Below are positions 1 through 34,824 of a stretch of DNA of 34,824 nucleotides, in pieces. Origin of the DNA: Nitrospirota bacterium (lineage in GTDB: Bacteria; Nitrospirota; Nitrospiria; SBBL01; JAADHI01); contig JAJDBW010000080.1 of NCBI GenBank assembly GCA_029261155.1, positions 1-34,824 of the forward strand, read 5' to 3'. The translations under genes were made by a program, and so were the position numbers. Position 1 is the stretch's first letter. Each line of letters starts with the position of its first letter. The notes under the pieces are model-generated. The model was not told where the DNA came from. It saw only the letters and a list, made by a program, of their open reading frames with translations, and did not search any database.

Positions 1-114
1 AGCCTGTTGCGTTTCATTAACTTTTATAATACCGTCAAACCCCATAAGGGCATTGGCGACATGACCCCTTATGAAAAGCTATTTGAACACTTTCATGGAT
101 CAACAAATGTGTAA
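1..114 (+). CDS. IS transposase (integrase-core type), C-terminal end only
   Basis: Frame 1 is open from the window edge to a TAA at 112-114 and encodes 37 residues. They read FINFYNTVKPHKGIGDMTPYEKL in outline, the typical tail of DDE integrase-core transposases of the IS481/IS3 type (YN..RPH.g....TP.e). The rest of the gene lies outside the window, so I cannot say whether it is intact. The sequence TGTTAGAAAACATC, read on the minus strand from about base 136, resembles an IS481-like terminal repeat, so the right end of the element may be near 135-140; this is an inference from shape only. The element borders an accessory block with a broken gene. Confidence 0.7.
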   Translation, partial: SLLRFINFYNTVKPHKGIGDMTPYEKLFEHFHGSTNV

Positions 115-249
115 ACAACGCGATGTTTTCTAACACCTTAAGTGTAATCATTTGTTGCAAGTTCCGAGTTATGGGTGATGCAATTCTAATGTTTCGTAAA
201 TTCTTGACCAGAGCGCTTTTAATCTTTTAAGGCATCAGGTCCCTTCTCT

Positions 250-1137
250 TCACGGCAAGCTAATCGATTTATCCTTATTCACGCCCCACCAGGTTTTGTA
301 TTCGGTGAATTTGGCTTTGATGGTGCCGCCGTCTTTGGCTTGCAGGGCGAGGGAGAGGGCGCGTTTTTCGCTTCCGCTCCCGACGCCAAAGTATTTGTCT
401 CGGTAGTCTAGGAAGACGTTCATGTGATCGACGGCTTCACGCAGCACTTTGTCTTGAGTGGCCTTGCCGGTTTGGATTTGCAGAAACCATTTGTCAGTGA
501 GCCATAAACGGCGGTCCATTTCGTCTTTGATCCAAAGTTCACTGTGGGCGGCGCTTTTCAATTCTGTGTCTGTTAAGGTGATGGTGGAGGGGTGTTTGGC
601 CAAATAAGCATTCACAACTTCAAGGGGTTCGGGTTTTGTACCATCGAGGTCGGTGTAATGGATGTAAACGACAATATTGTTGCTTATCCATCGATAATCA
701 ATATTTCCATGGTCGAATAGTTTATTTCCATTTAATTCTCGTATGGATGTGCTTTCGGATACGCTTTCTCCTAGGTGGTTTTCCCTTGTCCTTCCCCTGA
801 AGCTGGATTCCCCCTCATGCAGCAACCATTGGTCGGAATCCGACCCAGCGTGCTGGGTGACCTCCACTTTAACAAAAGGGAACCGACCATTTGGCTCGGT
901 ATACGACGCCCCATAACTGATATCATTCTCTGCAAAATGCCCACTTGCGTCCAGAATTCCACCCGTATTTGATTGTGAAAATTTAAAAGGCGGACCGCTA
1001 AATGCCCTACCTTGAACCCCTGTAAATAACTTATATGGGGCAATATCTTCCAAGATGAGCATGTCTGTTACGGCAGCATGTAAAAGGGAGGGTAGCATTA
1101 TGAATCCAATCAATAGAAACCAAATTTTCTTTGTCAT
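250..1137 (-). CDS. Secreted protein of unknown function
   Basis: 295 residues. The N-terminus (MTKKIWFLLIGFIMLPSLLHAA) is a clear Sec signal peptide with a likely cut after LLHA, so the protein is periplasmic, outer-membrane associated or secreted. The mature part has no repeats or motif that I recognise; it is rich in Trp, Asp and Lys, without Cys, and looks like a soluble globular domain. The start is supported by AGGGAG five bases before the ATG. It lies 12 bases downstream of the broken phosphatase-like gene on the same strand, so the two were probably cotranscribed. I cannot assign a function. Confidence 0.75.
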   Translation of the reverse strand: MTKKIWFLLIGFIMLPSLLHAAVTDMLILEDIAPYKLFTGVQGRAFSGPPFKFSQSNTGGILDASGHFAENDISYGASYTEPNGRFPFVKVEVTQHAGSDSDQWLLHEGESSFRGRTRENHLGESVSESTSIRELNGNKLFDHGNIDYRWISNNIVVYIHYTDLDGTKPEPLEVVNAYLAKHPSTITLTDTELKSAAHSELWIKDEMDRRLWLTDKWFLQIQTGKATQDKVLREAVDHMNVFLDYRDKYFGVGSGSEKRALSLALQAKDGGTIKAKFTEYKTWWGVNKDKSISLP

Positions 1138-1149
1138 TCTTGTCTCCCT

Positions 1150-2902
1150 TTATTGATCTGCGTATTGTTCAACAATAATTTCGCGTGCAATATCTGTCGT
1201 TCTCCAATTTCCTTCACATTGGCCATTTGGACAAACTTTTTTGACGATCGAATCGATCTCTTCTTTATTTCCTCCTGGATACGCCAAAATTAAGGGAACA
1301 TAAGAATCCGAGGTGCTGAGGCTTCCATGCCAGGCTTTACAGGAAACACCGCTTGTGTACCTGGATGTTGTATCGTCTTGGGTTTTAAATTTCATTAACA
1401 AAATAATGTCTCCACTTCTATCCGGATGGTTCATTTGCTGGATGCGATTCACTGCATCTAGAAATTCGGGCTTATTATCAAAGTATTGATTTAATCCAAT
1501 GGGGTTACTTAATGTGAGTTTACCTTCCGAATCAAAGAAAAATCCGTTATAAACACTATAGTCGGCACTTCTGTTAGGTCGTATTAAGATCGCCTCTACA
1601 GAAGAAGACAATTGCGGTATTGGGCCGTCACTTTCCGAAAAAACGGCTTGGAACAGGTCAGCCATTTTTATAATTAGATCACTTTGCGGTTCTTCATTCC
1701 ATAAGCTGCTCCCCTTTGCATAAATATGTGCCATCGGCCCGTTTAATGCTGCAATAAAGCTAGCGACATCATTGTTATTTACAGTCGTTTCTCCTTTATT
1801 AGCCCCAACGATTTGGTCCGGTGCTAGAATTTTATAAAAAATACTTTTACCATCCGAGTCCACTTCCCCAGTGGGCATCAATTTCATCACCTCTGCCAAC
1901 TCCCAAATGTGCAGGTTGTTGTTGGCTTGTTCGGGTTTTTGTATGTCGGGGTCGTCGAAATCATCTACTTTATAATCACAGGACACGTCCGCAGCAAATA
2001 CTTTGTTAGTTTTTTTATCAGTAAAACTTAAATCGGTCGGCATCGCCGTTGCCCCATGGTCCGAGGTAATGATAAAGATCTTGTCATCGAACTCGCCCAG
2101 TGCTTTGAGTCGGTCTACAGTTTGTTTAATACGATCATCTGTTTCTCTTTCAAAATAGGCTTTATAGACCCCCATCCCTTCGTTATGAGCCTCGTGATCT
2201 AAGCCGGATAAATACCAGGATGTCAGCGCGGAAAAAGGGATGTCATTGCGAGGAAAATCCGCTGTCGGCACGAGGTATCGGCCCAATAAATAATCGTCCA
2301 GCTTATCCAGGCTGGCGTCGTCCAGGATTTTTGAACTGCTGTTATTGATTGTTAAATCCCAGGTGATCCATCGGGCCGCCCCTCGGGCAACCATGGAATA
2401 GGCCGATACGCTGACGTCTCCCCCTTTTTCTACGAAAGCGTTTTTGATTCCAGGTATTTCGTTAATTTGTTCGAAAATGGTTTCCGTTTGCAGCAATGGT
2501 CCATTTTGAGGGGTTCGTAAGGGATCCACGCCTTCTTGCCAGTTTTCTTGGTAGGGGACAAAGAAGTCCTCATCAAACAAATCACTCCCGAAAAACGGAG
2601 GGGTCAATTGCCCATAGAACTTACGGAAACTGTCGTAGCTGGGAAACGCTCCCGATCCGATGCTGACGATGCCCGGCGGATTGTTAAATCGACTCGGCAA
2701 ATTAAACCTTATGGGTGGGATCTATAATGTCGGCAGCAAAGATCAAATCTCTGGCAAAAAATTCATTGCCCAAGATGCCGGTGTCTTTCGGGAGCTTACC
2801 CGTAAAAATGCGGGTAGACACTATTTTAGTGATTTCTTGAGCCTTCCCTTTGGTAGAATGGGAATTCATTGACCGAGTTTCTTCACGTTCCAAGGCTCCC
2901 AC
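1150..2902 (-). pseudogene. Alkaline-phosphatase-superfamily protein (phosphodiesterase/sulfatase-like), frameshifted and N-terminally truncated
   Basis: Two overlapping minus-strand frames make one protein. The first (2902-2702) carries the early family segment IFTGKLPKDTGILGNEFF. The second (2700-1150, 516 codons after a TTG) carries GLDHEAH (about residue 166), the metal site ITSDHG (about 211) and a late AWHGS segment, so most of the AlkP fold and its metal ligands are present. The first frame ends at TAA 2704-2702 and the second is closed upstream by TAG, leaving about 18 bases where the shift must lie. Removing one C from the run at 2717-2719 would join them as DIIDPPIRFNLPSR. Above 2902 the frame meets TGA before any signal peptide or first metal-binding Asp, so the N-terminus is also missing. 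It may be a decayed gene, or in part a sequencing error. Confidence 0.7.
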
Positions 2903-3240
2903 GGTTTTTTCTCACGGAAACACAAATGATTATGTTCAGCCTTTTTTAAATCCCTTCTTTATTGCTAACGGATTGCGGGCTTGGCAACGAATGATGCGGA
3001 ACTTCTCCTGTTGATGAGTATACAATACCCTCAGCCGTGCTGAATTTCCGGCGGATTGAACGCGGACCAACATAAGGCGATCAGGTTCTGTCGTATTTTC
3101 GCTTAAGGGGCGCTGATTCTTTTCGATAGAACCTTCTCCAATCGGTGGCTTTATACTCTTAAAGGCTATATAATTGGCAGAAGATATTTCCCTATTGCTT
3201 GATATTTTTAATATTTTCGGTAGAATGACTGAGAGGTAAT
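2903..3240. other. Intergenic region between divergent genes
   Basis: 338 bases without a convincing gene. It separates the broken phosphatase-like gene (minus) from the exporter gene (plus). The minus strand at 2905-2960 has short open stretches that might be the decayed N-terminus of the phosphatase, but I could not recognise family residues in them. The right part is AT-rich and contains the candidate exporter promoter at 3199-3226. I saw no RNA gene or notable repeat. Confidence 0.5.
3199..3226 (+). promoter_or_regulatory. Candidate sigma-70 promoter of the exporter operon
   Basis: TTGATA (3199-3204), 16 bases, TAGAAT (3221-3226). A purine-rich GAGAGG at 3231-3236 precedes the ATG at 3241. 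The predicted start of transcription would leave a leader of only about 8 bases, which cuts into the ribosome binding site, so an upstream promoter may also be used. Confidence 0.45.
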
Positions 3241-5784
3241 ATGAAAAGTTTTGTCGAGAAAGTTGTCAAATTCCGCTTTATCTTCATCATACTCATCTTC
3301 CTAATCACCTTCTTTTTTCTCTCTCAAATTTTTAAGATTGAACTGAAGTTTGACCCAAAATCCATCCTTCCTCAAGAACATCCTTACGTTCAGCTTAACA
3401 ATAAGATAGAGGAAACCTTTGGTGGAAGTCGCGTGGTGGTGATCGGGGTTCACAATAAAAACGGCGACATTTTCAATGCCACCACGCTCGAAAAAATTAA
3501 AGCGATTACCGATGAAGTGAAATTGATTTCCGGGATCAAAGAGGAAAATGTCGTTAGCATTGCCGACCGGAAGATCAAGTATGTCGTCGGCACGGAAGAC
3601 CAAATAGAGATTACACAGCTTATGCCAGAAGTCCCCCATGATGCTGAGGGCTTATCGGCTTTGAAGAAACGCATCTATTCGAATGATCTCTTCTTGGGGA
3701 GCTTGGTTTCTAAAGACGGGACTGCCGCAGCGATTGTCGTCGATTTTGCAAATAAAATCCCGCCAGAATTTTTTAGCGATGCCTCCGATGGGGCGCCGGG
3801 TTCATCCAATTTTGAAGGGTTTTCAAATATAGAAACCGCTTCGCCGGAGGCGGAAACAGCGCCACAAGCTTCCCCGGAATCCCGAATGGAGGAGGGCGAT
3901 AAGGAAAGCGAGGGCGGGGGAGAAGAGGGCTGGAAAAAATGGCAAGAGGCTCCGAAATCGCATTGCAGCGAATGGCAAAAGAGTGAACCAGGTGGATGGC
4001 TTGCCGACTCCCTGATCCATTGCCAGCTGCAAGATATTATCGACAAGCACTTGGACGAAAATCATGCCATTTACCTTGGCGGCATGCCTGTTGTGCTTTC
4101 CTACTTTGAGGCCGATGCCTGGCAGATGTTGGTGGGGCTCTTTCCGCTTTCTGTTTTGATTATCGGGATCTTCCACTATATCTCCTTTAAAACCTGGCAG
4201 GGCCTGGTGATCCCGCTTGTGACTTCACTCCTTTCGGTGGTCTGGGCCATGGGCATGATGGGCTTAACGGGGACGCCGCTCGATCCCTGGAATTCCATGA
4301 CACCCATTTTGATTTTGGCCATTACGGCGGGGGATTCGGTTCAAATCTTAAAACGCTATTATGAGGAATATGAACGGCTTGGGGATAACCGTGCGGCGGT
4401 GATTGAATCGACCAGTCAAGCCGGGGCCGCCATGGTGACAGCCGGTCTTATTGCGGCGGCGAGCTTTGGCTCACTGATTACCTTCGAGTTAAAAACTTTT
4501 CAGGCTTTTGGATTATTTACGTCATTCGGTATCTTAAGCGGATTGATTTTGGAGATGACTTTTATTCCCGCACTTCGCTCCATCCTTCGTCCTTCCCGGA
4601 AGAAAAGTAAAGCAAGAGGACCCGACATTCTTGATCGTTTTTTAACCTGGCTTGCCGCACAAATTAATGGCAAGGGTCGGAAGCGTATCTTAATCGGCGG
4701 GGCTCTTGTCTTTATGATCTCGATATTTGGTAGCTTCCAGCTCCAAGTGAGTAACAGCAATCGATCTCAGTTTTTCGATTCGACCGTGCTTCGCCAGGAT
4801 GAACGTGCGCTTAACGAAAAGTTTTCGGGAACTTCGACCTTTTATATTCTCGTCAGTGCGACACGCGAGGGGGCCTTGAAGGAACCGGCGGTCCTCTCTG
4901 CCATTGATGGACTCCAAACGAAACTGGAAGAAATCGAATTGGTCGGAAAAACGGAATCCTATGTCGATTACATGAAACAGATGAATCAAACGATTAATCA
5001 GGGCGATCCCACTTACCTCCGCGTCCCCGACAGCCGTGCAGAAGTTTCGCAATATCTCTTTCTCTATTCGATCTCGGGAAATCCGGCCGATTTCGCACGT
5101 TTGATGCGCCCTCAGCAGGACGAAGCGGTGGTGTGGGTCTTTTTAAAAACGGACGATACGCGTTTAGCGGAGGAACTGATTGCCGTCGTGGATGCGGCCG
5201 CCGCGAGCGATTTTGCGGGTTTGGATGTTTCGATCGGCGTGGCGGGGAGTTCTCCCGTGGTCGTGGCCTTGAATGAGGAAATGGTGAAAGGCAAGGCCTG
5301 GAATATCGTTCAAATTGCGACCATAACCTTTTTGATGACCGCGTTTGTCCGTCGTTCCCTTTTAGGTGGACTTTTCGTTTTGATTCCGCTGGCGCTCTCC
5401 GTTTTAATCAATTTCGGCGTGATGGGTTTAACGGGCATTCGTCTGGGCATCGGCACGGCCGCAATAACAGCCATGGCCGTGGGTATCGGCGCAGGTTACG
5501 AAATATATCTAATCTTTCGATTACGCGAAGAATTAGCACGAATAAACGATGTGGCGGAAGCCATCCGTATTACCCTTCAGACTTCGGGAAAGGCGATAAT
5601 TTTCAACGCACTGGCAGTTTCTTCCGGTTATGGTATGCTTGCTTTTACCGGATATTATCTTCATATGGAAGGTATCCTGGTTCCTTTGGCGATGTTGACG
5701 AGCTGTTTGGGTGCCTTGGCCATCCTCCCAAGCCTTGTCATTGTCTTCAAGCCGAAATTTATATTTAGTGAGCATCATTCTTAG
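3241..5784 (+). CDS. RND superfamily / MMPL-type exporter
   Basis: 847 residues, inner membrane. The layout is that of MMPL/RND lipid or hydrophobic-compound exporters: TM1 (about residues 13-30), a periplasmic domain, a TM block (about 290-450), a second TM start near 480, a second periplasmic domain, and a last TM block (about 690-840). The first block has ILAITAGDSVQILKRYYEE, keeping the Asp typical of proton-relay TM4; the matching place in the second block reads GIGAGYEIYLIFRLREE, with Tyr-Glu in place of the usual Asp. Before the first TM block there is a low-complexity acidic linker (about 185-245, rich in Glu, Ser, Pro, Gly) with two Cys nearby. The outer-membrane barrel gene starts 32 bases downstream, so they probably form an export unit. 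The substrate is unknown; hopanoid-type lipids are one known cargo of related proteins. Confidence 0.85.
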   Translation: MKSFVEKVVKFRFIFIILIFLITFFFLSQIFKIELKFDPKSILPQEHPYVQLNNKIEETFGGSRVVVIGVHNKNGDIFNATTLEKIKAITDEVKLISGIKEENVVSIADRKIKYVVGTEDQIEITQLMPEVPHDAEGLSALKKRIYSNDLFLGSLVSKDGTAAAIVVDFANKIPPEFFSDASDGAPGSSNFEGFSNIETASPEAETAPQASPESRMEEGDKESEGGGEEGWKKWQEAPKSHCSEWQKSEPGGWLADSLIHCQLQDIIDKHLDENHAIYLGGMPVVLSYFEADAWQMLVGLFPLSVLIIGIFHYISFKTWQGLVIPLVTSLLSVVWAMGMMGLTGTPLDPWNSMTPILILAITAGDSVQILKRYYEEYERLGDNRAAVIESTSQAGAAMVTAGLIAAASFGSLITFELKTFQAFGLFTSFGILSGLILEMTFIPALRSILRPSRKKSKARGPDILDRFLTWLAAQINGKGRKRILIGGALVFMISIFGSFQLQVSNSNRSQFFDSTVLRQDERALNEKFSGTSTFYILVSATREGALKEPAVLSAIDGLQTKLEEIELVGKTESYVDYMKQMNQTINQGDPTYLRVPDSRAEVSQYLFLYSISGNPADFARLMRPQQDEAVVWVFLKTDDTRLAEELIAVVDAAAASDFAGLDVSIGVAGSSPVVVALNEEMVKGKAWNIVQIATITFLMTAFVRRSLLGGLFVLIPLALSVLINFGVMGLTGIRLGIGTAAITAMAVGIGAGYEIYLIFRLREELARINDVAEAIRITLQTSGKAIIFNALAVSSGYGMLAFTGYYLHMEGILVPLAMLTSCLGALAILPSLVIVFKPKFIFSEHHS

Positions 5785-5816
5785 AGATCTATCGATGCGC
5801 CATCTCGATAACAGGG

Positions 5817-6848
5817 ATGAAGATAATCGATAGGGATCTCAATCGGAGCCGAGATAAGGTGAGGTCGAATCGCACAGGCCAGCTTTTTTTAGTCTTTGTT
5901 TTTTTTGGGTTTTTGTTAATCGTTGCCCTTTTCCCCTCCAAAGGCTTTGCCCAAGATTCCCGATTGAGTGTCGCCTATACCTTTGGGACCTATCAGCCTT
6001 CACTGAAGACCTTAAATCGTATCTTGGGCGATCCAAACCGGGCAATTCTTCAAGATCCAAATTATCTCTTGCCCCGTAATCGCCTTTTACCCGCTGAAAA
6101 ACGGAACATCGTTGCCCCCGCAATCGCCGGGAAAACAAATTATGGCTTGGAAATTCAGTGGGAGGCGACAAAACGGTTTTCTTTTGTGGGCACGGTGTCG
6201 GTCTGGAGTGGTGAATCGAGAGCCAGTGACCAGATTGATCTCTTTCTCCGTCAGGATCTGCCCCCCGGTTTATTTCCGCGGAGTGCGACTTACGATTTGA
6301 AACTGAGCCAGATTTGGTTGGGCTGGAAGTACAATCTCTTTAATAATCCCGATCGCGGTCGGTTTTTTGTGAATTTCGGACTGGTAGGAATTTCCATCGC
6401 CGATTTAACGATGGATTCCGTCGTGCAGGTTAACCGCCCGGATCTTGCTTTAAGTTTTGCCTCCGTAAGTTCGACTGAGGCCCAGGGGAATGCCTTTACG
6501 TCACGATTTGGTGTGGGCGGAGAATATTTTTTAAACGAGGCCATTTCTTTTGGAATTAACGCCAATTATATCTTGGCGACAACTTCTAAAGTGAAGGTCA
6601 AACGGCATTTTCGTTCGAGTTTTTTTGATATCCCCCCTCCACCCCCCGAAACAACCAATCTCCAGAATGTGCCCCAGGTCCCTCAAAATGGCGATCCCCT
6701 TTCCACGGCCCAGGTAAGCTCTGAAAATATTACCGATCTGTGCGACCCGGGTGACGATCTGGGTGGGTGTGATCGCGGTGCAGGTTCTCCGGTTGAACTG
6801 GAGTTAAACGGTTTCCAGGTGACCGCAGTAATCCGTTATTATTTTTAG
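5817..6848 (+). CDS. Outer-membrane beta-barrel protein
   Basis: Up to 343 residues with a strong hydrophobic signal segment (LFLVFVFFGFLLIVALFPS) ending at KGFAQ, then alternating amphipathic strands and a terminal AVIRYYF. The C-terminal Phe is the usual signal for barrel assembly by BamA. A Pro-rich loop (IPPPPPET, about residues 273-281) and a Cys-containing acidic segment (LCDPGDDLGGCDRG) lie before the last strands and are probably surface loops. The start at ATG 5817 has no good ribosome binding site; GTG at 5859, with GGAG about ten bases upstream, gives a more normal signal peptide and may be the real start. It follows the exporter closely and is likely cotranscribed. Confidence 0.75.
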   Translation: MKIIDRDLNRSRDKVRSNRTGQLFLVFVFFGFLLIVALFPSKGFAQDSRLSVAYTFGTYQPSLKTLNRILGDPNRAILQDPNYLLPRNRLLPAEKRNIVAPAIAGKTNYGLEIQWEATKRFSFVGTVSVWSGESRASDQIDLFLRQDLPPGLFPRSATYDLKLSQIWLGWKYNLFNNPDRGRFFVNFGLVGISIADLTMDSVVQVNRPDLALSFASVSSTEAQGNAFTSRFGVGGEYFLNEAISFGINANYILATTSKVKVKRHFRSSFFDIPPPPPETTNLQNVPQVPQNGDPLSTAQVSSENITDLCDPGDDLGGCDRGAGSPVELELNGFQVTAVIRYYF

Positions 6849-6871
6849 CCTTCCTCGGTGTCGTTCTCACT

Positions 6872-6903
6872 GCCGAATGATTGTATAATAGCGATCGTTC
6901 GGC
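6872..6903 (+). other. Stem-loop downstream of the outer-membrane protein gene
   Basis: GCCGAATGAT (6872-6881) pairs with ATCGTTCGGC (6894-6903) over ten base pairs, including one G-T, around a 12-base loop that contains TATAAT. No T-run follows, so it is not a standard intrinsic terminator; it may stabilise the 3' end of the exporter mRNA or be a regulatory site for the gene at 7056. Confidence 0.4.
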
Positions 6904-7055
6904 TCCGCGTTAGTGAATAAGAAAACGGCGATTCGGACATAGACCGGAACGAATTTAAAAACAGGGAGCCGACATAAAAACCTTCTGGAAAAGATGTCTT
7001 TCCTGATACAGGATGCTATCATTCTTCATCAAGGTTTGGTATAAAACAGGGCGAT

Positions 7056-8090
7056 ATGGATAAAAAAATACTTCAAGAGAAAATTGTAGCCTTAATTCAG
7101 GAGGCCGTCGGCGAAACAGAACATGCCGAAATGATCAAAGAGATGATGATCACGGCCCTCATGCTCTCTGAAAACCATGTGACCGAGCAGGATATCGGGA
7201 TTATTCACACGGCCTTGAAAGAAATGCGCTACGGCATTAAATTATTTTCGCCCTACAAAACCGTTCGAAAAGTCAGTGTCTTCGGCTCGGCGCGAACGGA
7301 ACCCACAGACTTAAGCTATAAATACTCTGCCGAATTTGCGCGAAAAATCGCCGAAGCCGGTTACATGGTGATCACGGGCGCCGGAGAGGGGATTATGCGG
7401 GCGGCTCAAGAAGGGGCGGGGCGGGAACGCAGCTTCGGGATTAATATTATTTTGCCTTTTGAGCAGGCGGCCAATCAATTCATCGAAAACGATCCGAAGT
7501 TAATGACCTTTAAATATTTCTTCACTCGAAAACTTTTTTTTATTAAAGAGGCGGACGCGATCGCCCTTTTTCCAGGAGGCTTTGGGACGCAGGATGAGGG
7601 CTTTGAATCCTTAACCCTGCTTCAAACGGGAAAAGGCGATCCCATGCCCATGGTCTTAATCGATGTCCCAGGCGGAAACTACTGGAAGGTTTGGCGAGAA
7701 TTTGTGGAAAAGGAATTTGTCGAACGCGGTCTCATTTCGCTCGACGATTTACATCTCTTTAAAATTACAGATCAAGTCGACGTGGCCGTCGAAGAGATTA
7801 CACGCTTTTACCGCCGCTATCACTCCATCTGTTTTATCGAAGGGAAGCCCGTTATTCGTTTAAAGAAACCTTTAGGGAGCGAGGGCCTCGACCGTTTAAA
7901 CGCGGCTTTTTCCGATATTGTCGTCTCTGGGAAAATCGCCGAAACACCGCCGTTGCCTGGAGAAGAGGACGATCCGGACTTGCTCGGGCTTCCTCGCATT
8001 AGCTTTCATTTCAACCGACGAAATTTTGGTCGCCTGAGGCAGATGATTGATATGATCAATGCCATTGATTCTGAGCCGGAGGACGATTAG
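7056..8090 (+). CDS. LOG-family (TIGR00730-like) nucleotide-binding protein
   Basis: 344 residues, cytosolic. The core (about 70-230) is the Rossmann fold of the LOG / lysine-decarboxylase-like family. It has VSVFGSAR (73-80), GAGEGIM (108-114) and the signature PGGFGTQDE (173-181); Arg and Lys near 159 (FTRKL) match the active-site basic residues. LOG proteins release free bases or ribose phosphate from nucleoside monophosphates (cytokinin-activating type in plants; many bacterial ones are uncharacterised nucleosidases). The 70-residue helical N-terminal extension and about 90-residue C-terminal part make it longer than the minimal family (about 190), like the long bacterial forms. thrB begins three bases after its stop codon, so the two are cotranscribed. 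Confidence 0.85.
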   Translation: MDKKILQEKIVALIQEAVGETEHAEMIKEMMITALMLSENHVTEQDIGIIHTALKEMRYGIKLFSPYKTVRKVSVFGSARTEPTDLSYKYSAEFARKIAEAGYMVITGAGEGIMRAAQEGAGRERSFGINIILPFEQAANQFIENDPKLMTFKYFFTRKLFFIKEADAIALFPGGFGTQDEGFESLTLLQTGKGDPMPMVLIDVPGGNYWKVWREFVEKEFVERGLISLDDLHLFKITDQVDVAVEEITRFYRRYHSICFIEGKPVIRLKKPLGSEGLDRLNAAFSDIVVSGKIAETPPLPGEEDDPDLLGLPRISFHFNRRNFGRLRQMIDMINAIDSEPEDD

Positions 8091-8093
8091 GCG

Positions 8094-9017
8094 ATGTCGG
8101 AGCTTCGTGTCTTTGCACCGGCCTCGGTGGGGAACATCGGTCCGGCCTTCGATATCTTGGGCATGGCTCTGGCTGAGATGGGGGATACCCTGCATTTTCG
8201 GCGCTCATCGAAAGCGGGAATCCAAATCGAGAAAATTTCAGGTGATGGCGGGTTACTTCCTCTTAAAGCGGAGGAAAATACGGCCGGCATTGCGGCGCAG
8301 GCGGTGCTGGATCAGCTTAAAGTTCGGGAGGGGCTGGTCATGACCATCGATAAAGCAATTCCCGGAAGTGGCTTAGGCAGCAGTGCCGCGAGTGCGGTTG
8401 CGGGGGCCTTTGGGGTTAATCTCCTTTTTGAAGGGGGATTGTCTAAATTAGCGCTCCTTCCGCTGGCGGCGGTTGCCGAATCCAAAGTAAGCGGCGCCTT
8501 GTTCTTCGACAACATTGGCCCTTCGATGATGGGGGGCATTACTTGGAGCCACCCACAAACCAAGGAGGTGGTTCCGCTGGGCTGGATTGAAGGGGCTGTT
8601 ATCGTCATCGCAACGCCCGATTTCCCACTGCTGACACGAGAGGCAAGAACGGTGTTGCCCCAGTCGATTCCCATGCCGGATTTCATTTCGAACATGGCCT
8701 ATGCGGCGATGATTTCTTGGGCGGTGGCGAAAGGCGATGTCGCGCGTTTTGGCCGGTCGATCAATGACCGCGTCGCCGAACCTGCGCGATCCAAGTTGAT
8801 TAAGGGTTTTGATGACGTCAAACAGGCGGCCATGTCTTCCGGGGCGCTGGGCTGTTCGATCTCGGGCGCAGGGGCCTCGGTCTTTGCCGTTTCGGATGAT
8901 CTCGGGAAGGGCGCGAAAATCGGGGAGGCCATGAAGGCTGCATTTGAAAAAAATAAAGTCAATGCCAAGCTTCGAGTGACGCGAATGGACAAAGAGGGTG
9001 CACGCCTTGTGGCGTAA
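8094..9017 (+). CDS. thrB: Homoserine kinase (GHMP family)
   Basis: 307 residues, cytosolic. It phosphorylates L-homoserine with ATP, the step before threonine synthase. The N-terminus has VFAPASVGNIGPAFDILG, typical of ThrB; the ATP-binding GHMP loop is PGSGLGSSAAS (90-100); the late glycine-rich GCSISGAGAS matches the third GHMP motif. Length is normal for ThrB. The ATG lies three bases after the LOG-family gene, and fbp follows 54 bases later with its own ribosome binding site. No threonine synthase or aspartate-pathway genes are nearby. Other GHMP kinases are less likely because of the N-terminal segment. Confidence 0.88.
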   Translation: MSELRVFAPASVGNIGPAFDILGMALAEMGDTLHFRRSSKAGIQIEKISGDGGLLPLKAEENTAGIAAQAVLDQLKVREGLVMTIDKAIPGSGLGSSAASAVAGAFGVNLLFEGGLSKLALLPLAAVAESKVSGALFFDNIGPSMMGGITWSHPQTKEVVPLGWIEGAVIVIATPDFPLLTREARTVLPQSIPMPDFISNMAYAAMISWAVAKGDVARFGRSINDRVAEPARSKLIKGFDDVKQAAMSSGALGCSISGAGASVFAVSDDLGKGAKIGEAMKAAFEKNKVNAKLRVTRMDKEGARLVA

Positions 9018-9071
9018 ATATTATTGAACTGAGGGAGATCTGATCTTCCAATCAAATAAGGAGTTTTGTGG

Positions 9072-10049
9072 ATGGAATTGGGAACGACGCTGACCCGGTT
9101 TTTAGTTGAACAACAGCGAAAGTACAAAGGCGCAACCGGTGATTTTACGGGTTTAATCGCCGACATCGCAACAGCGGCCAAGGTGATTTCCAGAGAAGTG
9201 AATCAGGCGGGCTTGATCGACATTCTGGGTTACCAAGGCGTTGAAAATGTACAGGGCGAATCGGTACAAAAACTCGATCGTTTCGCGAACGAACTTTTCA
9301 TCAAGGTTCTTTCTCACACCGGACATCTTATTGGCATTGTCTCGGAAGAAATGGAAGATATTCTGCAAATTCCGAAATCCGCTCCGAAAGGAAAGTACGT
9401 CTTTTTGATGGATCCGCTGGATGGCTCATCGAATATCGATGTGAACATCAGTATCGGGTCGATTTTTTCAATCTACCGAAGAATAAGTGAGGGCGATCGC
9501 GCGACGGACGAAGATTTTCTTCAGCCGGGACGAAATCAAGTCTGTGCGGGTTATGTGATTTATGGCTCGAGTACGATGTTGGTTTATACGACCGGTCACG
9601 GGGTCCACGGATTTACGCTCGACCCCGGCATTGGCGAGTTTCTCCTTTCTCACGAGGGGATAAAAATTCCATCACGTGGAAAGATCTACAGTATCAACGA
9701 GGCCTATGACGCGCTTTGGGACGATGCGGTTTGTCGCTATGTCTCACAGGCAAAACAAGAAAAAAAGACGGCGCGATATGTGGGTTCGCTCGTGGCCGAT
9801 TTTCATCGTAATTTGATGAAGGGCGGCATTTTTCTTTATCCGAAAGATAAAAGTCATCTCGAAGGAAAACTGAGGTTGCTCTACGAGGCTGCGCCTCTTG
9901 CCTACATCGTCGAACAAGCCGACGGCGCGGCATCAACAGGAACAACTCGCCTTCTCGATGTCGTTCCTGAAAAACTTCATCAACGCACACCGCTGATCAT
10001 TGGCAGTTTGGAGGATGTCCGGCAGGCTGAAACTTTCTTCAAGTCTTGA
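9072..10049 (+). CDS. fbp: Fructose-1,6-bisphosphatase, class I
   Basis: 325 residues, cytosolic. It removes the 1-phosphate of fructose 1,6-bisphosphate in gluconeogenesis or the Calvin cycle. The metal-binding signature MDPLDGSSNID (113-123) and the preceding SEEME (91-95) are present. The C-terminal half has KGGIFLYP (substrate-phosphate region) and AAPLAYIVEQADGAAS, as in class I enzymes. I chose ATG 9072 because AAGGAG (9058-9063) lies eight bases upstream; the frame is also open to a TTG at 9066. It may be cotranscribed with thrB. Confidence 0.93.
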   Translation: MELGTTLTRFLVEQQRKYKGATGDFTGLIADIATAAKVISREVNQAGLIDILGYQGVENVQGESVQKLDRFANELFIKVLSHTGHLIGIVSEEMEDILQIPKSAPKGKYVFLMDPLDGSSNIDVNISIGSIFSIYRRISEGDRATDEDFLQPGRNQVCAGYVIYGSSTMLVYTTGHGVHGFTLDPGIGEFLLSHEGIKIPSRGKIYSINEAYDALWDDAVCRYVSQAKQEKKTARYVGSLVADFHRNLMKGGIFLYPKDKSHLEGKLRLLYEAAPLAYIVEQADGAASTGTTRLLDVVPEKLHQRTPLIIGSLEDVRQAETFFKS

Positions 10050-10108
10050 GGTGTATGAGGGGATGCAAGCGTCTTTTTTTTACCCGGATTTGGGATCGAT
10101 TAAGTCAA

Positions 10109-10137
10109 TTGACAAGCTTCGATAAATACATTATCTT
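10109..10137 (+). promoter_or_regulatory. Promoter of tRNA-Ala
   Basis: TTGACA (10109-10114), 17 bases, TATCTT (10132-10137). Transcription would start near 10144, about 15 bases before the mature tRNA. Confidence 0.7.
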
Positions 10138-10158
10138 CACCTTCCTATTCTGAAAGTA

Positions 10159-10234
10159 GGGGCTGTAGCTCAGTTGGGAGAGCGCCTGGTTCGCAATCAG
10201 GAGGTCGCCGGTTCAATCCCGGCCAGCTCCACCA
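10159..10234 (+). tRNA. tRNA-Ala (anticodon CGC)
   Basis: 76 bases including an encoded CCA end. The acceptor stem GGGGCTG/CAGCTCC has the G3-U70 wobble that identifies alanine tRNAs. The D arm is GCTC/GAGC and the T arm is GCCGG/CCGGC with loop TTCAATC. The anticodon stem CCTGG/TCAGG closes the loop TTCGCAA, giving anticodon CGC, which reads GCG. This is the third Ala isoacceptor; UGC and GGC forms should exist elsewhere. Confidence 0.97.
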
Positions 10235-10630
10235 CCCTAATCCATTCCACTCCGAAAATACCCCTATCGCTAAGTCGCAATCCTTTCTTTTATACTGTAT
10301 TTGAATGGCCGATATTTTGACGCAGGTCTTTGTTCGGCCGGAGTTCAGATAAAGGCTCTAATGATAACTTCTTAAAATAGTGGTTTGTTTCTTGACCTGT
10401 TAAGCTTGTAAGATCGTTCAATTTACCGTATGCTGTGCCCAAGTAGGGTCAAGATCTGGACCTGAATTTACACAAGTAGGTGAGTTATTAACCTTAATCC
10501 TTCGCTTTGGAGTTTAGCTATCGCACATTATTTTTTTATCGTGAATTATTCGCTGATATAAATATTCGTGGCTGCTGGTTGAGCGCTTAAGCATCGCCGG
10601 CTATATTCTTATTCTGGAAGGTCTTTCGAA
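10235..10630. other. Intergenic region after tRNA-Ala
   Basis: 396 AT-rich bases with no credible ORF. I saw no attachment-site duplication of the tRNA 3' end and no integrase. The only signal I can support is the promoter at 10579-10607 for the NtrC-like gene. Confidence 0.5.
10579..10607 (+). promoter_or_regulatory. Candidate sigma-70 promoter of the NtrC-like gene
   Basis: TTGAGC (10579-10584), 17 bases, TATATT (10602-10607). A GGAAGG ribosome binding site (10616-10621) lies nine bases before the ATG at 10631. Confidence 0.55.
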
Positions 10631-12019
10631 ATGTCGAAAAAGCCCACGACAATTCTTGTTGTCGATGACGACGAAGGAATTCGAGATACCCTTGAAGCCA
10701 TTCTGCAGAAGGAATATGAGGTTTTAAAGGCGGAAAACGGCGCGGAAGCGCTTTTAAAAATTAACGACCACGATGTTCACATTGTTCTCCTCGATGTGCT
10801 CCTACCCGATATCAATGGTCTCGATCTTCTCCAAAAAATAAAAGATAAATCGTCAGATATTGCGGTAATCATGATTTCGGCGATTAAGGAAGTGAGTACC
10901 GCTATTCGCGCCGTAAAGCTGGGTGCCTACCACTACATCACGAAAACCTTCGATTACGATGAAGTGCTTTCTCTTATAGAAAAAATTGTATCACATCAGC
11001 AGGATACGAGAGAGTTATTGTATTTGCGCTCCGAGATGGAGCAGATGCTCAAGCCGGAATTTATCATCGGTCGGAGCAAAAAGATGCAGGATATTTATGA
11101 GTTGGTCAACAAAATTGCGCCCTTGCCGGTAACAATTCTGATTACCGGGGAGAGCGGAACCGGCAAACAGGTCCTCGCACGATATATTCACAAAAAGAGT
11201 TTGCTTTCAATCAAACCATTTGTGACTGTTGATTTGGGCGCGGTTCCTGAGACTTTGATGGAAAGTACACTCTTCGGACATGAAAAAGGCGCATTTACCG
11301 GTGCCCATCGACAACATATGGGGAAATTTGAAATTGCCAATGGCGGGACCCTCTTTTTGGACGAAATTGGTTCTTTAAAATATGAATTACAGGGGAAGCT
11401 ATTGCGTGCCATTCAAGAAGGTGAAGTTGAGCGCGTTGGCGGTACCAGGGTGAACAAAGTGAATGTGCGTCTCATCGCCGCAACCAATGTTGACCTTGGC
11501 GAAGCAGTTCGAAAAGGAAACTTCCGTGAAGATCTTTTCTATCGTCTTTACGTGATTCCGATTAAGCTGCCTCCGCTCAGGGAACGACTCAGAGATTTGC
11601 CTCAACTGGTCGAATTTTTCTTGCAGCGCTACAATAAACGCTTCAAGAAGGGCATTGTGAAATTGAGTCAGTCAACCCTTGAAACCTTATCTGCCTATGA
11701 CTGGCCTGGCAATATACGTGAGTTGGAAAACCTGATTGAACGCTTGGTGGCCTTAATTGATGGAGATACGATTCATAAGGAACATATCCCCGTCGAATAC
11801 CGACTCAAAGGCTTACAAGATCAGCAAGAGGGGCGACTACTCGAAAAGGCAATTGAAGCCTTCGAGCAAAATTTAATTTTAAGAACCCTTGAAAAAGAAC
11901 GCTGGAATCGCAAGGCGACCGCCTTGGCCTTGGGGGTTCCACTCAGTACCTTTAAATACAAACTTAAACGTTTAAAACTCCTCGATTCGCTTCCCCGAAA
12001 AGGCCGGAAAAAATTCTGA
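10631..12019 (+). CDS. Sigma-54-dependent response regulator (NtrC family)
   Basis: 462 residues. The receiver domain (1-120) has acidic residues VDDDE (11-15), phosphoacceptor Asp55 (LLDVLLPD) and Lys105; the residue after Lys is Thr, where most receivers have Pro. The AAA+ domain (about 145-375) has Walker A GESGTGKQ (173-180), the sigma-54 contact loop GAFTGA (220-225), Walker B LFLDE (241-245), an arginine-finger region FREDLFYRL, and WPGNIRELENL. The C-terminal helix-turn-helix is of the Fis type (about 420-455). It activates sigma-54 promoters by ATP hydrolysis after phosphorylation. No histidine kinase is adjacent; the nearest is the hybrid kinase 14 kb away. A terminator follows, so it is probably monocistronic. 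Target genes are unknown. Confidence 0.93.
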   Translation: MSKKPTTILVVDDDEGIRDTLEAILQKEYEVLKAENGAEALLKINDHDVHIVLLDVLLPDINGLDLLQKIKDKSSDIAVIMISAIKEVSTAIRAVKLGAYHYITKTFDYDEVLSLIEKIVSHQQDTRELLYLRSEMEQMLKPEFIIGRSKKMQDIYELVNKIAPLPVTILITGESGTGKQVLARYIHKKSLLSIKPFVTVDLGAVPETLMESTLFGHEKGAFTGAHRQHMGKFEIANGGTLFLDEIGSLKYELQGKLLRAIQEGEVERVGGTRVNKVNVRLIAATNVDLGEAVRKGNFREDLFYRLYVIPIKLPPLRERLRDLPQLVEFFLQRYNKRFKKGIVKLSQSTLETLSAYDWPGNIRELENLIERLVALIDGDTIHKEHIPVEYRLKGLQDQQEGRLLEKAIEAFEQNLILRTLEKERWNRKATALALGVPLSTFKYKLKRLKLLDSLPRKGRKKF

Positions 12020-12038
12020 TTAGCGTGTGACCCGCATT

Positions 12039-12069
12039 AAGGGCCTACCCTTGACCCTTGTTTTTTTTT
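12039..12069 (+). terminator. Intrinsic terminator after the NtrC-like gene
   Basis: AAGGG (12039-12043) can pair with either of two CCCTT copies (12048-12052 or 12055-12059), followed by G and nine T residues (12061-12069). Confidence 0.6.
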
Positions 12070-12323
12070 CTTCGCGAACTCGGCCTGGTCTAAGGATCGT
12101 TATTTATTAGGTATTTAAGCCAGACACAAATATTCGGCCTTCTTTCCATCGCTATTCTTCTATTTCACCAAAAATCAGACCTCATCCATATTTCTTTCGC
12201 CACGCAATACCCCCATCGAGCCTTGTCCCTGAATTTCTTCTAAAAATAAGGCAAAAATAAAATTGTTGCTGTCGTCCCCACAAAATTAAATTTGGTGGTA
12301 AAATTGGAGTGGAGGGCAAGACA

Positions 12324-12710
12324 ATGAAGAATGTTTATCGCCTGATCACTGTTGCCTGCTTGGCATTGATATCGATCCTTTTTTTGATGACCTTCACCAT
12401 TTTGGCCAAGGAACTGCCTCTCTTAGTTGATATTTCGGAACTCAGTGAGGAATATGATGGAAAAAGGATTGTTGTTATGGGCTGGGCCCGTTCCGCTCAC
12501 GCCATGCGGGGTCGCATGGGGTCTCAGTTCGTGAAAACAGAAATAGGAGAGGGAGGAGATTCCGTAACCGTCTATAGCGATTTCCCGCCTTACAATATCG
12601 TCAATAACCGTGTTATTGTACAAGGGGTTTACCACATTGAGGGGCGTTTTGGCGGACTTTCGGCAGAGCATTTTATTGTTGCCGAAACAGTGTTGCGGGA
12701 GTGGGGTTAA
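12324..12710 (+). CDS. Small exported protein, possibly OB-fold
   Basis: 128 residues from ATG 12324, chosen because GGAGGG (12311-12316) lies seven bases upstream; a GTG at 12309 is also in frame. The first 30 residues are a signal peptide or membrane anchor (LITVACLALISILFLMTF). The rest (LVDISELSEEYDGKRIVVMGWARSA... VTVYSDFPPYNIVNNRVIVQGVY) has the alternation of an OB-fold domain like those of periplasmic nucleic-acid- or haem-handling proteins, but I do not recognise a named family. It stands alone between the sigma-54 regulator and the HEAT protein, with about 290 bases on either side. Confidence 0.6.
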   Translation: MKNVYRLITVACLALISILFLMTFTILAKELPLLVDISELSEEYDGKRIVVMGWARSAHAMRGRMGSQFVKTEIGEGGDSVTVYSDFPPYNIVNNRVIVQGVYHIEGRFGGLSAEHFIVAETVLREWG

Positions 12711-12946
12711 TTGTAAGATTTCCTGATCTTTTTTCTGTCCAATTCGATAGAAACCATGCCTGGATGATATAATTCCTCGTATTTATTCGTCCATCAAGGG
12801 CCCTTTCGTTTATTTTCATAACAACAGATCGATTTGAAATTTTTGTAGGAGAGATCGCCTCCTCGAAAAAGGGAGAGGCCAGCTCCTTTATTTTGGATGA
12901 ATCCCGCTGGAATATCATTACAGGTGCCTAGTTTTTATTTTCGGTT

Positions 12947-12975
12947 TTGACAAGGTATCCTTCCTATAATATACT
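12947..12975 (+). promoter_or_regulatory. Promoter of the HEAT / HD-GYP operon
   Basis: TTGACA (12947-12952), 17 bases, TATACT (12970-12975), 24 bases before the ATG at 13000, which has an AGAGGAA ribosome binding site. Confidence 0.65.
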
Positions 12976-12999
12976 TTTCGTGCGTGTTCAGAGGAATTT

Positions 13000-14715
13000 A
13001 TGGAAAGAGCCGTCGAAGAGGGCGTCGATGCGTCAGGCGATTACGATCCAGAGGAAGTTGCATCTGCAAAAGAGGTGCTTCAAAGCCTGACTAAAACCAC
13101 AAAAACCCTTAAAATCTACCTGCCCAATAATCCAATCCACCAGAAGTTTATTAATCAACTGTTTGAAAATATCCAATCGCATCTAGAAACCTTTGGAATC
13201 TTACGTCTGCGGATCAAGCGATTTGAATTGTACCATTCCGGCCAGTCGATCTATGAAAACTCGGATCGCTTTGAAAGTATCGCTTTTCAACTCTTTGTCG
13301 ATGGCCTTCGAGAACTTTCTTTTCACCCTGGACTTGACCCAGACGAAATGATCGATTTTTTAAATGTGCTTGGACGCGAGGAAGAAAGCGAAGGTGAAGA
13401 TGACGACCTGGTGACGCTCCTTTGGGAGAGGCATTTTTCTCATATTCAATATGTTGTTGTTGACGATCTTCAAGGCGAATTGGAGGAAATGGAACAATGT
13501 AAGGAGATGCAAGCAAAACCGCCTACGCCTCAGCAACTCAAGGAAGTCTACCAGCAAGAGGCCGAGGTGGCACCGAGCGCATTGGCGCCAAAGGGAATCG
13601 AGATTCCTTCACTTCATATCTTTAAGCTCAAGGAAGAAGAGATCGAGGCCATTAAGCGAGAGCTACGATGGGAAGCCGAGATTGATATTGTCGGCGAATT
13701 GGAAGGCATGCTTTTCGATATTATCCGGATCGAGCGTGCACCCGATCTTTTTTCCGAAGTGTTGGACATTATCGACAATATTCTTGAGCAACTTATGTTG
13801 AAAGGTGATTTTGGATATGCAGAGAAAATCTTGGCCTTTTACCAAGAAATGCTCGGCCCGTCCATAACCTTGGAGCCCGAACTTGTGGCCTTAGTCCAAA
13901 AAGTCTTGGTTCGCGCCGGCGATCCGGAAAGAATGCTTAAGATCGTTCCGGTTCTAAATAAGCTTTCCTCAGAACAGATTGATGAATTTGTCTCGTGCAT
14001 GGTGCTCTTTAATCAAGAGGTTAGTTCTTCATTGATTGAACTCTTGGCCTTGGTCGATACCATGAAAGCCAGGCGTGCACTCTGTGACGTCCTCGTCGAA
14101 TTCGGGAAGAAAGATTTTGATTCCATCGTGTCCAAACTCAAAGACGAGCGTTGGTTTCTTCTTCGTAATCTTATTTATATCCTAGGGAAGATCGGCGACA
14201 CGCGTGCCATCGAATATCTGCCCCAGTTTATTGGCCACGAGGAGCTCAAGGTTCGTAAAGAGGTGCTTCATGTTCTCGATGCCATGGAAGACCCGCGCGC
14301 CCAAGCCCTTCTCGTCGATTTTCTTCCCGATCCCGATCTCTCGAATCGGGTTTATGCCATTAAGAGTTTGGCTAAAAAAGGAATAAAATCGGGTTTGCCT
14401 CTTTTGATGGAGATGATCATCTCGAAGGAATTCGATGAAAAGCCATTGTATGAAAAAAAAGAAATCTTCGCCGCGGCCGCTCAACTGGGTGGGGACGAGG
14501 TTGTTCAGGAACTCCAAAACTACCTCAAGAAAGGCTGGAGCCTCATTAGAAAAGTGCAGGTTGACGAAAGAGGGATTTGTGCCGCGTCCGCACTTCAGCG
14601 CATTGGTTCTGAGAAGGCGGTGGCGGCCCTTCTATACGGAAGCGATTCTAAAAATAAGGTCATTCGAGAGGCCTGCCAGAAATCCTTGAGTATATTAAAA
14701 GTACATCAGGACTAG
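13000..14715 (+). CDS. HEAT-repeat protein with an N-terminal module shared with its HD-GYP neighbour
   Basis: 571 residues, no signal peptide or TM segment, so cytosolic. Residues 40-125 form an alpha/beta module (LRLRIKRFELYHSGQSIYEN, then a helix and FHPGLDPDEMIDFLNVL). An acidic linker follows (EEESEGEDDD, about 127-137), then helical repeats. From about 390 to 570 there are clear HEAT/PBS-lyase-like repeats (GDTRAIEYLPQFI, VRKEVLHVLDAMEDPRAQALLVDFL, and so on). Such scaffolds mediate protein-protein contacts; no catalytic residues are visible. The HD-GYP gene starts 12 bases downstream and has a similar N-terminal module, so the two products probably act together, perhaps in cyclic-di-GMP signalling. 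Confidence 0.75.
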   Translation: MERAVEEGVDASGDYDPEEVASAKEVLQSLTKTTKTLKIYLPNNPIHQKFINQLFENIQSHLETFGILRLRIKRFELYHSGQSIYENSDRFESIAFQLFVDGLRELSFHPGLDPDEMIDFLNVLGREEESEGEDDDLVTLLWERHFSHIQYVVVDDLQGELEEMEQCKEMQAKPPTPQQLKEVYQQEAEVAPSALAPKGIEIPSLHIFKLKEEEIEAIKRELRWEAEIDIVGELEGMLFDIIRIERAPDLFSEVLDIIDNILEQLMLKGDFGYAEKILAFYQEMLGPSITLEPELVALVQKVLVRAGDPERMLKIVPVLNKLSSEQIDEFVSCMVLFNQEVSSSLIELLALVDTMKARRALCDVLVEFGKKDFDSIVSKLKDERWFLLRNLIYILGKIGDTRAIEYLPQFIGHEELKVRKEVLHVLDAMEDPRAQALLVDFLPDPDLSNRVYAIKSLAKKGIKSGLPLLMEMIISKEFDEKPLYEKKEIFAAAAQLGGDEVVQELQNYLKKGWSLIRKVQVDERGICAASALQRIGSEKAVAALLYGSDSKNKVIREACQKSLSILKVHQD

Positions 14716-14727
14716 GTCGGAGCAGTC

Positions 14728-16158
14728 ATGCACGGATACGATGAAGAGAGTGCCCAGGTTGGAAAGCGACTCGTCGTCCAGCTTGCAATTTTAATCCGGA
14801 CGTCTCAAATTCACGACTCCGGAAACTTTGCCTTCGATCAACCCACCGAAAAGGTTCACAACACCCTACAAGCCCTTTTTATGGAAGAGTCAGAAGTCTC
14901 ACTCAACCTTGAGGGCGATTTTCTCTTTTTAGGCGATACCCGTTTAAAGGTCGATATTGATGGCTTTAGCAACCTGATCTTTCTGATCGACGAGATGAGG
15001 CGTCGGGAAATTGGGAGCTTCGTTTTTTTTCGCGGGATTAAGCGGGAAGAGATTATAAAATTTTGTGCGATTTTTTCAAACTTCGATTCTACGCTCCCTC
15101 ATCCTTTCGAGCGTTATTTAAACGAGCTGAAGAAGGCCAATTTAACGAATCCTTCCATAGAACACCTCGAAGAAAAGAAAGAACACGAGTCGGACCAGGA
15201 TATCTTTAAAGATAAAAAAGAACTGGCCAAAAGAACCTATATGTCCACCGTAACCGCCGTTTCAGGCGTGATGGAAAGTCTGAAATTGAGACAAGCGGTG
15301 AGCCTTAAGCGCTCGAAACGTGTCGTGCAATCCATGGTCGATCACATCTTGCAGGAAGATTCCACCTTGCTAGGGTTGACCAACTTGAGGAGCCACGACG
15401 AATACACCTACAACCATTCCGTGAATGTCTGCATCTTGGCCCTGGCCATCGGTCAGCGTTTGGGCTATCGAAAAATGGGCTTAAGCGAGTTGGGCATGGC
15501 CGCCCTTTTTCACGACCTCGGCAAGTTCGATATCCCCCTGGAGATTTTAAACAAGCCGACAGAGTTCACGCCGGAAGAATGGGCGATTATGAAAAAGCAT
15601 CCCATTATGTCGGTTAAAGAGTTGGTGAGTTTAAAAGGCATTCACGAGATGGCAACCAAGGTCGCCATCGGCGCTTTCGAGCATCACCTCAATTATGATC
15701 TTTCCGGTTATCCCAAACTGGCTTCGAAGCGGAAGTTAAGCCTGGTTGGCCGCATCGTTTGTATTGTCGATTGCTACGATGCCTTGACCTCTTCCCGGGT
15801 TTATAACCGGGTGCCTTTTCCGCCCGACAAAGCCTTGCGTTTTATGCTTTCTCGCTCAGGCAAGGCCTTCGATCCCGTCTTGATGAAGCTCTTCGTGAAT
15901 GCCATTGGCGTGTATCCCATTGGCACCTTGGCCTTGCTCAATACCAAAGAGGTGGGAGTGGTGGTCTCATCGAATCCCAATCCGGAGAAGGGGGATCGCC
16001 CGAAGATCCGGATTATTATGGATGCCTCCGGAAACGAGGTGGCGGAAAAAGTTGTCGACCTTACGGAAGAAGACAGCCGGGGCAAGCCCGTCTACGAAAT
16101 CGTGAATGTGATTAATGCGGCGAAATATAAGATCGACGTGGGGAAGTATTTTCTATGA
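14728..16158 (+). CDS. HD-GYP domain protein (putative cyclic-di-GMP phosphodiesterase)
   Basis: 476 residues, cytosolic. Residues 39-118 form an alpha/beta module similar to that of the preceding HEAT protein (VSLNLEGDFLFLGDTRLKVD, FFRGIKREEIIKFCAIF). The HD-GYP domain occupies about 215-420: His230 in YNHSVNV, the metal-binding His-Asp at 262-263 (FHDLGKFDIP), HH at 319-320, and the signature loop LSGYP (325-329). This family hydrolyses c-di-GMP to GMP; the metal ligands appear complete, so activity is likely. In the GYP segment the usual HHE.xDGsGYP reads HHLNYDLSGYP, a mild deviation. A C-terminal beta-rich part (380-476) resembles the tail of other HD-GYP proteins with a PilZ-unrelated beta domain. 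It is probably cotranscribed with the HEAT gene. Confidence 0.88.
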   Translation: MHGYDEESAQVGKRLVVQLAILIRTSQIHDSGNFAFDQPTEKVHNTLQALFMEESEVSLNLEGDFLFLGDTRLKVDIDGFSNLIFLIDEMRRREIGSFVFFRGIKREEIIKFCAIFSNFDSTLPHPFERYLNELKKANLTNPSIEHLEEKKEHESDQDIFKDKKELAKRTYMSTVTAVSGVMESLKLRQAVSLKRSKRVVQSMVDHILQEDSTLLGLTNLRSHDEYTYNHSVNVCILALAIGQRLGYRKMGLSELGMAALFHDLGKFDIPLEILNKPTEFTPEEWAIMKKHPIMSVKELVSLKGIHEMATKVAIGAFEHHLNYDLSGYPKLASKRKLSLVGRIVCIVDCYDALTSSRVYNRVPFPPDKALRFMLSRSGKAFDPVLMKLFVNAIGVYPIGTLALLNTKEVGVVVSSNPNPEKGDRPKIRIIMDASGNEVAEKVVDLTEEDSRGKPVYEIVNVINAAKYKIDVGKYFL

Positions 16159-16226
16159 TTATGCCGGACCCGAATGGCTTTGCGAAGACAGGCGTCCTTT
16201 AAACACCCCATCCCACGAAGGCATGA

Positions 16227-16784
16227 TTAACGCACCCGGTTTTCGGGTCCTCGTCCACGGAATAAATCCACAAAGCTTAATACACGTTCTTTTTCAAGCC
16301 CATCTAAACGCAGTGCGGCGCGCCATGCCGTTAAAATGAGCGGCTGTTTTTTGTCCGTCCTGGCGACCAATAAAACCCCATCCCATTGTCCAATGTGTTT
16401 TTTGCTTAACTCAGCAAGCCATGCGATATCTTCTTTAGATAAGACGGATCGATTAAAATAGATGACAATGTTTCCGTGTTCTAAATTGTGGACGAGAAGC
16501 TCGTCCCGCGTTTCTTCGGCTTCGTAAATGCTGGGCGGGAGCCACCTGGGATCATGCGCGCCGGATGTTGGGGGATCGGTTTTATAGAAGGCTCGCTTTC
16601 CGGCCTCAAGATGTTCGTTTCCTTCGTTTTCGTAGAGCTCAACCCCCTCTGGCAAGCGTAGCGGAGCGGTTTGGGCCTGCGATTCCTGAAGTAGAAAAAG
16701 AACGGGCAAGACCGCTGCGAAAAGCAGAACAAAGAAACATTTATTCCATTTTAGGGTCTGCCGGTAAAGATTTGAATTCCGCAT
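16227..16784 (-). CDS. DUF3105 protein, exported
   Basis: 185 residues with an N-terminal signal or anchor (CFFVLLFAAVLPVLFLL, about 16-32). The central part shows the DUF3105 pattern: YKTDPPTSGAHDPRWL, then a Tyr-containing stretch and ELLVHNLEHGNIVIYF, the conserved HNLEHG being diagnostic. His, Glu and Asp in these motifs suggest a metal site, but the biochemical role of the family is not known to me. GGGAGA lies six bases before the ATG. It follows the ferredoxin gene by 69 bases and is convergent with the HD-GYP gene. Confidence 0.8.
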   Translation of the reverse strand: MRNSNLYRQTLKWNKCFFVLLFAAVLPVLFLLQESQAQTAPLRLPEGVELYENEGNEHLEAGKRAFYKTDPPTSGAHDPRWLPPSIYEAEETRDELLVHNLEHGNIVIYFNRSVLSKEDIAWLAELSKKHIGQWDGVLLVARTDKKQPLILTAWRAALRLDGLEKERVLSFVDLFRGRGPENRVR

Positions 16785-16853
16785 GTCGGTTCTCCCTTTG
16801 CAAGGTTTCCGGTTTTTATTTCATGAAGCCGTTTGTAATCATCTCGCCGGCGA

Positions 16854-17369
16854 TCATGGAATGTCGTAAACATTTTTGATGAGCGCAGCAAGACGCGCGG
16901 GGTTTTCTTCGCTTTCTTCGATTTGTTTCTGTGCTTCGGCGATAAGGGTTTGAGCCGTTTCGATATTGATGAGGGTGTCGTTTTGTCTCCTTGCTCGAGC
17001 CTCGACAATCACGCGTAGTACTTGCCGTGTCTTTGCATCTTGCTTTCCTAATTCTTCTAGGGCCTCTGGATCCCATCTCATTTCGCCATCGGGGATACGC
17101 GCGATCACTTCTCCCTGAATTTTTGCCTGGCAGGAAAGACGAAATGGCGCTGTGAGTTCGGCTTCTTCGAGCATGTTTTCTTCATCCAAATCGATTTCCG
17201 TGAGGTGGTCCGTTCCATCCACAATAAGAATACGGCAGGTGCTGCAGGTGGCGAAGCCGCCGCAATCGTGGTTGATGGTAATCCCGAGCTTTTCTGCGGC
17301 ATCGAGCAGGTTGGTCCCTTCTGGGAGATCTCCGCTTTTATTTGCCGGATAAAAGGTGACTTTTGGCAT
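16854..17369 (-). CDS. [2Fe-2S] ferredoxin with a long C-terminal extension
   Basis: 171 residues. Residues 1-92 form an adrenodoxin/Isc-type ferredoxin with four cluster ligands Cys36, Cys42, Cys45 (CGGFATCSTC) and Cys80 (RLSC). It carries electrons to iron-sulfur assembly, hydroxylases or radical enzymes. Most ferredoxins of this class end near 110 residues; here about 75 further residues form a charged helical tail (EALEELGKQDAKTRQV..., IAEAQKQIEESEE) that could be a docking arm or coiled coil. AAAGGAC precedes the ATG. It lies downstream of the radical SAM gene on the same strand, so it might supply electrons to that enzyme; this link is inference. Confidence 0.88.
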   Translation of the reverse strand: MPKVTFYPANKSGDLPEGTNLLDAAEKLGITINHDCGGFATCSTCRILIVDGTDHLTEIDLDEENMLEEAELTAPFRLSCQAKIQGEVIARIPDGEMRWDPEALEELGKQDAKTRQVLRVIVEARARRQNDTLINIETAQTLIAEAQKQIEESEENPARLAALIKNVYDIP

Positions 17370-17482
17370 TGCTTACTTGTCCTTTCAATAAAAATTGTGG
17401 CGATTATAACGAAGGCGATGGTCGAATTCAAGGGCAAGAACCGCATGGAATGCGGCGTCGCGGCAGGCGGCCGCGCTTGAAG

Positions 17483-19057
17483 CTAGGATTCGGTGACAAA
17501 GCCGCGCGCAGCGAGCTCAATTTCGAGATTGAGCAGCGCCGCGCGTCCTGTATTTCCTTCAAAGACATTGGCGATTGAATCATCGGCGTAGTTTGTCTCA
17601 TTGTGTTTTTTCATCGGATCGAAGGCTGGGGCCGCCTTTTCTTTCCAAGCCTTCAAGCAGGCCTTGGTGATCATCTTGCCGAAAGGCGGGGGGTTATAAA
17701 GCAGCTTTTTGATCATCAAGGGATTCATCGACAAGGGATCGTAATTTTTAGGCAGATAGCCTTCTTTGATCAAGCGCTCGGAAAGCCCGGTATTCGGTTG
17801 AATGCCCAAGAAAAAAAGTGCCGGATAAACTTTATCCTCGCCTAAAATGGAAACGATCTTTTTATAGGATGCAATACTTTCAAGCAGCGTTGCTTCTGTT
17901 TCGCCCGGTGCATTCAAGGAATAATTGAGAATGACACGCCCTTTAAAACCGGCTTCCTTCAAATAATGGCAGCCTTCATAAAGCTTGTCGAGTGTGAAAC
18001 CCATTTTTAAACCGTTTAAGATCTCTTGCGATCCGGAGGTGATGGCCACTTCGGTATCGCCCAATCCCGAATCCACCATGAGGCGGGCCAGTTCTTTTGT
18101 AATTAAACTTGTCCGAATGTAAGCGCCCCATTCGATCTGCATGCCGCTGGCGATGATCCGTTCCAAGGTTTCGGTACAGTGCGGATAGAATTTTGAGCCG
18201 GGGATCCACTGGGCATCGGAAAACCAAAAACGCCGCACACCCCATTGGTCATAGAAGGCTTTCATTTCCGCGACAATATTTTCCGCCGGGCGTGTGTAGA
18301 CCCTTTTGCCCTCGATGTAGGTATAAAGGCAAAATTGGCAATCGTAAGGGCAGCCCCGCTTCGTTTGAATGCCGATGGCGTCGTTTTTGTATTCCAGGGC
18401 TTGAGGGAAAATCGAGGCGATGTAGGTCGGATCCTGCACGGTGCTGTCAAGCATCACCGGTGCTTCTTGAACGCCCGTAATGACTTCATTGCCCTTCCGG
18501 AAGATACAGCGGTCTTTCATAATGGACTGGTCTTCGTAGATATTGAGGAGGGCATCCTCGCCCTCTCCGATGATTCCGACGACGCCTTCCGGGAGGCGTC
18601 GGATGATCTCCTTCGAAAAAACCGAAAAGGCCCCGCCGCCGACGACCACTTGCATGTCGGGATGTTTTTTTCGGATGAGATGGAAGTAGGCGAGATGCTC
18701 CCTTAAATTGTTGTAGTAAAGATAAAGCGAGCGCAGGCCCTGAATGGCGGCGATGCCTTTACGAATGGGATTCAGCGAATGATAAAAATCGAAGGCGTAT
18801 TGCAAGGAACCATCGCCCTCATGCGGCGCGAACATCTGAATGTCTCGCCACGAAAAGGCCATGAGGTCGGGTTTAAAAGACGCGATGGTTTCAAGGAGCG
18901 CCGCCTGTCGCTTTTCTGGGGCGATCAGCGAAAGGTCGAGTATCCGTTGCGGGGCTTCCGGATGGCGTTGATGCAGAAAGCTGGCCAGGTAGGTAATCCC
19001 CAGAGGGTAGACCTTTTTGCAGGGAAGAAAAACGTAAAGAACGGCTTTCGCAGGCAT
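17483..19057 (-). CDS. Radical SAM protein with N-terminal B12-binding-like domain
   Basis: 524 residues from ATG 19057, chosen because GGAG lies just upstream and the segment before it is not conserved-looking; the frame is open to a TTG at 19084. Residues 1-180 resemble the Rossmann-like cobalamin-binding region of class B radical SAM enzymes (VYPLGITYLASFLHQ, KPDLMAFSW, VVVGGGAFS, GIIGEGEDALLNI). I do not see DxHxxG, as is usual for this class. The SAM core begins with KRGCPYDCQFC, giving the 4Fe-4S ligands Cys236, Cys240 and Cys243. Such enzymes do methylations, ring formations and similar steps; the substrate is unknown. A ferredoxin gene follows 113 bases downstream. Confidence 0.85.
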   Translation of the reverse strand: MPAKAVLYVFLPCKKVYPLGITYLASFLHQRHPEAPQRILDLSLIAPEKRQAALLETIASFKPDLMAFSWRDIQMFAPHEGDGSLQYAFDFYHSLNPIRKGIAAIQGLRSLYLYYNNLREHLAYFHLIRKKHPDMQVVVGGGAFSVFSKEIIRRLPEGVVGIIGEGEDALLNIYEDQSIMKDRCIFRKGNEVITGVQEAPVMLDSTVQDPTYIASIFPQALEYKNDAIGIQTKRGCPYDCQFCLYTYIEGKRVYTRPAENIVAEMKAFYDQWGVRRFWFSDAQWIPGSKFYPHCTETLERIIASGMQIEWGAYIRTSLITKELARLMVDSGLGDTEVAITSGSQEILNGLKMGFTLDKLYEGCHYLKEAGFKGRVILNYSLNAPGETEATLLESIASYKKIVSILGEDKVYPALFFLGIQPNTGLSERLIKEGYLPKNYDPLSMNPLMIKKLLYNPPPFGKMITKACLKAWKEKAAPAFDPMKKHNETNYADDSIANVFEGNTGRAALLNLEIELAARGFVTES

Positions 19058-19406
19058 AAACACTCCGGAAGAAAACGATAACACGGTTCAAAATTCCAAA
19101 GCAAGCCGAATTCGGCTCGAAATCCGGGTCTGAACCCTTATCTAGGTCGGGGTCCAGATCGAAGCCGGCGTGAAGAGTGAGGAGGCCGTATAGAGGCAAG
19201 AATGGCTTGAAGCCTCTGTAATTCTAAACATTTTCGTTGACAAGGAGAAGAGCGATGGGATAGGTTTTAGCACCGCATAAATTGGTTTTGCCTGAACGCA
19301 TGGCAAGGGAAAGCGGGCCGGATTTGTGAAAAATCAGTTCGACAAGGATCAATACGCGTATTGAAAAAAAAATTCAGAAACCGACGAATAAAACGGGGGT
19401 AAGGAC
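19058..19406. other. Divergent intergenic region with several inverted repeats
   Basis: 349 bases between the radical SAM gene (minus) and the peroxiredoxin gene (plus). It has a 14-bp perfect palindrome AGCCGAATTCGGCT (19104-19117), a hairpin AGAGGC/GCCTCT (19192-19197 and 19212-19217) and the 16-bp palindrome described separately. TTGACA at 19236-19241 may be a -35 box, but the -10 region is weak. No ORF looks genuine. Confidence 0.5.
19349..19364. promoter_or_regulatory. 16-bp palindrome upstream of the peroxiredoxin gene
   Basis: TCAATACGCGTATTGA is a perfect palindrome 42 bases before the peroxiredoxin ATG, followed by nine A residues. Its place suggests an operator for a dimeric regulator. 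It does not match the PerR box as I know it. One perfect 16-mer palindrome is expected by chance in about two windows of this size, so only its position makes it notable. Confidence 0.4.
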
Positions 19407-19988
19407 ATGGTATTAGTGAATAAAGAAGCACCAGATTTTACGGCAAAGGCCGCGCAAGGGACAAAAGTTATCGATGAATTTAAGCTATCGGACCTTCGAG
19501 GGAAATATGTCGTGATGTTTTTCTATCCCTTGGATTTCACCTTTGTCTGCCCCACGGAGCTCCATGCTTTTCAGGCCAAACTCGGTGAATTCGAGAAAAG
19601 AAACGTCCAAGTGGTCGGCGTATCAATCGATTCGTGGTTTTCGCACTTGGCTTGGTTGAAAACGCCCAAGAGCAAGGGCGGTATCGAGGGCGTCAGCTAT
19701 CCCATCGTCTCCGACATCAACAAAACCATTTCGCGAGATTATGATGTTCTTATTGAAGCGGCTGGAATTGCGCTTCGCGGTTTATTTTTAATCGACAAAA
19801 ATGGCATTGTGCAGCACCAGGTAATCAACAATCTGCCCCTTGGCCGTAACGTCGATGAAGTACTTCGTATGGTTGACGCCTTGCAATATACCGAGGAACA
19901 CGGCGAAGTTTGCCCCGCCAACTGGAAAGAAGGCGCCAAATCAATGAAACCGACGGGTGCAGGTTTGGAAGAATATTTCGCCGCATAA
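19407..19988 (+). CDS. 2-Cys peroxiredoxin (AhpC/Prx1 type)
   Basis: 193 residues, cytosolic. It reduces hydrogen peroxide and organic or peroxynitrite peroxides. The peroxidatic Cys48 lies in DFTFVCPTE and the resolving Cys169 in HGEVCPANW, so it is a typical 2-Cys enzyme of the Prx1/AhpC group. The C-terminal tail ends EEYFAA with a YF element, associated with sensitivity to over-oxidation in related enzymes. GTAAGGAC precedes the ATG. It is monocistronic, with a strong hairpin after it and a palindrome before it. The electron donor (AhpF or thioredoxin) is not in the window. Confidence 0.95.
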   Translation: MVLVNKEAPDFTAKAAQGTKVIDEFKLSDLRGKYVVMFFYPLDFTFVCPTELHAFQAKLGEFEKRNVQVVGVSIDSWFSHLAWLKTPKSKGGIEGVSYPIVSDINKTISRDYDVLIEAAGIALRGLFLIDKNGIVQHQVINNLPLGRNVDEVLRMVDALQYTEEHGEVCPANWKEGAKSMKPTGAGLEEYFAA

Positions 19989-20011
19989 TTCACCTTGTTT
20001 CACTAGTTTTT

Positions 20012-20038
20012 CCGGGGCGCCTGATCAAGGCGCCCCGG
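20012..20038 (+). terminator. GC-rich hairpin between convergent genes
   Basis: CCGGGGCGCCT (20012-20022) pairs perfectly with AGGCGCCCCGG (20028-20038) around a five-base loop. T residues follow only after about ten bases (20050-20054) and precede it at 20007-20011, so the U-run is misplaced for a textbook terminator. It most likely ends peroxiredoxin transcription and shields it from the convergent gene. Confidence 0.55.
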
Positions 20039-20107
20039 TATCCCCTGCCTTTTTCCCCGCTTTAAGACTGCGAACTTGTTTCTAATCCTGTTTCCCATTA
20101 CAGCAGT

Positions 20108-20518
20108 TTACCGTTTTGGAAAACATCTCTGCATAAAGCCCTCGATCTCTTGTTTTAAAAAATGATCGAAATCCCATTGTTCCTGGGTCAACACATTCCG
20201 GCGTTCCTCACGAATACAATAGACCTCGGCCCGAAGGGCCTCGCCCATTTTTGTGACGATATGGACTGGCATCCGAAAGTAGTCCTCCCCTTCAAAACCG
20301 TCCAAAAGGCGAAAGGTCTTCTCGTCGATATTTCGGTACAAGGTGCCTTCGACAAGCCCCCCTTTTTCTGGAAGGATACCCGGATAGTCGGCGCCGCGGA
20401 CTCGGTATATCACGTAATGCTGCAATTGGGCGTCGATTCCTAACAGGGCTTGGCCCGTCACTGCTTTCATGACCTTCAGGGATCGCAAGGTGCCGTAACA
20501 AAAGAGCGGGTTCGTCAT
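20108..20518 (-). CDS. Gamma-glutamylcyclotransferase-like (AIG2 family) protein
   Basis: 136 residues, cytosolic. The N-terminal substrate loop FCYGTLRS (YGTL at 8-11) and the catalytic-Glu segment LLDGFEGEDYFR (Glu76 or Glu78) are those of the GGCT/AIG2/YtfP fold. Family members convert gamma-glutamyl amino acids or gamma-glutamylamines to 5-oxoproline, or act in repair of related adducts; the substrate here cannot be told. Length is normal. It is convergent with the peroxiredoxin gene. Confidence 0.85.
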   Translation of the reverse strand: MTNPLFCYGTLRSLKVMKAVTGQALLGIDAQLQHYVIYRVRGADYPGILPEKGGLVEGTLYRNIDEKTFRLLDGFEGEDYFRMPVHIVTKMGEALRAEVYCIREERRNVLTQEQWDFDHFLKQEIEGFMQRCFPKR

Positions 20519-20618
20519 GGGTTTTTATGTATGACTTTGATCATAGGACTTAAGCGATAAAGTGAGTCGTAGATGCTCTGGACCTCACGATAGATTCAAA
20601 ATGCCAACATATTTTTTA

Positions 20619-21038
20619 TTATAGCGATTCACAAGGTTTACAGACGAGTATGGTCTCTTTCATTTCGCGTGATTCTTTGTCCCATGTATCTAAGTCATGT
20701 CTAATTAATTGACTATAGTGGCAATAAATGTATTCGTCGCTGACTTCTATCTTATGGCAAAATAAACCGTGTATTGCTCTATTACCCAACTCACATACAC
20801 GACGCTCTTTTGTTGGTAGATTATTGTAACCCGCCCATAATTCAAGGAAGGGGCGATAGCTTTTATTTCTTAAGTAAGCGATCTGTTCGTGGTGATTCAA
20901 GAACATTTCTTTAGCTTTTTCTAGAACATCTTTTTCGATTTGTTTGGGAGATATCCTGCCATCGCGTAGGCCAATGAGGTGGTTAGCCTCATTAACCACT
21001 TCAAAGATCACCCAGAATGTCCGTTTATGTGTATGCAT
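20619..21038 (-). CDS. Hypothetical protein, AT-rich gene
   Basis: 139 residues of no family I recognise. It is mostly helical by composition, with several His, Trp and Cys residues (CELGNRAIHGLFCHK, CHYSQLIRHD, and CKPC near the end), without signal peptide or TM. Its codon use is more AT-rich than the neighbouring polymerase, which suggests recent acquisition. It sits between two unrelated genes with no obvious operon partner. The start is uncertain; there is no strong ribosome binding site before ATG 21038. Confidence 0.5.
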   Translation of the reverse strand: MHTHKRTFWVIFEVVNEANHLIGLRDGRISPKQIEKDVLEKAKEMFLNHHEQIAYLRNKSYRPFLELWAGYNNLPTKERRVCELGNRAIHGLFCHKIEVSDEYIYCHYSQLIRHDLDTWDKESREMKETILVCKPCESL

Positions 21039-21100
21039 ATGAGACCCATATGGTTATGTGTATCTTCGCGATAATATCAATCGAATTTTAAAACTAAAAG

Positions 21101-23329
21101 CTAGATCGATTGATGCAAGTGTATCCCCTTCGGCATCAACACTTCCATCGCCTCCCTTAAAAGCGATTCGTATTTTTCCACATCGTAGGCCCAGGCCCCG
21201 TCGATAAATCCAATGGCCCGCGCGCGGTCGGAGGGCAGCTTCGCCTTCATGTCGGTGATCACGTAGGCGATGGCTTGGCCCGGCACCAAGTGGACGCCTC
21301 GGCCTGCGAGTTCCTTCGCCACAATCGCGCTGAGGCTGGCCTTTTGGTAGTCTTCCGGCGCTTTCGAGAGCGACTTGGCGATAGCCAATTCAAAAAAAGG
21401 CACTTGGCCCGAGCGCAGCTGATCTCGATATTTTTCGAAGCAGGTGCCGACTTCCGGCAGGGCTGCGCGATATCCTTGGGCGTCGCTCGCTTTCGAAAGA
21501 ATATCGATCATGTTCTGCTGGACTTTTTTAATGAAATAGGCCGTATCGCCGCGCCGGACTTCAATCCCACGCAGCTTCGTTTTCCCGGACTGGAAACAGC
21601 CCAGGTAACGATTGGGCACGCCGATCTTCGGGTTTGTCTTCGAAGGCGGAAAGAGGAGCCAGGAATAGATGCCTTCGAAGGCGATGGGGATTTCGCAGTC
21701 GCGCGAGATGCGTTCGCAAAGGGCCTCGTAATCAGCCTCCGTTGCGCCCACTTGCTTTAACCAAAGCGAATCCACAATGGCGTGGAGCATCTCGAAGCCC
21801 GCGTCTTCCGCAATCTCCTTTGCCTGGAGTAGCTTCTCGCGGGCATAAGCCGTAATCGCCTCGTGCGCTTCAATCTTGCCGAAGCGGGCGTTCTTGTAGC
21901 CTTGATAACCGAAGGTCGTCACCAAGCCCCATTTCAAGGCCGATTGGCGTTCGTCGTAAATGCGCCGCTGGGCCGGATCGCTTGCCGTCTTTTTTAAGTG
22001 TTTGTAGCGCGCCCGCTTTTCCAAAAAGGGCTCGAGAAAGCGCGGGACAAGTCCCCTGCGTTTTTTGCAGAGATGGTGTCCGATTTCGGGGACGCGGTTT
22101 TCGGGGCAGCAGGTGCAGTTAATCGTCTCGGGAGAGATGTTATATTTTGCCATCAGCGAGGGATACATCGAGGCGAAGTCGAGTTCGCCGATGGCTTCAT
22201 GCAGGCCCAGAATAGGCGCATAGGTAAGGCCGCCCTTGTCCGTGAGCAGGAGTTGGCTCGCGCTTTTAAATCCTTCCGCTTCCCGCTTTCGCCAGGGAAT
22301 GAGGATGCCGTCTTGAAAGGCCAGGTCCATCTGCATGGAGGTGATGCCCGTGCCCGTACTTGTCCGCGCCATCTGCTGCACCGGGATTCTGGAGAGCCGG
22401 GCGAATTCGAAAAGGCCCTCCAATGCCGTTTGCCCGACGAGAAAGGAGTTGAAGCGGTCGATGTGCCAGCGTCCGAAAAGGAGTCGCGCGGCTGAACGAT
22501 GGACGACGGCCCCGTAAGAAAAATAGGAGCGCTCTTTTTTGGCCTGCACCTTTTTATTGGGTTCTCGATTGAGCGCGAGGGGCCGGCCCATGTGCTGGGC
22601 GCTTTGCATGAGTTGCGGCAGGATGCAGGGATCGCCCCATTCAGAAAGAATGAGATCCGGATCGTATTGTTCGAGTATCCGGTTGAACTGATCGACAATG
22701 GCCGCATCGTCGCTGCCTTCGAGCGTGCGGCATTGTCCTTCGATCTCCACCTCCAAAGGTCTCGGACCGCAGTGATCGGGCCGGATGTGTTCTCCTTCCA
22801 TGCGAAGCTTTAAGATCGAAAGCGGGGGGATGCTGTAGTCGGTGTCCCAGATTGAATCCTGGATTGCGATGGCCTTGATTGCCCCATTCGATTCCGCTTC
22901 GATTTCGCAGAAGGCGAGGGGGAAGAGCCGCTTCGTAAAGCAATACAGTTGCGGCAGCGAGAGGTCGCAGTTGTAAAGTGCGAGTGCGCCGCCTTGATGG
23001 CCCTTTTTATTTTCGAGGGAGATGACCCACTGCACAACCTTGGCGAAGTGGAGCGGATTGAAAACGGTGACACGCAGGACGGGAATGTTTTTCCCGGAAT
23101 AAAATTCGATGCCTTCGGACTTGTCGATGCGAAGGGGGAGTTTGAGTTTGCCAATGAAAGTACAAGATGCGCGGAGACGTGCGGCCGGTCCGCCGATGTA
23201 AAAAGACGGCGCAAAGGCATCGAAGAGCCGATGTTTCTTCCCCGCCGCATCGATGAGCCAGAGACGCATGCCGCCGTACACCGGGTAGAGATCAAAGATC
23301 CAGCCTTTGTATTTGAGATCAGAGGACAT
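21101..23329 (-). CDS. B-family DNA polymerase, PolB2-like, with degenerate exonuclease (putative translesion polymerase)
   Basis: 742 residues from ATG 23329; an earlier in-frame start would overlap the upstream gene almost completely, so I reject it. The polymerase motifs are A: ELDFASMYPS (catalytic Asp384), B: KWGLVTTFGYQGYKNARFG (Lys466 to Gly484), C: HAIVDSLWLK (Asp520). In motif C the usual YGDTDS is reduced to IVDS, keeping only the catalytic second Asp. In the exonuclease half the three motifs lack their acids: SILKLRMEGE stands where LDIE is expected (171-180), DPDLILSEWGD where YN..FD is expected (223-233), and FLVGQTALEGL where YxxxDA is expected (296-306). Proofreading is therefore probably lost. 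Sequence around motifs A-C recalls from memory the PolB2 group of archaea and some bacteria. It is the last gene of the lexA-led cassette. Confidence 0.85.
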   Translation of the reverse strand: MSSDLKYKGWIFDLYPVYGGMRLWLIDAAGKKHRLFDAFAPSFYIGGPAARLRASCTFIGKLKLPLRIDKSEGIEFYSGKNIPVLRVTVFNPLHFAKVVQWVISLENKKGHQGGALALYNCDLSLPQLYCFTKRLFPLAFCEIEAESNGAIKAIAIQDSIWDTDYSIPPLSILKLRMEGEHIRPDHCGPRPLEVEIEGQCRTLEGSDDAAIVDQFNRILEQYDPDLILSEWGDPCILPQLMQSAQHMGRPLALNREPNKKVQAKKERSYFSYGAVVHRSAARLLFGRWHIDRFNSFLVGQTALEGLFEFARLSRIPVQQMARTSTGTGITSMQMDLAFQDGILIPWRKREAEGFKSASQLLLTDKGGLTYAPILGLHEAIGELDFASMYPSLMAKYNISPETINCTCCPENRVPEIGHHLCKKRRGLVPRFLEPFLEKRARYKHLKKTASDPAQRRIYDERQSALKWGLVTTFGYQGYKNARFGKIEAHEAITAYAREKLLQAKEIAEDAGFEMLHAIVDSLWLKQVGATEADYEALCERISRDCEIPIAFEGIYSWLLFPPSKTNPKIGVPNRYLGCFQSGKTKLRGIEVRRGDTAYFIKKVQQNMIDILSKASDAQGYRAALPEVGTCFEKYRDQLRSGQVPFFELAIAKSLSKAPEDYQKASLSAIVAKELAGRGVHLVPGQAIAYVITDMKAKLPSDRARAIGFIDGAWAYDVEKYESLLREAMEVLMPKGIHLHQSI

Positions 23330-23346
23330 AAGCTGGGCCGAGGATT

Positions 23347-23634
23347 TTACACGGAGGTTTGGGCATTGTCTTTTCGTCCTTCTTTTTCCAGGCGGGCGAG
23401 GCGTTTTTCCAAACGGGTATTGCTTTTGTAGGCCTCGATGAGCATGGCCACCATCATGGCCTCGAAGGGGCTGGCCTTTGCAGCATAACTGCCTGCGGCG
23501 ACGTGGTACTTGGCGGCCTGAAAGAGGCTGTCGAGAATTTCTTGATCTTCCCTGCGCAAGGCCCGGCGGAATGCGGACCACGCGCTGACTTCTTGGGCAA
23601 TCAATTGTGTGAAGGTGGCGAGCGTTCTGCCCAT
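23347..23634 (-). CDS. Small helical protein (MGRT...RRALRR type) of the polymerase cassette
   Basis: 95 residues, all-helical by pattern, cytosolic. It begins MGRTLATFTQLI, continues WSAFRRALRREDQEILDSLFQAAKYH and a hydrophobic FEAMMVAMLIEAYK, and ends in a charged coiled-coil-like tail (RLEKRLARLEKE). The pattern recalls a family of short proteins (DUF8156-like, as I remember it) common in haloarchaea; I cannot verify this here. An AAGG site precedes the ATG. The polymerase gene starts 17 bases after its stop codon, so they are translated from one mRNA, and the protein may be an accessory subunit or adaptor of the polymerase. Confidence 0.75.
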   Translation of the reverse strand: MGRTLATFTQLIAQEVSAWSAFRRALRREDQEILDSLFQAAKYHVAAGSYAAKASPFEAMMVAMLIEAYKSNTRLEKRLARLEKEGRKDNAQTSV

Positions 23635-23649
23635 ATCAACCTTGCAGAC

Positions 23650-23679
23650 AAAAAAGCCCCCTCCCCTTGAGGGAGGGGG
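23650..23679 (-). terminator. Intrinsic terminator or attenuator inside the SOS cassette
   Basis: On the minus strand CCCCCTCCC (23679-23671) pairs perfectly with GGGAGGGGG (23665-23657) around a five-base loop; after one more base comes TTTTTT (23655-23650). It lies between the RecA-like gene and the small protein-polymerase pair, only 15 bases before the next start codon. Confidence 0.75.
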
Positions 23680-23694
23680 TCTTAGAAAAAATGA

Positions 23695-24366
23695 CTAACG
23701 ATAGCCCTGCGCAGCACGAGGGGCTTCGATGGGAAAGACCCATTGGCGGGCTTCGGGTTTTTCTTCCGTGATACGGATGGCTGCTTCCGATGCATCGCCC
23801 GGACGCTCGACCCGAAAGATGCGCTTGGCCGTGGTTTTAAGATGCGAGAGAAAAAAGGTGCGCCGCCCCGCCGATTTTTTGGGGAAGGGCGAGAGAATGA
23901 CGAAGATCCGGTCCGGCGCAAGTTGTGAGAGTGCGGTGACGATGTGGAGCAGGAGATTCTTGGCTTCTATAAGGGGGACGGATTCGTCGTAAAAGGTTTC
24001 CAGTGGCGCACAGAGGATGACCAAGCGCGGGTGGTGCGCCGTGATGCCGCTTTGCAGTTGATTGAGGACCAGCGATCCCATTTGGTGGCAAGTGAAGGCG
24101 CGCGATACGAAGAGCGAGGAAAGAAAAGTGTTGGGATCGTGACCGATTTCCTTCGCCAAATCGACAAGGGGGTAGGGATTGAAACGATTGTCGCCATCCA
24201 AAAACAAGACCCGCTCCCCTTGGCTCAAGCGCCATCCGGCAAGCAAGGGGGCAAGTCCGAAGAGGGCCGCATCGCCGTAGAACAGAAAAATGCCGCCCTT
24301 CGCATCTGAAATGAGCGAAAGGGGCGGCCCTTGAAAAGGGGAATCGAAATCGAATTGCGCAGACAT
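23695..24366 (-). CDS. RecA/Rad51-like protein without Walker motifs (ImuA/SulA-like position)
   Basis: 223 residues, cytosolic. The sequence follows a RecA-superfamily core: GGIFLFYGDAALFGLAP stands where a P-loop would be (24-40), VLFLDGDNRFNPYPL (53-67) and DPNTFLSSLFVSRAFTCHQ (77-95) match Rad51/RadB-type segments, and PRLVILCAPLETFYDE (113-128) stands where Walker B would be. There is no GK[ST] and no Walker-B Asp, so it should not hydrolyse ATP. Its place after lexA and before a polymerase is that of ImuA/SulA-like proteins in bacterial mutasome cassettes. It may act as a structural partner linking RecA filaments to the polymerase; this is inference. AAAGG lies ten bases before the ATG. 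Confidence 0.75.
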   Translation of the reverse strand: MSAQFDFDSPFQGPPLSLISDAKGGIFLFYGDAALFGLAPLLAGWRLSQGERVLFLDGDNRFNPYPLVDLAKEIGHDPNTFLSSLFVSRAFTCHQMGSLVLNQLQSGITAHHPRLVILCAPLETFYDESVPLIEAKNLLLHIVTALSQLAPDRIFVILSPFPKKSAGRRTFFLSHLKTTAKRIFRVERPGDASEAAIRITEEKPEARQWVFPIEAPRAAQGYR

Positions 24367-24479
24367 TTTGAACGAACCTTTCTAAAATGCAGTTTACCGT
24401 TAACGGTTTCCGGTTTATGGTTGAAAATATAGGCCTTAAAAACCCTCAACTGGGAACGGTGAACCGGCAAGCGTATTTT

Positions 24480-25088
24480 TCAAACATTCAGGCGGATGAG
24501 GCCGACGACCTTGCCGATGATCTGCAAGGTGCCGTTTCTTCCCGTCATCACAATGGGGAAGAAGGCCGGGTTTTCGGGCTGCAGGACGACTTGTCCGCGC
24601 TTTTTAATCAGGCGCTTTACCGTGGCTTCGCCTTCGACCATGGCGACGACGATTTCGCCCGACTCGGCATCGGGTTGGGGCTTCACCAGCACGAGGTCGC
24701 CGTCGAGGATACCCGCATCGATCATGCTTTCGCCTTTGACCTTCAGCAGGAAGGCGTCGTCACATCGGGCGATGGAGGGATCAACCATCAGGTTACCCAA
24801 GCGGTTTTCTTCCGCCAACATCGGCTGCCCCGCGGCCACCTTGCCGAGTATGGGTAGAGGCCGGCTGTATTTTTGCCCCACCACCTCCAGGGCCCGCGCC
24901 CCGCGCCCTTTGCGGATGTAGCCCTTTTTCTCCAGCGCGATCAGGTGTTTCTCCGCCCCTCGTGTTCCAACCATCTGAAAGTGCGCGGCGATCTCCCTCA
25001 GCGAAGGGGGATAGCCCTGCGCCTCAATCCTTTGTCGAATCATCTCCAACACCGCCTTTTGTTTTGTTGTTAAAGTGTAGGTAGTCAT
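24480..25088 (-). CDS. lexA: LexA repressor
   Basis: 202 residues, cytosolic. The winged-helix DNA-binding domain is at 1-65 (LTTKQKAVLEMIRQRI, PPSLREIAAHF). The self-cleavage site is Ala86-Gly87 (VAAGQP), and the catalytic dyad is Ser121 (KGESMIDAGI) and Lys158 (EATVKRL), so RecA-stimulated autocleavage should work. It represses SOS genes until DNA damage. It leads the cassette with the RecA-like protein, the small helical protein and the B-family polymerase. A perfect palindrome covers its own start codon, indicating autorepression. The recognition helix region (SLREIAAHFQMVGTRGAEKHL) differs from E. coli LexA, in line with a different operator. Confidence 0.96.
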   Translation of the reverse strand: MTTYTLTTKQKAVLEMIRQRIEAQGYPPSLREIAAHFQMVGTRGAEKHLIALEKKGYIRKGRGARALEVVGQKYSRPLPILGKVAAGQPMLAEENRLGNLMVDPSIARCDDAFLLKVKGESMIDAGILDGDLVLVKPQPDAESGEIVVAMVEGEATVKRLIKKRGQVVLQPENPAFFPIVMTGRNGTLQIIGKVVGLIRLNV

Positions 25089-25097
25089 ATGACTACC
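25080..25097 (-). promoter_or_regulatory. Putative LexA operator overlapping the lexA start codon
   Basis: GGTAGTCATATGACTACC is an 18-bp perfect palindrome beginning directly after the -10 box. The central ATG is the lexA start codon. It contains TAG-N8-CTA, and is not the CTGT-N8-ACAG, GAAC-N4-GTTC or GTTC-N7-GTTC box of well-studied bacteria. Repressor bound here would block both polymerase and initiation. Confidence 0.7.
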
Positions 25098-25126
25098 AAT
25101 ATAGGAAATAGAGATCGCTTTGTCAA
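25098..25126 (-). promoter_or_regulatory. lexA: Promoter of lexA and the SOS cassette
   Basis: On the minus strand TTGACA (25126-25121), 17 bases, TATATT (25103-25098). The expected transcription start falls within about three bases of the lexA ATG, and there is no ribosome binding site, so the mRNA is probably leaderless. Confidence 0.8.
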
Positions 25127-25190
25127 GGGGGAAGGCAGTAAAGATGATAAGAACACGGTTTGTAAGGATAACAATAAGACTCTTGGTTGG

Positions 25191-26093
25191 TTACAACGCT
25201 GCAACGTGAGTAAAGAAGTTGTTGCAGGTATTACCGTTTAGTGCAGAAGAGGAAAAACCCAAAGGCTGCAGTCTCGCATCGAGGTTTTTAATCTCGATTG
25301 GACCCATACCAGCCGTAGTGGCGATAATGCTACGACCTTTAGTGTTCTCAGGAATGAAGAAGCGAAGGCGACGAATATTGTCAGGATGAAATCCAAAACC
25401 CAGGAAGAAGATCCTTTCGGCACTACTGAGTAGTTCATGCGCTTGTTTGAACTCAGGGCTACAGAAGCCGTCTTCGCGATCCGAAACCTCGTGGATAATC
25501 TGAATTTGCTTTGAGATTTCTAGGATTTCATCTGTCTTGAAACCTGACTGATAGGGTATTTCAGGGTACGGGCCTAAAGAACCATGAACGTGAATGATTG
25601 GAATATTAGAAAGAGTGGTACTCGCTTCGTCCGAACTCATTTCAAAACGAGCCTTTAGGGCCTCATGAAGGTAGACCTTGAGTGAGCGGTCGTAGTTAAA
25701 GGTGATGATACTTAGTCGGCTTTCCGCAAAGGCTGGCGCGCCGTCGCCTCCGAGCAGAGAGTTGAAGAGATATCGATACCATCCAGAATTGTGCGGAGGG
25801 AAGAGTCGGTTAATGTCTTCATGACGTTTCATTTCTCGCGCGATTAGATATTTTCCAAGATCTGACTGCGCAGGGACAGTTTCTAGAAAAGCATCTATGG
25901 AGGAATGACCTGCCCGACTTAGGCGAGTGAGGAAGTGATCGACTTCATCGTTTGACCAGCTTACTGACGGGTTCTTTTGACAAGCTAAATCACGTTGACG
26001 ACAGAGATCATCAATGAGGCTGCCGCCCAACGGATAATCAACATGCACACTCGCACCTGCGCCGAGCACCAATACTGTAGGAGTAGTGATCAT
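25191..26093 (-). CDS. SIR2-like domain protein
   Basis: 300 residues from ATG 26093; a GTG at 26117 adds eight residues and is equally possible. The NAD-binding features of the SIR2 superfamily are visible: VLVLGAGAS (7-15) followed by YPLGGSLI, ITFNYD (130-135), HVHGSLG (168-174, with the likely catalytic His170) and FFLGFGFHPDN (229-239). This belongs to the SIR2_2-like group rather than to the classical zinc-containing deacetylases, as no zinc Cys pairs are seen. Related domains in antiphage systems degrade NAD. Here it has no fused sensor and no obvious partner gene, so it may be a lone defence effector or a housekeeping NAD enzyme. It lies 102 bases upstream of lexA on the same strand. 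Confidence 0.75.
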   Translation of the reverse strand: MITTPTVLVLGAGASVHVDYPLGGSLIDDLCRQRDLACQKNPSVSWSNDEVDHFLTRLSRAGHSSIDAFLETVPAQSDLGKYLIAREMKRHEDINRLFPPHNSGWYRYLFNSLLGGDGAPAFAESRLSIITFNYDRSLKVYLHEALKARFEMSSDEASTTLSNIPIIHVHGSLGPYPEIPYQSGFKTDEILEISKQIQIIHEVSDREDGFCSPEFKQAHELLSSAERIFFLGFGFHPDNIRRLRFFIPENTKGRSIIATTAGMGPIEIKNLDARLQPLGFSSSALNGNTCNNFFTHVAAL

Positions 26094-26221
26094 ACAAAAC
26101 CCGGCTTCGTACGCCACATAACAAAGTGACGTCTCGTTTCAAAGAAAAACATAAAATTAACGTTCAGGCCCTGAAGCAAGTCTTCAGACTCCTCTCTCCC
26201 CAGAACACCAAACTCCTAACC

Positions 26222-28003
26222 CTATGAGCCTTGATCCAAGACCTCTTGAATTATTCTTTCGATGTCTTTGGGGGTGTAGGGTTTTAAGAGTAAGGAAAAA
26301 GGCTGAAGGTCTTTGCGGTCTTCGGGTTGACCGGGGATGTCGTGACCCGTGGAGACGATGGCCTTTAATGTAGGATCGAGCGCACGGAGATGCCGCAGTA
26401 CCTCCCAACCCGATTCGCCAGGCATAGAGAGATCGAGGATTACGAGCTCGATCTGCTCACGTTCTTTTTTAAAAATATCCAGTGCCTGCGTTCCGCCTTC
26501 AGCCATTAATACCGTGTGCCCGAGTTTGTCTACAGCCGATCTGCTGAAAGACCGGACATACTCGTCGTCGTCCACAATCATGATCGTCGCCGTTTTACCC
26601 GCCTTGGAAGGCGCACTTTTCTTTGTGTCTTTTTTGAAGATAGGGTTTTTAGTGCGAGGGAGATAGACCTCGAAGGTCGATCCTTCTCCTCGAGCTGTTT
26701 TCAGGCCGATCCAGCCGCTGTGTCTTTTAACGATTCCATAACTGGAGGATAAACCCAGGCCGGTCCCTTGGCCCGTAGCCTTGGTTGTGAAAAAGGGTTC
26801 GAAGAGATGAGGAAGAACGTCCGGCTCGATGCCCGGACCGTTATCGCTGACGGACAGACGAACATAATCGCCGGCTTTTGCATTGGCAAGGGCATCCTTG
26901 GCGGTTTCGTCCAAGTGTGTATTTTCCATCATGATCCGTATTAAAGGTCGAAAACCAGAATTTTCGGTTATGAGGTTTTTCAATGCGTCCCGCGCGTTTA
27001 GGCACAGATTAATAATGACTTGTTGAATTTGATCCGAATCCACGAGGACAGCCCCTAAGTCGTCAGTGGATTGAACCTCGATCTTGATTTCGCGATCGAG
27101 CGTTTGATGGAGTAGGTGGACGACCTCGCCGGTGAGGTCCGACAAGGAATGGGATTGAAGATTGATGGGGTTCTTTCGGCTAAAGGACAGTAGCTCTTGT
27201 GTCAATTTGGCCGCACGCTTAGCGGCTTTTTCTACAATATCGAGGGAAGCCTGGACTTCCGTTTGTTGCAAGGTCTGCATCTTAATGATGTCGACATAGC
27301 CAATAATCGGTGTGAGGAGATTGTTGAATTCGTGGGCGACGCCGCCGGCAAGTTGTCCGATGGTTTCGATCTTTTGTGTTTGGATGAGTTGCTTCTCCAA
27401 GTGTTTCCGCTCGGTGATGTCGCGGATAATCGCCAATCCTCCGACCACTTGTTCTCCTTCTCCATATAAAGGAGAGTAGTGGCCCGAAAAATAACCCTCT
27501 TTCCCTGTTGCAGGCACTTTATAGGGGCGATCTTCGGAAATAACAGGTTTCCCTTCCAGGGCCGCAAAGAAAAAAGCATCCTCTCCGGTCTCTTTCAAAA
27601 AAGGAAAAACATCGAAGGCACGGTGACCGAGGACTTTTTCTTTGCTGACACCGGAGATTTCTTCCATCCCCTTATTCCAGATGGTATAACGGCATTCGCA
27701 GTCAAAGGCCAGGATGCCATCGACGCTGCTGTTGATGATTTTTTCGGCAAGGTCCTTCTTTTTCCGGCCCGCAAACTCAATTTGCCTACGCTGTACGATG
27801 TGATATCTGAAACGGATCACCGCAGTCAGTAGGCCGATAAAGACCAAACGCTCAAAGGCTTCCCGATCTCTTGGCTTGAACAACTGTAAATAAAAGGTCT
27901 GTTCCTGGAATAAAAAGGCGGCAATTGCAGAATCGACGATCCAATAGAGGAGTGAGAATCCCGTACTGAGGGTGAGCCAGTGATTCCAAAGCTTCTTTGC
28001 CAT
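26222..28003 (-). CDS. Hybrid sensor histidine kinase (2 TM, PAS, HisKA, HATPase, receiver)
   Basis: 593 residues, inner membrane. Two hydrophobic segments lie at about 13-33 and 52-66 with only a short loop between them, so little is exposed to the periplasm. A PAS domain (about 85-200, ending IIRDITERK) is followed by HisKA with phospho-acceptor His224 (AGGVAHEFNNLL), then HATPase with the N box INLCLNARDAL, G1 SDNGPGIE, F box LFEPFFTTK and G2 GTGLGLSSSYGIV. A C-terminal receiver (about 468-590) has IMIVDDDE and phosphoacceptor Asp in LVILDLSMPG. The sensed signal is probably cytosolic via PAS. No response regulator with an output domain is adjacent; the NtrC-like protein at 10631 is a possible partner only by elimination. 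Confidence 0.92.
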   Translation of the reverse strand: MAKKLWNHWLTLSTGFSLLYWIVDSAIAAFLFQEQTFYLQLFKPRDREAFERLVFIGLLTAVIRFRYHIVQRRQIEFAGRKKKDLAEKIINSSVDGILAFDCECRYTIWNKGMEEISGVSKEKVLGHRAFDVFPFLKETGEDAFFFAALEGKPVISEDRPYKVPATGKEGYFSGHYSPLYGEGEQVVGGLAIIRDITERKHLEKQLIQTQKIETIGQLAGGVAHEFNNLLTPIIGYVDIIKMQTLQQTEVQASLDIVEKAAKRAAKLTQELLSFSRKNPINLQSHSLSDLTGEVVHLLHQTLDREIKIEVQSTDDLGAVLVDSDQIQQVIINLCLNARDALKNLITENSGFRPLIRIMMENTHLDETAKDALANAKAGDYVRLSVSDNGPGIEPDVLPHLFEPFFTTKATGQGTGLGLSSSYGIVKRHSGWIGLKTARGEGSTFEVYLPRTKNPIFKKDTKKSAPSKAGKTATIMIVDDDEYVRSFSRSAVDKLGHTVLMAEGGTQALDIFKKEREQIELVILDLSMPGESGWEVLRHLRALDPTLKAIVSTGHDIPGQPEDRKDLQPFSLLLKPYTPKDIERIIQEVLDQGS

Positions 28004-28328
28004 CTCTTCCCTTTCCTATGGCTCAGGACAACAAAATCATCTCATCTCCATTCGCGGTAAGATCTCTTAGATGGTTATCCCATAGAAACATCGCGAGTAT
28101 ATCGAAACGGTCTGGGAGAGGCAAACAGGCATTTATGACCGATCGGGTTGGTGTGAACCGCACAAGGGCAACTTAAGTGGCAAGTAGGATCGTTCAGTTT
28201 CTGCTAAGGTTATGGTCTTTTAGCTATTGAAGCGAGTGAGCACGATTTATGCGAGCCGGGGTCGAACTAGAAGAATGGACGCTCTCTCCTTATTGACCTA
28301 TCCATACCCAGACAATTAGAATACGCAG
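28004..28328. other. Intergenic region between the histidine kinase and dinB
   Basis: 325 bases between divergent genes. The only signal I can support is the dinB promoter at 28293-28322. No copy of the lexA palindrome is present here, and no ORF or RNA is convincing. Confidence 0.5.
28293..28322 (+). promoter_or_regulatory. dinB: Candidate dinB promoter
   Basis: TTGACC (28293-28298), 18 bases, TAGAAT (28317-28322). The ATG lies six bases after the -10 box, so the transcript would begin at the start codon itself. Confidence 0.55.
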
Positions 28329-29489
28329 ATGATTCTCCACATTGATATGGATGCTTTTTATGCCTCGGTCGAAGAGCGCGAGCAGCCTGCGCTTCGGGGT
28401 AAGGCCGTGATCGTCGGCGGCAGTCCGAAGGGGCGCGGGGTGGTGGCGGCGGCGAATTACAAGGCCCGTGCCTTTGGCGTTCACAGCGCCATGCCTGCTT
28501 CAAAGGCATTGCGGCTCTGTCCTCAGGCCGTCTTTCTTTCGCCTCGAATTCAGTACTATGCCGAGGTTTCCGAACAGATCCAAGCGATCTTTCAAAGCTA
28601 TACGCCGCTGGTAGAGCCCTTGTCTTTAGATGAGGCCTTTCTCGATGTGCAGGGCAGTGAAGCGTGTTTCGGAAGTGCTCAAAAAATCGGAAAAGAAATA
28701 AAAGCCCGTATTCTCAGAGAGCTTCGCCTCTGCGCCTCGGTGGGGATTGCACCCAATAAATTTCTTGCCAAGGTCGCCAGCGATGTGGGCAAACCCGATG
28801 GCTTTGTCGTGGTTCAGCAGGATCAGATTCAATCTTTTCTCGACCCGCTCCCTGTGGGTCGCCTTTGGGGTGTGGGGAAAGCCAGCGATCATGTGCTCGC
28901 GCAGCTTGGCATCCGAACTATTGCGCAGCTACGCCGCCAACCGCCTGCACTCCTTCAACAGCTATTTGGAAAGTGGGGGAGGCATCTTTTAGAACTGGCT
29001 CAGGGGCAGGACGATCGTCCGGTTATTCCGGATCGTGAGGCCAAGTCCATTTCTCACGAAACGACCTTTGAAAGTGACCTTCAGGATAAGGCTCTGCTGC
29101 GATCCTATATGGTGATGCTTTGCGAGCAGGTGGCCCGCCGCTTACGGCGACACAAGCTGAGCGCCCGTACCGTGGAGATTAAGATCCGTTTCGCCGATTT
29201 TAAAACCATTACACGCGCACAGACCTTGGCGCAAGGCACGCACGCGACGCAAGATCTCGTAAAGGTCGCTGTTGCGCTGATGCAAAATCACCTCCCTAAA
29301 AAACACCGCGGCCTGCGCTTGTTGGGCATGGGGACAAGTCATTTTAATACCGGAACACCGACCCAGGGGGAATTGTTTGTCGATGAAGCGGCCCTAAAGA
29401 AACAGCGTCTTGATGCAGCCGCCGACCGGATCCAAGACAAATACGGCACCGCCGCCCTTAAGCGAGGCAGCCGCCTCTCGATTTCCTAA
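28329..29489 (+). CDS. dinB: DNA polymerase IV (Y family)
   Basis: 386 residues, cytosolic translesion polymerase. The catalytic acids are Asp6 and Asp8 (HIDMDAFYASVE) and Asp101-Glu102 (SLDEAFLD). The helix-hairpin-helix thumb (PVGRLWGVGKASDHVLAQLGI) and the little-finger domain follow, and the length is normal. Near the C-terminus QGELF may be the sliding-clamp binding motif. It lacks a ribosome binding site before the ATG, in line with a leaderless message. A short hairpin with a T-rich tail follows. It does not carry the lexA palindrome, so SOS control, if any, uses another site. Confidence 0.95.
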   Translation: MILHIDMDAFYASVEEREQPALRGKAVIVGGSPKGRGVVAAANYKARAFGVHSAMPASKALRLCPQAVFLSPRIQYYAEVSEQIQAIFQSYTPLVEPLSLDEAFLDVQGSEACFGSAQKIGKEIKARILRELRLCASVGIAPNKFLAKVASDVGKPDGFVVVQQDQIQSFLDPLPVGRLWGVGKASDHVLAQLGIRTIAQLRRQPPALLQQLFGKWGRHLLELAQGQDDRPVIPDREAKSISHETTFESDLQDKALLRSYMVMLCEQVARRLRRHKLSARTVEIKIRFADFKTITRAQTLAQGTHATQDLVKVAVALMQNHLPKKHRGLRLLGMGTSHFNTGTPTQGELFVDEAALKKQRLDAAADRIQDKYGTAALKRGSRLSIS

Positions 29490-29601
29490 TCCATTTCAAT
29501 AAACTATTCTGATGGAAGTGATGCACCGATGACGTTACAGAAGGTGGAATCCTCGGTCAGGAAGTCGATGTCCTGTCGATGGCAAGGCAGGGGATAACGG
29601 T

Positions 29602-29625
29602 GCGGTTAGAACCGCTTTATTCTTT
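29602..29625 (+). terminator. Possible terminator of dinB
   Basis: GCGGT (29602-29606), loop TAGA, ACCGC (29611-29615), then TTTATTCTTT. The stem is short, and it overlaps the end of the convergent lipoprotein gene. Confidence 0.45.
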
Positions 29626-30996
29626 GGAAAAAAAGATTTCGAGGTTGCCGAGGCCTGCGTCTTCCCAGGCGAAGTAGAAGGCGTTTTCGGTTGCAGAAAT
29701 CGCGGGTGCGGAGATAGATCCACCGGTGTTCGTGAGCTTTTTCTTTTCGGAAAAAGTCGCCCCACCGTCGCTTGATTTTCGGAACAAGATACCACTGAGT
29801 TCTGGTGCATTGTCTTCCCAAACGATGTAGACCTGATCTCCTGAGACGGAGACCATTCCATTATTGGCTCGGCAGGCACTTGCCGAAATGTTGATAGGGT
29901 CGCCGCTCGGGACTGTGGCAAAGCCATCTGTTGATTGGCTCAGAAAAATATCGGAGCCGGGCTGGCAGCCCGTTGCAGTGGGCGGGGTGCCTTCCCAAAC
30001 GAGATAAGTGGCGCCGAGGCTCGCAGCGAGTGTCGGGCTTCCAGAGCCTTTCACCGGGTTGGAGAGCACGCGTTCGATGCTGCCGAGAGGGGGGTTGAAA
30101 ACACTGCCGCTGAAACTTCTGAAGAAAATTTTCGCATCGCCTTGGTCCTTGTTCGGTGGAATAAAATCGGACCATGCAACAAAGAACGTTCCCCCAGCTG
30201 ACGCCAATGTTGGATTTAGCGAAATCGTTGGGATTTGTTTTGAGATGATTTGTGGGGTCGATGAAATGAGGGTGAAGCTCTGGCCGCGGTCTGCAGATCC
30301 GAGTAGCAGGATGTTGGAATTCACGAACCTAAAATCTTTGCCCGTATCTTCATCCTGAGTAATGTCGGCAAGCACATATTGACTGGCTTCGCTCCAGGCC
30401 ACAAGCACTTGATCGCCGTCGGCGGCAATGGTCGGGAATTGCGAGGGACAAACCGGACCAAATTGTGCATTGGTGCCGCCATCATCGCAGATGGGGTCGG
30501 AGAGCGATAGGTTTTGTTTTGCCGACCAGTTGAGGCTGGAAGCATTGTCTTCGGCTTTGCGAAAGAAGATATCGTTTTCGCCTTTTGTTGAAAGAAATTC
30601 TTCCCAGACCACATACACGCTTGTTCCCGAAACGGCGATCTGGCCGTTGGTGGAGGCATCGCCCGTTTCGGAAACGTTTTGTGGCGCCGAAAAAGTTTGG
30701 CCACCATCGTTCGAGCGGACTAGAAAGATGTCTTGAATGCCGTTTGCCGTATCGGTCCAAATGAGATAAACCGTCTGGCCGTTTGCGGCGATGGCCGGTG
30801 AAGATGATGAGGATGTGTTTTGGGTGATATTCGTCGTTCCCGGGGGGATCCCCAGGTCTTTGACCTCTTCATTCGCGAGGCAGCCCGAGAGCATGAAGAG
30901 GGCGGCAACAAAAATGATAAAGGATGAGCGAGAGAAAGGTTTTTCATTGCGGTATTGGAAAACACATCTGACGTTTCGGCGCAAACCCTTACTCAT
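29617..30996 (-). CDS. Sialidase-like (BNR/Asp-box) beta-propeller lipoprotein
   Basis: 459 residues. The N-terminus has a hydrophobic segment and lipobox MLSGC with the lipidated residue Cys39, so the mature protein is anchored in a membrane, probably the outer one. It contains repeated Asp-box motifs (SNDGGQTFS, SADRGQSFT, SSDGGATFS) and repeated phrases such as VYLIWTD, VYVVWEE and VYIVWED, each about 60-70 residues, giving a six- or seven-bladed propeller. No sialidase catalytic residues (arginine triad, Tyr-Glu) are evident, so it is more likely a binding protein than an enzyme. The start codon overlaps the aldehyde dehydrogenase stop (ATGAGTAA), so the two genes are translationally coupled. 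Confidence 0.8.
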   Translation of the reverse strand: MSKGLRRNVRCVFQYRNEKPFSRSSFIIFVAALFMLSGCLANEEVKDLGIPPGTTNITQNTSSSSSPAIAANGQTVYLIWTDTANGIQDIFLVRSNDGGQTFSAPQNVSETGDASTNGQIAVSGTSVYVVWEEFLSTKGENDIFFRKAEDNASSLNWSAKQNLSLSDPICDDGGTNAQFGPVCPSQFPTIAADGDQVLVAWSEASQYVLADITQDEDTGKDFRFVNSNILLLGSADRGQSFTLISSTPQIISKQIPTISLNPTLASAGGTFFVAWSDFIPPNKDQGDAKIFFRSFSGSVFNPPLGSIERVLSNPVKGSGSPTLAASLGATYLVWEGTPPTATGCQPGSDIFLSQSTDGFATVPSGDPINISASACRANNGMVSVSGDQVYIVWEDNAPELSGILFRKSSDGGATFSEKKKLTNTGGSISAPAISATENAFYFAWEDAGLGNLEIFFSKE

Positions 30997-32479
30997 CGAT
31001 TTGCGCTTTTTGAAGACGGCCGCTGTAATCGCGATAGATGATCTTCCATTTTGTATAAAGATCCAAAGCGCCGCCGCGCCCGCCGGCCTCGCGGGGGCCG
31101 AGTCCAGTTTTTTTTGTGCCGCCGAAGGGGAGCTGGATTTCCGCGCCGATGGTCGAGGCGTTAATGTAAACCAACCCGGTATCTAGGTCGCGTTCGGCGG
31201 TGGCGGTGGTGTTGACGTCGTTTGAGTAAATCGCCGAGGACAAACCGAAGGGGATGCCGTTCGCGATGTCGATGGCCTCTTTCAAATCGCGGGCTCGAAT
31301 GATCGACACCACCGGGCCGAAGATTTCTTCTTGTGCAATGCGCATCTTCGGATTAACATCCGTGAAAATCGTCGGTTCGATAAAGGTGCCGTGGACACAG
31401 TCACCTTCTACATAGGAATGGCCGCCCAGGTGTAAAGTCGCCCCTTCTTCTTGGCCGATTTTAAGATAACTGAGTACCTTTTCATGTTGGGCCTTGCTGA
31501 TGATGGGGCCCACATCGATCCCTTTGTTCAAGCCGTTTCCCAATTTTAGTTGTGTTGCCCGTTGGGTGAAGGCTTGGAGAAAGCGGTCGTAGATACCGTT
31601 TTGAACGATCAGGCGGCTGGCGGCCGTGCAACGTTGGCCGGTCGTCCCGAAGGCGCCCCAAAGTGCGCCTTCGACGGCCAATTCCAGGTTCGCATCGTCC
31701 ATAATAATAATGGGGTTCTTCCCGCCGGTTTCCATCATAAAATCTTTATGACTGCTCCCGCAGAGGGCGGCCAGTTTTTCGCCGACTTCGTTGGAGCCGG
31801 TAAAGGAGACGCCGTCAATCTCTTGATGTCGGACAAGAGGTTCTCCGGCCTGCGCTCCAAAACCGTGGACCAGGTTGAGAACGCCCGGGGGGAGACCCGT
31901 TTCGACCAAAATTTCCACAAGGCGTGTTGCGCAGACGGGGGTTTCTTCTGCGGGTTTAAACACAATCGTGTTTCCGGCGACCAGCGCGGGTGCAATTTTC
32001 CACGAGGGGATGGCCGTGGGAAAATTCCAAGGGGTGATGAGCGCGAACACGCCAATCGGCACGCGAAGCGAACGGGCATCTTTGTTCGGGAGCTCCGAAG
32101 GCACGGTTTCGCCGTTGAGACGCCGACCTTCTCCGCCCATGTAGTAGGCCATGTCAATGGCTTCCTGCACGTCGCCTAAGGATTCCGCTAGAACTTTGCC
32201 CATTTCGCGACAAACGAGTTCACCCAATTCGGCTTTCCGCTTAACCAGGATCTCCGCAGCGCGGAACAAGATTTCCCCGCGCTTGGGTGCGGGGGTGTCA
32301 CGCCAAGCAGGAAAGGCCTTTCGCGCCGCTGCGACGGCCTTGTTGACATCTTCTGCGGTCGAATCGGGGACGATCCCCACGACTTCCCTGTGATCGGCCG
32401 GATTCAGGCTTTTAAACGTTTTTCCCTGATCGGCATCGATCCATTTCCCTGCAATGTAGTTTTTAATTGTCTCCGGCAT
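30989..32479 (-). CDS. NAD(P)-dependent aldehyde dehydrogenase
   Basis: 496 residues from ATG 32479, chosen for the AGGAGG seven bases upstream; the frame is also open to a TTG at 32515. The ALDH fold is complete: TPWNFP with Asn152, FTGSNEVG cofactor loop, general base Glu250 (METGGKNP), and nucleophile Cys284 ([10 protein letters not shown]). The sequence type, with [18 protein letters not shown], is like semialdehyde dehydrogenases (alpha-ketoglutaric semialdehyde or related), but the substrate cannot be fixed from sequence. It is coupled to a beta-propeller lipoprotein gene, an unusual partner. Confidence 0.92.
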
Positions 32480-32739
32480 GGTCTTGCCTCCTGTTCCTGT
32501 TTCTATTCTAGACAAGCCTTAAATTAAAAACAAGAGAAGGACCCCATTTCACTGGGCTTCTTAAGCGATTCTCGCGCACTTTTCTTTGCATCATGTGCTC
32601 AGTCGGCCAAAGTAGACCGGTTCAAATAAACAGAGGGATTGTCCGCCTCCCACGCGGCATCGGCAAAGGGCAGAACCCAAAGCCTGGGTTTGCATTCGAA
32701 GAAGCGATTTCATATGATGTCGCCAAAGAAGGAGGAAGA

Positions 32740-34131
32740 ATGGCCAAAACCAAGACCGCATTTTTCTGTCAGGAATGCGGCTTTCGTTCGCCGAAATGGC
32801 TCGGGAAGTGTAACGGCTGCGAGGCATGGAACACCCTTGTTGAAGAAACCATCGTCCCCGTCGGGGCGGATGCCGATTCGGGCCGCTGGATTGCCGTGGG
32901 GTCGAAAGCGCAGGGAGAAAACAAGCCGATTCCCCTCGATAAAATTGAAGTCTCCGGCGAGGCGAGAACCCCGACCGGTTCCTCCGAATTCGACCGGGTT
33001 CTCGGCGGCGGGGTGGTCGCCGGATCGGTCATCTTAATCGGAGGCGATCCCGGCATAGGAAAATCGACCCTCATCCTCCAATCGCTCAACCATCTTGGGA
33101 AAGGGCGCGGCAAGGTCCTTTATGTGTCGGGTGAAGAATCGGCGGCTCAGATCCGCTTGCGCGCCGACCGGCTTTCGATTCAATCCGACCATCTTTATGT
33201 GCTGGCCGAAACCGCATTTGAAGAGATCATCGCCCATGCCGAAAATCTGAAACCGGTCGCCATCGTCGTCGATTCCATTCAAACGGTGTATACCCGCCGG
33301 ATGAGTTCCGCGCCCGGCAGCGTCAGCCAAATTCGTGAAGTCGCGGCCCAGCTCATGTTTTATGCCAAGCGCTCGAATGTCGCCATCTTCATCATCGGGC
33401 ATGTCACCAAAGAAGGGGCGATTGCGGGGCCGCGCGTTTTGGAACACATTGTCGATTGCGTCCTGTATTTCGAAGGGGGAAAGGACCATGCCTATCGGAT
33501 CTTGCGCGGCGTGAAAAACCGTTTCGGCGCTATCAACGAACTCGGCATCTTCGAGATGAAGGGGGTCGGCCTGGTCGAGGTCGAAAATCCCTCCGGCCTT
33601 TTTTTATCGGAACGCCCGAAGGACGCCGCCGGTTCCGTCGTTGTCGCCACCCAAGAGGGCAGCCGCCCCATGCTGGTGGAACTTCAGGCCCTCGTGAGTT
33701 CGTCCTATTTAGGTTCGGCCCGACGCATGGCCTTGGGCGTCGATCCCAACCGCGTGTCGCTTCTCTTGGCGATCTTGGAAAAACGCGCGGGCCTGCACCT
33801 CGGCGATCAGGACGTCTTTGTCAACGTCGTCAGTGGAATACAGATGAATGAACCGGCCATCGACTTGGGCATCATCGCGGCGGTCGCTTCTTCTTTTCGC
33901 GACCGGCCCATCGATCCGGAGACCATCGTCTTCGGAGAAGTCGGCCTGGCCGGAGAAATCCGCGGCATCCAGAAAGCCGCTCAGCGCATTCGCGAGGCCG
34001 AAAAGCTCGGCTTCAAACGCTGTATTCTACCGAAGCGAAACGAAACGCAGCTCCGGGAGGAAGAGAAGGGGAAGATCAAAATAGAATTGGTCGGGGTCGC
34101 GCAGATCGGCGATGTGCTGGAGGTGATATAA
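32740..34131 (+). CDS. radA: DNA repair protein RadA (Sms)
   Basis: 463 residues from ATG 32740, preceded by GGAGGAAGA; the longer open frame starting at 32593 has no ribosome binding site. A C4 zinc finger (Cys10, Cys13, Cys24, Cys27) is followed by a RecA-like ATPase with Walker A GGDPGIGKST (101-110), Walker B AIVVDSIQ and the RadA-specific KNRFG (259-263), then a Lon-like domain. RadA is a hexameric branch-migration helicase that extends RecA-made recombination intermediates. Length and all motifs are normal. An extended -10 site for hicBA overlaps its stop codon. Confidence 0.97.
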   Translation: MAKTKTAFFCQECGFRSPKWLGKCNGCEAWNTLVEETIVPVGADADSGRWIAVGSKAQGENKPIPLDKIEVSGEARTPTGSSEFDRVLGGGVVAGSVILIGGDPGIGKSTLILQSLNHLGKGRGKVLYVSGEESAAQIRLRADRLSIQSDHLYVLAETAFEEIIAHAENLKPVAIVVDSIQTVYTRRMSSAPGSVSQIREVAAQLMFYAKRSNVAIFIIGHVTKEGAIAGPRVLEHIVDCVLYFEGGKDHAYRILRGVKNRFGAINELGIFEMKGVGLVEVENPSGLFLSERPKDAAGSVVVATQEGSRPMLVELQALVSSSYLGSARRMALGVDPNRVSLLLAILEKRAGLHLGDQDVFVNVVSGIQMNEPAIDLGIIAAVASSFRDRPIDPETIVFGEVGLAGEIRGIQKAAQRIREAEKLGFKRCILPKRNETQLREEEKGKIKIELVGVAQIGDVLEVI

Positions 34132-34132
34132 T
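34124..34132 (+). promoter_or_regulatory. Extended -10 promoter of hicBA
   Basis: TGATATAAT overlaps the radA stop codon. No good -35 box is seen 17 bases upstream, as is usual for extended -10 promoters. Transcription would start about 50 bases before hicB. Confidence 0.5.
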
Positions 34133-34187
34133 TTAATCCGCGCAAGGTGGTTTTCCCTAAAGTGGAATTTTCATAAAGGATCTGATC

Positions 34188-34400
34188 ATGAATAAGACAT
34201 TTACGGCGATTTTGCATAAAGAGGGTGATTTATATGTCGCGGAATGCCCTGAAGTCGGGACGGCGAGCCAGGGGCCTTCCGTTGAAGAGGCGGTTAAAAA
34301 TTTACGCGAAGCAACGGAGCTTTATCTTGAGGAGTTTCCCGTAGAGGGAATGGAACGTCCGTTGATGACAACTTTTGAAGTTTCGATCAATGCCGCCTGA
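34188..34400 (+). CDS. hicB: HicB-family antitoxin
   Basis: 70 residues, cytosolic. It has the HicB partial-RNase-H fold pattern: FTAILHKEGDLYVAECPEVGTASQG, then SVEEAVKNLREATELYLEE. It ends without a helix-turn-helix or ribbon-helix-helix domain, so it is the short HicB type and may not repress its own promoter strongly. AAAGGA precedes the ATG. It overlaps hicA by 11 bases. The order antitoxin-then-toxin is the reverse of E. coli hicAB. Confidence 0.85.
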   Translation: MNKTFTAILHKEGDLYVAECPEVGTASQGPSVEEAVKNLREATELYLEEFPVEGMERPLMTTFEVSINAA

Positions 34401-34617
34401 GCTTCCGCATATTACCGGAAAACGGGCGATCAAGGTTTTCGAAGATTTAGGGTTTGAAGTCGTGAGGCAAAGAGGGAGCCACGTTGTTTTGAGAAAGGGA
34501 GAGCGTGGCTGCGTTGTCCCTCTTCATAAAGAACTCGCTGTTGGCACGCTTAGAAGCGCGATCAAGCAGGCGGGCCTAACTGTCGAAGCGTTTGTCGAAA
34601 TGTATAAACGGAAATGA
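34390..34617 (+). CDS. hicA: HicA-family mRNA interferase toxin
   Basis: 75 residues from ATG 34390, inside the end of hicB; a TTG at 34375 is an alternative. The double-stranded-RNA-binding-like fold is recognisable by KVFEDLGFEVVRQRGSHVVLRK, with catalytic His31 in GSH, and by the late VPLHKELAVGTLRSAIKQAGL. HicA cleaves mRNA and tmRNA when not held by HicB. The toxin looks intact. Confidence 0.85.
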   Translation: MPPELPHITGKRAIKVFEDLGFEVVRQRGSHVVLRKGERGCVVPLHKELAVGTLRSAIKQAGLTVEAFVEMYKRK

Positions 34618-34691
34618 CGGATACCTTGGCAAAGAAATGCTACATCCTGCAAAATTCCTTGTTCGAGGCTTGTCATTATTTATCTTGCCTC

Positions 34692-34720
34692 TTAACAATT
34701 TACAGCATAGGAGATATAAT
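34692..34720 (+). promoter_or_regulatory. Promoter of the IS1595-type transposase
   Basis: TTAACA (34692-34697), 17 bases, TATAAT (34715-34720). A GGAGG site at 34741-34745 precedes the ATG at 34750. Confidence 0.65.
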
Positions 34721-34749
34721 GGTGAAAATTGAGGGAAAGAGGAGGCGAG

Positions 34750-34824
34750 ATGCAGAAAGAAGAGGCCGTATTTTTAAAATGGCAGATCCGTTTTGGGACA
34801 GAAGAAGCGTGTGTAAAGTATCTT
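34750..34824 (+). CDS. IS1595-type transposase, N-terminal start only
   Basis: The last 25 codons of the window read AVFLKWQIRFGTEEACVKYL after MQKEE. F...FGTEEAC..YL is how IS1595-family (ISXO2-like) transposases begin, before their zinc ribbon. The rest lies beyond the window edge. No clear terminal inverted repeat could be identified upstream. I cannot tell if the copy is intact. Confidence 0.6.
   Translation, partial: MQKEEAVFLKWQIRFGTEEACVKYL

Follow-up and report, generated by a model that had tools for sequence, protein, structure and literature searches.

Bacterial damage-induced mutagenesis is known mainly from Y-family and DnaE2 enzymes. The locus described here comes from the Nitrospirota, the phylum to which Leptospirillum also belongs. 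In Leptospirillum ferriphilum, the genes LFML04_0990-0993 form one predicted operon, lexA-iRadA-arCOG07300-PolB2 (Makarova, 2014; PMC4104785); these are the same four genes as in our cassette, and, as far as the accessible part of that paper goes, its account of the operon includes neither operator and promoter anatomy, nor a second copy per genome, nor a comparison with ImuB-DnaE2. The set iRadA-PPB2-PolB2 has been modelled as a complex for translesion synthesis, with an enrichment of lexA in its vicinity; extension of primer ends has been reported for Dpo2 of archaea and forms part of the bacterial model (Timinskas, 2025; PMC11791011); the main text of that study mentions neither ImuB, DnaE2 and phages nor the Nitrospirota. 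The kind of operon is already known from these two studies, and our locus is a new Nitrospirota member of it. New here are a second copy, the inventory of two LexA genes, the single full operator, the swap in a sister species, and the sharing of a kind of repressor between PolB2 and ImuB-DnaE2.

The window, by which we mean the whole stretch analysed, comprises 34,824 nucleotides of a Nitrospirota bacterium (GTDB JAADHI01; GCA_029261155.1, contig JAJDBW010000080.1, 1-34,824, forward strand). All four genes were confirmed on its minus strand in the order lexA, iRadA, PPB2, PolB2, led by one strong promoter and an 18-bp palindrome lying over the lexA start codon; this bears out the first-pass annotation, which had read there a series of lexA, a RecA-like protein, a 95-aa helical protein and a B-family polymerase behind a promoter and a palindrome. 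The features are as follows:

25121..25126, minus strand, -35 hexamer TTGACA of the lexA promoter (TTGACA-17-TATATT, 11/12 matches)
25098..25103, minus strand, -10 hexamer TATATT of the lexA promoter, ending 9 nt before the lexA ATG
25080..25097, no strand, perfect 18-bp palindrome GGTAGTCATATGACTACC, predicted LexA operator, spanning the lexA start codon
24480..25088, minus strand, lexA, 202 aa, LexA DNA-binding domain and S24 peptidase
23695..24366, minus strand, iRadA, 223 aa, RadA/Rad51 fold lacking the Walker A GKT and the Walker B Asp
23657..23679, minus strand, terminator-like hairpin CCCCCTCCC TCAA GGGGAGGGGG followed by a U-tract, between iRadA and PPB2
23347..23634, minus strand, PPB2 (arCOG07300 type), 95 aa, MGRT N-terminus
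21101..23329, minus strand, PolB2, 742 aa, B-family polymerase (DNA_pol_B 7e-37)

The genes at 20619-21038 and 25191-26117 were considered as parts of the cassette and rejected, as neither has matches at the cassettes of relatives.

The window cassette agrees with the PolB2 mutasome of PMC11791011 in the order iRadA-PPB2-PolB2, the MGRT motif, the motif C substitution, the dead exonuclease, the inactive RadA and the nearby lexA. Taken as a single sequence, iRadA gives weak matches (Rad51 19 bits; RadA 3.9e-05), while its family profile finds archaeal RadA in the PDB (4a6p, 4.4e-11) and its AlphaFold model (pLDDT 90) matches RAD51/DMC1/RadA (E 7e-13, TM ~0.7). The claim of a RecA-like protein devoid of ATPase motifs holds, with neither GKT nor Walker B Asp in the sequence. 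The protein is nevertheless of RadA type, and an identity with ImuA was rejected because the best single-domain PDB matches of the profile are archaeal RadA. In PPB2, residues M1, G2, R3 and T4 are invariant among 33 sequences, partly by construction since these were picked by GRT. Its structure model is helical (pLDDT 91), and the sigma-factor likeness described for PPB2 (PMC11791011) was not reproduced, the fold search of the model in the PDB having given no significant match. QRMDF or HRLDL, with which PPB2 ends in some relatives, was considered as a clamp motif and discarded, being missing in the window and not kept in wider relatives. The C-termini of iRadA and PolB2, read for a beta-clamp motif, offered QWVFPI in iRadA only, no QLxLF and none that is clear; this tells somewhat against the mutasome reading and may be a difference from the PolB2 mutasome of PMC11791011, in which part of the members carry the motif.

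For the polymerase, the start is most likely at 23329, the GTG at 23581 being merely a mechanical ORF start. Among NCBIfam models, the type B polymerase PRK05761.1-2 comes nearest, at 397.8 bits under its cut-off of 516, and the closest solved structure is the DNA polymerase 5mdn, in alignment with which GDTDS becomes AIVDS and FDIEVY becomes LRME. Motif A (LDFASMYP) is intact, whereas in motif C IVDS replaces D-T-D, and the exonuclease motif is lost. In a quickly computed tree, in which the outgroup branches are long and haloarchaea are the only archaea, the protein groups with bacterial PolB2 relatives, which fall together with the Leptospira phage sequence, and the haloarchaea lie apart. 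E. coli Pol II (polB) is also of the B family and is induced in the SOS response, but it is a single subunit with an active exonuclease (PMC11791011) and is far from the window PolB2 in the quick tree; PolB2 has neither an active 3'-5' exonuclease nor a place in the Pol II clade.

LexA scores 201.8 bits against TIGR00498 in a profile search (cut-off 110.95), and by sequence reading its self-cleavage residues are intact, namely the AG site (VAAG), the serine (GESM) and the lysine (TVKR). As the -10 hexamer ends so close to the ATG, the mRNA is probably leaderless or nearly so. The palindrome score was not striking against shuffles in single sequences, and the argument for an operator therefore rests on constant place and repetition: in the second cassette (see below) the operator differs at a single position within the 16-bp core, relatives keep its place with an altered sequence, and TTGAC lies ahead of the palindrome in 23 of 25 repressor genes heading PolB2 and in 23 of 26 heading DnaE2. 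A self-cleavable LexA with an operator-like palindrome at the promoter is, judged from sequence, what a LexA-regulated SOS operon would be expected to show. The hairpin within the operon may weaken joint expression. It recurs in the second copy with another stem sequence, and its support is moderate on its own, given z-scores of -1.6; in relatives the gaps between iRadA and PPB2 are mostly short.

A second copy of the cassette lies on contig C20, with a PolB2 86% identical to that of the window; the two copies share the cassette only (78.8% DNA identity over window positions 21142-25130). The genome has just two LexA genes, each at the head of a cassette, and it encodes RecA. Apart from PolB2, we found one DnaE and one Y-family polymerase, DinB (28329-29489), and searches of this genome found no ImuB, DnaE2 or UmuC. 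As PF00817 misses the ImuB-like protein of the sister species, that protein itself served as query, and it too had no relative here; the genome is 95.6% complete, so that an absent imuB or dnaE2 could sit in a gap. The sister species of the same genus (G001) carries lexA-imuA-like-imuB-like-dnaE2 and is devoid of PolB2, and both results support the earlier proposal that the cassette stands in place of ImuB-DnaE2.

Linkage is evident well beyond this genome, in support of the first-pass annotation, and exceeds chance. Where 2.9 kb or more of sequence precedes PolB2, as it does at 50 named loci, PPB2 lies upstream on the same strand in 48, iRadA in 48 and a LexA-type repressor in 36, and the gene order is kept across the Nitrospirota and in other phyla. 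A Haladaptatus plasmid has iRadA-PPB2-PolB2 in the same order behind cdc6; in the window, the three proteins encoded after LexA all belong to the archaeal PolB2-operon type, and the suggestion of an archaeal-type module under a bacterial LexA is upheld. Across 147 relatives, a LexA match occurs in 26 of 26 PolB2 genomes and PolB2 in none of the 27 genomes that lack a LexA match (Fisher p=0.0043), which is partly one observation because the genes are adjacent. The lexA-imuA-imuB-dnaE2 cassette is alike in its LexA-type head, recombinase homologue and error-prone polymerase; the window differs in a polymerase of the B rather than the C family, in the lack of ImuB, in a recombinase homologue of RadA type and in the added PPB2. 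Class-wide, PolB2 in some genomes and ImuB-DnaE2 in others stand behind one kind of self-cleaving repressor, in some cases even with an identical operator, and operators of the same class precede ImuB-DnaE2 at L185 (GGTAGACGTATGTCTACC) and at L195, L261 and L272 (ATGTAACCATTGGTTACAT). Within one family, the two systems are rarely found together: 1 genome has both, 12 have PolB2 only and 40 DnaE2 only (Fisher p=0.0025, without correction for phylogeny). The replacement is not absolute, since one genome (G011) has PolB2 after lexA, without iRadA and PPB2, together with ImuB-DnaE2; in several relatives the PolB2 genes are broken, so that the system is dispensable.

Very probably the locus represents the full PolB2 mutasome operon of bacteria, controlled by a LexA of its own that also regulates itself. 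LexA bound to the palindrome would repress its own operon; upon damage, RecA filaments would provoke LexA self-cleavage, and lexA-iRadA-PPB2-PolB2 would be expressed. Together with a single iRadA and three PPB2 subunits, PolB2 would then extend mismatched or damaged primer ends. The cassette would be the sole dedicated mutasome of this genome beside DinB, taking the place that ImuA-ImuB-DnaE2 has in the sister species. Induction by damage and activity of the polymerase are both inferences from sequence.

LexA seems to serve these two cassettes alone. That it instead governs the cell's SOS response as a whole, with the PolB2 operon as one target among many, is rather unlikely, even though a genome with RecA and only two LexA genes has no other LexA-family protein for the SOS response: the 3.56-Mb genome contains GGTAG-N8-CTACC a single time (control: 11), matches with up to three mismatches beyond both cassettes stay at control level, and the regions upstream of recA and dinB, by eye, lack such a palindrome. 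A global LexA regulon was accordingly rejected as first choice, the operator being found at the cassettes only. We give still less credence to the cassette being mainly cargo of mobile elements or defence islands, with PolB2 helping such an element to replicate or survive and not acting in mutagenesis of the host. Its patchy presence among relatives, the two copies with the cassette alone in common, the caspase-, TIR- and SMC-like neighbours on C20 and carriage by Leptospira phage LE1 would fit such a role; against it, the cassette keeps one gene order within the class and tracks lexA, and relatives occur on just three IMG/VR viral contigs. There is but a slim chance that PolB2 has no catalytic activity and plays a regulatory or structural role. 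The invariant aspartates D384 (motif A) and D520 (the second of motif C) speak for activity, as does archaeal PolB2, which with the same substitution is reported to be active and required for targeted mutagenesis (PMC11791011), although the first motif C aspartate is missing, the exonuclease motif is lost, and inactivity is the reading given in PMC4104785.

Returning to the PolB2 mutasome operon, there is about an even chance that in the Nitrospirota a self-cleaving repressor with an operator over its own start codon forms a stand-alone damage switch outside any wider SOS regulon. Evolution would plug in behind it one of two mutasomes that are unrelated to each other, PolB2 or ImuB-DnaE2, the module being swapped, duplicated or dropped. 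Close relatives in which similar repressors precede now a PolB2 complex of archaeal type, now ImuB-DnaE2, amount to a natural replacement experiment, which raises the questions of whether the two machines are interchangeable and whether they leave different mutation spectra. The concrete operator sequence makes control of PolB2 by LexA testable.

Four consecutive genes on the minus strand form the cassette, and the first-pass reading of them as lexA, a RecA-like gene without ATPase motifs, a gene for a 95-aa helical protein and a B-family polymerase, with a promoter and a palindrome at lexA, was confirmed:

24480-25088, minus strand: lexA
23695-24366, minus strand: iRadA, a 223-aa ATPase-dead RadA homologue
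23347-23634, minus strand: PPB2, 95 aa
21101-23329, minus strand: PolB2, B-family polymerase, start set by alignment to relatives

The GTG at 23581 marks only the mechanical ORF of PolB2; the alignment places the start at 23329. A SIR2-like gene (25191-26117; PADLOC SIR2 7.8e-07), not found next to the other cassettes, shares the strand of lexA and lies immediately upstream of it.

The polymerase proved PolB2-like, as proposed. It matches DNA_pol_B in a profile search (7e-37), its top-scoring NCBIfam hit is to a type B polymerase model (score under that model's cut-off), and its closest solved structure is DNA polymerase 5mdn (7e-53). Motif A (LDFASMYP) is intact, IVDS takes the place of the GDTDS of 5mdn in motif C, and LRME replaces the exonuclease motif FDIEVY; such an altered motif C, lost exonuclease motif and intact motif A are PolB2 hallmarks according to PMC11791011. 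The 223-aa protein gave a weak match in a single-sequence search; a profile of 38 relatives reached archaeal RadA 4a6p (4.4e-11), and the predicted model (pLDDT 90) resembles RAD51, DMC1 and RadA structures, while the sequence lacks the Walker A GKT and the Walker B Asp. PPB2 is predicted to be helical, with no match in a fold search against the PDB, and its MGRT N-terminus is invariant in 33 aligned sequences, a set partly chosen by that motif.

The window LexA well exceeds the TIGR00498 cut-off and keeps its cleavage residues (site VAAG, serine in GESM, lysine in TVKR). The lexA promoter (11/12 consensus bases) ends just 5' of a perfect 18-bp palindrome spanning the ATG; since this putative operator covers the start codon 9 nt past the -10 box, the lexA mRNA is predicted to be leaderless or nearly so. 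A terminator-like hairpin separates iRadA and PPB2 in both copies of the cassette, with differing stem sequence; conceivably it keeps PPB2 and PolB2 at lower levels than LexA and iRadA.

The second copy lies on contig C20 of the same 3.56-Mb genome (90 contigs, the window being the whole of C78). The two PolB2 proteins are 86% identical and sisters in a quick tree, and DNA similarity is restricted to window 21142-25130. The neighbours of the C20 cassette (L038, 8128-18710) include caspase-, TIR- and SMC-like proteins scored by PADLOC defence models, which suggests a defence island. The genome has two LexA genes, one per cassette, with no other found. The only GGTAG-N8-CTACC site in the genome is the one at the window lexA (reversed control pattern, 11 occurrences); the C20 operator has one mismatch within the 16-bp core. 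Because the pattern occurs once and no operator-like site was seen upstream of recA or dinB, this LexA appears, from sequence, dedicated to the two cassettes. The suggested check for imuB and dnaE2 elsewhere in the genome found one DnaE, one RecA over cut-off and DinB as sole Y-family polymerase; a search with the ImuB-like protein of the sister species as query turned up nothing related.

That sister species (G001) has no PolB2 and carries instead lexA, an ImuA-like gene (a weak assignment, NF033429 E 0.0045), a 505-aa gene at the imuB position with no library match, and dnaE2. Another relative (G011) carries both arrangements: a LexA with operator GGTAGACGTATGTCTACC precedes imuB-dnaE2 (NF004225, 1250.9 bits), and a different LexA, operator GGTAGACATATGCCTACC, precedes PolB2 (L047, 6985-9916), at a locus lacking iRadA and PPB2. 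Across two families of related genomes, the large f6 and also f13, PolB2, ImuB-DnaE2 or no mutasome stands behind an XRE-S24 repressor that has ATGTAACCATTGGTTACAT or a close variant; the repressor tree requires 8 changes of the PolB2 label and 6 of DnaE2. One f6 genome has both, 12 PolB2 only, 40 DnaE2 only and 36 neither. Fisher tests, which assume independence of what are related genomes, give p=0.0025, or p=0.018 with the three PolB2-fragment-only genomes scored as lacking PolB2. Losses explain part of this pattern.

PolB2 occurs in 26 of 147 related genomes, this one included, mostly in the order repressor, iRadA, PPB2, PolB2 where the contig suffices. The named relatives belong to the Nitrospirota, for example Candidatus Manganitrophus, followed by Armatimonadota, Bacteroidota, Ignavibacteriota, Myxococcota and further groups. 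The expected linkage held among the 50 of their loci with at least 2.9 kb upstream of PolB2: on the same strand lie PPB2 (48/50), iRadA (48/50) and a LexA-type repressor (36/50). In L171 (2391-3200) a DUF72-like gene, assigned by eye, sits between PPB2 and PolB2; a DUF72 association is named in PMC11791011. Broken or partial PolB2 genes (L043, L057, L059, L061, L066, L067) and repressor-iRadA remnants without PolB2 (L216, L217, L219, L236) suggest that the cassette is often lost. A Haladaptatus plasmid carries cdc6-iRadA-PPB2-PolB2, and Leptospira phage LE1 iRadA-PPB2-PolB2; the LE1 PPB2 (L102, KF114880.1, 3766-4008) gains MGRT if its start is moved upstream, and is probably annotated too short. 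The quick tree separates haloarchaea and the outgroup from bacterial and phage PolB2. This agrees with the one-time transfer from archaea to bacteria for which PMC11791011 argues, at an archaeal sampling too sparse for proof.

The cassette type is already known, the operon having been described in Leptospirillum ferriphilum (Makarova and colleagues, 2014; PMC4104785) and PPB2 and iRadA named and the complex modelled (Timinskas and colleagues, 2025; PMC11791011); a 2026 survey includes PolB2 among bacterial polymerases (PMC12926913), and the window adds another member. The operator, the two-copy state and the swapping of PolB2 with ImuB-DnaE2 behind one type of repressor were not found stated in the consulted portions of these three papers and, literature coverage being incomplete, are only possibly new. 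What the sequence itself shows is the gene content, the promoter, an operator-like palindrome, a LexA with its cleavage residues intact, a dead RadA and an altered PolB2 site; the rest is a working model drawn from known pathways. LexA would sit at its own start codon and repress the operon until RecA-stimulated self-cleavage released it; the iRadA-PPB2-PolB2 complex would then be expressed and, like archaeal PolB2, extend damaged primer ends.
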